Positions 1 through 64,000 of a DNA stretch of 64,000 bases are shown in pieces. Position 1 is the stretch's first letter. The number at the start of each line of letters is the position of its first letter. The notes under the pieces were generated by a model. That model saw only the letters and a list, made by a program, of their open reading frames with translations, made no database searches and was not told the origin of the DNA. Position numbers and translations under genes: made by a program. Source of the stretch: Microbacterium sp. W4I20 (GTDB taxonomy: Bacteria; Actinomycetota; Actinomycetes; Actinomycetales; Microbacteriaceae); assembly GCF_030816505.1 (NCBI RefSeq), contig NZ_JAUSYB010000001.1, positions 3,286,001 through 3,350,000 of the forward strand, in the 5' to 3' direction.

Positions 1-921
1 GAGCACGTGCCGGGCGTCACCATCGACCGTCAGTGCGGGTCGAGCCAGCAGGCCGTGCACTTCGCCGCGCAGGCCGTGATGAGCGGCACGGCCGACCTCG
101 TGATCGCCGGCGGGCTGCAGAGCATGTCGCAGGTGCCGCTCACGGCATCGGCCACCGTCGGCGAGCAGTTCGGATTCACGACGCCGCTCGCCGAATCGCC
201 GGGGTGGCAGGCGCGCTATGGCGACCAGGAGATCTCGCAGTTCGCCGGCGCCGAACTGATCGCCGAGAAGTGGGGCATCAGCCGCGAGCAGATGGAGCAG
301 TTCGCGCTGGAGAGCCACCGGCGTGCGGCCGTCGCACAAGACGAGGGCCGCTTCGCGGGCGAGATCGCCCCGCTCGCCGGACTCGACCACGACGAAGGCG
401 TGCGACGCGACACCTCCCTCGAGCGCATGGCCGGGCTGCAGCCGCTACGACCCGGCGGCCGGATCACCGCCGCGGTCTCCTCGCAGATCAGCGACGCGTC
501 CAGCGCGGTGCTGGTCGCGAGCGAACGAGCGGTGCGTGAACACGGGCTGACTCCGCGGGCCCGCGTGCACCACCTGACCGTGCGTGGCGACAGCCCGGTG
601 CTGATGCTGAGCGCACCGATCCCGGCGACGCGTCGGGCACTCGAGCGCACCGGCCTGACCGTCGACGACATCGACCTGTTCGAGGTCAACGAGGCGTTCG
701 CGTCGGTCGTGCTCGCGTGGATGCAGGAGGTCGGCGCTCCGCACGACAGGGTCAACGTCAACGGCGGTGCCATCGCGCTCGGGCATCCGATCGGCGCCAC
801 CGGCACGCGACTGATGGCCACTCTGCTCGCCGAGCTCGAGCGCACCGGCGGACGCTACGGCCTGCAGGTGATGTGCGAGGGCGGCGGCGTCGCGAACGTC
901 ACGATCCTCGAGCGCCTCTGA
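1..921 (+). CDS. Acetyl-CoA C-acyltransferase (thiolase), 5' truncated by the window edge
   Basis: Thiolase that cleaves 3-ketoacyl-CoA with CoA in beta-oxidation of fatty acids or steroid side chains. The frame is open from base 1, so roughly the first 80 residues of a ~390-residue enzyme lie outside the window. The nucleophilic Cys is visible in DRQCGSS, the C-terminal His in GHPIGATG, and the second catalytic Cys in MCEGGG. The CEGGG form replaces the common CIGGG and is typical of actinobacterial FadA-like enzymes. All catalytic residues expected in this part are present. The chain stops at a TGA only 16 bases before the end of the convergent GNAT gene. Thiolase fold is certain; the substrate (fatty acid, steroid or acetoacetyl-CoA) is not resolvable. 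Confidence 0.93.
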   Translation, partial: EHVPGVTIDRQCGSSQQAVHFAAQAVMSGTADLVIAGGLQSMSQVPLTASATVGEQFGFTTPLAESPGWQARYGDQEISQFAGAELIAEKWGISREQMEQFALESHRRAAVAQDEGRFAGEIAPLAGLDHDEGVRRDTSLERMAGLQPLRPGGRITAAVSSQISDASSAVLVASERAVREHGLTPRARVHHLTVRGDSPVLMLSAPIPATRRALERTGLTVDDIDLFEVNEAFASVVLAWMQEVGAPHDRVNVNGGAIALGHPIGATGTRLMATLLAELERTGGRYGLQVMCEGGGVANVTILERL

Positions 922-937
922 CGAGGCGACTCGCGGG

Positions 938-1444
938 TCAGCGGACGAAGCGGACTTCGGTCAGCGTCTCGCCGAGGAACGGCTCGGTGTGCGTGGCGCC
1001 GTCGAGCGTGAAGCCGTTGCGCGTGTAGAAGCGGTGCGCGCGGGGGTTGTCCTCCGCGACCCAGAGGTACACCGACTCGTCCTGCTCCACGGCGGCGTCG
1101 AACAGCTTCTGGCCGATGCCGGTGCCGTGCAGCGCGTCGAGCAGGTAGATGAAGTACAGCTCGCGGAGTGCCGGAGCATCCTTGTCGCGGGCCGGGCCCG
1201 AGCCGACGAAGCCGACGATCTCGCGGTCGACCAGCGCCGCGCTCATCTTGAACTCGGGGCCCTGAGCAGCCCAGTGCGTCCACAGCTCGGCCATGCGTCG
1301 GGGCGACACCTTCTCGAGCGCAGCCTTGCTGATCAGGTGGTCGTAGGTCTCGTGCCAGCACTGGGCGTGCACGCGACCGAGGGCTTCCGCATCCACATCA
1401 CGGACCGGACGGACGATGACTTCGGGCTGGGCTTCGGCGCTCAT
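938..1444 (-). CDS. GNAT family N-acetyltransferase
   Basis: A 168-residue acetyltransferase of the GNAT fold, transferring an acetyl group from acetyl-CoA to an unknown amine. The N-terminal VRPVRDVDAEALGRVHA stretch is the usual strand-helix start, IYLLDALHGTGIGQKLFD is the pyrophosphate-binding loop (variant of Q/RxxGxG/A), and NPRAHRFYTRNGF is the C-terminal motif. The ATG at 1444 is supported by a TAGAGT -10 hexamer six bases upstream (1451-1456, minus strand), implying a leaderless message. It converges on the thiolase and stands alone, so context gives no substrate. A distant relative, broken by a duplication, lies at 43916-44450. Confidence 0.85.
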   Translation of the reverse strand: MSAEAQPEVIVRPVRDVDAEALGRVHAQCWHETYDHLISKAALEKVSPRRMAELWTHWAAQGPEFKMSAALVDREIVGFVGSGPARDKDAPALRELYFIYLLDALHGTGIGQKLFDAAVEQDESVYLWVAEDNPRAHRFYTRNGFTLDGATHTEPFLGETLTEVRFVR

Positions 1445-1574
1445 GCCGTGACTCTACGCGCGGCATCCGCTATCAGGAAATCGAGAGGATGCCGTGCGAG
1501 GCGACGCTCCGACGGCTGGAGGATTCGCACAATGAAGTTCCCGGAACGTTCGTCGATGGCTACGATCGATCCTC

Positions 1575-2135
1575 GTGAATGTGATCTGGCGCACCCTCCT
1601 GGTGATCCTCCGTGCGCGTCGCCGCGTGCGACGCGGCAAGACCCTCGATCCGACGGCGGTCGGCACCATCCGATTGACGACTTTGCCGACCGACATCGAC
1701 ATCCTCCGGCACATGAACAACGGGCGCTACCTGTCGCTGTTCGACCTCGGGCGCTGGGATCTGCTGATCCGTACCGGGCTGTTCGGCGCGATGAAGGACC
1801 AGGGCTGGTACGCGGTCGTCTCCAGCGAGACGATCACGTTCCGCAAGTCGCTGGAGCTGTGGCAGAACTTCGAGGTGCAGTCGCGGTTCATCGGCCACGA
1901 TGACAAGGCACTCTTCATGGAGCACCGGGCCGTGGTCGACGGCGAGGTCTACGCGCGGGCTATCGTGCGGGCGCGGATGCTGCGCCGTACCGGCGGCACC
2001 GTCAGCAACGAGGAGCTGTTCGCCGCGGTCGGCAAGCCCGAGGGCGTGCCGGAGATCGACCCGTGGGTGCATGACTGGGCCGCGGCATCCGCTCTTCCGC
2101 CCGTGCGGGCGAAGGCGCCGAGCGTCTGGTCGTAG
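1575..2135 (+). CDS. Hotdog-fold acyl-CoA thioesterase family protein
   Basis: A 186-residue single-domain hotdog protein of the 4-hydroxybenzoyl-CoA thioesterase/THEM6 type. After a basic N-terminus it reads DIDILRHMNNGRYLSLFDLG, where the conserved HMNN(G)xY stretch lies on the central helix that carries the active-site region, followed by the beta-sheet with SSETITFRKSLELWQNFEV. Members hydrolyse acyl-CoA thioesters or act as uncharacterised lipid-metabolism proteins; this one lies one gene from a thiolase but is divergent from its GNAT neighbour and not in an obvious operon. GTG at 1575 was taken because TACGAT lies eight bases upstream; a second GTG at 1581 is possible. Substrate unknown. 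Confidence 0.8.
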   Translation: MNVIWRTLLVILRARRRVRRGKTLDPTAVGTIRLTTLPTDIDILRHMNNGRYLSLFDLGRWDLLIRTGLFGAMKDQGWYAVVSSETITFRKSLELWQNFEVQSRFIGHDDKALFMEHRAVVDGEVYARAIVRARMLRRTGGTVSNEELFAAVGKPEGVPEIDPWVHDWAAASALPPVRAKAPSVWS

Positions 2136-2170
2136 ATCGACTCCAGGCCCTGGCAGCCGAGCGGCTGAGC

Positions 2171-2192
2171 GCGCGCGCTTGCGTTCGCGCGC
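2171..2192. terminator. Short GC hairpin after the thioesterase gene
   Basis: Seven-base arms GCGCGCG and CGCGCGC separated by eight bases, 35 bases after the thioesterase stop. There is no U-tract, so it is only a candidate terminator, and alternating GC runs of this length can arise by composition. Confidence 0.3.
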
Positions 2193-2222
2193 GGGAAGCG
2201 GTGCTGGCCGCACGGCATACGT

Positions 2223-2241
2223 ATTCCATAAGAAATGGAAT
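2223..2241. promoter_or_regulatory. AT-rich inverted repeat upstream of pntAB
   Basis: ATTCCAT and ATGGAAT form perfect seven-base arms around a five-base spacer in an unusually AT-rich patch, about 125 bases before the pntA start. The position and symmetry fit a regulator-binding site; the protein is unknown and no regulator gene adjoins. Confidence 0.4.
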
Positions 2242-2364
2242 TCTTTTCTCGTAATGTGACAAGAAGACCGGGGTGCCGGAACCTCCTCTCAGTACTCTGG
2301 GCGAAACATACGGGCATCGCTGCCCGCCAGACCCCGTCGGAGAAGACGGGCGGAGGAGGAGCAA

Positions 2365-3918
2365 GTGGCAGTCATCGGCATCGTGCGAGAGCCTGCGGGC
2401 GAAGCACGGGTCTCGGCCACCCCGGCGACGATCGCGTCGCTGCGGAAGCTGGGCCACACGGTCAGCGTGGAGCGGGGAGCGGGCGCAGCAGCGTCCTACC
2501 CGGATTCGGAGTACGAGACGGCGGGCGCGACGCTCGTCGACCGGGCAGGGGCATGGGGGAGCGAGATCGTCCTCGCGATCACGGCGCCGGATGCCGCGGA
2601 GATCGCCCTGCTCGCAGACGGGGCCACGCTCATCGCGCTGCTGTCCCCGGCACTCCGCCCCGAACTCGTCGAGTCGCTCGCGCAGCGGGGGATCACGGCG
2701 CTCGCCCTCGACGCGGTGCCGCGCATCTCGCGCGCGCAGTCGATGGACGTGCTCAGCTCGATGGCGAACATCGCGGGCTACCGCGCGGTCGTCGAGGCCG
2801 CGCACGAATTCGGACGCTTCTTCACCGGACAGGTCACCGCCGCGGGCAAGGTGCCGCCGGCGAAGGTGCTCGTCGCCGGAGCCGGAGTCGCCGGTCTCGC
2901 CGCGATCGGCGCCGCATCCAGCCTGGGTGCGATCGTACGCGCGACCGATCCGCGTCCCGAGGTCGCCGACCAGGTCTCCTCGATCGGCGGGACCTATCTG
3001 GCGGTGGACGTGGCAGTCGCGGCATCCGCCGACGGCTACGCGAAGGCGACGAGCGAGGACTACAACCGCCGCGCCGCGGAGATCTACACCGAGCAGGCGG
3101 CCGACGTCGACATCATCATCACGACGGCGCTGATCCCGGGTCGCGCGGCACCGCGTCTGATCACGGCATCCGATGTCTCGCGCATGAAGCCGGGCAGTGT
3201 CATCGTCGACATGGCGGCGGGCCAGGGCGGCAACGTCGAGGGCTCGGTCGCCGGCCAGCGGGTCGTGACCGACAACGGTGTGATCATCCTCGGCTACACC
3301 GACCTCGCCTCGCGCCTCGCTGCGCAGGCCTCGCAGCTGTACGGCACGAACCTCGCCAACCTCGTGGCGCTGCTGACGCCCGGGAAGGACGGGCAGCTGG
3401 TCATCGACTTCGACGACGTCGTGCAGCGGTCGGTCACGGTGGTCCGCGACGGCGAGGTCACCTGGCCGCCGCCCGCGGTGCAGGTCGCGGCGGCTCCCGT
3501 GGCGAAGGCCGCTGCGGCGCCGACCGAGATCGCGGCACCGACCACGATGTCGACCGGCCGCAAGGTCGGGCTCATCGTCGCGGGCATCGCGGCGCTGTTC
3601 GCGGTGAACGCGTTCGCTCCGGCACCGCTGCCCCAGCACTTCACGGTGCTGGTGCTCTCGGTCGTGATCGGGTTCTACGTGATCGGCAAGGTGCACCACG
3701 CGCTGCACACGCCTCTGATGTCGGTGACGAACGCCATCTCCGGTGTGATCGTCGTCGGCGCGATGCTGCAGGTCACCTCGCCGCTCCCCGTGGTGCAAGT
3801 GCTCGCCGCGGTCGCGGTGCTGCTGGCATCCATCAACATCTTCGGCGGATTCGCGGTCACCCGCCGAATGCTCGCCATGTTCACACTCGGGAATTCGACG
3901 AAGGGTGGTCACAAGTGA
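2365..3918 (+). CDS. pntA: Re/Si-specific NAD(P)+ transhydrogenase subunit alpha
   Basis: Alpha subunit of the proton-translocating membrane transhydrogenase, which drives hydride transfer from NADH to NADP+ with the proton gradient and so supplies NADPH. The 517 residues match the usual ~510. Residues 1-370 form the soluble NAD(H)-binding domain [16 protein letters not shown] opens it as in alanine dehydrogenase relatives, and [13 protein letters not shown] near residue 170 is the Rossmann glycine loop. An Ala/Pro linker around 370-390 leads to four hydrophobic segments, the alpha part of membrane domain II. A GGAGGAGGA ribosome site precedes the GTG start. The stop overlaps the pntB start (GTGA), so the two subunits are translationally coupled. 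Confidence 0.96.
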
Positions 3919-5312
3919 CCGTCGACGCGCTCGCGGGTGCGGCGTACATCGTCGCGGCCCTGCTGTTCATCCTGAGCCTCGCCGGTCTCAGTCGCCACGA
4001 ATCCGCCCGATCCGGCGTGATCTACGGCATCTCCGGCATGACGATCGCGCTCGTTGCGACCGTCGCCCTGACCGTGGCGGATGCCTGGACGACGGGGGCC
4101 TTCCTCGGTCTCGGCCTGCTCGTGGCGGCGGTCGTCGTCGGCGCCGCGATCGGACTCTGGCGGGCGCGCTCGGTCGAGATGACCGGGATGCCGGAACTCA
4201 TCGCCCTGCTTCACAGCTTCGTCGGTCTCGCCGCCGTGCTGGTGGGCTGGAACGGCTACCTCGCGCATCCGGAGATCGCTCCGGCGCTCTTCGGAATTCA
4301 CAATGCGGAGGTGTTCATCGGTGTCTTCATCGGTGGCGTGACCTTCACCGGGTCGATCGTCGCGTACTTGAAGCTGTCGGCGAAGATGTCGTCGAAGCCG
4401 CTGATGCTGCCGGGCAAGAACATCCTCAACATCGGGGCGCTCGTCGCGTTCGTGGCGCTGACGGTCTGGTTCGTGAACGACCAGCAGCTCGGCCTGCTGA
4501 TCGGCGTGACCCTGCTGGCCTTCGCGCTCGGCTGGCACCTGGTCGCCTCGATCGGCGGCGGCGACATGCCCGTGGTCGTGTCGATGCTGAACAGCTACTC
4601 GGGGTGGGCGGCTGCTGCGGCCGGCTTCCTGCTCAACAACGACCTGCTGATCGTGACGGGTGCGCTCGTCGGCTCGTCGGGTGCCTACCTCTCCTACGTC
4701 ATGTGCAAGGCGATGAACCGCTCGTTCCTGTCGGTGATCGCCGGTGGCTTCGGCATCGTCGCGCCGTCCGCGTCAGACGAGGAATACGGCGAGCACCGCG
4801 AGATCACCGCCGAGGGTGCGGCCGAGATGCTGACCGCGGCGAAGTCCGTCGTGATCACGCCCGGGTACGGGATGGCGGTCGCACAGGCGCAGTATCCGGT
4901 CGCTGACCTCGTGCGTCGGCTGCGGGAGCGGGGCGTGGACGTGCGCTTCGGCATCCATCCTGTCGCCGGCCGACTGCCCGGACACATGAACGTGCTGCTC
5001 GCCGAGGCGAAGGTTCCGTACGACATCGTGCTCAGCATGGACGAGATCAACGATGACCTGGCCGCGACGACCGTCGTGCTGGTGATCGGCGCGAACGACA
5101 CCGTGAATCCCGCCGCCGCCGAGGATCCGTCGAGCCCGATCGCCGGGATGCCGGTGCTCAAGGTGTGGGAGGCCGAGAACGTCATCGTCTTCAAGCGCTC
5201 GATGGCCGCGGGATATGCGGGCGTGCAGAATCCGCTGTTCTTCCGCGACAACGCCTCGATGCTGTTCGGTGACGCGAAGCAGAAGGTGGAGGACATCATC
5301 GCAGCGCTGTGA
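3915..5312 (+). CDS. pntB: Re/Si-specific NAD(P)+ transhydrogenase subunit beta
   Basis: Beta subunit of the transhydrogenase, 465 residues against a usual ~460. Residues 1 to about 265 are hydrophobic helices that complete the proton channel with PntA. The last ~180 residues are domain III, which binds NADP(H): [13 protein letters not shown] is its glycine loop, [18 protein letters not shown] and [10 protein letters not shown] are the conserved nucleotide-binding stretches, and [17 protein letters not shown] closes it. Start GTG at 3915 lies inside the pntA stop. The operon ends at a stem-loop at 5470. No frameshift or missing motif is seen. Confidence 0.96.
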
Positions 5313-5469
5313 GGCGCCGCCTCCCGACAGGGGTGGCGTCCGGCCGGCAGGGCGTGCGCCTGCGAAGGACGAGTGCGCCTGAAAAGGTCGGGTTTCCGGA
5401 ATCCGGCCTTGCCAGGCGCATTCTTCCTTGCCGGGTGCACCTGTGTGCGCCGTCTGACGAGCACGCGGC

Positions 5470-5504
5470 GGGCCCGCGCACCCCAGGTGGGTAGACGCGG
5501 GCCC
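5470..5504. terminator. Stem-loop between convergent pntB and the immunity-like gene
   Basis: Perfect nine-base arms GGGCCCGCG (5470-5478) and CGCGGGCCC (5496-5504) with a 17-base loop, placed between two convergent genes, so it could end transcription from both sides. There is no U-tract on either strand. Confidence 0.5.
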
Positions 5505-5519
5505 ATCGGCAGAAGTCCT

Positions 5520-6023
5520 TCAGTCCGCGGAGGTCCGTGTCCGCTGATGCTCCGGCGGATCAGGATTGATGAGCGGGACTGCGGGGGGAAGGTCGAGTTC
5601 CGCGAGTACCCGTCCCGCCGCGCGCCATTTATCCGCATACTCGGCGGGAAGCGGGTGCTCCGGAGTCTCCTCCAGGTCGCGTAGCCTCTCACCGAGGAGG
5701 GCATCACTGATCTCTGCGAGGAGCGAGCGCAGCGACTCTGTTCTCCAATTCGCGCCGATGTATTCCGCATTCGGGACGGGAGCGAGTTCGGTCGTGTACG
5801 CGCTTGCAAAGCAGTCAGCGGCCTCAGCCCGCAAGTACGGACTCTTGATCGTGGCGTACCAGCGTCGAAGGAACTCGTCGCAAGGCCCCTCGTCTTGGAG
5901 CCAGCGCTCGTCGTCACTGAGCAAGCGGCGACGGATGCCGTCAGGCGTGAGTTCTGCAGCGGCCTCGAGGGCGCCTTCGAACTGTCCGTCGTAGACGAGG
6001 TCAGCTAGTCGTGATTCCGTCAT
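5520..6023 (-). CDS. Hypothetical acidic protein, possible immunity partner of the upstream small gene
   Basis: A 167-residue soluble acidic protein with no family I can name. It is predicted mostly helical: MTESRLADLVYDGQFEGALE, then repeated short helices rich in Glu, Asp, Leu and Trp, and a Pro-rich C-terminus (DPPEHQRTRTSAD). No signal peptide or membrane segment. Its ATG at 6023 overlaps the TGA of the 64-residue gene before it (ATGA), so the pair is translated together. Base composition is visibly lower in GC than both neighbours, pointing to acquisition. An acidic helical protein coupled downstream of a small basic protein with a toxin-like C-terminus is the usual layout of an immunity gene. 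That role is inference. Confidence 0.6.
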   Translation of the reverse strand: MTESRLADLVYDGQFEGALEAAAELTPDGIRRRLLSDDERWLQDEGPCDEFLRRWYATIKSPYLRAEAADCFASAYTTELAPVPNAEYIGANWRTESLRSLLAEISDALLGERLRDLEETPEHPLPAEYADKWRAAGRVLAELDLPPAVPLINPDPPEHQRTRTSAD

Positions 6024-6214
6024 TTGATCCATCCGTTGCTGATGTCGCCGCTTTTGCTGGTGCGAACCACGATCGTCTGTCCCCGGTGAACCCAGGTGAA
6101 GTCGATGTGGTCCCTTGCGGTCGAACGGGTTCCGTTTGCCACAGCGCCTGCCATGAGGTCTGCGATCTGATCCTTTGTCTTCGCAAGGCGGCTCCAGTTG
6201 TGCTTGGACGCCAT
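6020..6214 (-). CDS. Small basic protein resembling a detached polymorphic-toxin C-terminus
   Basis: A 64-residue protein, basic overall, starting MASKHNWSRLAKTKDQIADL and ending with a strand pattern HRGQTIVVRTSKSGDISNGW. The final ...VVRT..xG.I.N.W arrangement recalls the last two strands of RNase-type toxin tips (BECR fold, as in colicin D/EndoU and polymorphic toxins), but it is far too short for a complete secreted toxin and has no secretion signal. It is coupled by ATGA overlap to the 167-residue acidic protein downstream. A GGGG stretch about eight bases before the ATG could serve for ribosome binding. The gene is real by coupling and composition; the toxin reading is a hypothesis. An antitoxin or phage remnant is the alternative. 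Confidence 0.5.
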   Translation of the reverse strand: MASKHNWSRLAKTKDQIADLMAGAVANGTRSTARDHIDFTWVHRGQTIVVRTSKSGDISNGWIK

Positions 6215-6433
6215 GATGTGACCCCATCTTTGCGCAGATAGGCCGAGGATGAACCTCTAGGGGTGATGTGGGCCATGGCCGCGAACTACTCCGGGCTGTG
6301 GGGTATTTCGCCGTCGCTGTTCACTCGGTGCTGGTGACCGTCCCGGTGTCAAGCGCGTGGCGCCGGTTGGTGAGGTCGGACGGGTCTGTTCGGGAGAGCC
6401 GAGCGAGACGCACCTCGCGGTTGCTCCCGGTTG

Positions 6434-6457
6434 TTGGCGAGCGGAGCGAGACGAAAC
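6434..6457 (+). repeat. Dispersed repeat, GAGCGAGCGGAGCGAGACGA family
   Basis: The core GCGAGCGGAGCGAGACGAA recurs at 58498-58524 inside a coding gene and, diverged, at 43878-43910 and 15614-15638. Here it is intergenic. Confidence 0.65.
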
Positions 6458-6536
6458 ACGTTGCCTGCCTCGAGGGTGCCGAGCGTATGCCGGCATATCG
6501 GAAATGCGCCTTTGATCTGGTGCTTTTCGGGGTCGG

Positions 6537-6567
6537 AATGTCGGTGGCCCCAGGTTGACTAGGGGGT
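6537..6567 (+). promoter_or_regulatory. Conserved leader of the DUF222-HNH gene
   Basis: AATGTCGGTGGCCC (6537-6550) followed by GTTGACTAGGGGGT and the ATG. The same block, with the same spacing to within one base, precedes the paralogue at 44603. TTGACT about seven bases before the ATG could act as a -10 for a leaderless message; the function of the AATGTCGGTGGCCC box is unknown. Confidence 0.55.
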
Positions 6568-8049
6568 ATGAACAGCACCACGGACATCCTGGATCGGGTC
6601 GTCGCCGACCTCGATGCGGTGCTGTCCGAAGACGTGCTGGCGGGGTTGGCGGATGCGGACCGCATGGATGTCCTCCGCGTCGCCGGTGAGGCGTTCCGCC
6701 GTATCGAGGCGGTCGTGGTGGAGTCGGTCGCGTCGGCGGATGTGGACTTCGCGCACTCGTTCGGATGCCGAGGGCAGAACGAACTCCTGCAGCGGGTGTT
6801 GCGCACGGATGTGGCGGGCGCGACGAGGGTGGGGAAAGCCGCAGATGCGGTGCGCCGTCAGATCGGCCCGTCATCGGGGGAGCGGCTGGAGGCCCGGTAC
6901 CCGGCGCTGCGGGAAGCGTTGCTCGACGGGGTGATCGGGGTTGCGGGGTTGTTGGCGGCGATCGGTCCGATCGACAAAGCTGCGCACAAGGTCGGCCGGG
7001 CGGCGATGTTGGCCGCGGATGCTCTGTTGGCGGATCATGCCCGCGGGCACCGGATGGACGACGGCGAGGGTCTCGACCCGGACGCGGAAGCGGATACCGG
7101 CGAGGGCATCGACGACGGGAGCCCGGAGGATGTTCCGGGGCCGCCGGTGACGCCGGAGGATCTGCGCCAGTTCGCGCAGTCGGTCGCGATGTCGTTGGAT
7201 CCTGATGGCCCGGAGCCGTCGGATCGTGGTGCGCAGAATCACCGGTTCTTGACCATCGGTCGCCTTCGTGACGGGTTGCATTCGATCCGCGGCAACGTGC
7301 TCCCGGATGTTGCGGCGCAGTTCCAGTCCGTGATCGATGCGCAGAACAACCCGAAGACGGACGGACCTCCTCGCCCGGGCGTGCGCTTCGAAGAATCCGA
7401 AGGCCGCGGTTCCGCCGGCTCAGAGCACCCCGGTCACGACGATGGTTTCGAGGATGAGCCGATCGACCGGCGCACCGCCGGCCAGAAGCGTCACGACGCG
7501 TTCGCGGCAGCGCTGGGGATCGCGGCCCGCCACCAGGACATGCCTTCGCTCGGTGGGGCCGCCCCCACGCTCGTCGTCCACGTGGACGCGAAAGATCTCG
7601 CCGCGGGCAGAGGATGGGCCACGACGGCCGGGTCCCAAGCCCCCGTCCCACTTCATGTCGCCGCGCACACCGCGTGTAATGGGGCGATCCAACGCGTGTT
7701 GTTCGACGAGGGTCGGATTGTGGGGATCACTGTCACAGACAGGGTGTTCACGGTGCATCAACGACGGGCGATCATCGCCAGAGACCGAGAATGCCTCGTT
7801 CCGGGCTGCCACGTCCCGGCATCCTGGTGTGAGATCCACCACGTGACCGAGCACGCCAGGGGTGGACCGACGCATACCGACAACGGGGTCCCGTTGTGTT
7901 GGTGGCATCACCGGTCACTGGACTGGTCGGGGTGGGAGATCCGTATGAACGACGGTGTCCCCGAAATCCGGGGACCTGAGTGGTGGGACCCCTCCGGGAC
8001 CTGGCGGAGATCGAGACCAGGCATCCCCGAACAACTTCAACGAGCGTGA
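6568..8049 (+). CDS. DUF222 / HNH endonuclease family protein (REP13E12-like), copy 1
   Basis: A 493-residue member of the actinobacterial family related to mycobacterial REP13E12 proteins. The N-terminal ~200 residues are the helical DUF222 domain (MNSTTDILDRVVADL onward, with ELLQRVLRTDVAGATRVG). A low-complexity acidic linker follows (residues ~165-195). The C-terminus is an HNH nuclease: RECLVPGCHVPASWCEIHHV, then HTDNGVPLCWWHH, with the Cys pairs and His-Asn-His residues intact. These proteins are multicopy and often sit next to accessory DNA; their biological role is not established. The paralogue at 44603 is strongly similar, most of all over the HNH domain, and shares the leader. The enzyme is presumed a DNA nuclease. 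Confidence 0.92.
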   Translation: MNSTTDILDRVVADLDAVLSEDVLAGLADADRMDVLRVAGEAFRRIEAVVVESVASADVDFAHSFGCRGQNELLQRVLRTDVAGATRVGKAADAVRRQIGPSSGERLEARYPALREALLDGVIGVAGLLAAIGPIDKAAHKVGRAAMLAADALLADHARGHRMDDGEGLDPDAEADTGEGIDDGSPEDVPGPPVTPEDLRQFAQSVAMSLDPDGPEPSDRGAQNHRFLTIGRLRDGLHSIRGNVLPDVAAQFQSVIDAQNNPKTDGPPRPGVRFEESEGRGSAGSEHPGHDDGFEDEPIDRRTAGQKRHDAFAAALGIAARHQDMPSLGGAAPTLVVHVDAKDLAAGRGWATTAGSQAPVPLHVAAHTACNGAIQRVLFDEGRIVGITVTDRVFTVHQRRAIIARDRECLVPGCHVPASWCEIHHVTEHARGGPTHTDNGVPLCWWHHRSLDWSGWEIRMNDGVPEIRGPEWWDPSGTWRRSRPGIPEQLQRA

Positions 8050-8087
8050 CCACGGCAGACGCCGGCTGGCAGCGCGTTTGATCTCTG

Positions 8088-8115
8088 CAGCCTGCACCCT
8101 TCAGCCTGCACCCTT
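8088..8115 (+). repeat. 14-bp tandem duplication
   Basis: CAGCCTGCACCCTT occurs twice without a gap in the short spacer before putA. It is a simple local duplication with no further copies nearby. Confidence 0.6.
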
Positions 8116-8206
8116 CAGCTCCGGATACCTGCACGCTGCATCCTGCTCTCGCACCCACCGGGTGGCGTCCGCTGCTCGCGCACGATCCAGACCTAATGTG
8201 GTGAAC

Positions 8207-11200
8207 ATGGCAGAGTCGTCGTCATCCCCCTCGGATGCCGTGGCATCCGCTCCTCTCGCGGATCGTGCCGTCGAGCTCGCGCGCCGCTGGGTGATCGAAG
8301 CTGCGGCGGCCGAGGTCGACCCTGCGGCGGAGCGCCTCGCCGGCGTGCTGCAGGACACCAACGGCCTGCCGTTCACCCTCGGCTTCGTTGACGGGGTCAT
8401 GCGCCCCGAGAGCCTGACCGCGGCCGCATCTCAGCTGCACCGCATCGCGCCGATCGTGCCCGATTTCCTCCCCTGGTACCTCCGCTCCGCCGTGCGCCTC
8501 GGCGGCGGCATGGCCCAGATGCTCCCGTCGCCGGTCGTGCCGATCGCGCGCCGGGTGCTCCGCGACATGGTCGGACACCTCGTCGTCGACGCCCGCCCCG
8601 CCAAGCTCGGACCCGCACTCGAGAAGATCCGCGCATCGGGCGCCCGGATCAACCTCAACCTCCTGGGCGAGGCCGTGCTCGGCAACGCCGAGGCCAAGCG
8701 CCGACTCGACAGCATCCACGAACTCATCCGCCGCCCCGACGTCGACTACGTCTCCGTGAAGGTGTCGGCCATCATCAGCCACATCTCGATGTGGGCCTTC
8801 GATGAGATCGTCGACCAGGTCGTCGAGCGCCTGCTGCCCCTCTACCTGACGGCGGCGCAACCGACCGGTCAGGGTGCCCCGACCTTCATCAACCTCGACA
8901 TGGAGGAGTACCGCGACCTCGACCTCACGATCGCGGTGTTCACCCGCATCCTGGAAGACCCGCGGCTCACCGGCCTCGAAGCCGGCATCGTGCTGCAGGC
9001 CTACCTGCCCGACGCCCTCCCGGCCCTCCAGGAGCTCACCGCCTGGGCGGGCGATCGCGTCGCGCACGGCGGCGCCCCCATCAAGGTGCGCCTCGTCAAG
9101 GGCGCAAACCTGGCGATGGAGCACGTCGAGGCTCAGCTGCACGGCTGGACCCCCGCGACTTACGACACGAAGCTCGACACCGACGCGAACTATCTGCGCT
9201 GCCTCGACTGGGCCCTGCATCCCGACCGCACCGCCGCGGTGAAGCTCGGCATCGCCGGGCACAACCTCTTCGGCATCGCCTTCGCATGGCTCCTCGCCGG
9301 GGAGCGAGGCGTGCGCGAGCGCATCGAATTCGAGATGCTGCTCGGCATGGCCCAGGGTCAGGTGCACGCCGTCGCACGTGAGGTCGGCGGCGTCCTCCTC
9401 TACGTGCCCGTCGTCGCACCCGCCGAATTCGACGTCGCCATCAGCTACCTCGTGCGCCGGCTCGAGGAGAACGCATCCGCGGACAACTTCCTCTCCGCGG
9501 CCTTCCGTCTCGACCAGGACGAGTCGCTCTTCACCCGCGAGCAGGACCGGTTCCTCGACGCACTCGCGCGGTCGACCGACCCGACGCTCCGCATCGGACC
9601 CCGGCGCGCACAGAACCGCCTCGCCCCCGTGCACGAATCGCTGCGTCCCGTGCCCGTCGCCCCCGCACCGGAGGCCGATCTCACCAAGGCCGTCCTCGGC
9701 ATCTCCCGCGGGTCGAACGACTCCGACACCGGCGCCTTCCTCGAGACCGCGGTCTACTCCGCCCGCGAGGTCGCAGAAGACGCCGGCGGGGCACCCGGCT
9801 TCACCAACGCCCCCGACAGTGACCCCGCGCTCCCCGCGAACCGCGACTGGGCCCGCGCGGTGCGGGAGCGCATCCCCACCTCGACCGTGGGAGACATCAC
9901 CCTCGCCGCCGCGCGGATCGACGACCCCACCGCTCTCGAAGCGATCATGCGACAGGTGCACGATGCCGCGCCGGCATGGGGCGGCCGCCCCGCGACCGAC
10001 CGTGCCGAAGTGCTGCTCCGCGCCGCCGCCGCCCTCGAATCACGGCGCGGCGAGCTCATCGAGGTCGCCGCATCCGAGACCGGCAAGATCTTCGCCGAAG
10101 CCGACGTCGAGGTGAGCGAGGCCGTCGACTTCGCCCGGTACTACGCCGCCAAGGCGCGGGAGCTCGACGCCATCTCCGGTGCGACCTTCGTGCCCGCGCG
10201 GGTCACCGTCGTGACCCCACCCTGGAACTTCCCCCTGGCCATCCCCGCCGGCGGCGTGCTCGCCGCGCTCGCGGCAGGATCGGGCGTCGTCTTCAAGCCG
10301 GCGCCCCAGGCCCGGCGCTGCGCGGCCGTCGTCGCGGAGGCACTGTGGCAGGCCGGCATCCCCCGCGACGTGCTCGCCCTCGTCGACATCGAAGAGGGCG
10401 ATCTCGGCCGCGCCCTCATCACCCACGACGCGGTCGACCGGGTGATCCTCACCGGCGCGTGGGACACCGCCGCGCTCTTCCGTTCATGGCGCCCTGACCT
10501 GCCGCTGCTCGCAGAGACGAGCGGCAAGAACGCGATGATCATCACCCCGTCCGCCGACCTCGACCTCGCCGTCGCCGACCTGGTCAAGAGCGCGTTCGTG
10601 CACGCGGGGCAGAAGTGCTCCGCCGCCTCGCTCGCGATCCTCGTCGGGCCGGTGGGTCGCTCGCCGCGCTTCGCCCGTCAGCTGGCGGATGCCGTGCGCT
10701 CGCTGCACGTGGGCCAGCCCACCGATCCTCTGGCCGAGGTCGGCCCCGTCATCGAGAAGCCCCAGGGGAAACTCGCCTGGGCGCTGAACGAGCTCGAAGG
10801 CGACGAGCAGTGGCTCATCGAACCCGCCCTCGCCGCCGACGACGATGGCAGCGGACGGCTCTGGCGTCCCGGCATCCGGGTCGGCGTGCAGCCCGGGTCG
10901 CGCTTCCACACCGAGGAGTTCTTCGGCCCGGTGCTCGGCGTGATGCATGCGCCGACCCTCGCGCGAGCGGTGGAGCTGCAGAACGCTGTCGCCTACGGTC
11001 TCACCGCGGGACTGCACACCCAGGATCCCGACGACCTCGAGTACTGGCTCGAGCACGTGCAGGCGGGCAACCTGTATGTGAACCGGGGGATCACCGGTGC
11101 GATCGTGCAGCGCCAGCCGTTCGGCGGATGGAAGCGCTCGTCCGTCGGCCCCGGCGCCAAGGCCGGCGGACCCAACTACCTCATCGGGCTCGGCTCCTGG

Positions 11201-11887
11201 CGTTCCCGGCCAGGCGGTCCCGCATCGAGCACGCTGCACCTCCGCGGGCTCGACTCGCGCATCACCGGGCTCATCGAGTCGGCTCAGCCGTCGCTCGAGT
11301 ACGAGGACTTCGAATGGCTGCGTCGCTCCGCTCTGTCGGATGCGCTCGCCTGGGATCGGGAGTTCGGCCAGGTGCGGGACGTGTCGCACCTGGGAGTCGA
11401 GCGGAACCTCTTCCGCTATCGCCCGGTGCCGGTCGAGATCCGCGCGACCGATGACGCCGCACTGCAGGATCTTCTGCGGGTCGTCATCGCCGGCGTGCGG
11501 GCCGGCGCCGACTTCGTGCTCTCCACGCCGACGGGGCTCCCCGCCGAGGTCCGCCGCGCGCTGGGCGACCTCGACGCGCTCGTCTTCCTCGAGACCGACG
11601 ACGAGTGGATGCAGCGGATGCTGCGCGACGACGAACCCGCCGAAGGTACCCCGGGGCCGGCGGCACGGGCCAGGCGCGTCCGACTGGTCGGCGGCCGGAG
11701 CGCCGTCGCCGCCGCGCACACGGCTCTGGCGACGGCATCCGCCGGAAACCCGGACCTCGCCGTCTACGACGGAGAGGTCACCGCAGCCGCCCGCATCGAA
11801 CTCCTGCCCTTCGTGCACGAGCAGTCGATCACCGTCACGGCGCACCGTTACGGCAACATCGACGGACGCTTCAGCGACGTCATCTGA
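8207..11887 (+). CDS. putA: Bifunctional proline dehydrogenase / L-glutamate gamma-semialdehyde dehydrogenase
   Basis: Oxidises proline to pyrroline-5-carboxylate with FAD, then glutamate semialdehyde to glutamate with NAD+. The 1226 residues hold a proline dehydrogenase TIM barrel in the first ~450 (NLDMEEYRDLDL, GIVLQAYLPDALPAL, RLVKGANLAMEH, GIAGHNLFGIAF) and an aldehyde dehydrogenase at ~560-1010 (TPPWNFPLAIP, LAETSGKNAMI and Cys804 in AGQKCSAAS). There is no N-terminal ribbon-helix-helix domain, so it lacks the autoregulatory function of enterobacterial PutA. ATG 8207 is favoured because TAATGT (8194-8199) lies seven bases upstream. The C-terminal ~200 residues are a further domain typical of long PutAs. 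It can also take the semialdehyde made by RocD nearby. Confidence 0.95.
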   Translation: MAESSSSPSDAVASAPLADRAVELARRWVIEAAAAEVDPAAERLAGVLQDTNGLPFTLGFVDGVMRPESLTAAASQLHRIAPIVPDFLPWYLRSAVRLGGGMAQMLPSPVVPIARRVLRDMVGHLVVDARPAKLGPALEKIRASGARINLNLLGEAVLGNAEAKRRLDSIHELIRRPDVDYVSVKVSAIISHISMWAFDEIVDQVVERLLPLYLTAAQPTGQGAPTFINLDMEEYRDLDLTIAVFTRILEDPRLTGLEAGIVLQAYLPDALPALQELTAWAGDRVAHGGAPIKVRLVKGANLAMEHVEAQLHGWTPATYDTKLDTDANYLRCLDWALHPDRTAAVKLGIAGHNLFGIAFAWLLAGERGVRERIEFEMLLGMAQGQVHAVAREVGGVLLYVPVVAPAEFDVAISYLVRRLEENASADNFLSAAFRLDQDESLFTREQDRFLDALARSTDPTLRIGPRRAQNRLAPVHESLRPVPVAPAPEADLTKAVLGISRGSNDSDTGAFLETAVYSAREVAEDAGGAPGFTNAPDSDPALPANRDWARAVRERIPTSTVGDITLAAARIDDPTALEAIMRQVHDAAPAWGGRPATDRAEVLLRAAAALESRRGELIEVAASETGKIFAEADVEVSEAVDFARYYAAKARELDAISGATFVPARVTVVTPPWNFPLAIPAGGVLAALAAGSGVVFKPAPQARRCAAVVAEALWQAGIPRDVLALVDIEEGDLGRALITHDAVDRVILTGAWDTAALFRSWRPDLPLLAETSGKNAMIITPSADLDLAVADLVKSAFVHAGQKCSAASLAILVGPVGRSPRFARQLADAVRSLHVGQPTDPLAEVGPVIEKPQGKLAWALNELEGDEQWLIEPALAADDDGSGRLWRPGIRVGVQPGSRFHTEEFFGPVLGVMHAPTLARAVELQNAVAYGLTAGLHTQDPDDLEYWLEHVQAGNLYVNRGITGAIVQRQPFGGWKRSSVGPGAKAGGPNYLIGLGSWRSRPGGPASSTLHLRGLDSRITGLIESAQPSLEYEDFEWLRRSALSDALAWDREFGQVRDVSHLGVERNLFRYRPVPVEIRATDDAALQDLLRVVIAGVRAGADFVLSTPTGLPAEVRRALGDLDALVFLETDDEWMQRMLRDDEPAEGTPGPAARARRVRLVGGRSAVAAAHTALATASAGNPDLAVYDGEVTAAARIELLPFVHEQSITVTAHRYGNIDGRFSDVI

Positions 11888-11917
11888 TTCGGATGCCGGC
11901 GGCGCGGCATCCGCTCG

Positions 11918-12778
11918 TCATCCGGCGTCCGCCGATGCGCTGGCGATGAGGGAGCGGATGAGCGGATCGCTCGCGCCCCGCCAGTAGACCCAGACGTCGC
12001 GCTGCACCGGCTCGCTCAGCGCATGCGTGGCGACACCCGGCGGCACCACGTTCCGCGGTACGAGCGCATGACCGAGACCCTGCAGCGCATACTCCACCGC
12101 TGCGCGCGCCTGTTCGGTACGCAGCGCGACGCGGGGCGCGAATCCGGCCCGCGCGCACGCCGCGTCGAGCAGATCGCCGAGGCCGTTGCCCGGCGCGAAG
12201 TGCACCCAGGCCTCGTCCTGCAGCGTGGCGATGTCGACGGCGCCCTGTTCTTCCGCGCCTCCGGAGAGCACGACGACGAAGTCCTCCGTCGCGAGACGGG
12301 AGGACCCTCCGGGCCACCCGTCCGGGATCGGGCCGATCGCCACGTCGAAGGAGCCCGCGAGGAGAGCCGTGACCAGATCCTGCTGGTGCCGGAACTCGTG
12401 GAGCCCGACCTGCACCTGAGGATGCCGCGACCTCCACGTCGCGAGGAGTGCGGGGAGCAGCCCGAGGCTGAGCGAGTACAGCGTGCCGATGCGCAGCTCA
12501 CCCACCGCTCCGCTCGTGACGTGCCGCACGGCGCGGCCGAGATCGTCGTGCGCGGCCACCACGGCGCGAGCGCTCTCGAGCAGGCTGCGACCCGCCCCGG
12601 TGGGACGCGCCGATCGGGGCAGCCGTTCGATGAGCGTCACGCCCAGCGCCTGTTCGAGCGCCGCCAGCTGCCGCGACAGGGTCGGCTGACTCACGAACAG
12701 TCGGGCAGCGGCGCGGGTGATGGAACCCTCGTCGCACACGGCGAGGAAGGCGCGCAACTGACGCTCGGTGACATCCAT
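11918..12778 (-). CDS. LysR family transcriptional regulator
   Basis: A 286-residue LTTR. The N-terminal winged helix reads VTERQLRAFLAVCDEGSITRAAARL and FVSQPTLSRQLAALE, followed by the effector-binding domain (GELRIGTLYSLSLGLLPALL, DVAIGP, and a C-terminal GLGHALVPRNVV). ATG 12778 begins MDVTERQ, the usual distance before the HTH; longer starts add an unrelated extension. It is divergent from the GlcG/ABM pair, and a TGCAT-N7-ATGCA palindrome overlaps its start codon, which suits autoregulation and control of that pair. The ligand is unknown. Confidence 0.92.
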   Translation of the reverse strand: MDVTERQLRAFLAVCDEGSITRAAARLFVSQPTLSRQLAALEQALGVTLIERLPRSARPTGAGRSLLESARAVVAAHDDLGRAVRHVTSGAVGELRIGTLYSLSLGLLPALLATWRSRHPQVQVGLHEFRHQQDLVTALLAGSFDVAIGPIPDGWPGGSSRLATEDFVVVLSGGAEEQGAVDIATLQDEAWVHFAPGNGLGDLLDAACARAGFAPRVALRTEQARAAVEYALQGLGHALVPRNVVPPGVATHALSEPVQRDVWVYWRGASDPLIRSLIASASADAG

Positions 12779-12794
12779 GCATCCAGCGTATGCA
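12778..12794. promoter_or_regulatory. LysR-type operator palindrome
   Basis: TGCAT and ATGCA are separated by seven bases in the divergent spacer between the LysR gene and glcG-like gene. The geometry fits the T-N11-A LTTR consensus. A further half site TGCAT lies at about 12809-12813. Confidence 0.55.
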
Positions 12795-12897
12795 AAGTCG
12801 GTGATCCTTGCATCCCATGTGGGGTATCGACAGCGGTGGCTTCGCGTTCCCTCTCTCAGACGCCGCATCGGGCGTCTTCGACACACAGGAGAAAATC

Positions 12898-13317
12898 ATG
12901 ACTGCCATCACCCTCGAGTCCGCTCACCGCGCCGCCGCTGCCGCCCAGTCTGCTGCCGCCGAGCGCGGCATCACCGTCGTCGTCACGATCGTCGACGCCG
13001 GCGTGCAGCCGGTGCTGATCGCCCGACAGGATGCCGCCCCGATCGCCGCGATCGACGCCAGCCTCAGCAAGGCGCGCACGACCCTCTACTTCGGTGGCGC
13101 CGCCACCGCGGATCTCTCCGGCGCCACCGCTCCCGGCGGGCCCCTCTTCGGCTTCGAGCACGCGGTCGCCGCCCCGCTCGCGTTCATCGGAGGAGCCGTT
13201 CCGGTGCGCGACGCGCAGGGCTCGATCGTCGGCGCAGTCGGCGTCGGCGGCGGCTCGGCGGAGCAGGACCACGAGATCGCCACCGCGGCCGCCGCCGCCA
13301 TCGGGGCCTCCGCGTGA
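12898..13317 (+). CDS. GlcG/HbpS family heme-binding-like protein
   Basis: A 139-residue protein of the GlcG/HbpS fold (DUF336), a PAS-like small domain. It has the hallmark pattern of ITVVVTIVDAGVQPVLIARQD, ASLSKARTT and a C-terminal GAVGVGGGSAEQDHEIA. Family members bind heme or small organic acids, or are companion subunits of catabolic enzymes. The ATG at 12898 follows CAGGAGAA at a good distance; an upstream in-frame ATG at 12808 lacks such a site. Its stop overlaps the next start (GTGA), so it is made with the ABM-domain protein, probably under the divergent LysR regulator. Exact role unknown. Confidence 0.88.
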   Translation: MTAITLESAHRAAAAAQSAAAERGITVVVTIVDAGVQPVLIARQDAAPIAAIDASLSKARTTLYFGGAATADLSGATAPGGPLFGFEHAVAAPLAFIGGAVPVRDAQGSIVGAVGVGGGSAEQDHEIATAAAAAIGASA

Positions 13318-13634
13318 GCGTCAGCGTCGACCGGGCGCGCGACGTGGTGATCTCGCTCGCGACCCTCGTCGCTCGGGAGGGGCGTCGGGAGGATGTGCGT
13401 AGGGAGCTGCTGAAGCTGATCGAGCCGACGCGCGCGGAGCAGGGCAACCTCGACTACGTGCTGTTCGAGATGGCGGATGCTCTCGGCACCTTCATCATGC
13501 GGGAGGCTTTCGTCTCGGCGGCGGCTCTCCGCGAGCACCAGGAGACCAGCCACTACGCCGCGTTCGCTGCGCAGGCCGACGAACTCCTCGCCGAACCGCT
13601 GGCGCTGACGTTCCTCACGCAGGTCTCCGACTGA
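13314..13634 (+). CDS. Antibiotic biosynthesis monooxygenase (ABM) domain protein
   Basis: A 106-residue dimeric alpha-beta barrel protein of the ABM/YgiN type: SLATLVAREGRREDVRREL, PTRAEQGNLDYVLFEM, FVSAAALREHQETSHYAAF and a C-terminal LTFLTQV. Members are quinol or heme monooxygenases, or protect against reactive quinones. GTG 13314 lies inside the GlcG-like stop codon, so the two are translationally coupled, which links a small ligand-binding partner to a possible monooxygenase. It ends 20 bases before a strong stem-loop. Confidence 0.88.
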   Translation: MSVSVDRARDVVISLATLVAREGRREDVRRELLKLIEPTRAEQGNLDYVLFEMADALGTFIMREAFVSAAALREHQETSHYAAFAAQADELLAEPLALTFLTQVSD

Positions 13635-13653
13635 CGCAGCTCCGGAGGCTCCG

Positions 13654-13702
13654 GTCGCAAAAATGCACCCATCCCGGACCCGGATGGGTGCATTTTCGCG
13701 AC
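13654..13702. terminator. Long stem-loop after the GlcG/ABM operon
   Basis: Arms of 21 bases (13654-13674 and 13682-13702) pair with one mismatch around a seven-base loop; the stem contains AAAATGCACCCATCC and its complement. It lies 20 bases past the ABM stop and just before the next promoter. No classical U-tract follows. Confidence 0.6.
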
Positions 13703-13720
13703 GGGAACGTGTCGGGTCGG

Positions 13721-13782
13721 TGTAAAAGATTCTTGACAATTGAACAGGTTCCGACGTACTGTGGTGTCAAGAATCTTTTACA
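13721..13782. promoter_or_regulatory. Promoter embedded in an 18-bp perfect inverted repeat
   Basis: TGTAAAAGATTCTTGACA (13721-13738) and its exact complement TGTCAAGAATCTTTTACA (13765-13782) are 26 bases apart. The left arm ends in a consensus -35 TTGACA (13733-13738), TACTGT at 13757-13762 is a fair -10 at 18-base spacing, and the right arm covers the likely transcription start. A regulator bound to both arms would block the promoter. The XRE protein two genes downstream is the obvious candidate. Confidence 0.75.
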
Positions 13783-13793
13783 TGGGAGGCGTC

Positions 13794-14228
13794 ATGGTCT
13801 ACGAGGAACGCAATGCGTGGGCGGGTCTGATCCTGAGCCCGATCTCGATCGCGGTCTACGTCGTGCTGGTCCTCCAGCAGGCGGCCGGCGGACCCCTCAC
13901 CGATGTCGACTGGTTCCCGTTGATGCTGTGGGTCATCGGGGCGAGCATCGTCGCGACGATCATCTTCAGCGTGGTCTGGGGCATCATCGCCGGAGCCCAC
14001 GACCCCGACGGCGTCGGTCGCTCCGACATCCGTGATCGCGACATCAGTCGGATGGGCGGGCGCGTCGAGCAGGCCTTCCTCGTGATCGCCGGGCTCGGCG
14101 TCATCGCGCTCTGCGCGGTCGGGGCCGACGTGTTCTGGATCGCCAACACGATGTACGCCGGGTTCGCCGTGTCGGCGCTCGTCGGCGGCATCGCCAGGGT
14201 CGTCGCGTACCGGCGGGGACTGGTCTGA
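13794..14228 (+). CDS. Small four-helix membrane protein paired with an XRE regulator
   Basis: A 144-residue integral membrane protein with four hydrophobic segments, at about residues 6-26, 37-63, 92-114 and 118-135. Charged loops carry DPDGVGRSDIRDRDISR between helices 2 and 3. No catalytic motif is seen. ATG 13794 follows GGGAGG; an upstream in-frame start would lie before the promoter -10. The stop overlaps the XRE gene start (TGATG). Small membrane proteins coupled to ~70-residue XRE regulators are common in Gram-positive bacteria and are thought to respond to envelope or developmental signals; the function of this family is not established. Confidence 0.8.
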   Translation: MVYEERNAWAGLILSPISIAVYVVLVLQQAAGGPLTDVDWFPLMLWVIGASIVATIIFSVVWGIIAGAHDPDGVGRSDIRDRDISRMGGRVEQAFLVIAGLGVIALCAVGADVFWIANTMYAGFAVSALVGGIARVVAYRRGLV

Positions 14229-14443
14229 TGGTCAGGCCGACCCTCGTCTCCAACCGCATCCGCGCCCATCGGGAGTCGGTGGGCATGACCCAGGCCGAGC
14301 TCGCCCGCACCATCGGCGTGACGCGGCAGACGCTCATCGCGATCGAGCAGGAGAAGTACTCTCCGACGCTCGAACTCGCATTCCAGATCGCCCGCGCCTT
14401 CGGGGTCGGGCTCGATGACCTCTTCCAGTACCCCGAACAGTGA
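14228..14443 (+). CDS. XRE family helix-turn-helix regulator, 71 residues
   Basis: A minimal Cro/C1-type DNA-binding protein that is all HTH: IRAHRESVGMTQAELARTIG, VTRQTLIAIEQEKYSPTLE and AFGVGLDDLF. It belongs to the compact YgzD-like group with no sensor domain. Its start overlaps the stop of the four-helix membrane protein, which suggests the membrane partner may modulate it. The 18-bp inverted repeat that brackets their promoter is the expected operator, so negative autoregulation is likely. The oxidoreductase gene begins 16 bases downstream and may share the transcript. Confidence 0.9.
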   Translation: MVRPTLVSNRIRAHRESVGMTQAELARTIGVTRQTLIAIEQEKYSPTLELAFQIARAFGVGLDDLFQYPEQ

Positions 14444-14459
14444 CAGGGAGAACAGGGAC

Positions 14460-15515
14460 ATGAGAGACATGACTGACACGAGCGACACGAGCGAGACGAG
14501 CACGGACATGCCCGAGATGATGAGCGCCTGGCGGCGCGAGACCTATGGCCCCGCCGCCGGAACGACCCGGCAGGAGATCCCGCTGCCGATCCCCGGTCGA
14601 GGCGAAGTGGTGGTGCGCGTGCACGCCACCGGCCTGAACGCGGGAGACGTACGGCTGCTGCTCGGTGATCCGCTGCTCGTGCGACCGATCTTCGGGCTGA
14701 CCCGTCCGAAGCATCCGGTGCGCGGCATGGAAGTGGCCGGAACCGTGTCGGCGGTCGGCCCCGACGTCGTCGGTGTCGAGCTCGGCCAGGCCGTCGTGGG
14801 AGAGCTCGTCGGCGGAGGCGGCCTCGCGGCCTACGTCCGTGTGCCGGCATCGCGCCTCGTGACCATCCCGCCCGACGTGGCGCACACCGCCGCCGCCTGC
14901 CTCCCCGTCGCGGGTGGCACCGCGTGGCAGGCGCTCGACGCCGCCGGGATCGGGCTGGGGGCCGGGGTCCGCGCCGGAGGGACGCAGCGCGTGCTGATCA
15001 TCGGCGCCTCCGGTGGTGTCGGGACCTTCGCCGTACAGCTCGCCGCCCTGCGCGGCGCCGAGGTCTGGGCGACGTGCCGCGACCGCAACGCGCCGCTCGT
15101 CGAGCACCTCGGCGCCGTGCGCACCCTCGACCATCGCACCTCGCCCCTCAGCGGCCTGCCCGCCCGACACTTCGACGCCGTGGTCGACATCGCCGGAGGG
15201 ATGCCGCTGCGCGACCTGCAGCGCCTCACCGCGTCGGGAGGAACCGTCGTGCTCGTCACCGGTGACGGTGGCCCCGTCCTCGGCCCGATCCCGCGGATGG
15301 TCAAGGCGGTGTTCGCCTCGATCGGGTCGCCCCGCATCCGGTCGCTCGCGGCCACCCCGCGACCCGAGGTGCTGACGAAGCTCCTCGAACTCGTCGCCGA
15401 GGGCCGCGTCTCGCCCGTGATCGAACGCGAGTACCCCTTCGCCGAAGCATCCGCCGCTCTTGCCCACCTCGAAGCCGGGCACACCGTCGGCAAGGTGGTG
15501 GTGCGAGGGGCATGA
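14460..15515 (+). CDS. NAD(P)-dependent alcohol dehydrogenase / quinone oxidoreductase (zinc-independent MDR)
   Basis: A 351-residue medium-chain dehydrogenase/reductase. The N-terminal GroES-like part has [20 protein letters not shown] and HPVRGMEVAGTVSAVG; the Rossmann part has VLIIGASGGVGTFAVQLAA, and the C-terminus ends in AGHTVGKVVV. The catalytic and structural zinc ligands of alcohol dehydrogenases are missing, which places it with the NADPH:quinone reductases. The start chosen (ATG 14460) sits after AGGGAG, 16 bases past the XRE stop. The first ~20 residues are Thr/Ser/Asp-rich and may not belong to the fold. Substrate unknown. Confidence 0.88.
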   Translation: MRDMTDTSDTSETSTDMPEMMSAWRRETYGPAAGTTRQEIPLPIPGRGEVVVRVHATGLNAGDVRLLLGDPLLVRPIFGLTRPKHPVRGMEVAGTVSAVGPDVVGVELGQAVVGELVGGGGLAAYVRVPASRLVTIPPDVAHTAAACLPVAGGTAWQALDAAGIGLGAGVRAGGTQRVLIIGASGGVGTFAVQLAALRGAEVWATCRDRNAPLVEHLGAVRTLDHRTSPLSGLPARHFDAVVDIAGGMPLRDLQRLTASGGTVVLVTGDGGPVLGPIPRMVKAVFASIGSPRIRSLAATPRPEVLTKLLELVAEGRVSPVIEREYPFAEASAALAHLEAGHTVGKVVVRGA

Positions 15516-15686
15516 CGAGGGAGGGAAGCGGGCATCCCCCTGGCTTCGCACAGGGGGCGGATGACAGAATGGATGCTGGCGTGCTCGAGTCGCATCTTCC
15601 CCGCAGTCGCTCTCATCGAGCGGAGTGGGTCGAAGGACCGCCGGGCCCCTGGACAGAGTCCGCCGCGTCCCGTTCCGAGGAGCACC

Positions 15687-16586
15687 TTGTCTTTCGAAAA
15701 CACGCTGTCGACGCCTGAGACCACCACCGCCACCACCACGCCGACGCGCACCGCGCACCACCGGCACTACCTGATGTGCAGCCCAAAGCACTTCACCGTC
15801 AGCTACAAGATCAACCCGTGGATGGAGCCGGCCAACCCGACCGACACCGCCAAGGCCGTCGCCCAGTGGCAGAAGCTGCACGACCTGTACCTGGAGCTGG
15901 GTCACGAGGTCGAGCTCATCGAGCCCCTCGAGGGCTTCCCGGACATGGTCTACACCGCGAACGGCGGCTTCGTGATCGACGGCCGCGCCTATGTGCCGAA
16001 GTTCCGCTTCGTCGAGCGTCAGGGCGAGTCCCCGGCGTTCGCCGACTGGTTCCGCGGCGCCGGCTACGACACCGTCATCCCGGAAGAGGTCAACGAGGGC
16101 GAGGGCGACTTCCTGCTCGTCGGCGACATCGTCCTGGCCGGCAGCGGATTCCGCTCGACCGGTCACAGCCACCGCGAGGTCGGCGAGGTCTTCGGGCGCG
16201 AGGTCGTGTCGCTGAACCTGGTCGACCCCCGCTTCTACCACCTCGACACCGCGATCGCCGTGCTCGATCCGGTGCAGGGTGTGGAGAACGGCGGGCCCGA
16301 GCGCGCGAACATCGCGTACCTCCCGGGTGCCTTCGACGACGCCAGCCGTGCGATCCTCGAGGAGCGCTTCCCCGACGCGATCCTCGTCTCGGACGAAGAC
16401 GGCTCGGTGTTCGGGCTCAACTCGGCGAGCGACGGCTACAACGTGGTCATCTCGCCGCGGGCGAAGGGCTTCGAGCAGCAGCTGCGCGAGCGCGGCTACA
16501 ACCCGATCATGATCGACCTCTCCGAGCTGCTGCTCGGCGGCGGCGGCATCAAGTGCTGCACGCTCGAACTGCGCGGTGCGAAGTGA
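15687..16586 (+). CDS. ddaH: Amidinohydrolase of the DDAH / arginine dihydrolase family
   Basis: A 299-residue guanidine-modifying enzyme. MCSPKHFTVSYKINPWME, GFPDMVYTANGGFV and the C-terminal GGGGIKCCTLEL (catalytic Cys at 290/291) are the family motifs. Such enzymes hydrolyse N,N-dimethylarginine to citrulline, or arginine directly to ornithine, CO2 and ammonia (ArgZ/AgrE type). The INPWME and TANGG stretches resemble the arginine dihydrolases, and the coupled neighbour rocD consumes ornithine, so the dihydrolase activity is worth testing. TTG 15687 is preferred because GAGGAG lies five bases upstream; the next internal ATG would cut the first strand. The Thr-rich start is unstructured. Confidence 0.85.
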   Translation: MSFENTLSTPETTTATTTPTRTAHHRHYLMCSPKHFTVSYKINPWMEPANPTDTAKAVAQWQKLHDLYLELGHEVELIEPLEGFPDMVYTANGGFVIDGRAYVPKFRFVERQGESPAFADWFRGAGYDTVIPEEVNEGEGDFLLVGDIVLAGSGFRSTGHSHREVGEVFGREVVSLNLVDPRFYHLDTAIAVLDPVQGVENGGPERANIAYLPGAFDDASRAILEERFPDAILVSDEDGSVFGLNSASDGYNVVISPRAKGFEQQLRERGYNPIMIDLSELLLGGGGIKCCTLELRGAK

Positions 16587-17800
16587 CGGGCCCTTCGACA
16601 GGCTCAGGGACCCAGGTGGACGTCGCGACGGAAGGGCACGTCGCACACAACTACCACCCGCTGCCGGTGAACATCGCCCGCGGTGAGGGCGCCTGGGTGA
16701 CGGATGTCGAGGGCAAGCGGTACCTCGACCTGCTCGCCGCGTACTCGGCCGTGAACTTCGGGCACCGGCATCCGGCCCTCGTCGCCGCGCTCACCGAGCA
16801 GCTGGGACGGGTCACGCTGGTGAGCCGCGCGTTCGAGAGTGACCGGCTCGAGCCGTTCGCCGCCGCACTCGCGAAGCTCGCCGGCAAGGACCTGGTCCTG
16901 CCGATGAACACCGGCGCCGAAGCCCTCGAGACCGGCATCAAGGTCGCCCGCGCCTGGGGATACCGGGTCAAGGGCATTCCCGAGGGTCGCGCGCGCATCA
17001 TCGTCGCGGCCGGCAACTTCCACGGTCGCACGACCACGATCGTCGGCTTCAGCGACGACGAGTCGGCGCGCGACGGGTTCGGCCCGTTCGCACCCGGTTT
17101 CGACGTCGTGCCGTATGGAGATGCGGATGCCATCGCCGCAGCCATCACCGACGACACGGCCGCGGTGCTCGTGGAGCCGATCCAGGGCGAGGCCGGGGTC
17201 GTGATCCCGCCGGAGGGGTACCTCCGCCGTATCCGCGAGATCTGCGACGAGAGGAATGTCCTGTTCATCGCGGACGAGATCCAGTCCGGGCTCGGCCGCG
17301 TGGGAGAGACCTTCGCCTGCGATCGCGAAGGCGTCGTGCCGGATCTTTATCTGCTGGGCAAGGCGCTCGGCGGCGGCATCCTTCCCGTCTCCGCCGTGGT
17401 CGGGAACGCCGACGTGCTCGGGGTCATCCGCCCCGGCGAGCACGGCTCGACGTTCGGCGGCAACCCGCTCGCTGCAGCCGTCGGCCTGCGCGTGGTGGAG
17501 ATGCTCGAGTCGGGGGAGTTCCAGGAGCGCGCGCGTGCTCTGGGCGCTCACCTCGACCAGGCCCTGCAGCCGCTCATCGGTCATGGCGTGACGACCGTCC
17601 GCATCGCAGGCCTCTGGGCCGGCGTCGACATCGACCCTGCGAAGGGCACCGGTCGCGAGATCGCCGAGAAGCTGCTCGCGCGCGGCGTGCTCGTGAAGGA
17701 CACGCACGGTCAGACGATCCGCATCGCGCCGCCGCTGGTGATTCGCGCGACGGAGCTCGACTGGGCGGTGGAGCAGCTCAAGCTCGTGCTCGGCGCCTAG
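16583..17800 (+). CDS. rocD: Ornithine--oxo-acid transaminase
   Basis: A 405-residue class III PLP aminotransferase that converts ornithine and 2-oxoglutarate to glutamate semialdehyde and glutamate. MNTGAEALETGIKVAR, NFHGRTTTIVGF, FIADEIQSGLGR and Lys260 in LGKALGGG (the PLP lysine) are intact. GTG 16583 overlaps the amidinohydrolase stop (GTGA). The first residues, VTGPSTGSGTQ, are encoded by a dispersed repeat, so the ancestral start probably lay a little further in. The product enters glutamate through the PutA dehydrogenase domain at 8207-11887, giving an arginine-ornithine-glutamate route in this stretch. Confidence 0.94.
   Translation: MTGPSTGSGTQVDVATEGHVAHNYHPLPVNIARGEGAWVTDVEGKRYLDLLAAYSAVNFGHRHPALVAALTEQLGRVTLVSRAFESDRLEPFAAALAKLAGKDLVLPMNTGAEALETGIKVARAWGYRVKGIPEGRARIIVAAGNFHGRTTTIVGFSDDESARDGFGPFAPGFDVVPYGDADAIAAAITDDTAAVLVEPIQGEAGVVIPPEGYLRRIREICDERNVLFIADEIQSGLGRVGETFACDREGVVPDLYLLGKALGGGILPVSAVVGNADVLGVIRPGEHGSTFGGNPLAAAVGLRVVEMLESGEFQERARALGAHLDQALQPLIGHGVTTVRIAGLWAGVDIDPAKGTGREIAEKLLARGVLVKDTHGQTIRIAPPLVIRATELDWAVEQLKLVLGA
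16591..16613 (+). repeat. Dispersed repeat CTTCGACAGGCTCAGGGACC, copy at the ddaH-rocD junction
   Basis: Consensus copy starting eight bases after the rocD GTG. It encodes GPSTGSGTQ at the RocD N-terminus. Related copies are at 39030, 52942 and 58885, each at a coupled gene junction. Confidence 0.8.
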
Positions 17801-17829
17801 CCGCGCGCGCCATCAATCCTGTCGAGCCA

Positions 17830-17893
17830 CCCCTTTCGGTGCGAGCCGCCCCTCTGCGACCGTCCTCACAGGGGCGGCTCGCACGAAAAGGGG
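17830..17893. terminator. Long stem-loop between convergent rocD and the acidic repeat protein
   Basis: Arms of 27 bases (17830-17856 and 17867-17893) pair with about three mismatches around a ten-base loop; the core GTGCGAGCCGCCCCT is perfectly matched. The convergent position fits a bidirectional terminator. Confidence 0.65.
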
Positions 17894-17925
17894 CGGGTCA
17901 ACAGCGCGGGGCTGCGGCGGCAACC

Positions 17926-18312
17926 TCAGGCAGGCGGGGAGTCCGGGTCGAGGGTCTTGAGCGTCTCCTCCTCGGCGGGGTTGTCGGCCTGGAGCTGGTC
18001 GGCGGTCGTGTCGTCGCCACCGAGGGGCGCCTCGTGATCGGGGCCCGCGCTGCCCTGGATGGCGCCGCCGGTCGACTCGCCGCGCGAGGCGTCGCCCTGG
18101 ATGGCGCCGCCGTCTCCGCCGTCATGGATGCCGTCATCCTCGCCCGCGCTGCCCTGGATCGCGCCGCCGGTCGACTCGCCACGATCGGCATCGCCCTGGA
18201 TGGGGCCTTCGTCGCCACCGTCGTGGCCCTCGTCTTCGTGGGGCACGCCGACGCCGGGGGCGCCTTCGGCAGGATCCTGGGGGTGCGGGGTGCTTTCCAT
18301 GTTCTCGTCCAT
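17926..18312 (-). CDS. Acidic, repetitive hypothetical protein
   Basis: A 128-residue, Gly/Asp/Glu-rich protein with no recognised domain, signal peptide or membrane segment; probably disordered. It contains a 33-residue tandem repeat: IQGDADRGESTGGAIQGSAG recurs as IQGDASRGESTGGAIQGSAG, with matching DNA at 18044-18108 and 18143-18207 (99-bp period). ATG 18312 (MDENMESTPHPQ) is favoured because TAATGT lies seven bases upstream; a longer start adds 16 residues. The gene converges on rocD across a stem-loop. Function unknown. Repeat-copy changes between strains would be expected. Confidence 0.6.
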   Translation of the reverse strand: MDENMESTPHPQDPAEGAPGVGVPHEDEGHDGGDEGPIQGDADRGESTGGAIQGSAGEDDGIHDGGDGGAIQGDASRGESTGGAIQGSAGPDHEAPLGGDDTTADQLQADNPAEEETLKTLDPDSPPA

Positions 18313-18386
18313 GAGCGTGACATTACGAGCGGTCGCCGCCCGCACAAAGGGTGTTGACAACGGCCCGTCGTGCGGGGAGCGAGATC

Positions 18387-19724
18387 TCAGTCGTGCTTCT
18401 TCGCCGTACGGATGGGGGTGGTGACGGCCGCCTCATCGCTGAACTCGATCGGGTCGGCGCGCTCGACGACGCTGAGCGGGCGCGTCTCGTCGAGCGTGAG
18501 CAGGAAGCGGCGCTTCTCGTCGCGATGCAGCCGCCCCGAGGTGAACACCCAGATGGCGCCGATCGCGCACGCGACGAATCCCGCGGTGCCGCCGAGCATG
18601 ATCGCGGTGCGCGGACCGAACGCGTCGGCCACCCATCCGGCGATGGGCGCTCCGACCGGGGTCGAGCCCATGATCACGGCCATGTACAGCGCGAGCACGC
18701 GTCCCCGCAGCGACGGGTCGGTGGTCATCTGCACGTAGCCGTTGGCCGTGGTCAGCAGCGTCACGATCATGAAGCCCGTGAACATCAACGTCACCGCGTA
18801 GGACGCGTAGCTCGGCATCGCGGACGACACGAAGGCCGCGACACCGAAGCCGCCGGCCGCCAGGATCACGACGCGCACCCGCGCCCGGTCGCGGCGTGCC
18901 GCCAGCAGCGCACCGGCGAGCGAGCCGATCGCCAGCACAGAGCTGAGCACCCCGTAGCCGTCGGCTCCGGCCCCGAACTCGATCGCCATGGTCGACGCGA
19001 AGATCGGGAAGTTCATGCCGAAGGCGCCGATCAGGAAGACGGTCACGAACACCACGCGCAGGTCGCTGCGACCCCACACGTAGCGGAATCCGGCGGAGAG
19101 CCCGCCGCGGTTACGCGTCTTCGGTCGCCCGGCCAGCAGATTCACGCGCAGCATCAGCAGGGCGAGGATCATCGCGAGGAAGGTCGCCGCGTTCACGATG
19201 AACACCCAGCCCGAGCCGATCGCCACGATCAGCAGCCCGCCGACGGCAGGTCCGATCATGCGGGCCAGATTGAAGGATGCCGAGTTGAGGGCGACCGCGT
19301 TCGAGGTGTCGCCGGCCGAGACCATGTCGGAGACGAACGCCTGGCGGGCCGGCGCGTCGAACGCGTTCACGACACCGAAGCCGAGGGCGAAGCAGAACAT
19401 CATCGGGAGGGTCATCACCCCGCTGAGCAGCAGGATGCCGACGGCGATGGCCAGTCCGAGCAGCGCCGACTGCGTGACCAGCAGGATGTGGCGGCGGTCG
19501 AAGCGGTCGGCGACCCAGCCCGTCTGACTGACCAGCAGAAGGGGAGGGCCGAACTGCAGCGCCATGGTGACGCCCATCGCGGTCGCGTCGTTGTCGGTGA
19601 GCTCGGTCAGCACCACCCAGTCCTGCGCGGTGGCCTGCATCCAGCCGCCGATGTTCGAGACCAGTGCGCCGGCGAACCAGATGCGGTAGTTGATGTTCGC
19701 GAACGAGCGGAACATGGCGCTCAT
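18387..19724 (-). CDS. MFS transporter
   Basis: A 445-residue major facilitator of the 12-helix type that includes enterobactin/macrolide exporter-like proteins. It starts MSAMFRSFANINYRIWFAGALVSNIGGWMQATAQDWVV, a common opening of this subgroup, with the loop 2-3 motif WVADRFDRRHILL and repeated hydrophobic segments. The last ~30 residues are cytoplasmic and charged. Its ATG overlaps the stop of the MarR gene (ATGA), so it is co-translated with its probable repressor, the classic layout of a drug-efflux locus. The exported compound is unknown. Confidence 0.9.
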   Translation of the reverse strand: MSAMFRSFANINYRIWFAGALVSNIGGWMQATAQDWVVLTELTDNDATAMGVTMALQFGPPLLLVSQTGWVADRFDRRHILLVTQSALLGLAIAVGILLLSGVMTLPMMFCFALGFGVVNAFDAPARQAFVSDMVSAGDTSNAVALNSASFNLARMIGPAVGGLLIVAIGSGWVFIVNAATFLAMILALLMLRVNLLAGRPKTRNRGGLSAGFRYVWGRSDLRVVFVTVFLIGAFGMNFPIFASTMAIEFGAGADGYGVLSSVLAIGSLAGALLAARRDRARVRVVILAAGGFGVAAFVSSAMPSYASYAVTLMFTGFMIVTLLTTANGYVQMTTDPSLRGRVLALYMAVIMGSTPVGAPIAGWVADAFGPRTAIMLGGTAGFVACAIGAIWVFTSGRLHRDEKRRFLLTLDETRPLSVVERADPIEFSDEAAVTTPIRTAKKHD

Positions 19725-20161
19725 CGCTCGACCGCCCGTCGCATCAGGGCGCTGGCTTCGCGCAGCGTGGTGAGCTCTGCCTCGGTGTAGTCGACCTCGC
19801 GCAGCATCTCGGCCAGCAGCTCATCCCGTCGGCGGATGGTCTCCACGACGATGGCGATGCCCGCGGCCGTGATGTCGACCTGCACGCGGCGGCGGTCGTC
19901 CTCATCCTGCGCTCGCACGACGTAGCCCTGCTCTTCGAGGCCGTTCACGATGCTGGTCATCGAGGGAGCGGCCACCCGCTCGCGCTCGGCGAGCATCGAG
20001 ATCGTGCGACGACCGTGCATCCGCAGATCGGCGAGCACCGCGAGCTGGGTGTCGCTCATCGAGTTCGCCGCCCGTGCGCTGCGCAGACGGCGGGCCAGCC
20101 GGAACGTGGCCATGCGCAGGTCCGTGGCGGTGAGGTGGAGGGATTCGTCGGAGGCAGGCAT
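19721..20161 (-). CDS. MarR family transcriptional regulator
   Basis: A 146-residue winged-helix regulator: TQLAVLADLRMHGRRTISMLAERERV, APSMTSIVNGLEEQGYVVR and EDDRRRVQVDITAAG form the DNA-recognition helix and wing. It precedes and overlaps an MFS exporter. The palindrome at 20168-20182 lies over its promoter, so it likely represses its own operon until an effector, perhaps the exported compound, releases it. Confidence 0.92.
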   Translation of the reverse strand: MPASDESLHLTATDLRMATFRLARRLRSARAANSMSDTQLAVLADLRMHGRRTISMLAERERVAAPSMTSIVNGLEEQGYVVRAQDEDDRRRVQVDITAAGIAIVVETIRRRDELLAEMLREVDYTEAELTTLREASALMRRAVER

Positions 20162-20167
20162 TACTTA

Positions 20168-20182
20168 GTTAGTCTATCTAAC
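20168..20182. promoter_or_regulatory. MarR-type operator upstream of the marR-MFS operon
   Basis: GTTAG and CTAAC flank TCTAT in an AT-rich patch immediately before the MarR start. A TAGACT hexamer overlaps it on the minus strand (20171-20176) and would be the -10. The overlap fits direct repression. Confidence 0.65.
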
Positions 20183-20307
20183 CTTTCATGCGCGAGGCCA
20201 GCTCATCCGATCCGACAGGGGAGGTTCGTCTGATCCTACGAACCGCCAGGGCCGTGTCCGTCTGATCCGACCAGAGCATGCGGTAACCCCGTGCCTAGAG
20301 TGAGGGC

Positions 20308-21750
20308 ATGTACAGCCCCCTCGAGGTCGGTCAACTGCTGCAGTCCACGCTCGCAGAGCGCGCGAAAGCTCACGGAGTGCCCGCCGCCGCGGTCGCCGTG
20401 GTCGTCGACGGGGAGATCGTCGAGCATGCGGTCGGCGTCCTCAGCACGGCCACGAAGGTGGAGGCGACCACCGACTCGGTCTTCCAGATCGGCTCGATCA
20501 CCAAGGTGTGGACGGCGACGCTCGTCATGCAGCTGGTCGACGAGGGACTGGTCGAGCTCGACGCCCCGGTGCGTCAGTACCTCCCCGAGTTCGCGCTCGC
20601 CGACGACGCCGTCGCCGCCGCGATCACCGTGCGTCAGCTGCTCAGCCACCGCTCCGGCATCGAGGGAGACATCTTCACCGACACCGGTCGCGGCGATGAC
20701 GCGATCTCGACGTACCTGACGCTGCTGTCGGATGCCGGGCAGATCTTCCCTCCCGGATCGTTCTTCTCCTACAGCAACGCCGGGTATGTGGTGCTCGGTC
20801 GCCTCGTCGAGCGCGTGCGGGACACGACCTGGGAGCAGGCGCTGGTCGAGCGCATCGCGACACCGCTGGGCCTGCACACCGTCTCGCCGAGCCCGTACGA
20901 GGCGATCCTCCACCGCGCGGCCGTCGGGCACGTCGGCCCCGACGCCGACGGAGTGGCGCAGCCCGCGCCGTTCTGGGCGATGGCCCGCTCGAATGAGCCC
21001 GCCGGCTCCATGCTCGCGATGTCCGCCCGCGACCTCGCCGCGTTCGCGCAGGCGCATCTGCGGGCTGCCGCAGGGTCATCTGCCGCAGGTTCATCCGCCG
21101 CGGGTACCTCGGCCGGGGAGGCCCCGGAGGGTTCCGACGTGCTCTCGCAGGACGCAGCGCTCGCGATGCGGACCACCGAAGTTCGCCTGCCGCGACTGGC
21201 CGGAATGGGCGCGGCCTGGGGACTCGGCTGGGAGATCGATCGCGAGGGCGACGGGATGCTGTTCGGCCACGACGGCAACACGATCGGGCAGTCATCCTTC
21301 CTGCGGATCGCGCCGGATGCCGAAGCAGCCGTGGTGCTGCTCACCAACGGTGGCGACGGCGCCGGGCTGTTCCACGACGTGGTCGACGAGCTCCTCCGCG
21401 GCCTGGCCGACATCAGCCTCCCCGCACCGCCCACCCCGCCCGCGGCATCCGATGCTGACGAGAACGCCGACGTCGACTCCTTCCTCGGTGTCTACGCCAA
21501 CTCCACCGTCGAGATGGAGGTGTCCCAGGATGCCGAAGGCCGCCTGTGGCTCGAACAGCGTCCGACGCCAGAGCTCGTCGCCCTCGGAGCGGAGCCGTCG
21601 ACCGACGAGCTCGTCCGCTACGACGAGGGCTCGTTGATCCTCCGTGAGAACAAGGACGGGATGCACCTCGTGCTCGCGTTCCTCGAGCCCGCCGCCGATG
21701 GCCGGGCGTCGTACATCCACTTCGGTCGCGCCGTTCCGCGCTCGCGCTGA
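20308..21750 (+). CDS. Serine hydrolase of the beta-lactamase / penicillin-binding fold
   Basis: A 480-residue cytoplasmic serine hydrolase related to class C beta-lactamases, DD-peptidases and D-aminopeptidases. The catalytic Ser63-x-x-Lys66 (GSITKVW), Tyr155-Ser-Asn (FSYSNAGY) and the third motif HDGNTIG are all present. No signal peptide is seen, so it works on imported substrates. Residues ~385-480 form a C-terminal beta-barrel lipocalin-like domain. TAGAGT (20296-20301) six bases before the ATG implies a leaderless message. It closely resembles the second half of the fused gene at 27109 and precedes an oligopeptide importer. Hydrolysis of D-residue peptides or esters is the likely role. 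Confidence 0.88.
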   Translation: MYSPLEVGQLLQSTLAERAKAHGVPAAAVAVVVDGEIVEHAVGVLSTATKVEATTDSVFQIGSITKVWTATLVMQLVDEGLVELDAPVRQYLPEFALADDAVAAAITVRQLLSHRSGIEGDIFTDTGRGDDAISTYLTLLSDAGQIFPPGSFFSYSNAGYVVLGRLVERVRDTTWEQALVERIATPLGLHTVSPSPYEAILHRAAVGHVGPDADGVAQPAPFWAMARSNEPAGSMLAMSARDLAAFAQAHLRAAAGSSAAGSSAAGTSAGEAPEGSDVLSQDAALAMRTTEVRLPRLAGMGAAWGLGWEIDREGDGMLFGHDGNTIGQSSFLRIAPDAEAAVVLLTNGGDGAGLFHDVVDELLRGLADISLPAPPTPPAASDADENADVDSFLGVYANSTVEMEVSQDAEGRLWLEQRPTPELVALGAEPSTDELVRYDEGSLILRENKDGMHLVLAFLEPAADGRASYIHFGRAVPRSR

Positions 21751-21854
21751 CCTCTCGCACGTCGGCTCGCCGCGTCCGGCATCCGCACACACACGCTCAT
21801 CCCGATACACCCGAACATCCCGAACGATCCGCACCCATTGCCTGGAGGAACGTC

Positions 21855-23444
21855 ATGACACCGAAACGCACCGCCGTCACCGCCGTCGTCGCCGTGACCG
21901 CACTCATCGCCGCCCTTGCCGGCTGCGCACCCGCCGGAGAAGGGGGAGGCGGAGGGGGTGAGCTGGTCGAGGGCGGAACGTTCACGACGATCCTCGGATC
22001 CGATCCCGGGAGTCTCGACCCGCAGCTGTCGGCGGGCAGCGCGCTGTTCGACATCAGCAAGCTCGCCTACGACACGCTCGTCAGCATCGATGCCAAGGGT
22101 GAGGTGCGCAGCCAGCTCGCCTCGGAATGGAACGTCGACGGCACCACCGCGACGCTGAAGATCAACGAGGGCATCACCTGCGGCGACGGCAGCGAGTTCA
22201 CGGCGCAGACCGCCGCGGACAACCTGAACTGGATCTCGGATCCCGCCAACGAGAGCGGCTTCCTCGGCGCCTTCCTCCCGGTCGGCGTGACCAGCGTCGC
22301 CGAGGGCGACACCGTCACCATGACCCTCGCGAGCCCCGCGCCGTTCCTGCTGCTCGGCCTCGGCGGACTGCCGATGGTCTGCGGCAGCTCCCTCACCGAG
22401 CGCGACGGACTCGCCGCGGGCACCGACGGCACGGGCCCGTACGTGCTCACCGAAGCCGTGCCGAGCGACCACTACACGTACGAGCTCCGCGAGGACTACG
22501 CCTGGGGCCCCGGCGGCGCCACCGTGGACGAGAAGGGGATCCCGGCGAAGGTCAACGTGCGCGTGGTCGCCGACGGCACCACCGCGGCGAACCTTCTCCT
22601 CTCCGGCGAGGCGAACGCCGCCCAGCTCACCGGCCCCGACGCCGACCGGGCGATCAGCGCCGACCTGTTCACCCGCGAGGCCACGGCCATCGCCGGCGAG
22701 CAGTGGTACAACCACGCCGACGGACACCCGACCAGTGACCCCGCCGTCCGTCTGGCGCTCACGCAGGCCGTCGACCTCGACGAGCTCGCGAACGTGCTGA
22801 CGGCCGGCAAGGGCGGGCGGGCCACGGCCCTCGCCGTCGTCGAGCCGACGGTCTGCTCCTACGATGCGATCGAGGGATCCCTCCCGGAGTTCGACGTGGA
22901 TGCCGCCAACGCCACGCTCGACGAGGCCGGATGGGTGCGCGGCGCCGACGGCGTGCGCGAGAAGGACGGCACCCGCCTCAGCCTGACGTTCCTCTACGAG
23001 AACAGCCTCGGTGCGGCGGCCGCTGCCGCGGCTGAGCTCGCTCTCGCCGCCTGGGACGAGATCGGCGCCGAGGTCGAGGGCAAGCAGCAGGACGAGACGG
23101 CGCTGCTCGAGGCGACGTTCGGCACCGGCGCCTGGGACATCGGCTGGCTGACCCTGAGCGTGAACAGCCCCGACCAGGCGATCGGCTTCGTCAGCGGCAC
23201 GGTTCCGCCCGAGGGGTCGAACTTCTCGGCCATCGAGAACGAGGAGTACACCGCCGCGGTCGCCGAGGCCTCGCTGATGGACGGCAGCGAAGGCTGCGAC
23301 ACCTGGAACGAGGCCGAGAGCGCGCTGTTCGCGGCCGCCGACATGGTGCCGTTCGCCAACGCGACGGTCTACATGTTCGGCAACGGCGCCGAGTTCGAAT
23401 GGCTCGGAGTCATCGAGCCCACCAGCGTGCGGCTGGTCGGCTGA
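21855..23444 (+). CDS. Peptide ABC transporter substrate-binding lipoprotein
   Basis: A 529-residue family 5 (DppA/OppA) solute-binding protein. The N-terminus is a lipoprotein signal with lipobox LAGC and acyl-acceptor Cys24, followed by a Gly-rich tether. The body has the family pattern LVEGGTFTTILGSDPGSLDPQLS, YDTLVSIDAKGEV and ATLKINEGITCGDGSEFTA. ATG 21855 follows CTGGAGG. The permease genes start 38 bases downstream, so this is the extracytoplasmic receptor for the importer. The ligand may be a di- or oligopeptide or, given the neighbours, a peptide containing D-residues. Confidence 0.93.
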   Translation: MTPKRTAVTAVVAVTALIAALAGCAPAGEGGGGGGELVEGGTFTTILGSDPGSLDPQLSAGSALFDISKLAYDTLVSIDAKGEVRSQLASEWNVDGTTATLKINEGITCGDGSEFTAQTAADNLNWISDPANESGFLGAFLPVGVTSVAEGDTVTMTLASPAPFLLLGLGGLPMVCGSSLTERDGLAAGTDGTGPYVLTEAVPSDHYTYELREDYAWGPGGATVDEKGIPAKVNVRVVADGTTAANLLLSGEANAAQLTGPDADRAISADLFTREATAIAGEQWYNHADGHPTSDPAVRLALTQAVDLDELANVLTAGKGGRATALAVVEPTVCSYDAIEGSLPEFDVDAANATLDEAGWVRGADGVREKDGTRLSLTFLYENSLGAAAAAAAELALAAWDEIGAEVEGKQQDETALLEATFGTGAWDIGWLTLSVNSPDQAIGFVSGTVPPEGSNFSAIENEEYTAAVAEASLMDGSEGCDTWNEAESALFAAADMVPFANATVYMFGNGAEFEWLGVIEPTSVRLVG

Positions 23445-23482
23445 GCGCCGGCGCTGCAGGAGCCACGGATCGGATCGACGAT

Positions 23483-24478
23483 ATGACGACGCTGACGACG
23501 CGGATCGCGGAGGACGACAAGCGCCTCAGCGACCACCGCTGGCTGCGCTTCGCGATCCGCCGTGCCGGACGCCTGCTGGTCTCGCTGTGGATCCTGATCA
23601 CGGCATCCTTCCTGATGATCCACCTGGTGCCAGGGGATCCGATCCGCTCCGCCCTCGGCCCGACGGCTCCGGCCGCCGTGGTCGAGGCGCGGCGCGAGTC
23701 GCTCGGACTCAACAACCCGATCTGGCAGCAGTACCTCGACTACATCCGCGGCGTGTTCAGCGGCGATCTCGGGATCTCGATCGGATCGCAGCTGCCGGTC
23801 GCCGACACGATCGCCCAGCGCCTGCCGGCCACTCTGCTCCTCGCCGTCCTGGCCTTCGTGGTCGCCGTGCTCATCGCGATCCCGGTCGGCATGGCGGTGG
23901 CGGTCGCCACGCAGCGCGGCCGGGCACGGGGGCTCGAGGTCGGCTTCAGCTCGACCAGCGTCGTGATCGGCTCGATCCCGGACTTCCTGCTCGCCGTCGC
24001 ACTCGTCGCGGTGTTCGGCGTGCAGCTCGGATGGCTGCCGGTCGCGGGGCGGGAGGGTCCGCTGTCGTACATCCTCCCGGTGCTCGCGCTGGCCCTCGGG
24101 CCGGCCGCGATCCTCGCCCGCATCCTCCGCATCGAGGTGCTCTCGGTGCTCGAGACCGACTTCGTCCGCACGGCTCAGGCCAAGCGGCTCCGCACGCCGA
24201 GGATCAACCTGCGCCATGTGCTGCCCAATGCCGTCACGGCGACTCTCACCCTCGGCGGCCTGCTGCTCAGCGGCCTCGTCGCCGGAACCGTGCTGGTCGA
24301 GACCGTGTTCGCGTGGCCGGGCCTCGGCAGCACGATCGTGAGCTCGATCCAGTCGAAGGACTATCCGCTCGTGCAGGGCACCGTGCTCGTCTACGGCGTC
24401 GGTGTGCTGCTCGTGAACACCCTGGTCGACGCGGCGCTCGCCGTGCTCGACCCCCAGTCGACGGCGGCCGCAGCATGA
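23483..24478 (+). CDS. ABC transporter permease (DppB type)
   Basis: A 331-residue inner-membrane permease of the dipeptide/oligopeptide/nickel family. It opens with a basic cytoplasmic stretch, then a first helix (LLVSLWILITASFLMIHLV) followed by PGDPIRSALGPTAP, the large extracytoplasmic loop, and five more helices. The EAA loop that contacts the ATPase is VLETDFVRTAQAKRLR. ATG 23483 is chosen because it places the helix correctly and lies at normal spacing from the previous gene. The stop overlaps the next start (ATGA). It pairs with the DppC-like half of the fused gene. Confidence 0.92.
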   Translation: MTTLTTRIAEDDKRLSDHRWLRFAIRRAGRLLVSLWILITASFLMIHLVPGDPIRSALGPTAPAAVVEARRESLGLNNPIWQQYLDYIRGVFSGDLGISIGSQLPVADTIAQRLPATLLLAVLAFVVAVLIAIPVGMAVAVATQRGRARGLEVGFSSTSVVIGSIPDFLLAVALVAVFGVQLGWLPVAGREGPLSYILPVLALALGPAAILARILRIEVLSVLETDFVRTAQAKRLRTPRINLRHVLPNAVTATLTLGGLLLSGLVAGTVLVETVFAWPGLGSTIVSSIQSKDYPLVQGTVLVYGVGVLLVNTLVDAALAVLDPQSTAAAA

Positions 24479-26295
24479 GGCGCACACTCGCGGCGATGCT
24501 GCGCACCCCGCTCGGAGCGACCGCGCTCGCCCTGCTCGCACTCGTGGTCCTCACCGCGATCATCGCGCCGCTCCTCTGGGGCGCGCAGGCGGATGCCACG
24601 GACACCGGCGACCTGCTCGCCGGGCCCTCCGCCGAGCACCTGGTCGGCACCGACAACCTCGGCCGCGACCTGCTGCTCCGCACGATCGTCGCCACGAGGC
24701 TGTCGATCGTGCTGGCCCTGCTGGCCACGCTCGTCTCGGTGGTCGCCGGCCTCGTGCTCGGGGTCGCGCCGCTGCTGCTCGGCAGCTTCCTCGGGCGGGC
24801 GATGACCTGGTTCACCGGCATCGCCGTGGCCTTCCCGGGCCTCCTCCTCGCCCTGTTCTTCGCCGCGATCTTCGGCAGCACCGCCACCGCGGCCGTGTTC
24901 GCCCTCGGTCTCGCCGGCGCCCCCTCGTTCGCCCGGCTGTGCCAGAACCTCATCGCCGGCATCGAGGCGCGCGACTTCGTCTCGGCCGCGCGGGTCGGCG
25001 GCATCGGACGCTTCAAGGTGCTGTTCCGTCACGTGCTCCCGAACATCGGAGAGCCGCTCATCGTGAACGCGACGATCGGCGCCGGCGGGGCACTCCTCGC
25101 GTTCGCCGGGCTCTCGTTCCTCGGCCTCGGCGTGCAGCCGCCCGACTACGACTGGGGACGTCTGATGATGGACGGCCTTCGCGGCATCTACGCGAACCCG
25201 CTCGCCGCACTCGCACCCGGTCTCGCGGTGGTCGTCGCCGGTCTCGCTTTCAACCTCACCGGCGAATCGGCGGCCCGGAGCCTCGGCATCTCGGACGACG
25301 TGCTGCTGAGCAGTGTCGTGGGTCCGCGCCGGATGCGGCGGACGCTCGCCAAGCAGGCCGCTGCCGCGGACGCGACTCCCGCACCCGCCGGGGGACCCGT
25401 GCTCGAGGTCGAGGATCTGCGCGTCGACTTCGAGGCCGCCGGAGGGAAGATCGTGCACGCGGTGCGCGGCATCGACCTCACGGTGGCCGAGGGCGAGATC
25501 GTCGGGATCGTGGGCGAGTCCGGCTCGGGCAAGTCGATGACAGCCCTCGCCGTCGCCCAGCTGGTCTCGTCGCCCGGACGGGTCGAGGCATCCGCTCTCC
25601 GCTTCCTCGGCGTCGATCTGCGCACGGCGGGCAAGGCGAAGCTCCGCCGCCTGCTCGGCACCTCGATGGCGATGGTCTTCCAGGACCCGATGTCGTCGTT
25701 CAACCCGACCATGCGCATGGGCGACCAGCTCGCCGAGGTCGCGACCGAGCACGCGGGGCTGAGTCGTCGCGAGGCGCTGGCGCGCGCCACCGACCGCCTC
25801 GCCGCGGTGCGGATCAGCGCTCCGAAGCGCCGGGTGCGGCAGTATCCGTACGAGTTCTCCGGCGGGATGCGTCAGCGAGCCATGATCGGGATGGGCCTGA
25901 TGGTCTCGCCGAAGCTGATCATCGCCGACGAGCCGACGACCGCCCTCGATGTGACGGTGCAGGCGCAGGTGCTCGATCTGCTGCGTGCCATCCGCGACGA
26001 GGAGGGCACGTCGATCCTCTTCATCAGCCACGACATCTCCGTCGTCGCCGAACTCTGCGACCGGGTGCTGGTGATGCGCTCCGGCGAGATCGTCGAAGAG
26101 CTCCAGGCCACCGACCTGTCGTCGGCTCGGCATCCGTACACCCGCGCGCTGCTCGCTGCGGTGCCGCACATGGGCACCGACCTCGACCGCCCGCTGGCGA
26201 CGCTCGCCACGGTCGCGGCGGAGGAGGAGCGCGTGGCCGATCCGGCCCCGACGACGGCGAACGATCACGATGCGCAGGAGGTGGGGAGCAGATGA
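24475..26295 (+). CDS. Fused ABC transporter permease (DppC type) and ATPase (DppD type)
   Basis: A 606-residue fusion. Residues 1-290 are a DppC-like permease (first helix TALALLALVVLTAIIAPLLW; HLVGTDNLGRDLLLR; EAA loop IEARDFVSAARVGGI). A short Ala/Pro linker leads to a complete ABC ATPase: Walker A GESGSGKS at 347-354, the Q-loop MVFQDPMSSFNP, signature FSGGMRQRAM, Walker B LIIADEPTT and the His switch FISHD. The C-terminal tail has the HPYTRALLAAVP peptide-importer motif. Such fusions recur in actinobacteria. Both neighbours overlap it by ATGA, so the four-gene transporter is one translational unit. Confidence 0.93.
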   Translation: MRRTLAAMLRTPLGATALALLALVVLTAIIAPLLWGAQADATDTGDLLAGPSAEHLVGTDNLGRDLLLRTIVATRLSIVLALLATLVSVVAGLVLGVAPLLLGSFLGRAMTWFTGIAVAFPGLLLALFFAAIFGSTATAAVFALGLAGAPSFARLCQNLIAGIEARDFVSAARVGGIGRFKVLFRHVLPNIGEPLIVNATIGAGGALLAFAGLSFLGLGVQPPDYDWGRLMMDGLRGIYANPLAALAPGLAVVVAGLAFNLTGESAARSLGISDDVLLSSVVGPRRMRRTLAKQAAAADATPAPAGGPVLEVEDLRVDFEAAGGKIVHAVRGIDLTVAEGEIVGIVGESGSGKSMTALAVAQLVSSPGRVEASALRFLGVDLRTAGKAKLRRLLGTSMAMVFQDPMSSFNPTMRMGDQLAEVATEHAGLSRREALARATDRLAAVRISAPKRRVRQYPYEFSGGMRQRAMIGMGLMVSPKLIIADEPTTALDVTVQAQVLDLLRAIRDEEGTSILFISHDISVVAELCDRVLVMRSGEIVEELQATDLSSARHPYTRALLAAVPHMGTDLDRPLATLATVAAEEERVADPAPTTANDHDAQEVGSR

Positions 26296-27041
26296 GTGAA
26301 CTCCGCTTCGAGGAGGTCTCGGTGCGCTACGGCGTCGGACGAGGCGCCATGACGGCGGTCGACCGGGTGTCGCTCGTCGTGCCCGACGGCGGAGTCACCG
26401 GCGTGGTCGGAGAGTCCGGCTCGGGCAAGTCGACCCTCGCGCGGGCCGCCGTCGGTCTCGTGCCGCTGCACGGCGGGCGCATCCTGCTCGACGGGGCGCC
26501 CATCCCGCGTCGCGGTCCCCGCCCGCTGCAGATGGTGTTCCAGGACCCGTACTCGTCGCTCGACCCGCGGATGCCGGTGGGCGCGAGCATCGCCGAGATG
26601 ATGCCGTCGGGCATGACCCGCCGTGCCCGCGATGCCGAGGCCGCACGGCTGCTGGAGCTCGTGCACCTGGATCCGGCGCAGGCGGGCTCGCGTCCGTCGC
26701 GCTTCTCGGGCGGCCAGCGCCAGCGGATCGCGATCGCCCGCGCGCTCGCCGGTCGGCCGCGGGTGCTGATCGCCGACGAGATCACCTCGGCGCTCGACGT
26801 GCTCATCCAGGGCGCGATCCTCAACCTGCTGCGCGAGCTGCAGACCGAGCTCGGCTTCTCGATGCTGTTCATCTCGCACAACCTCGCCGTGGTCCGCTAC
26901 GTCGCCTCGCAGATGGCCGTGATGCGCGACGGCCGGGTCGTCGAGCAGGGGCCGACGGGCGCGGTGCTCGAGGACCCGCAGGATTCCTACACCCGAGAGC
27001 TGCTCGCGGCGATTCCGAGTCCGATCCAGTACACGCCCTGA
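26292..27041 (+). CDS. ABC transporter ATP-binding protein (DppF type)
   Basis: A 249-residue ATPase, the second nucleotide-binding subunit of the peptide importer. Walker A GESGSGKS lies at 40-47; MVFQDPYSSLDPR is the Q-loop, FSGGQRQRIAIARAL the signature, LIADEITSALD the Walker B, and FISHNLAVVR the switch. The Walker B Pro is replaced (DEIT instead of DEPT), a common variant. It forms the heterodimer with the ATPase half of the fused gene. It ends the transporter block 67 bases before the S9 peptidase gene, whose own GAAGGAG site could still be on the same transcript. Confidence 0.93.
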   Translation: MSELRFEEVSVRYGVGRGAMTAVDRVSLVVPDGGVTGVVGESGSGKSTLARAAVGLVPLHGGRILLDGAPIPRRGPRPLQMVFQDPYSSLDPRMPVGASIAEMMPSGMTRRARDAEAARLLELVHLDPAQAGSRPSRFSGGQRQRIAIARALAGRPRVLIADEITSALDVLIQGAILNLLRELQTELGFSMLFISHNLAVVRYVASQMAVMRDGRVVEQGPTGAVLEDPQDSYTRELLAAIPSPIQYTP

Positions 27042-27108
27042 CCCGACGACAGACCACACGACCGACCAGATCCCCGGCGCCACGAGCGCCACAACCGAAG
27101 GAGTCCCC

Positions 27109-30100
27109 GTGACCCGCAGGATGAGTATCGACGATGCCCTCGCGCTGACCGTTCCGAGCCAGCCCACGCTGTCGCCGTCGGGCGACCGGGTGGTCTACGT
27201 GCTCGGCGGCACGGATGTCGCGGCCGACAAGAGCACCAGCGCGCTGTGGATCGCCGAAGACGGCGACACCCGCGCACTGACGCACGGCACCGCCGACTCG
27301 AGCCCGGTGTTCTCGCCGGACGGCACCCAGATCGCGTTCCTGCGCGACGGACAGCTCTGGACCCTTCCGCTCGCGGGCGGCGAGCCGCAGCAGCGCACCA
27401 CCCTCCCGCTCGGCGCCGGTGCTCCGGTGTGGAGCCCCGACGGCGCGCAGATCGCGTTCACGGCAGCCGTCGTGCCGCCGTCGGCTCCCTCCGCTCCGAC
27501 GGATGCCGAGGAGACCGAGGAGCAGCGCGCGAAGCGCGAGCAGGCGCCGATCGTCACCGCCGGCATCGACTACCTCGCCGACGGCGCCTGGTTCACCCGC
27601 GGCGTCAGCGCGCAGCTGCACGTCGTGAGCCTGGCGGACGGCCGGGTGCGCCGCCTCACCGACGGTGTCGCGGGTGTCGGCAGTCCCGCCTGGTCGCCGG
27701 ACGGCACGACCCTCACCTACGTCGCGCGGCCCGAGGGCATCGACGACCTCGACTTCCGATCCGCTGTGCATGCGCTCGACCCGGCCGATCCCGCCGCCCG
27801 TCCGCGCGTGCTCGCCTTCGCCGAGGGCTATGCCGGCATCGTCTCGTTCGCCCCCGACGGCGAGTCCCTGCTGGTGGTCGGCTGGACCGGCGACCCCGAC
27901 GCCCACACGGGGCTCTTCCGCGTCGACCTCGCCTCGGGCGAAGTGGCGGATCTCGCCGGCGCGCTCGACCGCAACGTGATGCCCGGAGCACCCGCCTATC
28001 CCGGAGCCCTGCCGCAGGTGACGGCATCCGGCGACGTGCTGTTCGCGATCCGCGACCGCGGCGCCACCCACCTCTACGCCGTGCCGCTCGACGGCGGCAC
28101 GCCGCGCCACGTGCACGGCGGCACCGACGAGGTCGTCAGCGGTCTCTCGGTCGCCGGCGATGTCGCGGCCGTCGCGATGTCGACGCCGACGTCGTTCGGC
28201 GAGATCCTGCGCCTCGACCTCTCGGCCGGCGACGCCACCACGCTCACCGCGCACGGTGCGGCACCCGAGGGTGTCGAGCTCTTCGTGCGGGAGAGCCGCG
28301 AGTTCACGATCAGCGACGGCACCGTCGTGCAGGCCTGGATCGTGCGCGACCCGTCTGTCGACGGACCGACGCCGCTGCTGGTCGACATCCACGGTGGGCC
28401 GCACAACGCCTGGAACGGCGCGGTCGACGAGATGCACGTCTACCACCAGCAGCTGGCCGCCGACGGCTGGACGATCGTCATGATCAACCCGCGCGGCAGT
28501 GACGGCTACGGCGAGGAGTTCTGGAAGGGCGTCAACGGCGCCTGGGGCGTCGACGACGCGAAGGACTTCCTCGAGCCGGTCGACGAGCTGGTCGCCGAGG
28601 GAACGGCGGATGCCGCGCGCCTCGCGGTCGCCGGCTACAGCTACGGCGGCTACATGAGCGCCTACCTCACCGGGCACGACGACCGCTTCGCCGCGGCCGT
28701 CACCGGCGGGATCGTGGCCGACCTGTTCAGCATGGGCGGCTCCAGCGACGACGCGCACCTGCTCAGCCTGTTCGAGGTCGGCATCATGCCCTGGCAGTCC
28801 GAGGGGCGCGAGCGGCTGGCCGCCATGTCGCCGTACACGTACGTCGAGAACGTGAAGACCCCGACCCTCGTGCTGCACGGCGAGAAGGACCTGCGCTGCC
28901 CCGTGCACCAGGCGCAGCAGTGGCACTACGCCCTGCGCGAGCGCGAGGTCCCCACCGAGCTCGTGATCTACCCGGGTGGCAGTCACGTGTTCCCGCTGCT
29001 GGGCGCACCGAGCCACCGCGTCGACTACGCCCGCCGCATCGTCGAGTGGGTCGAGCGCTTCGCCGGCAGCACCCGGGGCGCCCGGCCGGCCGCGATCGAC
29101 GCCGCGCACTGGCAGCACCGGCTCGACACGCTGGCGGCACTGCACGGGGTTCCGGGTGCGCAGCTCGGCATCCTCCGCTACGACGCCGACGGTCGCGACG
29201 ACGTCGTGACGGTGGCGACCGGCGCCCTGAACCGCAACCTCCCGGAGGCCTCGGGCACGGTGCTGGCCGACTCGGTCTTCCAGATCGGCTCGATCTCGAA
29301 GGTCTGGACGGCGACCGCGATCATGCGGCTCGTCGAGCAGGGCGCCTTCACGCTCGAGACGCCGGTGCACGAGATCCTGCCCGGCGTGCGCCTCGTGAAC
29401 GACGAGCTCACCGCCGGCGTCACCGTGCGGCACCTGCTCACGCACACCAGCGGCATCGACGGCGACGTGTTCACCGACACCGGCCGCGGCGACGACACCC
29501 TCGAGAAGTACACCGCGCTGCTCGCCGAGACCGGACAGAATCACCCGCTCGGGGCAACGTGGTCGTACTGCAACTCGGGCTTCTCGCTGCTCGGGCGCCT
29601 CATCGAGCAGGCCACCGGAAAGGTCTGGGACGAGGCGATGCGCGAGCTCGTGTTCACGCCCCTCGGCCTCACCCACACGGTCACCCTGCCCGAGGAGGCG
29701 ATCCTGCACTCCGCGGCCGTCGGTCACGTCGACGTCGGCGAGGAGTCGGTCATCGCCCCGGTCTGGGCGCTGCCGCGCTCGTTGGGACCGGCCGGCCTCA
29801 TCACCGCCCGCGCCGAGGACGTGCTCGCCTTCGCGCGACTGCACCTCGCGGGCGGCGTCGCCGCCGACGGCACCCGTCTGCTCAGCGAGGCCACCGTCGA
29901 CGAGATGCAGGCCTTCCAGGCCGAGGTGCCCGACAAGCACGTGCTCGGCGACTCGTGGGGGCTGGGCTGGATCCGCTTCGACTGGAACGGCGAGCGGCTC
30001 TACGGTCACGACGGCAACACGATCGGTCAGGCGGCGTTCCTCCGGATCCACGCGGAGTCGGGCGTCGCGGTGACGCTGCTCACGAACGGCGGGCACACCC

Positions 30101-30499
30101 GCGACCTCTACCAGGACCTCTACCGCGAGATCTTCGCCGAGCTGTCGGACGTGCGGATGCAGGACTCGGTGCAGCCGCCGGCCGAGCCGGTCGACGTCGA
30201 CATCACGCCCTACCTCGGCACGTACGAGCGGGCATCCGTCCGCGCGGAGGTGCTCATCGGCGAGGACGGACCGCTGCTCCGCACGACCGTGCTGGGCCCG
30301 CTCGCCGAACTCGAGCCCGACCCGGTCGACGAGTACCCGCTCACCCCGTTCAGCGACGGCGTCTTCGCGCTGCGCGCCCCCGGCACACAGACCTGGATGA
30401 CGGCGTTCGCTGCCGACCGGCGAGGAGTACCTGCACTTCGGGGCACGGGCCACGCCGAAGGTGTCGTCCGAGACCCCGAAGGTGTCGACCGACGCATGA
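27109..30499 (+). CDS. S9 prolyl-oligopeptidase-type peptidase fused to a serine hydrolase; frameshifted near its 3' end
   Basis: Residues 1-650 are an S9 (acylaminoacyl/dipeptidyl peptidase) protein: WD-like PDGTQIAFLRDG repeats form the propeller, then the alpha/beta hydrolase with Ser511 in GYSYGGYMS, Asp in HGEKDLRCPV and His in PGGSHVF. From ~660 a beta-lactamase-fold hydrolase follows without a break: Ser728-x-x-Lys731 (GSISKVW), YCN, HDGNTIG. Near 30403-30412 the frame shifts by one base: the in-frame text loses homology while the other frame reads LPTGEEYLHFG, matching YIHFG in the paralogue at 20308, and stops at 30497-30499 over the M20 ATG. As written, translation runs on to 31638 as one 1509-residue chain. 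A real mutation or an assembly error are both possible. Confidence 0.8.
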
Positions 30500-31638
30500 C
30501 TCCCTCCTCGCAGCTCACCGCCGATCCGCTGACGGAGACGGCGATCCTCGCCAGCATCCGTCGGCTGATCGAGTGCGAGTCGCCGTCCGACGACCTCGCG
30601 GCCGTGGTGCGATCGGCAGACGTGGTCGCCGAGATCGGCGCCGAGCTGCTCGGGGTCGCTCCGGAGCGCATCGTCGTCGACGGGACCACGCACCTGCGGT
30701 GGCGCTTCGGCGCGGCCACGCGGGTGCTGCTGCTCGCCCATCACGACACGGTGTGGCCGTTCGGCACGCTCGAGCGGCTGCCGTTCGGGGTCGTCGACGG
30801 GGTGCTGCGCGGGCCCGGCGGCTTCGACATGAAGACGGGGCTCGCGATGTGCCTGCACGCGATCGCCGCGCTCGACGACCGCGACGGTGTGACGCTGCTC
30901 GTGACCGGCGACGAGGAGACCGGGTCGATCCGCTCGCGTGCTCTGATCGAGGAGACCGCGACCGGGGCATCCGCCGCGCTGGTGCCCGAGGCGTCGGCCG
31001 ACGGCGGCGCGTGGAAGGCGGCCCGCAAGGGTGTGTCGATGTACGACGTCGAGGTGCACGGGAAGGCAGCGCACGCGGGCCTGGAGCCGGAGAAGGGCGT
31101 CAACGCCACGGTCGCGCTCGCGCACCTGGTGCTGACCGTGGCCGGGCTCGGCGACGCCGAGGCCGACACGAGTGCGACTCCCACGCTCGCCGGGTCAGGC
31201 TCGACCAGCAACACGGTCCCCGCCGAGGCCCGGCTGCGCATCGACGTGCGCGCCTGGTCGAGCGCCGAGCTCGAGCGCGTGGACCAGGCGCTCCGCGCGT
31301 ATGTCTCACCCGTGCCCGGTGCGCGGATCACGGTGCACGGCGGCATCAACCGGCCGCCGCTCGCATCGGAGATGTCGCAAGGACTCGTCGAACTCGCCCG
31401 TGCGCTCGGCGTACGACACGGCCTGGGGGACGTGCAGGCGGTGGCCGTCGGCGGGGGCAGTGACGGCAACTTCACCGCAGGCGCGGGGGTGCCCACCCTC
31501 GACGGAATGGGGGCCGTCGGGGGCGGGGCGCACGCCGAAGACGAACACGTGATCGTGGCGGAGATCGTTCCGCGCACACGACTGCTGGCCGACATGGCGG
31601 CGGAGATATCGAGAACGGACGGGCCATGGCTCAATTGA
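30496..31638 (+). CDS. M20 family metallohydrolase, likely N-succinyl/acyl-L-amino acid deacylase
   Basis: A 380-residue M20 peptidase of the carboxypeptidase G2/ArgE/DapE type. Zinc ligands are visible in LLLAHHDTVWP, GPGGFDMKTG, and VTGDEETGS (catalytic and metal Glu), with the dimerisation-domain His in GKAAHAG and the last ligand in GGGAHAEDEH. ATG 30496 is chosen because it overlaps the displaced stop of the upstream gene (ATGA) and begins just before the conserved first helix; the upstream frame only joins it through a frameshift. The next two genes encode a COG3375 acyltransferase and an N-succinylamino acid racemase, so it probably removes the succinyl group from N-succinyl-L-amino acids. 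Confidence 0.85.
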   Translation: MTPSSQLTADPLTETAILASIRRLIECESPSDDLAAVVRSADVVAEIGAELLGVAPERIVVDGTTHLRWRFGAATRVLLLAHHDTVWPFGTLERLPFGVVDGVLRGPGGFDMKTGLAMCLHAIAALDDRDGVTLLVTGDEETGSIRSRALIEETATGASAALVPEASADGGAWKAARKGVSMYDVEVHGKAAHAGLEPEKGVNATVALAHLVLTVAGLGDAEADTSATPTLAGSGSTSNTVPAEARLRIDVRAWSSAELERVDQALRAYVSPVPGARITVHGGINRPPLASEMSQGLVELARALGVRHGLGDVQAVAVGGGSDGNFTAGAGVPTLDGMGAVGGGAHAEDEHVIVAEIVPRTRLLADMAAEISRTDGPWLN

Positions 31639-32435
31639 CGCGCGACGACGCGATCGTCCCCGCGGCGCAGCACGATGCGGAACGGGCAGCCGCGGCATCC
31701 GGGGTGATCATCCGCGAGCTGTCGGCGGTGGCCGAGCATGCCGATGCCATCGAGCTGCTCTCGACGATCTGGCAGCGTTCGCCGGAGAACCCCGTGGTGC
31801 CTCCGGAACTGATGCGCGCCCTCAGCAAGGCGGGCAACTACATCGGCGGCGCCTTCTCCGGTGACGAGCTGGTCGGGGTCGCGATCGCCTTCCACGCCGA
31901 TCCCGGACGGCACGCGCTGTACAGCCACATCGCCGGGATCTCGGCCGCGCACGCCGGACACTCGGTCGGCTTCGCCCTCAAGCAGCATCAGCGCGCGTGG
32001 GCGCTGAGCCGCGGCATCGGCGCGATCGAGTGGACCTTCGACCCGCTGGTCGCGCGCAACGCGCACTTCAACATCACCAAGCTCGGCGCCTGCCCGCAGG
32101 AGTACCTCTCGGACTTCTACGGGCCGATGGCCGACGGGGTGAACACCGACGACGAGACCGATCGCCTGCTCATCCGCTGGGAGCTGGGCGACCCGGGCGT
32201 CGCGTTCCGGGCCGGCGGCACGCCGCCGCCCCCCTTCGAGCGGATGCCGGGCGATCTCGCCGTCGCGATCCCCGCCGACATCGAGCGGATCCGCCGCGAG
32301 GACCGCTCCGAGGCGCAGCGCTGGCGGTTCCGCGTGCGCGAACAGCTCACCGGCGCGCTCGAGGACGGCGGCCGCATCGTCGGGTTCGACCGCGGCGAGG
32401 GGTACATCATCCGACCGAAGGAGGAGACGTCGTGA
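31626..32435 (+). CDS. COG3375 GNAT acyltransferase, likely succinyl-CoA:D-amino acid N-succinyltransferase
   Basis: A 269-residue acyltransferase. The family-defining stretches are LYSHIAGISAAHAGHSVGFAL (CoA-binding loop), QRAWALSRGIGAIEWTFDPL, ARNAHFNITKLGA and DRLLIRWEL. Members of COG3375 that adjoin NSAR genes N-succinylate D-amino acids, as characterised in the Geobacillus kaustophilus pathway. Its ATG overlaps the M20 end by 13 bases and its stop overlaps the racemase start (GTGA). The tight order hydrolase-acyltransferase-racemase is what the pathway predicts. The substrate side chain cannot be read from the sequence. Confidence 0.85.
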   Translation: MAQLTRDDAIVPAAQHDAERAAAASGVIIRELSAVAEHADAIELLSTIWQRSPENPVVPPELMRALSKAGNYIGGAFSGDELVGVAIAFHADPGRHALYSHIAGISAAHAGHSVGFALKQHQRAWALSRGIGAIEWTFDPLVARNAHFNITKLGACPQEYLSDFYGPMADGVNTDDETDRLLIRWELGDPGVAFRAGGTPPPPFERMPGDLAVAIPADIERIRREDRSEAQRWRFRVREQLTGALEDGGRIVGFDRGEGYIIRPKEETS

Positions 32436-33538
32436 AGATCGACGGGATCGAACTGCGACGGGTGGCGATGCCGCTGGTGTCGCCGTTCCGCACATCGTTC
32501 GGCACGCAGACCGCGAAGGACATCCTGCTGGTGCGGGCCGTGGTCGACGGGGTCGAGGGGTGGGGCGAGTGCGTGACGCTGCCGGACCCGGTCTACTCGC
32601 CCGAGTACACCGACGGCGCGGCCGACATGCTGCGCCGGTTCATCGTGCCCGCGTTGACCGGGGTCGAACTGTCGGGCGCGCACATGATCGGCGAGCTCTT
32701 GAAGCCCTTCAAGGGGCATCGGATGGCGAAGGCCGCGATCGAGACCGCGGTGCTCGACGCCGAGCTGCGCATCGAGGGGCGGTCGTTCGCGCGGGAGCTC
32801 GGCGCCGTGCACGACACCGTGCCGTGCGGGGTGTCGGTCGGCATCATGGACGAGATCCCGCGGCTGCTCGACGCCGTCGACGGCTACCTCTCCGAGGGCT
32901 ACGTGCGCATCAAGCTCAAGATCGAGCCCGGCTGGGACATCGACGTCGTGCGCGCCGTACGCGAGCGCTTCGGCGACGACGTGCTGCTGCAGGTCGACGC
33001 GAACACCGCGTACACGCTGCGCGACGCCCAGCACCTCGCGCGCCTCGACGCGTTCGACCTGTTGCTGATCGAGCAGCCCTTGGAGGAGGAGGACATCCTC
33101 GGCCACGCCGACCTCGCCAAGATGCTGCGCACCCCGATCTGCCTCGACGAGTCGATCACCTCGGCGCAGACCGCCGCCGCGGCGATCCGCCTCGGCGCCA
33201 CCAGCGTCATCAACATCAAGCCCGGCAGGGTCGGCGGATACCTCGAGGCGCGACGCATCCACGACCTCGCCGTCGCACAGGGCGTACCCGTCTGGTGCGG
33301 CGGGATGGTCGAGTCCGGCCTCGGTCGCGCGGCCAACGTCGCGCTCGCCGCTCTTCCCGGCTTCGTGCTTCCGGGAGACGTGTCGGCCAGCGACAGGTTC
33401 TACCGCGTCGACCTCACCGAGCCGTTCGTCATGCACGAGGGCACCCTGGCCGTGCCGCAGGGCCCGGGTCTCGGCGTCGCGCCGATCCCCGAGATCCTCG
33501 ACGAGCTGACGACCTCGACCGAGTGGCTGCCGATGTGA
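32432..33538 (+). CDS. N-succinylamino acid racemase / o-succinylbenzoate synthase family enolase
   Basis: A 368-residue enolase-superfamily enzyme of the NSAR/OSBS/NAAAR branch. The acid/base lysines Lys163 (RIKLKIEPG) and Lys263 (INIKPGRVGG) and the Mg ligands Asp189, Glu214 and Asp239 (QVDAN, LLIEQPL, CLDES) fall at the same numbers as in the Amycolatopsis NSAR/OSBS. It would racemise N-succinyl (or N-acyl) amino acids. No menaquinone gene is nearby, which argues against a MenC role; the M20 hydrolase and COG3375 transferase before it argue for D- to L-amino acid conversion. GTG 32432 overlaps the previous stop and lies after GAGGAG. Confidence 0.9.
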   Translation: MKIDGIELRRVAMPLVSPFRTSFGTQTAKDILLVRAVVDGVEGWGECVTLPDPVYSPEYTDGAADMLRRFIVPALTGVELSGAHMIGELLKPFKGHRMAKAAIETAVLDAELRIEGRSFARELGAVHDTVPCGVSVGIMDEIPRLLDAVDGYLSEGYVRIKLKIEPGWDIDVVRAVRERFGDDVLLQVDANTAYTLRDAQHLARLDAFDLLLIEQPLEEEDILGHADLAKMLRTPICLDESITSAQTAAAAIRLGATSVINIKPGRVGGYLEARRIHDLAVAQGVPVWCGGMVESGLGRAANVALAALPGFVLPGDVSASDRFYRVDLTEPFVMHEGTLAVPQGPGLGVAPIPEILDELTTSTEWLPM

Positions 33539-33584
33539 CGGCATCCGATATACCGGCCGCCGGAGGGACATTAGGCTCGCCCCT

Positions 33585-35219
33585 ATGAGCCCGCTGTCGC
33601 GATCGAGCTGGGGACGCGTCTTCGACGACCTCGGCGTGACGCTGCTCGAAGTCGCCCACGGCCGCATCCTGGTCGATCAGCAGATCGGCGGGGTGGTCAT
33701 CCACGACCCCGTGGACGAGCCGATGTATCCGCAGAACGCCGTGGTGCTCGCGGTGGCCGTGCAGGACGCGCACGCCCTGGCCACACTCGTCTCCACCGCG
33801 GGTGAGCGCGGGGCCGTCGCGGTGGTCGTCCGTGCCTCGACCGAACTGCCGGATGCCGTGCGCAACGCCTCCGACCGCGCGGGCGTCGCGATCCTCAACC
33901 TCGCGCGCGGCGCGACCTGGACCCAGCTCGCGGCCCTGTTGCGCTCGCTGCTCGCCGAGGACGACGTCGGGCAGACGCCGGCCGAGTCGCTCGGCGGGGT
34001 GTCGTCCGGCGATCTGTTCGCGGTGGCCAACGCGATCGCCGCCCTGCTCGACGCGCCGGTCACCATCGAGGACCGATCATCGCGCGTGCTCGCGTTCTCG
34101 GGCGGGCAGGAGCAGGCGGACCCGTCGCGGGTGGAGACCATCATCGGCCGACAGGTGCCCGATCGCTACGCGCGCGTTCTCACCGAGATGGGCGTCTTCC
34201 GCGACCTGTACCGCGGCGATGCCCCGGTCGTGGTCGATCCGGTGCGGCTCGGCGAGGGCGTCTCCACGCAACGCATCGCGATCGCCGTGCGCGCCGGCGA
34301 CGAGGTGCTCGGCTCGATCTGGGCCGCGATGGACGGCCCCCTCACCGCGGAGCGCACGGCCACGCTCCGCGACGCGACCAAGCTCGTCGCGCTGCACCTG
34401 CTGCGGATCCGCGCCGGCGCCGATGCGCAACGCAGCCTGCGCGCCGAGCTGGTGAGCCGCGCCGTGAACGGGGGAGCCGACGCGCAGGACGCCCTGGGCC
34501 GACTCGGCCTCAGCGGCCGCCGGGTGTGGGTGACCGCCGCCGCCCTGGCTCCGCGCGACGCCGACGGGACGGAGCACGACTCGATCGCGGAGCGCGAACG
34601 CCTCACCGACGCGCTGGCGCTGCATCTGTCGGCCGTGCAGCAGGGCGCCGCCGTCGCGCTCGTCGGAGACACCGTCTACGGCATCCTCCCGGTGGGTGAT
34701 GCCGCCGCCGAGGACCGATCCGTGCGGCTCGCCGAGGACTTCCTGCAGCGCGTCGGCGAGCGCATCCCCGCGCTCATCGGGGTCGGACGTCCCGCCGCGA
34801 CCGTCGCCGAGATTGCCCGCTCCCGCGCCGAGGCGCACCGCGCGCTGCGGGTCGTGACCGAGCGCGCCGCCGACCGACCCGGCGCCGAGCCCCGGGTCGC
34901 CCGGATCGGCGACGTCGAGACCGAATCGCTGCTGCTCGACCTGCGCGACCTGCGCAGCTCCCGGGGAGACGTCGCGTCGGGCGTGCTCGCCCGCCTCATC
35001 GAGTACGACGACCGCAACGATGCCCACCTGGTCGACACCCTGACCGCGTGGCTCGACCGGTTCGGCGACGTGACCTCCGCCGCGGCGGCATGCTTCGTGC
35101 ATCCGAATACCTTCCGATACCGGCTGCGCCGCGTGTCCGAGGTGGGCGGCGTGGACCTCGACGATCCGGATGCGCGGTTCGCGGCGATGCTGGAGATCCG
35201 GACGCTCCCCGCGCGCTGA
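33585..35219 (+). CDS. PucR family transcriptional regulator
   Basis: A 544-residue regulator. The N-terminal ~130 residues form a purine-catabolism-like domain (VFDDLGVTLLEVAHGRILVDQQIGG is split across it), the middle is a GGDEF-like/CdaR sensor, and the C-terminus is the PucR helix-turn-helix, with DVTSAAAACFVHPNTFRYRLRR. It lies 46 bases after the racemase on the same strand. TAGGCT (33572-33577) seven bases before the ATG gives it its own leaderless promoter. PucR/CdaR proteins usually activate nearby catabolic genes in response to the substrate, so it is the likely controller of the D-amino acid/peptide cluster upstream. Confidence 0.9.
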   Translation: MSPLSRSSWGRVFDDLGVTLLEVAHGRILVDQQIGGVVIHDPVDEPMYPQNAVVLAVAVQDAHALATLVSTAGERGAVAVVVRASTELPDAVRNASDRAGVAILNLARGATWTQLAALLRSLLAEDDVGQTPAESLGGVSSGDLFAVANAIAALLDAPVTIEDRSSRVLAFSGGQEQADPSRVETIIGRQVPDRYARVLTEMGVFRDLYRGDAPVVVDPVRLGEGVSTQRIAIAVRAGDEVLGSIWAAMDGPLTAERTATLRDATKLVALHLLRIRAGADAQRSLRAELVSRAVNGGADAQDALGRLGLSGRRVWVTAAALAPRDADGTEHDSIAERERLTDALALHLSAVQQGAAVALVGDTVYGILPVGDAAAEDRSVRLAEDFLQRVGERIPALIGVGRPAATVAEIARSRAEAHRALRVVTERAADRPGAEPRVARIGDVETESLLLDLRDLRSSRGDVASGVLARLIEYDDRNDAHLVDTLTAWLDRFGDVTSAAAACFVHPNTFRYRLRRVSEVGGVDLDDPDARFAAMLEIRTLPAR

Positions 35220-35268
35220 TCGCCCGGCCTGCACGGCGGGGCAGGTCTCGACGGGGCAGAATGAACGG

Positions 35269-36027
35269 GTGACTCAGACGATCGCCCTGGAGATGGCCGT
35301 GCAGGATGCTGCGGGAGTCCGCGTCGCCGCGGAGATCGGCGCCGCGCGCGTCGAGCTCGCGACCGCCCTCGCGCTCGGAGGTCTCACCCCGTCGCAGGCG
35401 ACTCTCGAACTCGCCGTCGAGACCGCGGGCGCGGACGGCCCGGAGGTGCATGTGCTGATCCGCCCGCGCGGCGGCGGGTTCCACTTCACCGCCGACGAGC
35501 TCGCCGTCTCGGAGCGCGACGTGCGCCGGGCGATCGAGGCCGGGGCCGCCGGTGTGGTGATCGGTGCGCTCGATGCCGACGGCACCCTCGACCTCGACGC
35601 GACGGCGCGCCTGCGCGATGCCGCCGGCGGAGCATCCGTCACCCTTCATCGTGCGATCGACGTGACAGCCGACCCCGTCGCGACCCTCCGCGCGGCTCGC
35701 GTGCTCGGCCTCCACCGCGTGCTCACCTCGGGCGGAGCATCCGCCGCGATCGACGGGATCGACACCCTCCGGGCGCTCGTGGCCGCCGCCGAGGGCGAGA
35801 TCGAGATCATGGCCGGCAGCGGGGTGGATGCGGCGAGCGCACCGGCGCTCGCCGCGGTCGGCGTCGACGCCCTGCACTTCTCCGCGAAGCGCACCGTGCA
35901 CGAGACCGGCGGAGTGCGGATGGGCTCGGCGTCCGAGGGCGTCGGCGGCTACGAGGTGACCGACCGCGACATCGCGCTCGGGATCTGCGCGGCGCTCGGG
36001 CGGTGGCGGGCGCAGAGCCGTTCGTGA
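35269..36027 (+). CDS. cutC: CutC family copper homeostasis / TIM-barrel protein
   Basis: A 252-residue CutC protein, a TIM barrel once linked to copper tolerance and now of uncertain enzymatic role. The conserved start (EMAVQDAAGVRVAAEIGAARVEL), IRPRGGGFHFT, VTLHRAIDVTADP, VLTSGGA and LHFSAKR are all present. GTG 35269 is supported by CAGAAT six bases upstream. The last residues and stop codon lie in the first unit of a 16-bp tandem repeat, so repeat slippage would alter the C-terminus or stop position. It has no operon partner. Confidence 0.9.
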   Translation: MTQTIALEMAVQDAAGVRVAAEIGAARVELATALALGGLTPSQATLELAVETAGADGPEVHVLIRPRGGGFHFTADELAVSERDVRRAIEAGAAGVVIGALDADGTLDLDATARLRDAAGGASVTLHRAIDVTADPVATLRAARVLGLHRVLTSGGASAAIDGIDTLRALVAAAEGEIEIMAGSGVDAASAPALAAVGVDALHFSAKRTVHETGGVRMGSASEGVGGYEVTDRDIALGICAALGRWRAQSRS

Positions 36028-36075
36028 GCAGAGCCGTCGATCAGCAGAGTCGTTCGTGAGCAGAGTCGCTAGGCT
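36012..36075 (+). repeat. 16-bp tandem repeat spanning the cutC stop codon
   Basis: Units GCAGAGCCGTTCGTGA (36012-36027), GCAGAGCCGTCGATCA (36028-36043) and GCAGAGTCGTTCGTGA (36044-36059) follow one another, with a fourth partial unit from 36060. The first unit encodes the CutC C-terminus with its stop; the last runs into the -10 of the next gene. Confidence 0.8.
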
Positions 36076-36081
36076 CGCTCC

Positions 36082-36960
36082 GTGACGGATACCCGAGAGT
36101 TCATCGATGCCCACGGCATCGCCATCGTCTACGACGTCCACCCCGCCACCGCGACGCCGCGCGGAGTCGTGCAGCTGCTGCACGGGGTCGGCGAGCACGC
36201 CGGCCGGTACGGTGCGCTCATCGCGGCGCTCACCGCGGCGGGCTTCACCGTCTACGCCGACGACCACCGCGGGCACGGCCGCACCGGCATCCGCCAGCAC
36301 GACGGACCCGCCGGGCTCGGGCGTCTCGGCAAGGGCGGACTCCGTGCGGCCGAAGATGCGATCTGGCAGCTGACCGGCATCATCCGCGACGAGAATCCCG
36401 ACCTGCCGCTCGTGCTGTTCGGCCACTCCTGGGGATCGTTCCTGGCCCAGAAGCTCGTCAACCACCACCCGGAGGCCTGGGATGCCGTCATCCTCTCCGG
36501 CTCCGCGCTGCTGACGCCCACGACCCTCAACGCCGCCCCGCTCAACGCGCGGTGGGCGAAGGCTGAGGGCGCGACCGGGCTGGAGTGGCTCAGCCGCGAC
36601 TCCGCCGTCTGGTCGGCGTTCGGCGACGATCCGCTCACCACCGATGTCCCGCTGTTGAAGCTGTTCGGGCCGATCGAGGCGGCGAAGCTCTACGGGCGCC
36701 CCGCGAAGGACCTCGCCGCGAAGGTCGGGCACGACATCCCGATGCTGCTGCTCGTCGGCCGCGACGATCCGGTGGGCGGGCCGCGCAGCGTGCACAAGCT
36801 CGCCGACGAGTACCGCACCCGCTCCGGCCTGACCGACGTGACGACGCTGGTCTACCCGGATGCTCGGCACGAGATCTTCAACGAGCTGCAGCAGGACGAG
36901 GTGCGCGCCGATCTGCTGGCCTGGCTCGATCGGCGCATCGCGACGCGCGACGAAGGCTGA
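36082..36960 (+). CDS. Alpha/beta hydrolase (monoacylglycerol lipase / lysophospholipase type)
   Basis: A 292-residue serine hydrolase of the Hydrolase_4 group. GVGEHAGRYG and DHRGHGRTG are the family openings, the nucleophile is in LFGHSWGSF, Asp in GRDDPVGGP and the catalytic His in DARHEIFNE. A cap domain spans ~130-215. No signal peptide, so it is cytosolic and may act on acylglycerols or lysolipids. GTG 36082 has TAGGCT six bases upstream (36070-36075), so a leaderless message is expected. It stands alone and ends before a strong stem-loop. Confidence 0.9.
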   Translation: MTDTREFIDAHGIAIVYDVHPATATPRGVVQLLHGVGEHAGRYGALIAALTAAGFTVYADDHRGHGRTGIRQHDGPAGLGRLGKGGLRAAEDAIWQLTGIIRDENPDLPLVLFGHSWGSFLAQKLVNHHPEAWDAVILSGSALLTPTTLNAAPLNARWAKAEGATGLEWLSRDSAVWSAFGDDPLTTDVPLLKLFGPIEAAKLYGRPAKDLAAKVGHDIPMLLLVGRDDPVGGPRSVHKLADEYRTRSGLTDVTTLVYPDARHEIFNELQQDEVRADLLAWLDRRIATRDEG

Positions 36961-36976
36961 CCCCTCCCACCTCTCT

Positions 36977-37035
36977 TTCGAATCGCGCAACTGGGTCCTA
37001 TTTCGCCGGTTCATCCCCCAGTTGCGCGATTCGAA
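36977..37035. terminator. Perfect 19-bp stem-loop after the alpha/beta hydrolase
   Basis: TTCGAATCGCGCAACTGGG (36977-36995) pairs exactly with 37017-37035 around a 21-base loop. It begins 17 bases past the stop codon. The stem is less GC-rich than surrounding coding DNA; there is no U-tract. Confidence 0.65.
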
Positions 37036-37161
37036 CGGTCTGGGTGACTTCGAGTCGCTGCGTGACGCACGGTGAAGATGCGTGACGTCATGTGGGCGGC
37101 CGCCGCCGACTGAGCTCTACATTCGGACCAGTATTCCGCGGGAACGCGAGAGGGCGGTCGG

Positions 37162-37899
37162 ATGAGCTTCGTCAGCGAATGGCGCGATTGGCATGCGGCG
37201 CGGGAGCGGCTCGCCGGCTCGGAGTACGGGCCATCGGCCCTCGAGTCGACGAACTGGCTCATCGAGATGCCGGCCGCGGTCGACGGCATCCCGGGTCTCT
37301 GGGCCCTCACCGGCGACGGCGGCATCCGCGGGAGCGATCTCGGACAGGCGGGCCGCACGGTCACGCTACGGGGTGCCGAGACCGTGCGGCTCGGGCGGCG
37401 CGAGCTGCGCGTGTTCGACCGGCACGGGACCCTGGCGCTGCGTGTGCTCAACCCGGCCCGGCCGCAGCGGGAGTGGTTCACCGCGATCGACGCCTATGCT
37501 CCCGACGAGCGGTGGCGCCTGCCGGCGCGGTTCGAGCCGACCCCCGACGAGCGGATCGTCATCACCTCGGTCGACGGGGAGGAGCGGGAGTCCCCGGTCG
37601 CCGGCCGCCTGCACTTCGAACTCGCCGGCACGCCGCAGACGCTGACGGTGACGCGGAGCGCGCAGGGGGCGCTGAGCGCGGTGTTCGCCGACGGGACCAA
37701 CGGGCTCGAGACGTACCGGTTCCGGTTCCTCCCGATCGAGGAACCCGCCGAGGACGGCTCCGCGGTCGTCGACTTCAACCGGGCCTACCTGCCGCCGTGC
37801 GCCTTCTCCGACCAGTTCGTCTGCCCGCTCCCGCCGCTCGGCAACCGGTACTCGACGCCGATCCGCGCCGGGGAGCGCGTCGTGGTGCTCGGGGGCTGA
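37162..37899 (+). CDS. DUF1684 family protein
   Basis: A 245-residue soluble beta-rich protein. The C-terminal signature VVDFNRAYLPPCAFSDQF followed by CPLPPLGNR identifies DUF1684, a widespread family without known function. The N-terminus (SEWRDWHAARERLAGSEYGP) also fits. TACATT at 37118 may serve as -10 with a ~30-base leader carrying GAGAGGG. It precedes the lipoate ligase by 75 bases on the same strand, but that gene has its own promoter-like hexamer. Confidence 0.88.
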   Translation: MSFVSEWRDWHAARERLAGSEYGPSALESTNWLIEMPAAVDGIPGLWALTGDGGIRGSDLGQAGRTVTLRGAETVRLGRRELRVFDRHGTLALRVLNPARPQREWFTAIDAYAPDERWRLPARFEPTPDERIVITSVDGEERESPVAGRLHFELAGTPQTLTVTRSAQGALSAVFADGTNGLETYRFRFLPIEEPAEDGSAVVDFNRAYLPPCAFSDQFVCPLPPLGNRYSTPIRAGERVVVLGG

Positions 37900-37974
37900 A
37901 CCGGCCGTCACCCCGACTCGGGCCCGCGTCATGGCCGCCGCCCACCGGGGCGCTCCGCGCCTTAAGCTGGGATC

Positions 37975-39024
37975 GTGCACGGAGAATACAAGGTCCCAGG
38001 CGGAAAGCTCGTCGTGGTCGACCTCGACGTCGACGACAACCGCATCGCCCGCTTCCGCCTCGCCGGGGACTTCTTCCTCGAGCCCGACTCGGCGCTGGAC
38101 GACATCAACGCGGCGGTGAACGGGCTGCCGGTGGAGTCCGACTCGACGGCCATCGCGGCTGCCGTGCGCGCTGCGCTCCCCGAGGGCGCGCAGCTGCTCG
38201 GCTTCACGCCCGAGTCCGTGGGCACCGCTGTGCGCCGCGCGCTGGTGACGGCCCCGGGCTGGCGCGACTTCGACTGGGAGATCGTGCACGACAAGGCCGT
38301 CTCGCCGCAGATGAACCTCGCGCTCGACGAGGTGCTCACCTCTCGCGTCGGCGAAGGACGTCGTCGGCCGACGCTCCGCATCTGGGAGTGGGACGGCTCC
38401 GCGGTCGTCATCGGCTCGTTCCAGTCGTACCGCAACGAGGTCGACCCCGAGGGTGCCGCCCGGCACGGCTTCGACGTCGTGCGCCGTATCTCCGGCGGTG
38501 GCGCGATGCTCATCCCCGCGGGGCAGATCATCACGTACTCGCTGTACGTGCCGGCATCCCTCGTCGCGGGCATGACGTTCGCGGACTCCTACGCGTTCCT
38601 CGACGACTGGGTGCTGCAGGCCCTGCGCTCGGTCGGCATCGACGCGGTGTACCGGCCGCTCAACGACATCGCGAGCCCGACCGGCAAGATCGGCGGAGCC
38701 GCGCAGAAGCGCCTCGCCAACGGCGGAGTGCTGCACCACGCGTCGCTGTCGTACGACCTCGACGGGCAGGTCATGACCGAGGTGCTGCGCATCGGTCGCG
38801 AGAAGCTGAGCGACAAGGGCACGACGTCGGCGGCCAAGCGCGTCGATCCGCTGCGGAGCCAGACCGGCCTCACGCGCGAGGAGATCATCGAGCGCTTCAT
38901 CGAGACCTTCCGTTCGCTGACCGATGCCGAGACGGGCACGATCGCGCCGGACGAGTACGCCGATGCCGAAGCCCTGGTGGAGTCGAAGTTCGCCACCGAG
39001 GCGTGGCTGCACCGCGTGCCGTGA
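37975..39024 (+). CDS. Lipoate--protein ligase A family protein
   Basis: A 349-residue protein with the biotin/lipoate A/B ligase domain (~110-330) and an N-terminal extension resembling the LplA accessory domain (YKVPGGKLVVVDLDVDDNRI). The ligase part has NLALDEVL, DVVRRISGGGAMLIPAG (substrate loop) and DIASPTGKIGGAAQKRL (lipoate-binding Lys region). It would attach lipoate to E2 or GcvH domains. GTG 37975 has TAAGCT six bases upstream. The stop overlaps the DNA methyltransferase start (GTGA), an odd functional pairing. Confidence 0.88.
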   Translation: MHGEYKVPGGKLVVVDLDVDDNRIARFRLAGDFFLEPDSALDDINAAVNGLPVESDSTAIAAAVRAALPEGAQLLGFTPESVGTAVRRALVTAPGWRDFDWEIVHDKAVSPQMNLALDEVLTSRVGEGRRRPTLRIWEWDGSAVVIGSFQSYRNEVDPEGAARHGFDVVRRISGGGAMLIPAGQIITYSLYVPASLVAGMTFADSYAFLDDWVLQALRSVGIDAVYRPLNDIASPTGKIGGAAQKRLANGGVLHHASLSYDLDGQVMTEVLRIGREKLSDKGTTSAAKRVDPLRSQTGLTREEIIERFIETFRSLTDAETGTIAPDEYADAEALVESKFATEAWLHRVP

Positions 39025-39989
39025 CCGAGCCTTCGACGGGCTCAGAGACCCCGGTGCCGAAGGGCGCCGTCGAGATCATCGAGGGCGACAACCTCGACGT
39101 CGCCGCACGCTTGCCCGCAGGATCGTTCACCCTCGTGTACCTGGATCCGCCCTTCAACACCGGGCGGGCGCAGGAGCGGCAGGTCGTGACCGCGCGGCGG
39201 ACGTTCACAATTCAGTCAGAATCTGCGGAAGCGGCGGTCGAAGGGCTCTCGGGGGCCGATCCTGTTCCGGTCGTGCTGAATTCTGAACAGCCTCCCGCGG
39301 AGACCGAGATCCGCCACGGCTTCCACGGGCACGAGTACGAGCGGGTGCGCGGCATGCTGCGCACCTACGACGACCGCTTCGACGACTACGGCGCGTTCCT
39401 CATGCCCCGGCTCGAGGAGGCCTGGCGGCTGCTCGCCGACGACGGCACCCTCTACCTGCACCTCGACTACCGCGAGGCGCACTACGCCAAGGTCATGCTC
39501 GACGCGGTCTTCGGCCGCGACTGCTTCCTCAACGAGCTGATCTGGGCCTATGACTACGGCGCGAAGTCGCGCCGCCGCTGGCCCACCAAGCACGACACGA
39601 TCCTGGTGTACGTGAAGAATCCGCGGGAGTACGTCTTCAACTCCGACGAGGTCGACCGCGAGCCCTACATGGCGCCGGGCCTCGTCACGGCCGAGAAGGC
39701 CGCGCGCGGCAAGCTGCCCACCGACGTCTGGTGGCACACGATCGTGCCGACGACCGGGCGCGAGAAGACCGGGTATCCGACGCAGAAGCCCGAGGGCATC
39801 CTCCGCCGGATCGTGACGGCCTCGAGCCGCCCCGGCGACCGCGTGCTCGACCTGTTCGCGGGCAGCGGCACGACCGGGGCAGTCGCCTCGGCTCTCGGAC
39901 GCGACGCCGTGCTGGTCGACGACAATCCCGCGGCGATCCGCGTGATGACCGAGCGGATGCCGCACGCCGAGGTGCGCGCGGCACTCTGA
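39021..39989 (+). CDS. Site-specific DNA adenine N6-methyltransferase, orphan
   Basis: A 322-residue DNA methyltransferase of the beta class: motif IV DPPF at 42-45 precedes motif I FAGSGTTG starting at 279, and TGYPTQKPEGIL and KHDTILVYVKNP lie between. No restriction enzyme gene adjoins, so it is an orphan that may mark the genome for regulation or repair. Residues ~62-95 look like a poorly conserved, lower-GC insert. GTG 39021 overlaps the lipoate ligase stop, and the N-terminus TEPSTGSETP is encoded by a copy of the dispersed repeat. Target sequence unknown. Confidence 0.9.
   Translation: MTEPSTGSETPVPKGAVEIIEGDNLDVAARLPAGSFTLVYLDPPFNTGRAQERQVVTARRTFTIQSESAEAAVEGLSGADPVPVVLNSEQPPAETEIRHGFHGHEYERVRGMLRTYDDRFDDYGAFLMPRLEEAWRLLADDGTLYLHLDYREAHYAKVMLDAVFGRDCFLNELIWAYDYGAKSRRRWPTKHDTILVYVKNPREYVFNSDEVDREPYMAPGLVTAEKAARGKLPTDVWWHTIVPTTGREKTGYPTQKPEGILRRIVTASSRPGDRVLDLFAGSGTTGAVASALGRDAVLVDDNPAAIRVMTERMPHAEVRAAL
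39030..39051 (+). repeat. Dispersed repeat CTTCGACAGGCTCAGGGACC, copy at the lipoate ligase-methyltransferase junction
   Basis: Two-mismatch copy starting nine bases after the methyltransferase GTG; encodes EPSTGSETP in the same phase as the rocD copy. Confidence 0.75.
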
Positions 39990-40022
39990 AGCCCGCGGTG
40001 GTGGCTCAGGTCAGCTCGCTCT

Positions 40023-40370
40023 TCAGGCGATGTAGACCTTGCGCAGTGTCTCGCTGACCGTCCAGACGGTGCGCATGCCCTCGGCCAGCCGGACGACAGA
40101 GCCGGGGCCGACCTCGAGCGACGGCAGCGCGGGCTCGTCGAAGGCGATCGTGGCGCGACCCGCCAGCACCACGAACACCTCGTCGGCCTCGACATCGGAT
40201 GCGGTGCCGGGAGTCATCTCCCAGACGCCGACCTCGACCCCGGCGAGAGTCGAGAGTGGCACCGATGCCGTCGTCGGAGCGCCGGCGATGACCTCCTCCG
40301 CCGGCAGCGCCTCGTGCGTGAGAGCGAGCGAAGCGGCATCCGTTCCTGTCCCGGCATCCAGGTCGCTCAC
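40023..40370 (-). CDS. Cupin domain protein
   Basis: A 115-residue single-cupin protein of the Cupin_3 (DUF861) type: GVWEMTPGTASDVEADEVFVVLAGRATI, then LEVGPGSVVRLAEGMRTVWTV and a C-terminal ETLRKVYIA. It starts with GTG 40370 inside the stop of the FAD oxidase gene (GTGA), so it is co-translated with it. Such cupins often accompany putrescine/GABA or amine oxidation genes and may bind an intermediate or a metal. No enzymatic activity can be assigned. It ends the minus-strand operon opposite the methyltransferase. Confidence 0.85.
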   Translation of the reverse strand: MSDLDAGTGTDAASLALTHEALPAEEVIAGAPTTASVPLSTLAGVEVGVWEMTPGTASDVEADEVFVVLAGRATIAFDEPALPSLEVGPGSVVRLAEGMRTVWTVSETLRKVYIA

Positions 40371-41770
40371 GAGTCGAAGCCCATGCCGACGGCATCCAAC
40401 GTCTTGAGGAACAGGTTGCGCTTGCCCTCGTTGTGATCCGCCCGGTCCATCGCGGCGCGAACGAGGTTGACGCCGATCGAGGCCGCGGGCTCGGGCGGGA
40501 AGGGGATCGGCTTCTCTCGCACCATCCGCAGCTGGGTGCGCTCGGTCTCCTCGCCCGACAGCTTGTCGAGCATGACGTCGGCGGCGAAGCGCGCGGCCCC
40601 GACGCCGAGACCCGTGAAGCCCGTGGCGTAGGCGACCCGCCCGCGCCGCGCCGTGCCGAAGAAGGCGCAGAACCGGCTCGACGAGTCGATCGCGCCGGCC
40701 CAGCGGTGCGTGAACTTCAGGCCCTCCAGCTGCGGGAACGTCGTGAAGAAATGCGAGGCGAGCTTGCGGTGGCTCTCCATCCGGTCCTCGTACTCGGGGC
40801 GCACCTTGCCGCCGTAGTGGTAGACCGCGTCGTAGCCGCCGAACAGGATGCGGTTGTCGGCGGTGAGCCGGTAATAGTGGAACTGGTTCGCACTGTCGGC
40901 GAGGCCCTGCCGGTTCGACCAGCCGATGTCCGCCAGCTGCGCGGCCGAGAGCGGCTCGGTCATCAGCACGTAGTCGTACACCGGGACGGTCATCAGGCGG
41001 TTGCGCTTCAGCAGCGAGGGGAAGACGTTGGTGCCGAGAGCGACAGCATCCGCCGTCACCCGTCCCTGAGCCGTCACCAGTGTGATCGGGCCGGAGCCGT
41101 CGCCCTCGACCCGCTTGACCAGGCTGTGCTCGAAGATCTCGACGCCCAGTTCGGCGGCGACGCGGGCCAGTTCGAGGCCGAGCTTGGCGGGGTGCACCAT
41201 CGCGCAGGCCTCCCGCTCCCAGGATCCGGCGAGGAACGTGGGGGAGTGCACCTCGGCCTGCACGGCGTCCTGATCGAGGAATCCCGGCTCGTCGCGGTAC
41301 CACTCGACCTGGTGCGGCTCGACGGCGACGGCCAGCTGCCCGGTGCGCTCGAAGTCGGTCTTCATGTCGTAGTAGGCGATCGTCGACTCGATGCCGTCGA
41401 GGTTCTCGAGCCCCAGCTCCTCGAGGCGGTCGATCTCCTCCGGCCAGCGGGTCAGGCCGTTCTCGTGGCCGTGCGTGAGACTCGCCTCGCAGAAGCCGCC
41501 GTTGCGACCGGATGCCGCCCACGCGACGCGGGACGCCTCCAGCAGCACGACCCGGCGCTCGGGGTCGCGCTCCTTCGCGCGGAGGGCCGTCCACAGTCCG
41601 GTGTACCCGCCGCCGACGATGACCAGGTCGGCGGTCACGTGGTCGGTGAGCGTCGGATGCACGGGGCGCTCCACGTCGTCGAGCCAGAACACTCCGAGGG
41701 TCGTGTCGCGCAGCGACCCGTCGACGGCGACGGGGGCGGGGAGGCGGCGTTCGAAGACGGTAGTTCCCAT
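40367..41770 (-). CDS. FAD-dependent amine oxidoreductase (DAO family, gamma-glutamylputrescine oxidase-like)
   Basis: A 467-residue flavoprotein. The FAD dinucleotide-binding motif is VIVGGGYTGLWTALRAKE followed by VVLLEASRVAWAASGRNGGF, where the GRNGGF loop is typical of PuuB-like oxidases. Substrate-domain features include KFTHRWAGAIDSS and the C-terminal FTGLGVGAARFAADV. It likely oxidises an amine such as gamma-glutamylputrescine or another omega-amine to the aldehyde, which the divergent dehydrogenase at 42397 could oxidise further. The downstream cupin overlaps it. No gamma-glutamylputrescine synthetase is visible here, so the exact substrate remains open. Confidence 0.88.
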   Translation of the reverse strand: MGTTVFERRLPAPVAVDGSLRDTTLGVFWLDDVERPVHPTLTDHVTADLVIVGGGYTGLWTALRAKERDPERRVVLLEASRVAWAASGRNGGFCEASLTHGHENGLTRWPEEIDRLEELGLENLDGIESTIAYYDMKTDFERTGQLAVAVEPHQVEWYRDEPGFLDQDAVQAEVHSPTFLAGSWEREACAMVHPAKLGLELARVAAELGVEIFEHSLVKRVEGDGSGPITLVTAQGRVTADAVALGTNVFPSLLKRNRLMTVPVYDYVLMTEPLSAAQLADIGWSNRQGLADSANQFHYYRLTADNRILFGGYDAVYHYGGKVRPEYEDRMESHRKLASHFFTTFPQLEGLKFTHRWAGAIDSSSRFCAFFGTARRGRVAYATGFTGLGVGAARFAADVMLDKLSGEETERTQLRMVREKPIPFPPEPAASIGVNLVRAAMDRADHNEGKRNLFLKTLDAVGMGFDS

Positions 41771-41829
41771 GGTGTTCTCCGTGGTGTCCGTTGATCTCGC
41801 GGTGGATGAGGGGGTAGGGGTGCCGCGCG

Positions 41830-42297
41830 TCAGCGCGTGCCCCAGTTGTAGAGGTCTTTGTAGAGGCCGGCGTAGAGCAGGCTCTCGGTCTGCGCGACGC
41901 CGGGGATGGTGCGGATGCGGGTGGCGATGAGGTCGATGAGGTGCTCGTCGTCTTCGCAGACGGCTTCGACGAGGATGTCGAACGTGCCGAGCGTCACGAC
42001 GACGTAGGCGAGCTCGGTGATCTTCGTGAGCTCCTCGGCGATCTCGCGCGGGTCGCCCGAGACGCGGATGCCGATCATCGACATCCGGTGGAACCCGAGC
42101 TGCATCGGGTCGGTCACGGCGACGATCTGGATGATGCCCGCCTCGGTCATGCGCTGGACGCGCTGCCGGGCGGCCGCCTCGCTGAGCCCCACCTCGCGAC
42201 CGATCTCGGCGTACGGGCGGCGGCCGTCCTCCTGGAGGAGTTCGACGATCCGCTTGGAGATGTCGTCCAGTGCCGGCTGGGCGGGCTTCGTGCTCAT
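41830..42297 (-). CDS. Lrp/AsnC family transcriptional regulator
   Basis: A 155-residue feast/famine regulator. The N-terminal HTH is DISKRIVELLQEDGRRPYAEIG with REVGLSEAAARQRVQRM, and the RAM ligand-binding domain follows (TLGTFDILVEAVCEDDEHLIDLI). It sits between the FAD oxidase (same strand, 59 bases downstream) and the divergent aldehyde dehydrogenase, so it probably controls both. CAATAT six bases before its ATG indicates a leaderless message. The effector may be an amino acid or amine. Confidence 0.92.
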   Translation of the reverse strand: MSTKPAQPALDDISKRIVELLQEDGRRPYAEIGREVGLSEAAARQRVQRMTEAGIIQIVAVTDPMQLGFHRMSMIGIRVSGDPREIAEELTKITELAYVVVTLGTFDILVEAVCEDDEHLIDLIATRIRTIPGVAQTESLLYAGLYKDLYNWGTR

Positions 42298-42396
42298 GGG
42301 TCGATATTGTCAGGAGCAACGGCGGCACGCAACTGAATCCGTCGTCCCAGCCATCTTGATCTTCCGATTTCGTGGTCGTGTCGTTACGATGACGCC

Positions 42397-43848
42397 ATGT
42401 CCTCTGATCTGCTCAAGACCTCAGCGCCGCTGCAGAACTTCATCGGCGGGCGCTTCGTGTCCGCGAACGGCAAGGAGCGGATGTCGCTCGTCGACCCGGT
42501 CACCGAGGAGACCTACGGCGAGATCCCGCTGTCGGATGCCGCCGATGTCGATGCGGCCTATGCCGCAGCATCCGCCGCCTTCCCGGCCTGGCGCGACACG
42601 ACTCCCGCCGATCGCCAGCTCGCGCTCTTCCGCATCGCCGATGAGATGGCGGCGCGGGCCGAGGAGTTCGCCGACCTCGAGTCGCAGGACACGGGTAAGC
42701 CGCGCGCGACGCTCGTGGCCGACGAGATCATGCAATCGGTCGACCAGCTGCGGTTCTTCGCCGGAGCGGCCCGCAGCCTCGAGGGTCGGGCCGCGGGGGA
42801 GTACCTCGCCGGGCACACGTCCTTCGTGCGGCGGGAGCCGGTCGGTGTGATCGGGCAGGTGACGCCGTGGAACTATCCGCTCAACATGGCGGTGTGGAAG
42901 ATCGCGCCCGCGCTCGCCGCCGGCAACACCGTGGTGCTGAAGCCCGCCGAGTCGACGCCGCTCACCACGCTGCTGCTGGCCGAGATCGTCGCGCTGCACA
43001 CCCCGGTCGGTGTGTTGAACGTCGTGCTGGGTGCGCGCGACACAGGGGTCGCGCTGGTGGAGCATCCGACACCGCAGATGGTGGCCATCACGGGTTCGGT
43101 GCGCGCGGGGATGGCGGTGGCGCGGTCCGCGGCGAACGACGTCAAGCGGGTGCACCTCGAGCTCGGCGGCAAGGCGCCGGCGATCGTGTTCCCCGACGCA
43201 TCGGTCGAGAAGGCGGCGGCGGGCATCGTGAACGCCGCGTTCTTCAACGCCGGACAGGACTGCACCGCGGCGACCCGGGTGCTCGTGCACTCGTCGATCC
43301 ATGACGAGGTCGTCGCGGCGCTGGTCGCGCGGACTCGGTCCGACGCTCGTACCGGAGGACCGGCCGAGGAGGGCGTGCTCTACGGCCCGCTGTCGAGCGC
43401 CGCGCAGCTGGAGCAGGTGTCGGGGTTCGTGGAGCGACTCCCGGCGCACGCGACGATCGAGACCGGCGGGCGGCGGCAGGGCGAGCGCGGCTACTTCTTC
43501 GAGGCGACGATCGTCTCGGGGCTGCGTCAGGACGACGAGGCCGTGCAGGGAGAGATCTTCGGACCGGTGCTGACCGTGCAGAGCTTCGAATCGGATGCCG
43601 AGGCGCTGGCGATGGCGAACGACGTGCCGTATGCCCTGGCATCCTCGGTCTGGACGGCCGACCACGCGCGAGCGATGCGGTTCTCGCGCCACCTCGACTT
43701 CGGCTGCGTGTGGATCAACACGCACATCCCGTTCGTGTCGGACATGCCGCACGGCGGGTTCAAGCACTCGGGGTACGGCAAGGACCTCTCGCAGTACGGC
43801 TTCGACGACTACACGCGCATCAAGCACGTGATGACGGCGCTCGACTGA
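42397..43848 (+). CDS. Aldehyde dehydrogenase, gamma-aminobutyraldehyde dehydrogenase-like
   Basis: A 483-residue NAD(P)+-dependent aldehyde dehydrogenase. GQVTPWNYPLNMAVWKIAPAL, LELGGKAPAIVFPDA (catalytic Glu) and NAGQDCTAATRVLV (catalytic Cys) are intact. The GQDCTA Cys context and DMPHGGFKHSGYGKDLS end are common in 4-aminobutyraldehyde and betaine-aldehyde-type enzymes. TACGAT (42385-42390) six bases before the ATG implies leaderless transcription. Divergent from the AsnC regulator and amine oxidase, it fits the second step of putrescine or related amine breakdown. Confidence 0.9.
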   Translation: MSSDLLKTSAPLQNFIGGRFVSANGKERMSLVDPVTEETYGEIPLSDAADVDAAYAAASAAFPAWRDTTPADRQLALFRIADEMAARAEEFADLESQDTGKPRATLVADEIMQSVDQLRFFAGAARSLEGRAAGEYLAGHTSFVRREPVGVIGQVTPWNYPLNMAVWKIAPALAAGNTVVLKPAESTPLTTLLLAEIVALHTPVGVLNVVLGARDTGVALVEHPTPQMVAITGSVRAGMAVARSAANDVKRVHLELGGKAPAIVFPDASVEKAAAGIVNAAFFNAGQDCTAATRVLVHSSIHDEVVAALVARTRSDARTGGPAEEGVLYGPLSSAAQLEQVSGFVERLPAHATIETGGRRQGERGYFFEATIVSGLRQDDEAVQGEIFGPVLTVQSFESDAEALAMANDVPYALASSVWTADHARAMRFSRHLDFGCVWINTHIPFVSDMPHGGFKHSGYGKDLSQYGFDDYTRIKHVMTALD

Positions 43849-43877
43849 CGCGGGGGTGCCCGGGACTTTCCGGTGAC

Positions 43878-43910
43878 TGACCGAGGGAGCGAAGCGACCG
43901 AGACGAAATG
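43878..43910 (+). repeat. Diverged copy of the GAGCGAGCGGAGCGAGACGA repeat family
   Basis: TGACCGAGGGAGCGAAGCG followed by ACCGAGACGAAA, between the aldehyde dehydrogenase stop and the end of the GNAT pseudogene. Confidence 0.5.
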
Positions 43911-43915
43911 CGCCG

Positions 43916-44450
43916 TCAGAGCGTGAGCTGCTTCACGCGGCGGTGCTCCTGCAGTGTGAGCCCCGGGCGCTCCTCGACCTTCGTCGCGCCGTCGAGCTCC
44001 CAACCCTGGCGCGCGTAGAACGCGTCCGCGCGGTCGTTTCCGTCGAGCACCCAGAGGTATGCGCGGGTGTGGCCGGCTTCGGCGATCCGCTTCTCCGCGG
44101 CAGTGAGGAGGGCGTGACCGACGCCGGTCGACCACGCCTCGGGATCGGCGTAGATGCCGTAGACCTCGCCATCGGCCGCGCCGTCGTCGTCGCGGCCTGA
44201 TCCGAAGGAGGCCCAGCCGAGGATCTGCCCGTCGCGCACGGCGACGTGGATGCCGAGCCCGGTGGGCAGCGGCTCGGCGATGAAGCGGCGCCAGTTGGCG
44301 GCGCGTTCCGGGATCGAGAGGGCGTCGAGGACCGAGGACCTCTTGGGCGATGAGGCCGCGGTACGCCGCCTGCCAGGAGCGCACGTGGATCGAGGCGACC
44401 GCGTCGGCATCGTCGACTCGGCCGTCGCGCACTTCGAGAGGGGCTGTCAT
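43916..44450 (-). pseudogene. GNAT acetyltransferase broken by a 7-bp tandem duplication
   Basis: The N-terminal third reads MTAPLEVRDGRVDDADAVA and ends ...GLIAQEVL in one frame; the rest, DALSIPERAANWRRFIAEPL to the C-terminus, lies in another. At the join GAGGACC occurs twice in a row (44327-44333, 44334-44340). Removing one copy restores a continuous 175-residue GNAT with the CoA loop region YADPEAWSTGVGHALLTAAE and RADAFYARQGWEL. A TAGGCT hexamer lies six bases before the ATG, so the promoter looks intact. The lesion may be recent, reversible by slippage, or an assembly error. Confidence 0.82.
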
Positions 44451-44572
44451 CGAGCCAGCCTAGTGAGGGCGCGGGAGTGTGTGCGAGTTATGTTTCGCCG
44501 TGTTCTGTGCAGGGAAGGTCGCGGATTCAGGAGTATCGGAATATTGCTCTGAACTGCGGATTATCGGGTCTT

Positions 44573-44602
44573 AATGTCGGTGGCCCTCCGTTGAATAGAG
44601 GT
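44573..44602 (+). promoter_or_regulatory. Conserved leader of the second DUF222-HNH gene
   Basis: AATGTCGGTGGCCC (44573-44586) then GTTGAATAGAGGT and the ATG, nearly the same as at 6537-6567. Conservation in a non-coding stretch at two loci 38 kb apart suggests function or recent common origin. Confidence 0.55.
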
Positions 44603-46138
44603 ATGAACAGCACCGCGGGCATCTTCGATCAGGTCGTCTCCGACCTGCGTGAGGTGTTGCGTGCGGACTCGATTCGGCTGTCGACGGATGCCGAGAAGAT
44701 GGACCTTCTGCGGGCCGCGGGCGAGGCGCAGCGGCTGGTCGATGCGCTGGTGGTGGAGACGGTCGCATCGACGCGCGCGGAGTTCCCCCGCGGGTTCGGA
44801 TGCGTGTCGATGAACGAGCTGCTGCAGCGGGTGCTGCGCGCCGATGCCGCGGGTGCCGGGCGCGTGGTGCGGGCGGCGAAGATCGTGCACAGGGACACGG
44901 AGTTGACCTCGGGGGCACCGCTGCCCGCCTGGTGGCCGCAGATGTGCGAGGCGCTGCTCGACGGGGTCGTCGGCATCGCGGGGCTGCTGGCGGCGACGGG
45001 GCTGATCGATCAGGCCGGGAGGCGGATCAGCCCGGAGGACCGGCTGCAGGCGGATGCCGCGTTGGCCGCCTATGCGCGCGGCGTTGTCGACGAGGACGAG
45101 ACTGCAGTAGCGGACGTGGATGCCGGTGTCGATGACGATGCCGGTGTCGATGACGATGGCGATGCAGACGTCAGTGATGACCGCGATGCCGCGCCGCCGG
45201 CGACGCCGGAGGATCTGCGGTTCCGGGCGCAGCTGATCCTGGCGTACCTCGACCCCGACGGCGCGAAGCCCGCCGAGGATGTCGCCATGCGCACGCGCGG
45301 GGTGACTCTCGGACGGGAGAAGGACGGTGTGATCCCGATCCGGGGCCACCTGCTTCCGGAACTCGCAGGGCAGATGAAGGCCGGGTGGGACGCCTATCTG
45401 AATCCGAAGGTGGACGGTCCGCCGATGCCGGGGGTGGCGTTCCGCCCCACGGAGGAATGCGAAGGATCGGGTTCGCAAGCTGCGTCGGCGGATGGCGAGC
45501 CGGGAGATGATTCGTCTCTGCCGAGCGGTGACTCGAGCGGCATGGTCGACACCCGCACGCGGGCCCAGAAGCAGCACGACGCGCTCGCCGCGATGCTCGG
45601 CATCGCCGCCCGACACGACGAGATGCCCCGGCTCGGCGGCGCTGCTCCCACCCTGCTCGTGACCGTCACCGCCGAGGACTATGCGACCGGGCGCGGCTGG
45701 GCGCATGTCGCCGGCGTCGACACTCCGGTCTCGGTGGGCGTCGCGCGGCACGCGGCCTGCGGCGGCTCGGTGCAGCGGGTGCTGTTCGATCCCGAGGGCC
45801 GCATCATCGGCATCGGCGCGACCGATCGGATCTTCACCGTCCACCAACGCCGCGCCATCATGCAGCGCGACCGGGAGTGCCTGATCCCCGGGTGTCACGT
45901 ACCTGCGTCGTGGTGTGAGATCCATCACGTGACCGAGCACGCGAGGGGCGGCCCGACCCACACCGACAACGGCGTCACCCTGTGCTGGCACCACCATCGC
46001 ACCCTCGACGATTCGGGGTGGGAGATCCGCATGCAGAACGGCATCCCACAGGTGCGCGGCCCCGGCTGGTGGGATCCGCACCGACGCTGGCGTACGCCGG
46101 GGCACATCCTCGCCAGCGTCCGCCGCAGGGCGGGATGA
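44603..46138 (+). CDS. DUF222 / HNH endonuclease family protein, copy 2
   Basis: A 511-residue paralogue of the gene at 6568. It starts MNSTAGIFDQVVSDLREVL, keeps the DUF222 core (ELLQRVLRADAAGAGRV), and has an acidic Asp/Val-rich linker with a short repeat (DAGVDDDAGVDDDGD, about residues 170-190). The HNH domain RECLIPGCHVPASWCEIHHV and HTDNGVTLCWHHH is almost identical to copy 1, including the GGPTHTDNG stretch. ATG 44603 follows the conserved leader; upstream in-frame starts give an unrelated extension. The role of these multicopy presumed nucleases is unknown. Confidence 0.92.
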   Translation: MNSTAGIFDQVVSDLREVLRADSIRLSTDAEKMDLLRAAGEAQRLVDALVVETVASTRAEFPRGFGCVSMNELLQRVLRADAAGAGRVVRAAKIVHRDTELTSGAPLPAWWPQMCEALLDGVVGIAGLLAATGLIDQAGRRISPEDRLQADAALAAYARGVVDEDETAVADVDAGVDDDAGVDDDGDADVSDDRDAAPPATPEDLRFRAQLILAYLDPDGAKPAEDVAMRTRGVTLGREKDGVIPIRGHLLPELAGQMKAGWDAYLNPKVDGPPMPGVAFRPTEECEGSGSQAASADGEPGDDSSLPSGDSSGMVDTRTRAQKQHDALAAMLGIAARHDEMPRLGGAAPTLLVTVTAEDYATGRGWAHVAGVDTPVSVGVARHAACGGSVQRVLFDPEGRIIGIGATDRIFTVHQRRAIMQRDRECLIPGCHVPASWCEIHHVTEHARGGPTHTDNGVTLCWHHHRTLDDSGWEIRMQNGIPQVRGPGWWDPHRRWRTPGHILASVRRRAG

Positions 46139-46190
46139 GCGGCCGCGCAGCATTAGCGTCAGGCGCGGCGCTCGTCACGGTCTTGTGTGT

Positions 46191-46805
46191 CTACGGCGTG
46201 AGCGACGTGATCCACGGGTGTCCTGGGTGCGCTGTCCCCAACGCGGCCCGAAGCCAGCGAGCAGCTCCCGCGTCCAGCAGAGGGCTCGCAGTCTCGAAGT
46301 CCTCCTGATCCTGCGGGCGCAGACCGGGAGCCTTGTGCAGCAGCTGAATCTCCGGCCGCAGATACCGCACGCCTTCGTGTTCCCGGAGGACGCGGCTGAA
46401 GGGGAGGGTGATCCTCGGATCGCGCTTGTACGTCCAGAGTTCCTCCGTGGCATCCATGAGGATGACGTCGTACTCCCACGGATCCGCACCGCTCCTGCGC
46501 AACCACAGATTGCTGCACGTCGGCGAGATCGTCGGGTCTTCACCGACCAACGGCGTCAACGTGCCCCGGTCTGCGGCCCAGAGGTCCCACTCGTCCTCGA
46601 GATGATCGAGCAGAGCTGCCGCGTCCACACGCGGGATGCTGGGGTCGATGTCGCCGTGCGGGCGGGAACGGCCGGTGAAGGCTTCGATCGCCCAACCGCC
46701 CGCGATCCACCAGCGGTCGGCATAACCGGTGAACAGATCGACGACGTCTCCGGGTTTGCGCGGACGCCAAGGACCGTAGAGACGGACGATCTCGTCATGA
46801 TCCAT
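46191..46805 (-). CDS. Nucleotidyltransferase-like protein (aminoglycoside nucleotidyltransferase fold)
   Basis: A 204-residue protein with the minimal nucleotidyltransferase core AGGWAIEAFTGRSRPHGDID, where the acidic pair after HGD would bind metal, and DPWEYDVILMDATEEL later. This resembles the AadB/LinB and DUF4111-like group that adenylates aminoglycosides or lincosamides, but most chromosomal members have no proven resistance role. ATG 46805 begins MDHDEIVRLYGPW; a TACGGT hexamer lies seven bases upstream on the minus strand. It stands alone, divergent from the ROK regulator. Confidence 0.78.
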   Translation of the reverse strand: MDHDEIVRLYGPWRPRKPGDVVDLFTGYADRWWIAGGWAIEAFTGRSRPHGDIDPSIPRVDAAALLDHLEDEWDLWAADRGTLTPLVGEDPTISPTCSNLWLRRSGADPWEYDVILMDATEELWTYKRDPRITLPFSRVLREHEGVRYLRPEIQLLHKAPGLRPQDQEDFETASPLLDAGAARWLRAALGTAHPGHPWITSLTP

Positions 46806-46919
46806 GAAAGACACCGTACGTTCCACAGCACCGGCACTGCCAGAAGTCGTGACTCCTCCGGCCATCGACGGGTGCAACCCGATGTGGCATAGTGGGCGGG
46901 ACGCCGACCCAGGGATGAC

Positions 46920-48095
46920 ATGTCGAGACCACTCGCGGGGCCCCAGAGCCTGCTTCGCACACTCAACGGCCGGGCGATCCTCGAGGCTCTCGCACGCAGC
47001 GGCCCGCAGACCCGCACCGAACTCATGTCCGCCACCGGGCTCTCCCGCACCGCCGTGACACAGGTGCTCCGCATGCTCGACAGCGCGGGAGCCGTTGCCC
47101 CGGCAGGCGTCGACCGAGACACGCGAGGCCCCGCCGCCGGCCGGGTCGGACTGCACCCGCGCCTCGGGTTCGCCGCCGCCGTGCACGTCGATCACCACGC
47201 CGCCCACGTCGTGCTCGTCGACGCCACCGGAACCGTGCGCGCGGAACAGCACGCCGCCTTCCCGGGGGCCGGTGGCACAGGCGCGAACGGCGGAACCGCG
47301 GGAACCGGCGACCGCGTCGAGCACATCGCCGCGCTCATCGACAGCTGCCTCCGCGCACTGAGAGGTCCGCTGCGTGTCGCTGTCATCGGAGTCCCCGGCA
47401 TCGTCACCGCCGAGGGCGGCATCCGCGACGACCTCGGCCCCGACGGCGGCGCCTTCCGCACCGCCCTCTCCGACGCACTCGGATGCGCCGTCCGGGTGGA
47501 GAACGACGTCAACCTCGCAGCCCTCGCCGAACTCACGGCCGGAGCGGGCGGCGACCTCGCCAGCTTCGCGCTCCTGCACCTCGACGACGGGCTCGGAGCC
47601 GGCATCGTGCTGGACGGCACCCTGCATCGCGGATTCTCCGGAGTCGCCGGAGAAGTCGCGTACCTTCCGCAGACACCGCTCCCGATCGGCGCGCCGATCG
47701 TGAACGACGCGGTCGTCGGCGATCTGGCGCTCGGCCTCGGGCTCGACGTCGACGCCCCGCTCATCGACCACCTCACGGCAGCGGCCGGTGGCGACGCAGC
47801 AGCCCAGGAGCTCGTCGCCGAAGTCGGCCGGCGCATCGTGCTCATCGCCGGCAGCGTGGGGCTGGTGCTCGACCCGGAAGCCTTCATCCTCGGCGGCGAC
47901 GCCGTGCACCCACTGCTCGTCGAAGCCATCGAGCGCGTCGCGGCCGAGTACGCCGCCCAGCTCCCGCTCCGGTTCCTCGTCTCGTCGTTCGGGCCGGAGG
48001 CGCCCCTCGTCGGTGCCGTGGGGGAGGCGGCATCCGGTCTTCGCGCCGTGCTGTTCACCAGCATCCTCAGCCCTCTGACGAAGCCCACCCGCTGA
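46920..48095 (+). CDS. ROK family transcriptional regulator
   Basis: A 391-residue ROK repressor: N-terminal winged helix (RTELMSATGLSRTAVTQVLRML) and a sugar-kinase-like domain (HVDHHAAHVVLVDATG, LGCAVRVENDVNLAAL, LDDGLGAGIVLDGTLHRGFSGVAGEVAY). The kinase catalytic Asp in END is present, but HTH-containing members generally regulate. It heads a plus-strand block with a ChbG-like deacetylase and a GPH sugar symporter, so it probably senses a disaccharide or amino sugar and controls the cluster. CATAGT at 46888 is a possible -10. Confidence 0.9.
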   Translation: MSRPLAGPQSLLRTLNGRAILEALARSGPQTRTELMSATGLSRTAVTQVLRMLDSAGAVAPAGVDRDTRGPAAGRVGLHPRLGFAAAVHVDHHAAHVVLVDATGTVRAEQHAAFPGAGGTGANGGTAGTGDRVEHIAALIDSCLRALRGPLRVAVIGVPGIVTAEGGIRDDLGPDGGAFRTALSDALGCAVRVENDVNLAALAELTAGAGGDLASFALLHLDDGLGAGIVLDGTLHRGFSGVAGEVAYLPQTPLPIGAPIVNDAVVGDLALGLGLDVDAPLIDHLTAAAGGDAAAQELVAEVGRRIVLIAGSVGLVLDPEAFILGGDAVHPLLVEAIERVAAEYAAQLPLRFLVSSFGPEAPLVGAVGEAASGLRAVLFTSILSPLTKPTR

Positions 48096-48113
48096 CCTCC
48101 GAAAGATCCGCCG

Positions 48114-49043
48114 ATGAGCACTCCGTCCGACCTCGCCGATCGCCTCGGACTCGCGCCCGGAGCGCGGGCGATCATCCTCAACGCCGACGACTTCGGCATG
48201 TGCCACGCGGCCAACACGGCCATCGTCGACCTGCTCACCGCCGGACGCATCGACTCGACCACGGTGATGGTGCCGTGCGCCTGGTCGCCGGAGGCGCTCG
48301 CATTCGCCGCGTCCCGCACCGACCTCGACGTCGGCGTGCACCTCGTCCTCACCAGTGAGTGGACCCGCTACCGCTGGCGCCCCCTGACCGGCACCGCGAC
48401 CACGCTCGTCGACGCCGACGGCTTCTTCCCCGCCGACGTCGCCGTCGTCGAACGCACCGCAGACGAAGCGGAGGTGGCAGCCGAGCTCGCCGCCCAGGTG
48501 CAGGCGGCGCTCGACGCCGGCGTCGACGTGACCCACCTCGACAACCACATGGGGTCGGTCTACGGCCTCCTCACCGGACGGGACTTCCTCCGGCCGGTGT
48601 TCGAGCTGGCCGCACGCCACGGGCTCCCGTTCCGTCTTCCGCGCATCATGGACGGGGTCGGTGCGGATGCCGCGCTGCAGGCCACCCTCCACGACGCGGC
48701 CGCCGCGGCCGACGCAGTCGGCGTCGAGATCATCGACCGGCTGTGGAGTCACCCGTTCGCGCTGCTCGGCGAGGGCACCCCCGCGGAGGAGACCTACGAG
48801 CAGGTGCGCGACGGCTTCATCGCCCTGCTGCGCGCCGTGCCCGCCGGCGTGACCGAGATCTACCTGCACCCGATGGTCGACGACGACGAACTGCGCGCGG
48901 CCGTCGACTACGGCGCGACGAAACGCGGCTACGAACTCCGACTGCTCGCCGATCCGGTCGTCCTGCAGGCGATCGAGGACGAAGCGCTCGTGCGGATCGG
49001 CTGGCGGGACCTGCGCGACCTGCAGCGGAGCAGCATCCGATGA
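48114..49043 (+). CDS. ChbG/HpnK (YdjC) family carbohydrate deacetylase
   Basis: A 309-residue metal-dependent deacetylase-like protein. ILNADDFGMCHAANTAIVDLL (metal-binding Asp), DVGVHLVLTSEW (His), and VTHLDNHMGSV (second His) are the family's active-site motifs. E. coli ChbG removes one acetyl group from chitooligosaccharides before hydrolysis. It starts 18 bases after the ROK regulator stop and its stop overlaps the symporter gene (ATGA). The substrate here is likely an N-acetylated di- or oligosaccharide imported by the coupled symporter. Confidence 0.9.
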   Translation: MSTPSDLADRLGLAPGARAIILNADDFGMCHAANTAIVDLLTAGRIDSTTVMVPCAWSPEALAFAASRTDLDVGVHLVLTSEWTRYRWRPLTGTATTLVDADGFFPADVAVVERTADEAEVAAELAAQVQAALDAGVDVTHLDNHMGSVYGLLTGRDFLRPVFELAARHGLPFRLPRIMDGVGADAALQATLHDAAAAADAVGVEIIDRLWSHPFALLGEGTPAEETYEQVRDGFIALLRAVPAGVTEIYLHPMVDDDELRAAVDYGATKRGYELRLLADPVVLQAIEDEALVRIGWRDLRDLQRSSIR

Positions 49044-50401
49044 CGTCAGCGGGCGAGGGGGCAGGCCGCGGGCTGCGCGAACATCTCCGCGATCGGCGGC
49101 TGGACACCGCACCGTCGCGGGCGCAGTCGATCGCCTTCGGAGCATCCGGGTTCCCGACCCAGCTGATGGCGCAGACGTTCTCGGCGTTCATCGTCTACTT
49201 CTACGTGTCGCATCTCGCGGTGCCGGCGGGCTGGGTGGCGGTCGCGATGATCGCGCACGGCATCCTGAACGCGGTACTCAATCCCGTCATCGGCGCACTC
49301 TCCGACCGGCTGCGCACGCCGTGGGGCCGGCGCATCCCGTGGATCGGTCTCGGCATCGTGCCCCTGGTCGTCGCGTTCGCGCTGGTCTGGATGCCGCCCG
49401 AGTTGCCGTCCGCGGGTCTCATCGTCTGGTTCCTCGTGGTCGTCGCCGTCTACGACGTCGCCTTCGTGGTGGTGGTGCTCAACATCTCGGCGCTGTTCCC
49501 CGAGATCTTCCGCACCACAGAGGAGCGCTCCCGCGGCAATGTGCCGCGGCAGATCTTCGCGATCCTCGGCATCGTGCTGGGAACTGCGGGCGCGCCCGCG
49601 CTCTACGACTCGATCGGCTGGCCCGGCATGGCGCTGGTGCTCGGCGGCGTCTGCCTGGCGCTGTTGGTCTGGTCGTTCCTCGGCGGCATGATCGAGCGTC
49701 GCGTGCCCGAGGCGGCATCCGGGGACACTCCCGCGACGATGCGGTGGCGCGATCAGCTGAGCTACACGTTCCGCAACCGAGCGTTCGTCCCCTATGTGCT
49801 GGGTTCGTTGTTCGTGCAGACCGCGGTGGCCGTGATCCTCGCCGCGATCCCGTTCTATGTGCGCTACTCGCTGGGCGCCGCCGAGGGGGAGGGCAGTCTG
49901 CTGCTCGGCGCGATCTTCGTCACCGCGGTCCCGTCGATCGTGCTGTGGAGCGCGGTCGTGCGGCGCACCAGCCCGCGGACCGCACTGCTGTGGAGCGTGG
50001 CCGTGTTCGGTGTCGCCGTGCTCGGCTACCTGGCGCCGTCGACCGTGCTCGGCGCCGCTCTGGTCGGGGTGGCGGTGGGTGTCGGTGTCGGCGGGCTGCT
50101 GCAGCTGCTCGAGGTGATGCTCGCGCAGATCATCGATGCGGATGCTGCGCGCACGGGCCACCGTCGGGAGGGCGCCTACTTCGGGGTGAACGGCTTCGTG
50201 GTGCGCGGTTCGGTCGTGCTGCAGGCGATCGTGGCTGCCTGGGTGCTGACGGCATCCGGTTTCGACGCCGCGCTCGGCGATGCCCAGCCGGATTCCGTCG
50301 ACGGCGGCATCCGTCTGATGCTCGCGGTGATCCCGCTGGGTTTCACCGCTCTCGCCTGGCTCTGCTTCTTCCTCTACCCCATCCGCACCCCCGACGCCTG
50401 A
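49040..50401 (+). CDS. GPH family sugar:cation symporter (MFS)
   Basis: A 453-residue 12-helix transporter of the glycoside-pentoside-hexuronide family (MelB type). The cytoplasmic loop GALSDRLRTPWGRRIPWI is the GPH signature, with NPVIGALSDR in helix 2 and AQIIDADAARTGHRREGAYFG in the C-terminal half. ATG 49040 overlaps the deacetylase stop. In the cluster it supplies the substrate for the ChbG-like enzyme. It ends before a structured 250-base spacer. Confidence 0.92.
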   Translation: MTSAGEGAGRGLREHLRDRRLDTAPSRAQSIAFGASGFPTQLMAQTFSAFIVYFYVSHLAVPAGWVAVAMIAHGILNAVLNPVIGALSDRLRTPWGRRIPWIGLGIVPLVVAFALVWMPPELPSAGLIVWFLVVVAVYDVAFVVVVLNISALFPEIFRTTEERSRGNVPRQIFAILGIVLGTAGAPALYDSIGWPGMALVLGGVCLALLVWSFLGGMIERRVPEAASGDTPATMRWRDQLSYTFRNRAFVPYVLGSLFVQTAVAVILAAIPFYVRYSLGAAEGEGSLLLGAIFVTAVPSIVLWSAVVRRTSPRTALLWSVAVFGVAVLGYLAPSTVLGAALVGVAVGVGVGGLLQLLEVMLAQIIDADAARTGHRREGAYFGVNGFVVRGSVVLQAIVAAWVLTASGFDAALGDAQPDSVDGGIRLMLAVIPLGFTALAWLCFFLYPIRTPDA

Positions 50402-50507
50402 CCCCCGCCCCGCCCCCGCGGCGATCGCACGCAGCCGGCGAGCGCAGCGAGCCGCTGCCTCCCTCCTTTGCCACACACCCCGGGGGAGTCGCACTCGACC
50501 GGAGCGT

Positions 50508-50606
50508 CGGGTGAGGGGATCGCGCCGATGCCGAGCATCGGGGAGGGGACCCGCTTGCGGGGAGGGGCGCCCCGCTCTGCGAGCAGCGGCGCGATCCCCT
50601 CACCCG
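50508..50606. terminator. Large stem-loop with 20-bp perfect arms between convergent operons
   Basis: CGGGTGAGGGGATCGCGCCG (50508-50527) is exactly complementary to 50587-50606. The 59-base loop can itself fold, with GCGGGG and CCCCGC about 50557-50575. It separates the convergent symporter and galE genes, so it may end transcription from both sides. Confidence 0.55.
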
Positions 50607-50652
50607 CCCCCGAGATAAACCCCAAGACCCAGCCCCAGCCCCAGACCCAGCC

Positions 50653-51630
50653 TCAAGAAGCCAGACGCCGAGCCTCCCACCCCGTCCGAACCATCGAATC
50701 CACCGAATACCGCATCTTCCAATCGAGGTCCCGTGCCGCGAGCACTCCGGTGGCGACGATGCGGTCGGGGTCGCCGGGGCGGCGCGGGCCGATCTCGGGG
50801 GTGAAGTCGATGCCGGTGACGCGGGCGACGGCATCCATGATCTGCTTCACGCTGAGGCCGTCGCCGGAGCCGAGGTTGTAGGCGGGTTCGATGGGCTGTC
50901 CGCCGGCGAGGCGCTGGGCGGCTGCGACGTGCGCGGCGGCGATGTCGCCGACGTGCACGTAGTCGCGCACGTTCGTGCCGTCTTCGGTGGCGTAGTCGTC
51001 GCCGAAGATCTTCGGGGTCTTGCCGGCGATGAGGGCTTCGAACACGATCGGGAAGAGGTTGTGCGGGCTGACGTCGTAGACGGTCGGATCGGCGGATCCG
51101 ACGACGTTGAAGTAGCGCAGCGAGGTGTGCCGGAGCGGATGCTCGGAGTCGGCGGTCGCGATGCCCTGGTCGCGAAGCAGCCATTCGCCGATGAGCTTGG
51201 ATTCGCCGTAGGGGCTGGCGGGGCGCTTGGCGGTGTCCTCTTCGACGAGTGCCACGTCGGGGGTGCCGAAGACCGCGGCCGACGAGGAGAACACGATGTT
51301 CGCGACGCCGGCGGCTTCCATCGCCTCGAGGATGATGCGGGTGCCCTCGACGTTCTGCGCGTAGGTGTGCAGCGGACGCTGCACCGAGACGCCGGCGTAC
51401 TTGAAGCCGGCGACGTGGATCACGCCCTCGGCGTCGTGCTCCCGGAGGGTCTTCTCGACGAGGTCGCGGTCGAGGATGCTGCCCTGCACGAACGGCACGC
51501 CCTCCGGCACGAACGACGCGACTCCGCTGGAGAGGTCGTCGAGCACGACCGGGGTGAGACCGGCTTCTGCGAGGGCCCGCACGACGTGGGCTCCGATGTA
51601 GCCGGCGCCGCCGGTGACGATCCAGGACAT
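50653..51630 (-). CDS. galE: UDP-glucose 4-epimerase
   Basis: A 325-residue short-chain dehydrogenase that interconverts UDP-galactose and UDP-glucose. The NAD-binding GGAGYIGAHVV, GVIHVAGFKYAG, the catalytic Tyr-Lys in SPYGESK and GTNVRDYVHVGDIAAAH are the GalE hallmarks. AGGAGAGGA precedes the ATG. It is the last gene of the minus-strand galT-galK-galE set, 90 bases after galK. Length is normal. Confidence 0.95.
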   Translation of the reverse strand: MSWIVTGGAGYIGAHVVRALAEAGLTPVVLDDLSSGVASFVPEGVPFVQGSILDRDLVEKTLREHDAEGVIHVAGFKYAGVSVQRPLHTYAQNVEGTRIILEAMEAAGVANIVFSSSAAVFGTPDVALVEEDTAKRPASPYGESKLIGEWLLRDQGIATADSEHPLRHTSLRYFNVVGSADPTVYDVSPHNLFPIVFEALIAGKTPKIFGDDYATEDGTNVRDYVHVGDIAAAHVAAAQRLAGGQPIEPAYNLGSGDGLSVKQIMDAVARVTGIDFTPEIGPRRPGDPDRIVATGVLAARDLDWKMRYSVDSMVRTGWEARRLAS

Positions 51631-51720
51631 GTCATTCCTCTCCTGCCGCGGGGTGCCGCGGCTCGGTCACTCATTCTTTCAGGCGCCGCGGGCTCCGCCG
51701 GATCGGCTCAGTCGTCGCGG

Positions 51721-52922
<1,202 letters not shown>

Positions 52923-52926
<4 letters not shown>

Positions 52927-54140
52927 GCGGACTCCTCCTCGCCCGTCGACAGGCTCATGGACCCATCCGCGTCGGCGCGCTCGATCGCTTCTCGGATGCG
53001 GGCGGCGCCCTGCTCGGGGGTGACCTCGGCGGCCCAGGCCCCCATCGCGGCCTCGGAGCCGGCGAGGAACTTCAGCTTGTCGGCGGCCCGCCGCGGACTG
53101 GTGAGCTGCAGGTGCATTCGCACGGTGTCGCGGCCGACGTTGACCGGAGCCTGGTGCCACGCGGCGATGTAGGGCGTCGGGGTGTCATACAGCGCATCGA
53201 CCCCGCGCAGCAGGCGCAGGTAGAGGGGGGCGAGCTCGTCGCGCTCGGCATCCGTCGTCGCCGCGAAGTCGGGAACGTGACGGTGCGGCATCAGGTGAAC
53301 CTCCAGGGGCCAGCGCGCGGCGAACGGCACGAACGCGGTCCAGTGCTCGCCGCGGAACACGACACGCTCCGACGCCTGCTCGAACTCGAGGATGCGCTGG
53401 AACAGGTCGGGAGCCGTGCGGTCGATGGATTCGAGCAGCCGGGTCGTGCGCGGCGTGACGTAGGGGTAGGCGTAGATCTGGCCGTGCGGATGCGGGAGCG
53501 TGACGCCGATCGCCTCGCCGCGGTTCTCGAACGGGAAGATCTGCTCGATGCCGGGCAGCTGCGAGATCACGGCCGTGCGGTCGGCCCATGCCTCGATCAC
53601 GGTGCGGGCCCGGGTGACCGACTGCGTGCCGAAGGACCCGGAGTGCTCGGGGCTGAAGCAGACGACCTCGCAGCGGCCGACCGAGGTACGGGTGCGTCCG
53701 AGTCCGAGGGCGGCGAGATCGTCGAGGCCGCGCGGTGGATTCGACGCCGCGGGGGCCGTGCCGAGAGCCTCGGCGAGTGCGGGACCGAACGCGGGAGAGC
53801 GGTTCTCGAACACGGCGACGTCGTAGCGCGACGGCACCTCGGAGGGGTTGTCGGGCGTCTGCGGGGCGAGCGGGTCGGCCGAGGCGCTGGGCATCATGAC
53901 GCGGTTCTGCCGGTTGGCGGCCACGGTGATCCAGTCTCCGGTGAGCACGTCGAGGCGCATGGTCGCGGTGTCGGGTCGCGCGGCGAGCCAGCGGGCGTCG
54001 ACGGCGCGCTCGGCGCCCAGTTCGGTGCCGGGGTCGTCGTAGTAGATGAGGTCGCGGCCGTCGGCCAGGGTGGTGGCGCGCTTGACGACACCGGCGCCGA
54101 GGGACTCCGTGCACAACTCCGCAAGATTTTCCGTGTTCAC
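52923..54140 (-). CDS. galT: Galactose-1-phosphate uridylyltransferase
   Basis: A 405-residue histidine-triad-type transferase moving UMP from UDP-glucose to galactose-1-phosphate. The nucleophile is in LPHPHGQIYAYPY; PFENRGEAIGV, MPHRHVPDFA and AWHQAPVN are conserved. GTG 54140 is preferred: TACCAT (-10) lies six bases upstream with TTGACG 18 bases before it, so the message is probably leaderless; the ATG at 54176 would lie upstream of the transcription start. A LacI-type palindrome covers the start. The C-terminal codons contain a dispersed repeat. Confidence 0.93.
52942..52964. repeat. Dispersed repeat CTTCGACAGGCTCAGGGACC, copy at the galT-galK junction
   Basis: Two-mismatch copy lying in the last codons of galT (encoding GSMSLSTGE on the minus strand), 16 bases upstream of the galK start. 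It is in the opposite orientation to transcription. Confidence 0.7.
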
Positions 54141-54176
54141 GTAAACATGGTACGCACAGAGCCGTGGTAACGTCAA
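54134..54176 (-). promoter_or_regulatory. galTKE promoter with LacI-type operator
   Basis: On the minus strand TTGACG (54176-54171) and TACCAT (54152-54147) are spaced by 18 bases. TGTTTACGTGAACA (minus strand, 54147-54134), palindromic but for one pair, straddles the transcription start and the GTG. The divergent LacI gene is the natural ligand-responsive repressor. Confidence 0.7.
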
Positions 54177-54186
54177 CATTCCTGAG

Positions 54187-54220
54187 TTGTGCACGCGCGT
54201 GACTTGTGCACGCGCGTGAG
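54187..54220 (+). repeat. 17-bp tandem repeat upstream of the gal-cluster LacI gene
   Basis: TTGTGCACGCGCGTGAC (54187-54203) is followed directly by TTGTGCACGCGCGTGAG (54204-54220). Each unit holds GTGCAC and GCGCGC palindromes, so the pair could also be a double binding site. Confidence 0.75.
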
Positions 54221-54239
54221 TGGTGAACGGAGAATGCGG

Positions 54240-55220
54240 ATGACCGACCGCCGTGTCTCGATGGCCATGGTCGCGTCGCGCGCCGGCGTCTCCGGGCAGA
54301 CCGTCTCCCGCGTGGTCAACGACAGCCCCCGCGTCGACCCCGCCACCCGGACCCGCGTCGAGCAGGCGATGGCCGACCTCGGCTACCGTCCGCACCGTGC
54401 CGCCCGCGCCCTGCGCACCGGACGATCGCACACCATCGGACTCGTCGTGACGACGCTCGCGACCGTCGGAAACTCGAGGATGCTCCAGGCCACGGCCGAG
54501 GCGGCGGCCGAGCGCGGCTACGCCCTCACCGTCGTGACCGCGGCCGAGGGGGTCGCGGCGGCGTTCGAGCGCCTCGCCGAACAGGAGGTCGACGGCGCGA
54601 TCGTCCTGAACGAGGCGTCGGCCCAGGTATCGGCACAGGAGCGCCCGACGGGCCTGCGGCTCGTGGTGGTCGACGCGCCGTCGGATGCCGGTCTCGCGAC
54701 CGTGCACAGCGACCACCGGGGCGGCGCGGCTGCGGCTACCGCTCGCCTGCTCGAGCTGGGCCACGCCACCGTTCATCACCTCGCCGGGCCCGCGGACTCG
54801 TATGCCGCGAACGAGCGCGAACGCGGCTGGCGCGAGACGCTCGCCGCGGCCGGCATCGATGCGCCCGAGGTCGTCCGCGGCGACTGGTCCGCCGATGCCG
54901 GGTTCGCGGCCGGCGTCGCCCTGGCCGCAGCATCCGCCGTGTTCTGCGCCAACGATCAGATGGCGCTGGGGCTGCTGCGCGCGCTCGCCGAGGCCGGCCG
55001 CCGGGTTCCGGAGGACGTGGGCGTGATCGGGTTCGACGACGTGCCGGATGCCGCGAACTATCGGCCGCCACTGACCACCATCCGCCAGGACTTCACGACG
55101 CTCGCCCACCGCGCAGTCGGCGCGCTGGTCGCGGACATCGAGGGGGCGGATGCCGCGGCATCCCACACCGCGGTGATCCCCACGCTGCTCGTCGAACGCG
55201 ACAGCACGACGCGGCATTGA
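54240..55220 (+). CDS. LacI family regulator of the gal operon (presumed GalR)
   Basis: A 326-residue LacI protein. The HTH is SMAMVASRAGVSGQTVSRVVN with the hinge helix GYRPHRAARALRTGRS, followed by the periplasmic-binding-like core with GLVVTTLA, VVDAPSDAG, FCANDQMALG and DVGVIGFDDVPDA. ATG 54240 was chosen over 54234 because the ACGGAG site is then seven bases away. It is divergent from galTKE, whose promoter carries a LacI-like palindrome. Galactose or a galactoside is the likely effector. Confidence 0.9.
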   Translation: MTDRRVSMAMVASRAGVSGQTVSRVVNDSPRVDPATRTRVEQAMADLGYRPHRAARALRTGRSHTIGLVVTTLATVGNSRMLQATAEAAAERGYALTVVTAAEGVAAAFERLAEQEVDGAIVLNEASAQVSAQERPTGLRLVVVDAPSDAGLATVHSDHRGGAAAATARLLELGHATVHHLAGPADSYAANERERGWRETLAAAGIDAPEVVRGDWSADAGFAAGVALAAASAVFCANDQMALGLLRALAEAGRRVPEDVGVIGFDDVPDAANYRPPLTTIRQDFTTLAHRAVGALVADIEGADAAASHTAVIPTLLVERDSTTRH

Positions 55221-55290
55221 GAGGCGAGGTCTCGCGGCGCAGAGGCTGTTCCGCTGGCCGAGCGATGCATGCGTATGCCAAACTGCGGAC

Positions 55291-56427
55291 ATGGCTGACC
55301 GCATCCTGACCACGCACGTGGGATCCCTGCCGCGCAGCGGCGCCGTCACGGACCTGGTGTTCGCGCAGGAACGCGGTGAATCGATCGACCAGGCGGAGTT
55401 CGACGCCGTGATCGGTGCGGCGGTCGACGAGGTCGTCGCCCGCCAGGTAGCCGCGGGGATCGATCTCGTCGCCGACGGGGAGATGTCGAAGATCTCCTAT
55501 GCGACCTACGTCAAAGACCGCATCACCGGATTCGACGGCGACAGCCCGCGCACCCCGCCGGCCGACCTGGAGGACTTCCCCGGCTTCCTCCGGCGCCAGG
55601 CGTCGAGCGGCGGCACCCCGACCTACCGCCGCCCCTGCTGCGTCGGCCCGGTCGCGCCGAAGACACAGGCCCCTCTCGAGGCGGATCTGCGGCACCTCCA
55701 GTCGGCCGTCGAGCGGCATCATCCCGCCGGAGCGTTCATGAACTCGGCTGCGCCGGGCGTGATCGCGCTCTTCCAGCCCGACCAGTACTACGGCGACCAC
55801 GATGCCTACCTCGAGGCCCTCGCCGAGGCGATGCGACCCGAATACGAGGCCATCGTCGAGGCCGGATTCATCCTGCAGCTCGACAGCCCCGATCTCGGGC
55901 TCGGTCGCCACATGACGTACAAGGACCGCACCGACGCGGAGTACCTCACCCTCATCGAGAGCCACGTCGAAGTGCTCAATCATGCGCTGCGGAACGTGCC
56001 GGCCGACCGGGTGCGCCTGCATGTCTGCTGGGGCAACTACGAAGGCCCGCACCACCGCGACATCGAGATGCGCACGATTCTCCCGGTCCTCGTGAAGGCG
56101 AAGCCGCGGGGGCTGCTGTTCGAGGCATCCAACCCCCGCCATCAGCACGACTGGCAGGCGTTCCGTGAGCACGCGGACATCGTGCCGGACGACCTCGTGC
56201 TGATCCCCGGAGTGATCGACTCGACGACGAACTTCATCGAGCATCCCGAGGTCGTCGCGCAGCGCATCGCCGCATTCACGGATCTCGTCGGCTCTGACCG
56301 CGTGATCGCCGGGGCTGATTGCGGGTTCTCGACCTTCGCCGGGTTCGGCGCCGTCGACCCGGACATCGTCTTCGCGAAGCTCGAGACGCTCGTGGCCGGG
56401 GCTGAGCTGGCCAGCTCCCGGCTGTAG
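55291..56427 (+). CDS. Cobalamin-independent methionine synthase (MetE C-terminal) family protein
   Basis: A 378-residue TIM barrel resembling the catalytic half of MetE and the epoxyalkane:CoM transferases. TTHVGSLPRS at the start is the family opening, and zinc ligands lie in RVRLHVCWGNYEG (His and Cys) and VIAGADCGFSTF (Cys). It lacks the N-terminal half of MetE, so it is not a standard methionine synthase; related single-domain proteins use other methyl donors or act in alkyl transfer. CAAACT six bases before the ATG fits leaderless transcription. It lies alone between the gal regulator and the sugar operon. Confidence 0.85.
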   Translation: MADRILTTHVGSLPRSGAVTDLVFAQERGESIDQAEFDAVIGAAVDEVVARQVAAGIDLVADGEMSKISYATYVKDRITGFDGDSPRTPPADLEDFPGFLRRQASSGGTPTYRRPCCVGPVAPKTQAPLEADLRHLQSAVERHHPAGAFMNSAAPGVIALFQPDQYYGDHDAYLEALAEAMRPEYEAIVEAGFILQLDSPDLGLGRHMTYKDRTDAEYLTLIESHVEVLNHALRNVPADRVRLHVCWGNYEGPHHRDIEMRTILPVLVKAKPRGLLFEASNPRHQHDWQAFREHADIVPDDLVLIPGVIDSTTNFIEHPEVVAQRIAAFTDLVGSDRVIAGADCGFSTFAGFGAVDPDIVFAKLETLVAGAELASSRL

Positions 56428-56446
56428 CTTCCGCTTGCACCGTGAC

Positions 56447-56480
56447 TAGGTTCATGTCATGATCTCGGAAAGCGCTTACC
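56447..56480 (+). promoter_or_regulatory. Promoter and LacI-type operator of the Gfo/Idh operon
   Basis: TAGGTT (56447-56452) is the likely -10. GGAAAGCGCTTACC (56467-56480), with the palindromic core AAGCGCTT typical of LacI-family sites, lies just downstream of the expected start at about 56459. Bound regulator would block elongation. GATCTCGG (56461-56468) and CCGAGATC (56506-56513) add an outer inverted repeat in the leader. Confidence 0.65.
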
Positions 56481-56522
56481 CACACGGTCGGAGCGCACCC
56501 GCTTCCCGAGATCGGACCAGCC

Positions 56523-57686
56523 ATGACGCAGACCCCCACCCGCGAGATCGGGATCATCATGAACGGCGTCTCCGGACGCATGGGCTACCGGCAGCACCTG
56601 GTGCGGTCGATCCTCGCGATCCGCGACGAGGGCGGCATCGAACTGCCGGACGGCTCGCGCATCACGGTCAAGCCGATCCTCGTCGGCCGCAGCGAGGCCA
56701 AGCTCGCCGAGCTCGCCGCGAAGCACGGCATCGACGACTACACGACCGATCTCGACGCGGCCCTCGCCGACCCGCGGTGGGAGATCTACGCCGACTTCCT
56801 CGTGACCCAGGCCCGCGCCTCCGCCATCCGCAAGGCGATCGCCGCCGGCAAGGCGATCTACACCGAGAAGCCCACCGCCGAGTCGCTCGAGGAGGCGCTG
56901 GAACTCGCCCGTCTCGCCGAGAGCGCCGGCGTCAAGACCGGCGTCGTGCACGACAAGCTCTACCTCCCCGGCCTGCAGAAGCTCAAGCGCCTGATCGACT
57001 CCGGATTCTTCGGCCGCATCCTCTCGGTGCGCGGCGAGTTCGGCTACTGGGTGTTCGAGGGGGACTGGCAGCCCGCGCAGCGGCCGAGCTGGAACTACCG
57101 CACCGAAGACGGCGGCGGCATCATCACCGACATGTTCCCGCACTGGAACTACGTGCTCGAGAACCTGTTCGGCGAGGTGAAGAGCGTCTATGCGCAGGCC
57201 GCCGTGCACATCGCCGACCGCTGGGACGAGAAGGGCGAGCACTACACCGCCACGGCCGAGGACGCCGCGTACGGCATCTTCGAGATCGAGGGCGGCATCA
57301 TCGCCGAGATCAACTCCTCGTGGACCGTGCGCGTGAACCGCGACGAGCTCGTCGAGTTCCAGGTCGACGGCACGCACGGCTCCGCCGTGGTCGGGCTCTT
57401 CGGCGCGAAGATCCAGCCGCGCAACGCCACGCCCAAGCCGGTGTGGAACCCCGATCTGGAGGACACTCGCGACTACGACGCCGACTGGCAGCAGGTGCCG
57501 ACCAACGACGTGTTCCTCAACGGCTTCCGCCAGCAGTGGGAGGAGTACCTCGTCTCCTATGTGGAGGGCACCGACTACCCGTTCGACCTGCTGGCCGGCG
57601 CGCGCGGCGTGCAGTTCGCCGAGGCCGGCCTGACCTCCAGCGCCGAGGGCCGCAAGGTCGTGCTGTCGGCACTGAGCCTGGACTGA
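56523..57686 (+). CDS. Gfo/Idh/MocA family sugar oxidoreductase
   Basis: A 387-residue NAD(P)-dependent dehydrogenase. The Rossmann start is GIIMNGVSGRMGYRQHLV, the conserved substrate/cofactor Lys is in AIYTEKPTAES, and HDKLYLPGLQKLK and DMFPHWNYVLENLF carry the catalytic region. The usual second-domain beta-sheet follows. It is first in an operon with a DUF993 protein (start four bases after its stop) and a TIM-barrel epimerase. Such enzymes often oxidise a sugar hydroxyl, commonly C3, before cleavage or isomerisation. Substrate unknown. Confidence 0.9.
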   Translation: MTQTPTREIGIIMNGVSGRMGYRQHLVRSILAIRDEGGIELPDGSRITVKPILVGRSEAKLAELAAKHGIDDYTTDLDAALADPRWEIYADFLVTQARASAIRKAIAAGKAIYTEKPTAESLEEALELARLAESAGVKTGVVHDKLYLPGLQKLKRLIDSGFFGRILSVRGEFGYWVFEGDWQPAQRPSWNYRTEDGGGIITDMFPHWNYVLENLFGEVKSVYAQAAVHIADRWDEKGEHYTATAEDAAYGIFEIEGGIIAEINSSWTVRVNRDELVEFQVDGTHGSAVVGLFGAKIQPRNATPKPVWNPDLEDTRDYDADWQQVPTNDVFLNGFRQQWEEYLVSYVEGTDYPFDLLAGARGVQFAEAGLTSSAEGRKVVLSALSLD

Positions 57687-57690
57687 CGCG

Positions 57691-58884
57691 ATGACCACCT
57701 TGCGACTCCTCGCCGCCGACGGGACGGTGACGGATGCTGCGCTGAACGCCGGCGGATCCTTCACCCGTCCGGCATCCGCTCTGCGGAGTCGCGTGGCCTA
57801 CGCGGCCGCGCACGTCGTACCGAAGGTGCACGCCGACAACACCCCGGGGCAGCCCGCCGACATCGACTGGGATTCGACGCTCGCCTTCCGGCGGAACGTG
57901 TACTCCTGGGGTCTCGGCGTCGCCGATGCCATGGACACCGCGCAGCGGAACATGGGGTTGGATGCCGCGGCCACCCGCGAGCTGATCGCGCGCAGCGCCG
58001 AGGTCGCCCGCGAAGAGGGCGGCTCGGTCGTGGTCGGCGTCAACACCGATCACCTGACCGAGACGCACGTCTCGCTCGACCAGGTGATCGACGCCTACAA
58101 GGAGCAGCTGCACTTCACCGAGGAGCAGGGCGCCGGCCCGGTGCTGATGGCGTCACGCCACCTGGCCAGGGTCGCGACGAGTGCCGATGACTACCGTCGT
58201 GTGTACCGATCCGTATTGGAATCGGCGACGGTTCCCGTCGTCCTGCACTGGCTCGGAACGGCATTCGACCCGGAGCTCGCCGGCTATTTCGGCGCAGACG
58301 ACTGGCAGACGGCATCCGGAGTCCTGCTCGACGTGATCGCCGAGAACCCGGGCAAGGTCGCAGGCGTGAAGATGAGCCTGTTGAACGCGGAGTCCGAGAT
58401 CTCGGTGCGCGAGAGCCTCCCGGAGGGCGTGCGCATGTTCACCGGCGACGACTTCAACTACGTCAGCCTCATCGGCGGCGACGCCCTTGCGCCGGTTCCT
58501 GAGCGAGCGGAGCGAGACGAAGGGCACTCCGACGCCCTGCTCGGCGCCTTCGCCGCGCTCACGCCGGTTGCCTCCGCCGCGATCCAGGCGCTCGACGACG
58601 GCGATCCTTCCCGTTACCTCGAGATCCTCGGCCCGACCGAGGAGCTCAGCCGGCAGATCTTCGCGGCGCCGACCTTCTACTACAAGACCGGCGTCGCGTT
58701 CCTGTTCTGGCTGAACGGGCATCAGCCGGCGTTCCAGATGGTCGGCGGCCTGCACTCCGCGCGCAGCCTCCCGCATCTGAGTCGCATCGTCGGGCTCGCC
58801 AACGCCTCGCTCGCGCTGGAAGACCCGGAGCTCGCCCGAGAGCGCTGGCACGGGATGCTGCGGCTGAACGGGGTCGACGCATGA
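57691..58884 (+). CDS. DUF993 family protein (dihydrodipicolinate synthase-like TIM barrel)
   Basis: A 397-residue TIM-barrel protein of DUF993, distantly related to DapA-type aldolases. ATFYYKTGVAFLFWLNGHQ and VVLHWLGTAFDPELAGYFG are the characteristic stretches, with the potential Schiff-base Lys in KVAGVKMSLL. A dispersed repeat (58498-58524) sits in the middle and encodes PERAERDEGH, an apparent in-frame insertion in a surface loop around residues 270-280. It is flanked by a Gfo/Idh oxidoreductase and a sugar isomerase; the set probably degrades an oxidised sugar by retro-aldol or elimination chemistry. The reaction is not established. Confidence 0.85.
   Translation: MTTLRLLAADGTVTDAALNAGGSFTRPASALRSRVAYAAAHVVPKVHADNTPGQPADIDWDSTLAFRRNVYSWGLGVADAMDTAQRNMGLDAAATRELIARSAEVAREEGGSVVVGVNTDHLTETHVSLDQVIDAYKEQLHFTEEQGAGPVLMASRHLARVATSADDYRRVYRSVLESATVPVVLHWLGTAFDPELAGYFGADDWQTASGVLLDVIAENPGKVAGVKMSLLNAESEISVRESLPEGVRMFTGDDFNYVSLIGGDALAPVPERAERDEGHSDALLGAFAALTPVASAAIQALDDGDPSRYLEILGPTEELSRQIFAAPTFYYKTGVAFLFWLNGHQPAFQMVGGLHSARSLPHLSRIVGLANASLALEDPELARERWHGMLRLNGVDA
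58498..58524 (+). repeat. Dispersed repeat GAGCGAGCGGAGCGAGACGA inside the DUF993 gene
   Basis: Best copy of the family in the window, in frame within a coding gene. The intergenic relative is at 6434-6457. Confidence 0.8.
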
Positions 58885-59762
58885 CCCTTCGGCAGGCTCA
58901 GGGACCGGATCAGAGACTCTCGATCAACCAGGCGACCATCAAGTACGCCGGCCTCGCGACCGCCCTCCGGGTGACGGCGGATGCCGGCATCCCGGCCATC
59001 GGCCTCTGGCGCGAGCCGGTGAACGAGGTCGGCCTCGATGTCGCCGCGCGGATGCTGCAGGACTCCGGTCTGCGTTTCACCACGCACTGCCGCGGCGGGT
59101 TCTTCACGCTGCCCGAGGGACCGGAGCGGGTCGCGGCCCTCGACGACAACCGACGGGCGATCGAGGAGACCGCGACGCTGGCCGCGGCCGGGGCCGAGGG
59201 CTCGACCGCCGTGCTGGTGCTCGTCGCGGGCGGACTGCCCGAGGTGTCGCGCGACCTGATCGGTGCGCGCGAGCGCGTGCGCGATGCGATCGGCGCGTTG
59301 GCTCCCGACGCGAAGGCCGCCGGTGTGACGCTGGCGATCGAGCCGCTGCATCCGATGTACGCGTCCGATCGGGCCGTGGTCTCGACGCTCGGCCAGGCGC
59401 TCGACATCGCGGCCGACTTCGAGCCGCATGTCGTCGGAGCCGCCGTCGACACGTTCCACATCTGGTGGGATCCGCAGGTGCTCGACCAGATCGCCCGCGC
59501 CGGGCGCGAAGGGCGGATCGCGACGTATCAGGTGTGCGATTGGAAGACTCCGCTCGCGGCGGACGTGCTGCTGTCGCGCCACTACCCCGGGGAGGGCGTG
59601 ATCGACTTCGGCTCGCTGACGCGCGCCGTCCTGGAGACCGGCTACGACCGCGACATCGAGGTCGAGCTGTTCAACGCCGACATCTGGGCGGATGCTCCGG
59701 ACGACGTCGTACGCCGCACCGCCGTGTCGTTCGCGTCGGCGATCTCGCCGCACCTGCGCTGA
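58881..59762 (+). CDS. Sugar phosphate isomerase/epimerase (AP endonuclease 2 family)
   Basis: A 293-residue xylose-isomerase-like TIM barrel. AGIPAIGLWREPVNEVG, GVTLAIEPLHPMYASDRA (metal Glu), GAAVDTFHIWWDP (metal Asp/His) and DIEVELFNADIW (Glu) form the metal site. ATG 58881 overlaps the DUF993 stop (ATGA). The first ten residues come from a dispersed repeat, and the conserved protein starts at LSINQATIKYAG. It completes the three-gene operon that begins with the Gfo/Idh oxidoreductase, likely isomerising or cleaving the oxidised sugar. Confidence 0.9.
   Translation: MTLRQAQGPDQRLSINQATIKYAGLATALRVTADAGIPAIGLWREPVNEVGLDVAARMLQDSGLRFTTHCRGGFFTLPEGPERVAALDDNRRAIEETATLAAAGAEGSTAVLVLVAGGLPEVSRDLIGARERVRDAIGALAPDAKAAGVTLAIEPLHPMYASDRAVVSTLGQALDIAADFEPHVVGAAVDTFHIWWDPQVLDQIARAGREGRIATYQVCDWKTPLAADVLLSRHYPGEGVIDFGSLTRAVLETGYDRDIEVELFNADIWADAPDDVVRRTAVSFASAISPHLR
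58885..58906 (+). repeat. Dispersed repeat CTTCGACAGGCTCAGGGACC, copy at the DUF993-isomerase junction
   Basis: One-mismatch copy starting four bases after the ATG of the isomerase; encodes TLRQAQGP at its N-terminus, a different frame from the rocD copy. Confidence 0.78.
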
Positions 59763-59839
59763 CGGGGGTGACTCCGTAGGCTGGACTCCGAATCGGCCGG
59801 CGCCTGGGGCGGACAGGTCGCGAGGGGGAACGGGGTCCG

Positions 59840-60901
59840 ATGATCGAGAACGGCGGCGTCGAACCGACGGCGGAATCCGCGACGGCATCGGAGGAGACGA
59901 CGGCGCCAGGCGCCACGGGCACCGTCACGATCTACGATGTCGCGCGGCTGGCAGGAGTGAACCCGTCCACCGTGTCCCGGGCGCTGAACCGTCCGGGGCG
60001 GGTCAGCGCGGCGACGGAGGCCCGCATCCGCGCCGCCGCCGATGCGCTGGACTATCGCGTGAATCCCATGGCCAGGGCACTGCCGACGGGGCGTACCTCG
60101 ATCGTCGGCCTCGTCGTGTCGGACATCACCAATCCGGTGTTCTTCGACGTGATCCGCGGCGCGGAGGCCGCTGCCACCCGGGCCGACTACACGCTGGTGC
60201 TCTCGGAGTCCGAGGAATCGGAACAGCGCGAGTTCGAGAATGCGGAGCGGATGCTGCGCATGGTCGACGGCCTGCTTCTCGCCACGCCCCGTATCTCCGC
60301 CGATCTCGTGCGCGCGCTGGCTCGACGCAAGCCGGTCGCGGTCGTGAATCGGATCGTCGACGACGTCGTCTCGGTCGTGCCCGACGCGGAGCACGGCATA
60401 GCCGAAGCGGTGGAACACCTGCGCGGTCTCGGGCACAGGCGGATCGCCTACCTGCCCGGTCCGGCGCTGTCCTGGATGGGCCACCATCGGGGAGAACTCC
60501 TCGCGCAGCAGTGCCACGCCGCGCACATCGAGCTGATGCGCCTCGACCCGGTGGCGCCGACCATCGCCGGAGGGCGCAGCGCGGCGGAGCAGGTCCGCGC
60601 CGGCGGTGCGACAGCCGTCGTCGCCTACAACGACCTGATCGCCATCGGCCTCATGCAGGAGCTCGTCGCCGCCGGCATCCGCATCCCCGCCGACCTCAGC
60701 GTCGTCGGCTTCGACGACATCTTCGGCGCCGACTTCACCTCGCCGCCGCTCACGACCATCCGGTCGCCGCTCCGTGAAGCCGGCGACCACGCCATGCGCG
60801 AGCTGCTCGGGCGCGTGACCGCGTCCGCGGGCCCCGACGATTGCTTCGACCTCTCCACGACGCTCATCGTGCGCGCATCCACCGGCGCAGCAGCCGGCTG
60901 A
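59840..60901 (+). CDS. LacI family transcriptional regulator (probable regulator of the Gfo/Idh operon)
   Basis: A 353-residue LacI protein. A ~28-residue acidic lead precedes TIYDVARLAGVNPSTVSRALN (HTH) and NPMARALPTGRTS (hinge). The core has GLVVSDITNPVFFDVIRGAE, LGHRRIAYLPGP, AYNDLIAIGLMQEL and SVVGFDDIFGADF. It follows the isomerase gene by 77 bases, with TAGGCT at 59777 and a GAGGGGG site before the ATG. Together with its neighbour at 61015 it is the best candidate to bind the AAGCGCTT operator at 56467. Confidence 0.9.
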   Translation: MIENGGVEPTAESATASEETTAPGATGTVTIYDVARLAGVNPSTVSRALNRPGRVSAATEARIRAAADALDYRVNPMARALPTGRTSIVGLVVSDITNPVFFDVIRGAEAAATRADYTLVLSESEESEQREFENAERMLRMVDGLLLATPRISADLVRALARRKPVAVVNRIVDDVVSVVPDAEHGIAEAVEHLRGLGHRRIAYLPGPALSWMGHHRGELLAQQCHAAHIELMRLDPVAPTIAGGRSAAEQVRAGGATAVVAYNDLIAIGLMQELVAAGIRIPADLSVVGFDDIFGADFTSPPLTTIRSPLREAGDHAMRELLGRVTASAGPDDCFDLSTTLIVRASTGAAAG

Positions 60902-60915
60902 CGGGCCTCGATCGC

Positions 60916-60975
60916 GCTGTCGAACGGGCCGTCGATCAGGCCGTCGAACAGGCTGTTGAACAGGCTGTCGAACAC
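60916..60975 (+). repeat. 12-bp tandem repeat (five units) between two LacI genes
   Basis: Units GCTGTCGAACGG, GCCGTCGATCAG, GCCGTCGAACAG, GCTGTTGAACAG and GCTGTCGAACAC run without gaps. In the frame of the downstream gene they would read as AVEx tetrapeptides, but no start codon lies upstream in that frame outside the preceding gene, so they are most likely non-coding. Confidence 0.8.
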
Positions 60976-61014
60976 GCGGCCGGTCGGGCCGCTCTGCGCC
61001 GCTATGCTCGGGGC

Positions 61015-62073
61015 ATGGACTCGCCGGAAAGCCCTTCCCTCGCGCGCCGAGCACGTCCCGAGCGGACGTCCGCTCCGACCCTCGACGATGTGGCACGCGA
61101 GGCCGGTGTCTCGCTCGCGACCGCGTCGCGGGTGTTGAACGGATCGGATCGCAAGGTCGCCGAGTCGTTCCGGGAGCGCGTGGAGACGGCGGCCGCCGAC
61201 CTCGGATACACCGCCAACGTCTCCGCGCAGGCGACCGCTCGCGGCACGTCACCCGTGATCGCGCTGCTGGTCGCCGACATCGCCGACCCCTACTTCGGCC
61301 TGATCGCGTCGGGGGTCGCCCGAGGTGCGGACGAGCACGGACTTGTCGTCACGATCGCGATCACCGAGCGGGATGCCGCACGCGAGGCGCGGATCGTGCG
61401 CGCCCTGCGGGGTCAGCGTCCGCGCGGCCTGATCCTCGCCGCGTCGCGCACCGAGGAGCCGATGGAGGCCGACACCGCCCGGGAGCTCGCCGAGTACACG
61501 CGCCGGGGCGGCCGGACCGTCTCGTTCGGGCCGTCCGCCGGTGGAGGTCGGCAGGTCGAGATCGACAATCGCGGCGGTGCCAGGGAGCTGGGCCGCCGCC
61601 TGGCGCAGCACGGATATCGGGTCGCCCTCGCGATCGGCGCCGCGGAGGGCGTGCGCACGTCGGATGAGCGTCTCGCGGGTTTCCGGGAGGGGTTCGAAGC
61701 GGCGGGCGGCCGGCTCGAACGGGTGCTGCGCGGGGACTTCCGCCGCGAATCGGGCAGGACGGCGATGACAGAGGCTCTCGCCGACGGAGTGGAGAGGGGC
61801 ACGCTGGTGTTCGGGATCAGCGATGTGGTGGCCATCGGAGCGATGTCGGCGATCCGGGATGCCGGCCGGGAGATCGGCGCCGACATCGCGGTGTGCGGGT
61901 TCGACGATGTGCCGTCGAGCACGGATGTCACCCCTGCGCTCACGAGCGTGCGCGTGCCCCTGACGGAGGTCGGATACCAGGCGTTCCGGGCGACGGTCGA
62001 TGCGGACTGGGAGCAGCCTCCGCTTCCGCTCCACGTGGTCGTGCGAGAGAGCACCCCGGAGGTGGCGGCATGA
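61015..62073 (+). CDS. LacI family transcriptional regulator
   Basis: A 352-residue LacI protein with a basic lead, HTH TLDDVAREAGVSLATASRVLN and hinge NVSAQATARGTS. The sensor core has IALLVADIADPYFGLIASGV, FGISDVVAIGAMSAI and ADIAVCGFDDVPSS. TATGCT (61003-61008) six bases before ATG 61015 implies a leaderless message. Its stop overlaps the glycerate kinase start (ATGA), so it is likely to control that gene or respond to a sugar acid. It is only distantly similar to the LacI gene before it. Confidence 0.9.
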   Translation: MDSPESPSLARRARPERTSAPTLDDVAREAGVSLATASRVLNGSDRKVAESFRERVETAAADLGYTANVSAQATARGTSPVIALLVADIADPYFGLIASGVARGADEHGLVVTIAITERDAAREARIVRALRGQRPRGLILAASRTEEPMEADTARELAEYTRRGGRTVSFGPSAGGGRQVEIDNRGGARELGRRLAQHGYRVALAIGAAEGVRTSDERLAGFREGFEAAGGRLERVLRGDFRRESGRTAMTEALADGVERGTLVFGISDVVAIGAMSAIRDAGREIGADIAVCGFDDVPSSTDVTPALTSVRVPLTEVGYQAFRATVDADWEQPPLPLHVVVRESTPEVAA

Positions 62074-63185
62074 CCCGCGTCGTGCTGGCACCGGACAGCT
62101 TCAAGGGGACCATCACCGCGGCGGATGCCGCGACGGCGCTCGAAGCGGGGTGGGCCGCGGTCGACCCGGACGCGGAGTTCGTGCACCGTCCGATGGCCGA
62201 CGGCGGCGAGGGCACCGTCGCGGCCTTCGAAGCGGCTGTCGCGGGGGCGCGGCGCATGCCGGTCACGGTCGACGGTCCGGCCGGTCGGCCGATCGAATCC
62301 TCCTGGCTGCTCCTTCCGGCATCCGCCGACGCGCCGGCGGGGACCGCGGTGATCGATCTCGCCTCGACCTCCGGCATCGAACTGCTCGACGCACTCCGGC
62401 CCTGGGATGCCGACACCACGGGATTCGGTCAGGCGATCGCGGCCGCCCTCGACCACGGGGTCTCGAGGGTCGTCGTCGGGATCGGGTCGAGCGGATCGAC
62501 CGACGGCGGCACCGGGATGCTGGCGGCGCTGGGCGCCCGATTCCTCGATGCGTCGGGCGAACCGGTCGCACGGGGAGCCCGCGGCCTCGACGACCTCGTG
62601 TCCGTCGACCTCACCGGCCTGCGCGCGGCGCCGGAGGTGCGGGTGCTGACCGACGTCACCAACCCCCTGGTCGGTCCGCGCGGAGCATCCGCCGTCTTCG
62701 GCCCGCAGAAGGGCCTGAACTCGGTCACCGCCATCACGCGCGCCGACGCCGGGCTCACACGTCTCGCCGGGCTGCTCGGCCTCGATGCCGGCCAGCCGGG
62801 CACGGGGGCGGCGGGCGGCACCGGCGGCGCACTCGTCGTGTGGGGTGGAGTGCTCGCCCCCGGGGCCGCCGAGGTGGCCGAGTTGATCGGGTTGGCGGAT
62901 GCGATCGCCGATGCCGATGTGGTCGTCACCGGCGAAGGTTCTTACGACGGGCAGTCCGGCGACGGCAAGGTCCCCTCGTTCATCGCCGGACTCGCTGCGG
63001 ATGCGGGGGCTCACGCGATGTTGGCCGCGGGACGCATCACCACCGACTCCGACGCGAGCCTGTTCGCGGCATCCGCCTCGCTCACCGAGCTCGCGGGGTC
63101 GCCGGAGTCCGCACTCGCCGAGCCCGCCCGCTGGCTGCGCGAGGCCGGCGCGGCGCTGGCGCGGGCATCACGCCCCGGTCGCTGA
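62070..63185 (+). CDS. Glycerate kinase (GlxK/GarK family)
   Basis: A 371-residue kinase that phosphorylates glycerate, usually to 2-phosphoglycerate. LAPDSFKGTITAADAA, HRPMADGGEGTVAAF, GIGSSGSTDGGTGMLAALG, VTNPLVGPRGASAVFGPQKG and VVTGEGSYDGQS are the family motifs in order. The start overlaps the LacI stop. It could take glycerate from glyoxylate or sugar-acid breakdown, and would link the neighbouring sugar operon to glycolysis. Confidence 0.94.
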   Translation: MTRVVLAPDSFKGTITAADAATALEAGWAAVDPDAEFVHRPMADGGEGTVAAFEAAVAGARRMPVTVDGPAGRPIESSWLLLPASADAPAGTAVIDLASTSGIELLDALRPWDADTTGFGQAIAAALDHGVSRVVVGIGSSGSTDGGTGMLAALGARFLDASGEPVARGARGLDDLVSVDLTGLRAAPEVRVLTDVTNPLVGPRGASAVFGPQKGLNSVTAITRADAGLTRLAGLLGLDAGQPGTGAAGGTGGALVVWGGVLAPGAAEVAELIGLADAIADADVVVTGEGSYDGQSGDGKVPSFIAGLAADAGAHAMLAAGRITTDSDASLFAASASLTELAGSPESALAEPARWLREAGAALARASRPGR

Positions 63186-63236
63186 GTGAGCCAGCGCGAC
63201 GACCGGGACGGGTGTCTCCGCCGATCTCAGCCGATC

Positions 63237-64000
63237 TCAGCCACCGAGCGCCGCCGACACGACCGCGCGGGCCTCGGCCTGCACCTCGGCGAGGTGCTCG
63301 GGGCCGCGCAGGCTCTCGGCGTACAGCTTGTAGACGTCTTCGGTGCCCGACGGGCGCGCCGCGAACCAGGCGTGCTCGGTCTGCACCTTGAGGCCGCCGA
63401 TCGCCGCGCCGTTGCCGGGGGCATGCGACAGCTTCGCCGTGATCTCCTCGCCGGCGAGGGTCGTCGCGGTGACGGCATCCGGCGACAGCTTGCCGAGGGT
63501 CGACTTCTGCTCGGGCGTGGCCGGAGCATCCACGCGCTGGTAGGCCGACGATCCGAAGGCCTGCTCGAGCTCGGCGTAGCGCTCCGACGGGGTCTTGCCC
63601 GTCACCGCGATGATCTCGGCGGCGAGCAGGCAGAGCAGGATGCCGTCCTTGTCGGTCGACCAGACCGAGCCGTCGTGCCGCAGGAACGACGCACCGGCGG
63701 ATTCCTCGCCGCCGAACGCGACCGAGCCGTCGAGCAGCCCCGGCACGAACCACTTGAACCCGACGGGCACCTCCAGCAGGCGGCGGCCGAGCGACTCCGC
63801 GACGCGGTCGATGATCATCGACGACACGAGGGTCTTGCCGATCGCGGCATCCCGCGGCCACTGGTCGCGATGCGAGAACAGGTAGTCGATCGCGACGGCG
63901 AGGTAGTGGTTCGGGTTCATCAGACCGGCATCCGGGGTGACGATGCCGTGCCGGTCGGCGTCGGCGTCGTTCCCGGTGAGCACGTCGTAGTCGCCCTTCT
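63237..64000 (-). CDS. pgm: Phosphoglucomutase (alpha-D-glucose-phosphate-specific), C-terminal part
   Basis: The C-terminal ~254 residues of a ~545-residue mutase that interconverts glucose-1-phosphate and glucose-6-phosphate; the 5' part runs beyond base 64000 with the frame open. Visible are the Mg-binding loop [10 protein letters not shown], the sugar-binding [10 protein letters not shown], and the phosphate-binding [13 protein letters not shown] near the end. These identify the Pgm rather than the ManB/GlmM group. It converges on the glycerate kinase. It would also feed glucose-1-phosphate from the Leloir genes into glycolysis. Confidence 0.92.

Follow-up and report, generated by a model that had tools for sequence, protein, structure and literature searches.

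A conserved actinobacterial gene island joining a peptide-type importer and penicillin-fold hydrolases to a candidate N-succinyl D-to-L amino acid pathway

Described counterparts and layout of the island

N-succinylamino acid racemase (NSAR) has been studied for decades, both as a standard case of promiscuous catalysis within the enolase superfamily and as an industrial racemase. To our knowledge, its natural role has so far rested mainly on one Geobacillus operon; in Geobacillus kaustophilus, Sakai et al. (2006) reportedly described an operon whose GNAT acyltransferase, NSAR and M20 hydrolase form a pathway from D- to L-amino acids. This work is cited, and its GNAT mentioned, in the available part of PMC8762209. 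The accessible portions of two papers on NAAAR/NSAR (PMC8142540 and PMC7431475) deal with mechanism, kinetics and synthetic use, and genomic context is absent from these portions; the kinetic table of the former, a review, includes racemization of N-succinyl-phenylglycine by the Amycolatopsis NSAR. Another related system is ykfABCD-dpp of B. subtilis, which, according to the available part of PMC2954226, likewise unites a peptide ABC importer, an enolase-superfamily epimerase (L-Ala-D/L-Glu epimerase) and D-residue peptidases, including an LD-carboxypeptidase and NlpC/P60.

The window, i.e., the whole stretch of 64,000 nucleotides of Microbacterium sp. W4I20 analysed here, has the GNAT, NSAR and M20 families of the Geobacillus kaustophilus pathway side by side, and its NSAR possesses all the catalytic residues. 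Unlike in that pathway, the trio here shares its cluster with S12 and S9::S12 hydrolases and an importer of the peptide type. The parts are known individually, and the combination appears to be new: the statement of the sequence-only reading that it knew of no earlier description agrees with our search of the open-licence PMC literature, where no description of the full combination was found.

All the parts listed by that reading were found on the + strand (to which all coordinates below refer), and Pfam confirmed their stated families. It had counted ten same-strand genes, mostly overlapping. The common strand holds, and the number is nine open frames, because M20 shares the frame of S9::S12. 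Overlaps do exist, at only four of the eight junctions (three by 4 bases and one by 13), the remaining four being gaps of 38 to 104 bases. No promoters or terminators came up in scans for them (shuffles averaged 0.4 and 1.8).

After a free serine hydrolase of family PF00144 (S12a, 20308..21750; 223 bits with Pfam) comes a complete Opp/Dpp-type importer set. It consists of a family 5 solute-binding protein (SBP, 21855..23444; SBP_bac_5, 152 bits), permease 1 (23483..24478; BPD_transp_1), permease 2 fused in a single frame to ATPase 1 (24475..26295; BPD_transp_1 and ABC_tran) and ATPase 2 (26292..27041; ABC_tran). This fusion is found consistently in the island: of the S9::S12-anchored loci (see below) with permease 2, 66 of 68 have it. 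The oligo_HPY domain of Pfam scored 20.2 bits on ATPase 1 against a cut-off of 27.1, with no match listed on ATPase 2. The SBP is probably a lipoprotein, judging from a LAGC motif read by eye, and its N-terminus is hydrophobic (2.55 on the hydropathy scan). As to the ligand, no NCBIfam equivalog cut-off was reached among the families listed; the best NCBIfam match of the SBP was nickel-type, and the models matching the SBP and permease tended towards nickel families, all under cut-off.

Linkage and conservation in relatives

Loci of relatives were picked via S9::S12 only, not via NSAR (S9::S12-anchored loci, n = 80). The importer, S9::S12, M20, GNAT and NSAR occurred together in 32 of them, spanning 14 named genera, so the combined cluster is conserved, as the earlier reading had required of it; the full set was also found in 17/40 same-genus and 12/40 class-wide loci. 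Counted singly in the anchored loci, the SBP occurred in 65, GNAT in 57, a PucR relative in 57, S12a in 56, NSAR in 55 and M20 in 49, with GNAT, NSAR and M20 all present in 44. For S12a, the gene-call count is used, since S12b also matches the S12a query and the tblastn count of 80/80 is therefore not meaningful. The genes lie almost always on one strand and mostly in the same order, and their spacing is operon-like (median of -4 bases for both M20-GNAT and GNAT-NSAR).

In the class survey, 16 of the 17 genomes with a full S9::S12 protein had NSAR 1.9–7.5 kb from it. Among the anchored loci without NSAR (n = 25), 16 of the 17 genomes examined still have an NSAR gene, six of these in the same island just beyond the flank; the remaining one of these 17 S9::S12 genomes is without any NSAR. 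A chance neighbourhood was rejected on the linkage counts across the surveyed loci. The Fisher test gave p 1.4e-10, a value that ignores kinship, 13 of the 17 S9::S12 genomes being from one family (f23). Distance correlations among the island proteins (0.61–0.89, 30 loci) were left out of the argument, since the relatedness of the species could by itself account for them.

The island can come apart into two halves: 9/40 same-genus loci have M20-GNAT-NSAR but no SBP, permeases or S9::S12, and 10/40 have GNAT and NSAR but no M20. Loci centred on NSAR (n = 80) contained a GNAT gene in 68 cases; in two of the 80 (L121 and L123), the NSAR gene itself was uncalled, though found by tblastn. Two further partners recur. 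The first, whose closest solved relative is D-aminoacylase and which also resembles N-acyl-D-glutamate deacylase, lies near NSAR in 18/80 NSAR-centred loci and, in a separate count, 10/15 NSAR loci, and within the flank in just 2/80 S9::S12-anchored loci. The second, with a class-A-lactamase fold, was present in 21/80 NSAR-centred loci. Both fit D-residue chemistry. The island is common to many soil actinobacteria.

Enzymes of the island

The NSAR (32432..33538; Pfam MR_MLE enolase) carries K163, D189, E214, D239 and K263 exactly as quoted in the sequence-only reading. Counted by alignment columns, as were all residues considered here, the K163/K263 base pair and the D189/E214/D239 metal ligands are retained in 80/80 aligned sequences, window included. 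The same number retain R266, which we take to be a residue favouring racemization; the structure 7s8w is unlike 1sja at this position, and no paper on R266 was found in open-licence PMC. The window enzyme is 71% identical to 1sja, a solved NAAAR/NSAR; the island of A. dendrobii (L229) has an NSAR that shares 97.3% identity with 1sja. With the 71% identity as the nearest proxy, the window NSAR may racemize N-succinylamino acids.

The neighbouring GNAT (31626..32435) is a candidate D-amino acid N-succinyltransferase, and its fold was confirmed with Pfam and by structure comparison. Of 36 aligned members, 21 match PF00583 and 21 match PF13480. By sequence, no solved structure was matched at E 0.001, and a profile gave weak matches, the best with E 0.047. 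The M20 part (30496..31638, counted from its own ATG) has its metal-ligand residues, with seven checked columns constant in 48/48 sequences, window included; its closest solved relative is carboxypeptidase G2 (E 3.5e-34), not a desuccinylase. A PucR-type regulator (33585..35219; HTH_30 and GGDEF_2 in Pfam) closes the island.

The longest frame (27109..31638) encodes 1509 aa with Peptidase_S9 (ca. 1-655), PF00144 (S12b, ca. 665-1120) and Peptidase_M20 (ca. 1130-1509) domains. The description of M20 as a separate gene was thus wrong for this sequence, where the frame with S9::S12 is uninterrupted. In relatives, S9::S12b and M20 are two genes, S9::S12b being 951-1161 aa long (80 gene calls in anchored loci), and M20 lies in a different frame from S12b in 16/16 relatives with both found; among the best 120 of 1232 matched S9::S12 homologues, none exceeded 1158 aa or covered more than 74% of the query. 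A triple S9-S12-M20 fusion as a new kind of enzyme was rejected as a general feature on account of these lengths and the junction difference. Near the end of S12b, the window is a net eight bases shorter than four aligned relatives, and this joins S9, S12 and M20 in one frame here; the shortening may be genuine or an assembly error. As frameshifted sequence supplants the conserved S12b tail, the S12b domain may be non-functional in this strain.

The S9 half aligns over its full length to the acyl-peptide hydrolases/peptidases 8wt1 (E 4e-87) and 5yzm (E 1e-74), from which it differs by the fused S12 domain. Its Ser-Asp-His triad is constant, and the catalytic residues of S9::S12b are kept in 81/81 sequences; this comprises the S12 family motifs SxxK, YxN and HxG. 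In S12a, these motifs (S63/K66, Y155-x-N157 and H321-x-G323) are kept in 60/60, window included.

Fold comparison was confined to S12a, using an AlphaFold2 model (pLDDT 89.5). Its nearest folds were IS11 esterase and SurE, closely followed by the peptide cyclase Ulm16, and then D-amino acid amidase, D-peptidase, ClbP, R61 and AmpC lactamases; the latter score about equally with the D-peptidases. The S12 fold alone does not tell a peptidase from an esterase or a lactamase. The fold and the three motifs are common to the island enzymes and to R61 DD-peptidase, D-amino acid amidase, alkaline D-peptidase, ClbP and SurE, at 23-34% identity in structural alignment. In comparison with these known enzymes, the island S12 proteins are probably intracellular, and one copy is fused to an S9 peptidase. 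Their penicillin-fold domains look cytoplasmic on the hydropathy scan (cut 1.9), on which none of S12a, S9::S12, M20, GNAT and NSAR scored above the cut while 32/66 SBPs did; the scan is weak, the window S12a scoring 1.86, barely under the cut.

Proposed function and alternatives

The gene content, order and conservation of the island, its intact catalytic residues, the folds of S12a and GNAT and the likeness of NSAR to 1sja are established, and the interpretation we favour (probability of about 0.65) is that the island serves the catabolism of D-residue peptides, ending in an N-succinyl D-to-L pathway. The lipoprotein and ABC importer would carry small peptides into the cytoplasm, where both S12 enzymes, S12a and the S12 part of S9::S12, would cut at D-residues and the S9 half at L-residues; a single polypeptide could in this way dismantle peptides of mixed chirality. 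The D-amino acids thus released would be N-succinylated by GNAT, the N-succinyl-D forms racemized by NSAR in the D to L direction, and the N-succinyl-L forms hydrolysed by M20 to the L-amino acid and succinate, with PucR as the putative regulator of the island. The linkage counts, the operon-like spacing, the constant catalytic residues, the likeness to 1sja and the D-aminoacylase-like partner speak for this interpretation. Weighing against it are the esterase as best structural match of S12a and the similar scores of AmpC lactamases, the nickel-type leaning of the importer models, carboxypeptidase G2 as nearest solved relative of M20, the o-succinylbenzoate synthase assignment of NSAR by NCBIfam, the separable halves, the one S9::S12 genome without NSAR and the rarity of the D-aminoacylase-like partner in the anchored loci. 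We also propose, tentatively and at somewhat less than even odds, that NAAAR/NSAR natively belongs to a system for consuming mixed-chirality peptides that is widespread among actinobacteria, and that this system centres on a two-headed hydrolase whose S9 and S12 halves remove L- and D-residues, respectively, from the same imported peptide. If true, the coupling to a peptide-type importer and hydrolases would give NSAR a concrete natural role. The S9::S12 hydrolase would then be a lead for enzymes degrading protease-resistant D-peptides, among them soil peptide antibiotics and cell-wall fragments.

The same machinery might instead be specialised for peptidoglycan stem peptides, as an actinobacterial counterpart of ykfABC-dpp; we regard this as possible, although less probable. 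The S12a fold lies near R61 DD-peptidase and D-Ala carboxypeptidases, and the same genome has a second, paralogous NSAR island with S66 LD-carboxypeptidase, M19 dipeptidase, SIS-domain, S12, M20 and peptide-type importer genes. An M19-like gene also lies inside the island of one relative (L196). However, S66 and NlpC/P60, both present in ykfABCD-dpp, were absent from the ten proteins of the window island scanned with Pfam, and dipeptide-epimerase models remained far below their NCBIfam cut-offs (85 and 53 bits vs 500 and 343). The peptidoglycan source suggested by the sequence-only reading is not supported by these scans. Moreover, the island would differ from ykfABCD-dpp in handling free D-amino acids by succinylation, a route that would suit many residues, not just D-Ala and D-Glu.

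An unlikelier alternative is the scavenging of N-acyl or ester compounds (lipoamino acids, N-acyl-D-amino acids, cyclic or lasso-type peptides) by the importer and the S12/S9 enzymes, with NSAR recycling N-acylamino acids. The best fold match of S12a to an esterase, the closeness of the peptide cyclases SurE and Ulm16 and the D-aminoacylase-like partner point in this direction, as does a match of the S9 part to a lasso isopeptidase family, which is far under cut-off (98 vs 400 bits). In contrast, the GNAT gene in 68/80 NSAR-centred loci points to an acyl group that is attached intracellularly rather than imported.

It is very improbable that the island takes up and breaks down beta-lactams for food or tolerance, a scheme in which its penicillin-fold enzymes would be lactamases. 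There are at least two such enzymes per island, besides the class-A-type partner of some loci, but among the families listed, lactamase models scored far under cut-off (73 vs 415 bits for S12a against the class C model, 89 vs 200 for the class-A-type partner), the enzymes appear cytoplasmic, and GNAT and NSAR would be left unexplained.

Least probable of all is that NSAR, which matches the o-succinylbenzoate synthase model TIGR01928 of NCBIfam above cut-off (303 bits), serves menaquinone synthesis amid unrelated neighbours, since it is tightly linked to GNAT, the ten proteins scanned include no other menaquinone gene, and an ordinary actinobacterial-type MenC exceeds the PRK02901 cut-off in 17/17 genomes with the fused hydrolase, own genome included. 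NSAR is thus not required for this reaction, and its action as o-succinylbenzoate synthase only, under which the earlier reading would have been abandoned, is ruled out. A role in D-residue peptide catabolism would explain why NSAR is kept alongside a true MenC. In one of the 17 genomes (G292), the MenC match is interrupted by an internal stop.

The gene block and its triple reading frame

The genome around the window is 4.31 Mb in size, with Microbacterium as its nearest named relatives. At window positions 20308-35219, nine open frames on the + strand encode, in order, a free PF00144 hydrolase (S12a), an SBP_bac_5 solute-binding protein (SBP), a permease, a permease::ATPase fusion, a second ATPase, a 1509-aa frame combining Peptidase_S9, PF00144 (S12b) and Peptidase_M20 (M20) domains, the candidate D-amino acid N-succinyltransferase (GNAT), the N-succinylamino acid racemase-type member of the enolase superfamily (NSAR) and a PucR-type regulator. 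Neighboring frames overlap at half of the eight junctions and are separated by 38-104 bases at the other half. The CutC gene following at 35269 is counted outside the island; it was labelled in four of the 80 best (of 579) loci anchored on the S9::S12 fusion, all four from Microbacterium.

The sequence-only reading had treated M20 as a separate gene, which does not hold in the window, where it continues in frame with S9::S12b with no intervening stop. S12b and M20 lie in different frames in all 16 relatives where both were found. Near the S12b end (30350-30600), the window has a net eight bases fewer than four aligned relatives, and this shortening, absent from the relatives compared, joins the three domains into a single frame. 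The S12b tail, strongly conserved across 13 diverse homologues, is replaced by unrelated residues, and none of the 120 homologues listed (of 1232 matched) covers M20. On these grounds, the triple fusion is either a strain-specific oddity or an assembly error. The M20 domain retains its own start codon in the window.

Conservation of the island and its two modules

Within the genus, NSAR was present in 104 of 149 genomes (E 1e-80), from which 40 loci were sampled: 20 from the top of the NSAR list and 20 picked across its range. SBP, permease, permease-ATPase fusion, ATPase, S9::S12b, M20, GNAT and NSAR were all present in 17 of them. Nine lacked SBP, permeases and S9::S12 and had M20-GNAT-NSAR, in most cases together with PucR, and ten had GNAT and NSAR without M20 and with inconstant adjacency; the other four were cut off (L047), had NSAR alone (L049) or were variants (L070 and L083). 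Of the 197 genomes in the class survey, 58 had NSAR (E 1e-50) and 28 had an S9::S12 match (E 1e-100), which was near full-length in 17 and covered one half only in 11. All 17 genomes with the near-full match were among the 58, and in 16 of them NSAR lay 1.9 to 7.5 kb from S9::S12 on the same contig, the exception being a draft genome in about 440 contigs. Among 40 NSAR loci taken from the 58-genome list, minus weaker paralogues and some others, 12 carried the complete set and two more were cut at the edge.

As an anchor independent of NSAR, the S9::S12 profile was used to scan GTDB species genomes, whereby the best 80 of 579 matches, i.e., the most similar ones, were kept with flanks of up to 10 kb. 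In these 80 loci, tblastn detected SBP in 65, permease in 67, NSAR in 55, GNAT in 57, M20 in 49 and PucR in 57, and the permease 2::ATPase 1 fusion was found in 66 of the 68 having permease 2. By gene call, SBP, both permeases, ATPase 1, S9::S12, M20, GNAT and NSAR occurred together in 32 of the 80, representing 14 named genera (Microbacterium, Nocardioides, Actinophytocola, Actinoallomurus, Qaidamihabitans, Rhodococcus, Amycolatopsis, Kribbella, Prauserella, Actinomadura, Aeromicrobium, Paractinoplanes, Kibdelosporangium and Phycicoccus). For the 25 anchored loci without NSAR in the flank, 17 genomes were examined and 16 had the gene, L191 being the only one without it. It was located slightly past the flank in the same island for L167, L177, L183, L185, L200 and L207 (stretches L229-L234), elsewhere in the genome for L142, L145, L164, L184, L161 and L196, and in the genome's other island (L162) for L195. 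For L179, L193 and L204, it was on a different contig, close to the end, a position consistent with a contig break but no proof of one.

The island consists of two modules: M20-GNAT-NSAR-PucR, which can occur by itself, and S12a-SBP-permease-permease::ATPase-ATPase-S9::S12b, found without the former in a minority of cases. In Amycolatopsis, M20-GNAT-NSAR-PucR precedes the importer. The main evidence that the two probably function together is that they have been joined repeatedly, in several orders.

The racemase and the proposed pathway

The window NSAR is 71% identical to a solved N-acylamino acid racemase (1sja), which in turn shares 97.3% identity with the NSAR of the Amycolatopsis dendrobii island (L229, from the L167 genome). 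That island has the order F2-GNAT-NSAR-PucR-F1-S12a-F1-SBP-permease-permease::ATPase-ATPase-S9::S12b (F1 and F2 are recurrent partner families), with no M20 labelled in the stretch. A kinetic table records racemization of an N-succinyl amino acid by an Amycolatopsis NSAR (PMC8142540). Six checked residues, including R266, were constant in 80 of 80 NSAR sequences. The NCBIfam model TIGR01928 would label the window NSAR as o-succinylbenzoate synthase; this family includes both synthase and racemase activities. A separate ordinary synthase gene (MenC) was found in all 17 genomes with S9::S12, one having a stop inside the match. Four NSARs about 69% identical to that of the window (L092, L094, L095 and L096) had neither GNAT nor M20 in the stretch, which places this racemase in another genomic setting; the neighbors in L094 were a GntP-type transporter, an MBL-fold protein and a mycothiol-dependent-enzyme-type protein.

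The best-supported reading is that peptides with D-residues would be imported and then taken apart in the cytoplasm, the released D-amino acids then entering the N-succinyl D-to-L route. We infer the import and cleavage steps from fold, residues and linkage; those following D-amino acid release are based on a published pathway. Searches of open-licence PMC yielded no account of this gene combination. Within the reach of these searches, it is new that the genes are conserved as a set, that the permease-ATPase fusion is constant in it and that the S9::S12 hydrolase closely accompanies NSAR.

Partner genes and a second island

The amidohydrolase F2, present in 18 of the 80 NSAR-centred loci, has D-aminoacylase (E 9e-22) and N-acyl-D-glutamate deacylase as its closest solved relatives. 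It scored 616 bits against a cut-off of 340 for NCBIfam PRK09061, a D-glutamate deacylase model. F2 was near or beside NSAR in 10 of 15 further examined NSAR loci (L229, L233-L241) and within the flank in just two of the 80 best (of 579) S9::S12-anchored loci; the window genome has a weak and split match. F2 gives an independent indication of D-amino acid chemistry. F1, a class-A-lactamase-fold protein (PF13354), occurred in 21 of the 80 NSAR-centred loci (e.g., L051:1091-1996), and a hydropathy scan revealed no hydrophobic N-terminus. It is inserted in many islands, some with two copies flanking S12a.

Loci with GNAT and NSAR lacking M20 and the island importer (L075-L078, L080-L082, L084) often had a member of family F8, a short-chain dehydrogenase, or of family F9, an MFS transporter. 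In seven loci, PucR was followed by a protein of ~560 aa (e.g., L091 15535-17217), ahead of an IMPDH/GMP-reductase-type gene; the one member scanned had zero Pfam or NCBIfam matches. A Streptomyces island (L196) had an M19-like dipeptidase gene between ATPase and S9::S12.

The same genome harbors a paralogous island (L125, G000:C1:160000-179000) with a further GNAT, M20 and an NSAR paralogue (42%). Two peptidases, an S66 LD-carboxypeptidase and an M19 dipeptidase, are also encoded there, along with a SIS-domain protein, an S12 enzyme and an importer of the peptide type. This island has the same theme and leans more toward cell-wall peptides. A second importer gene set, read by eye only, lies at its end.
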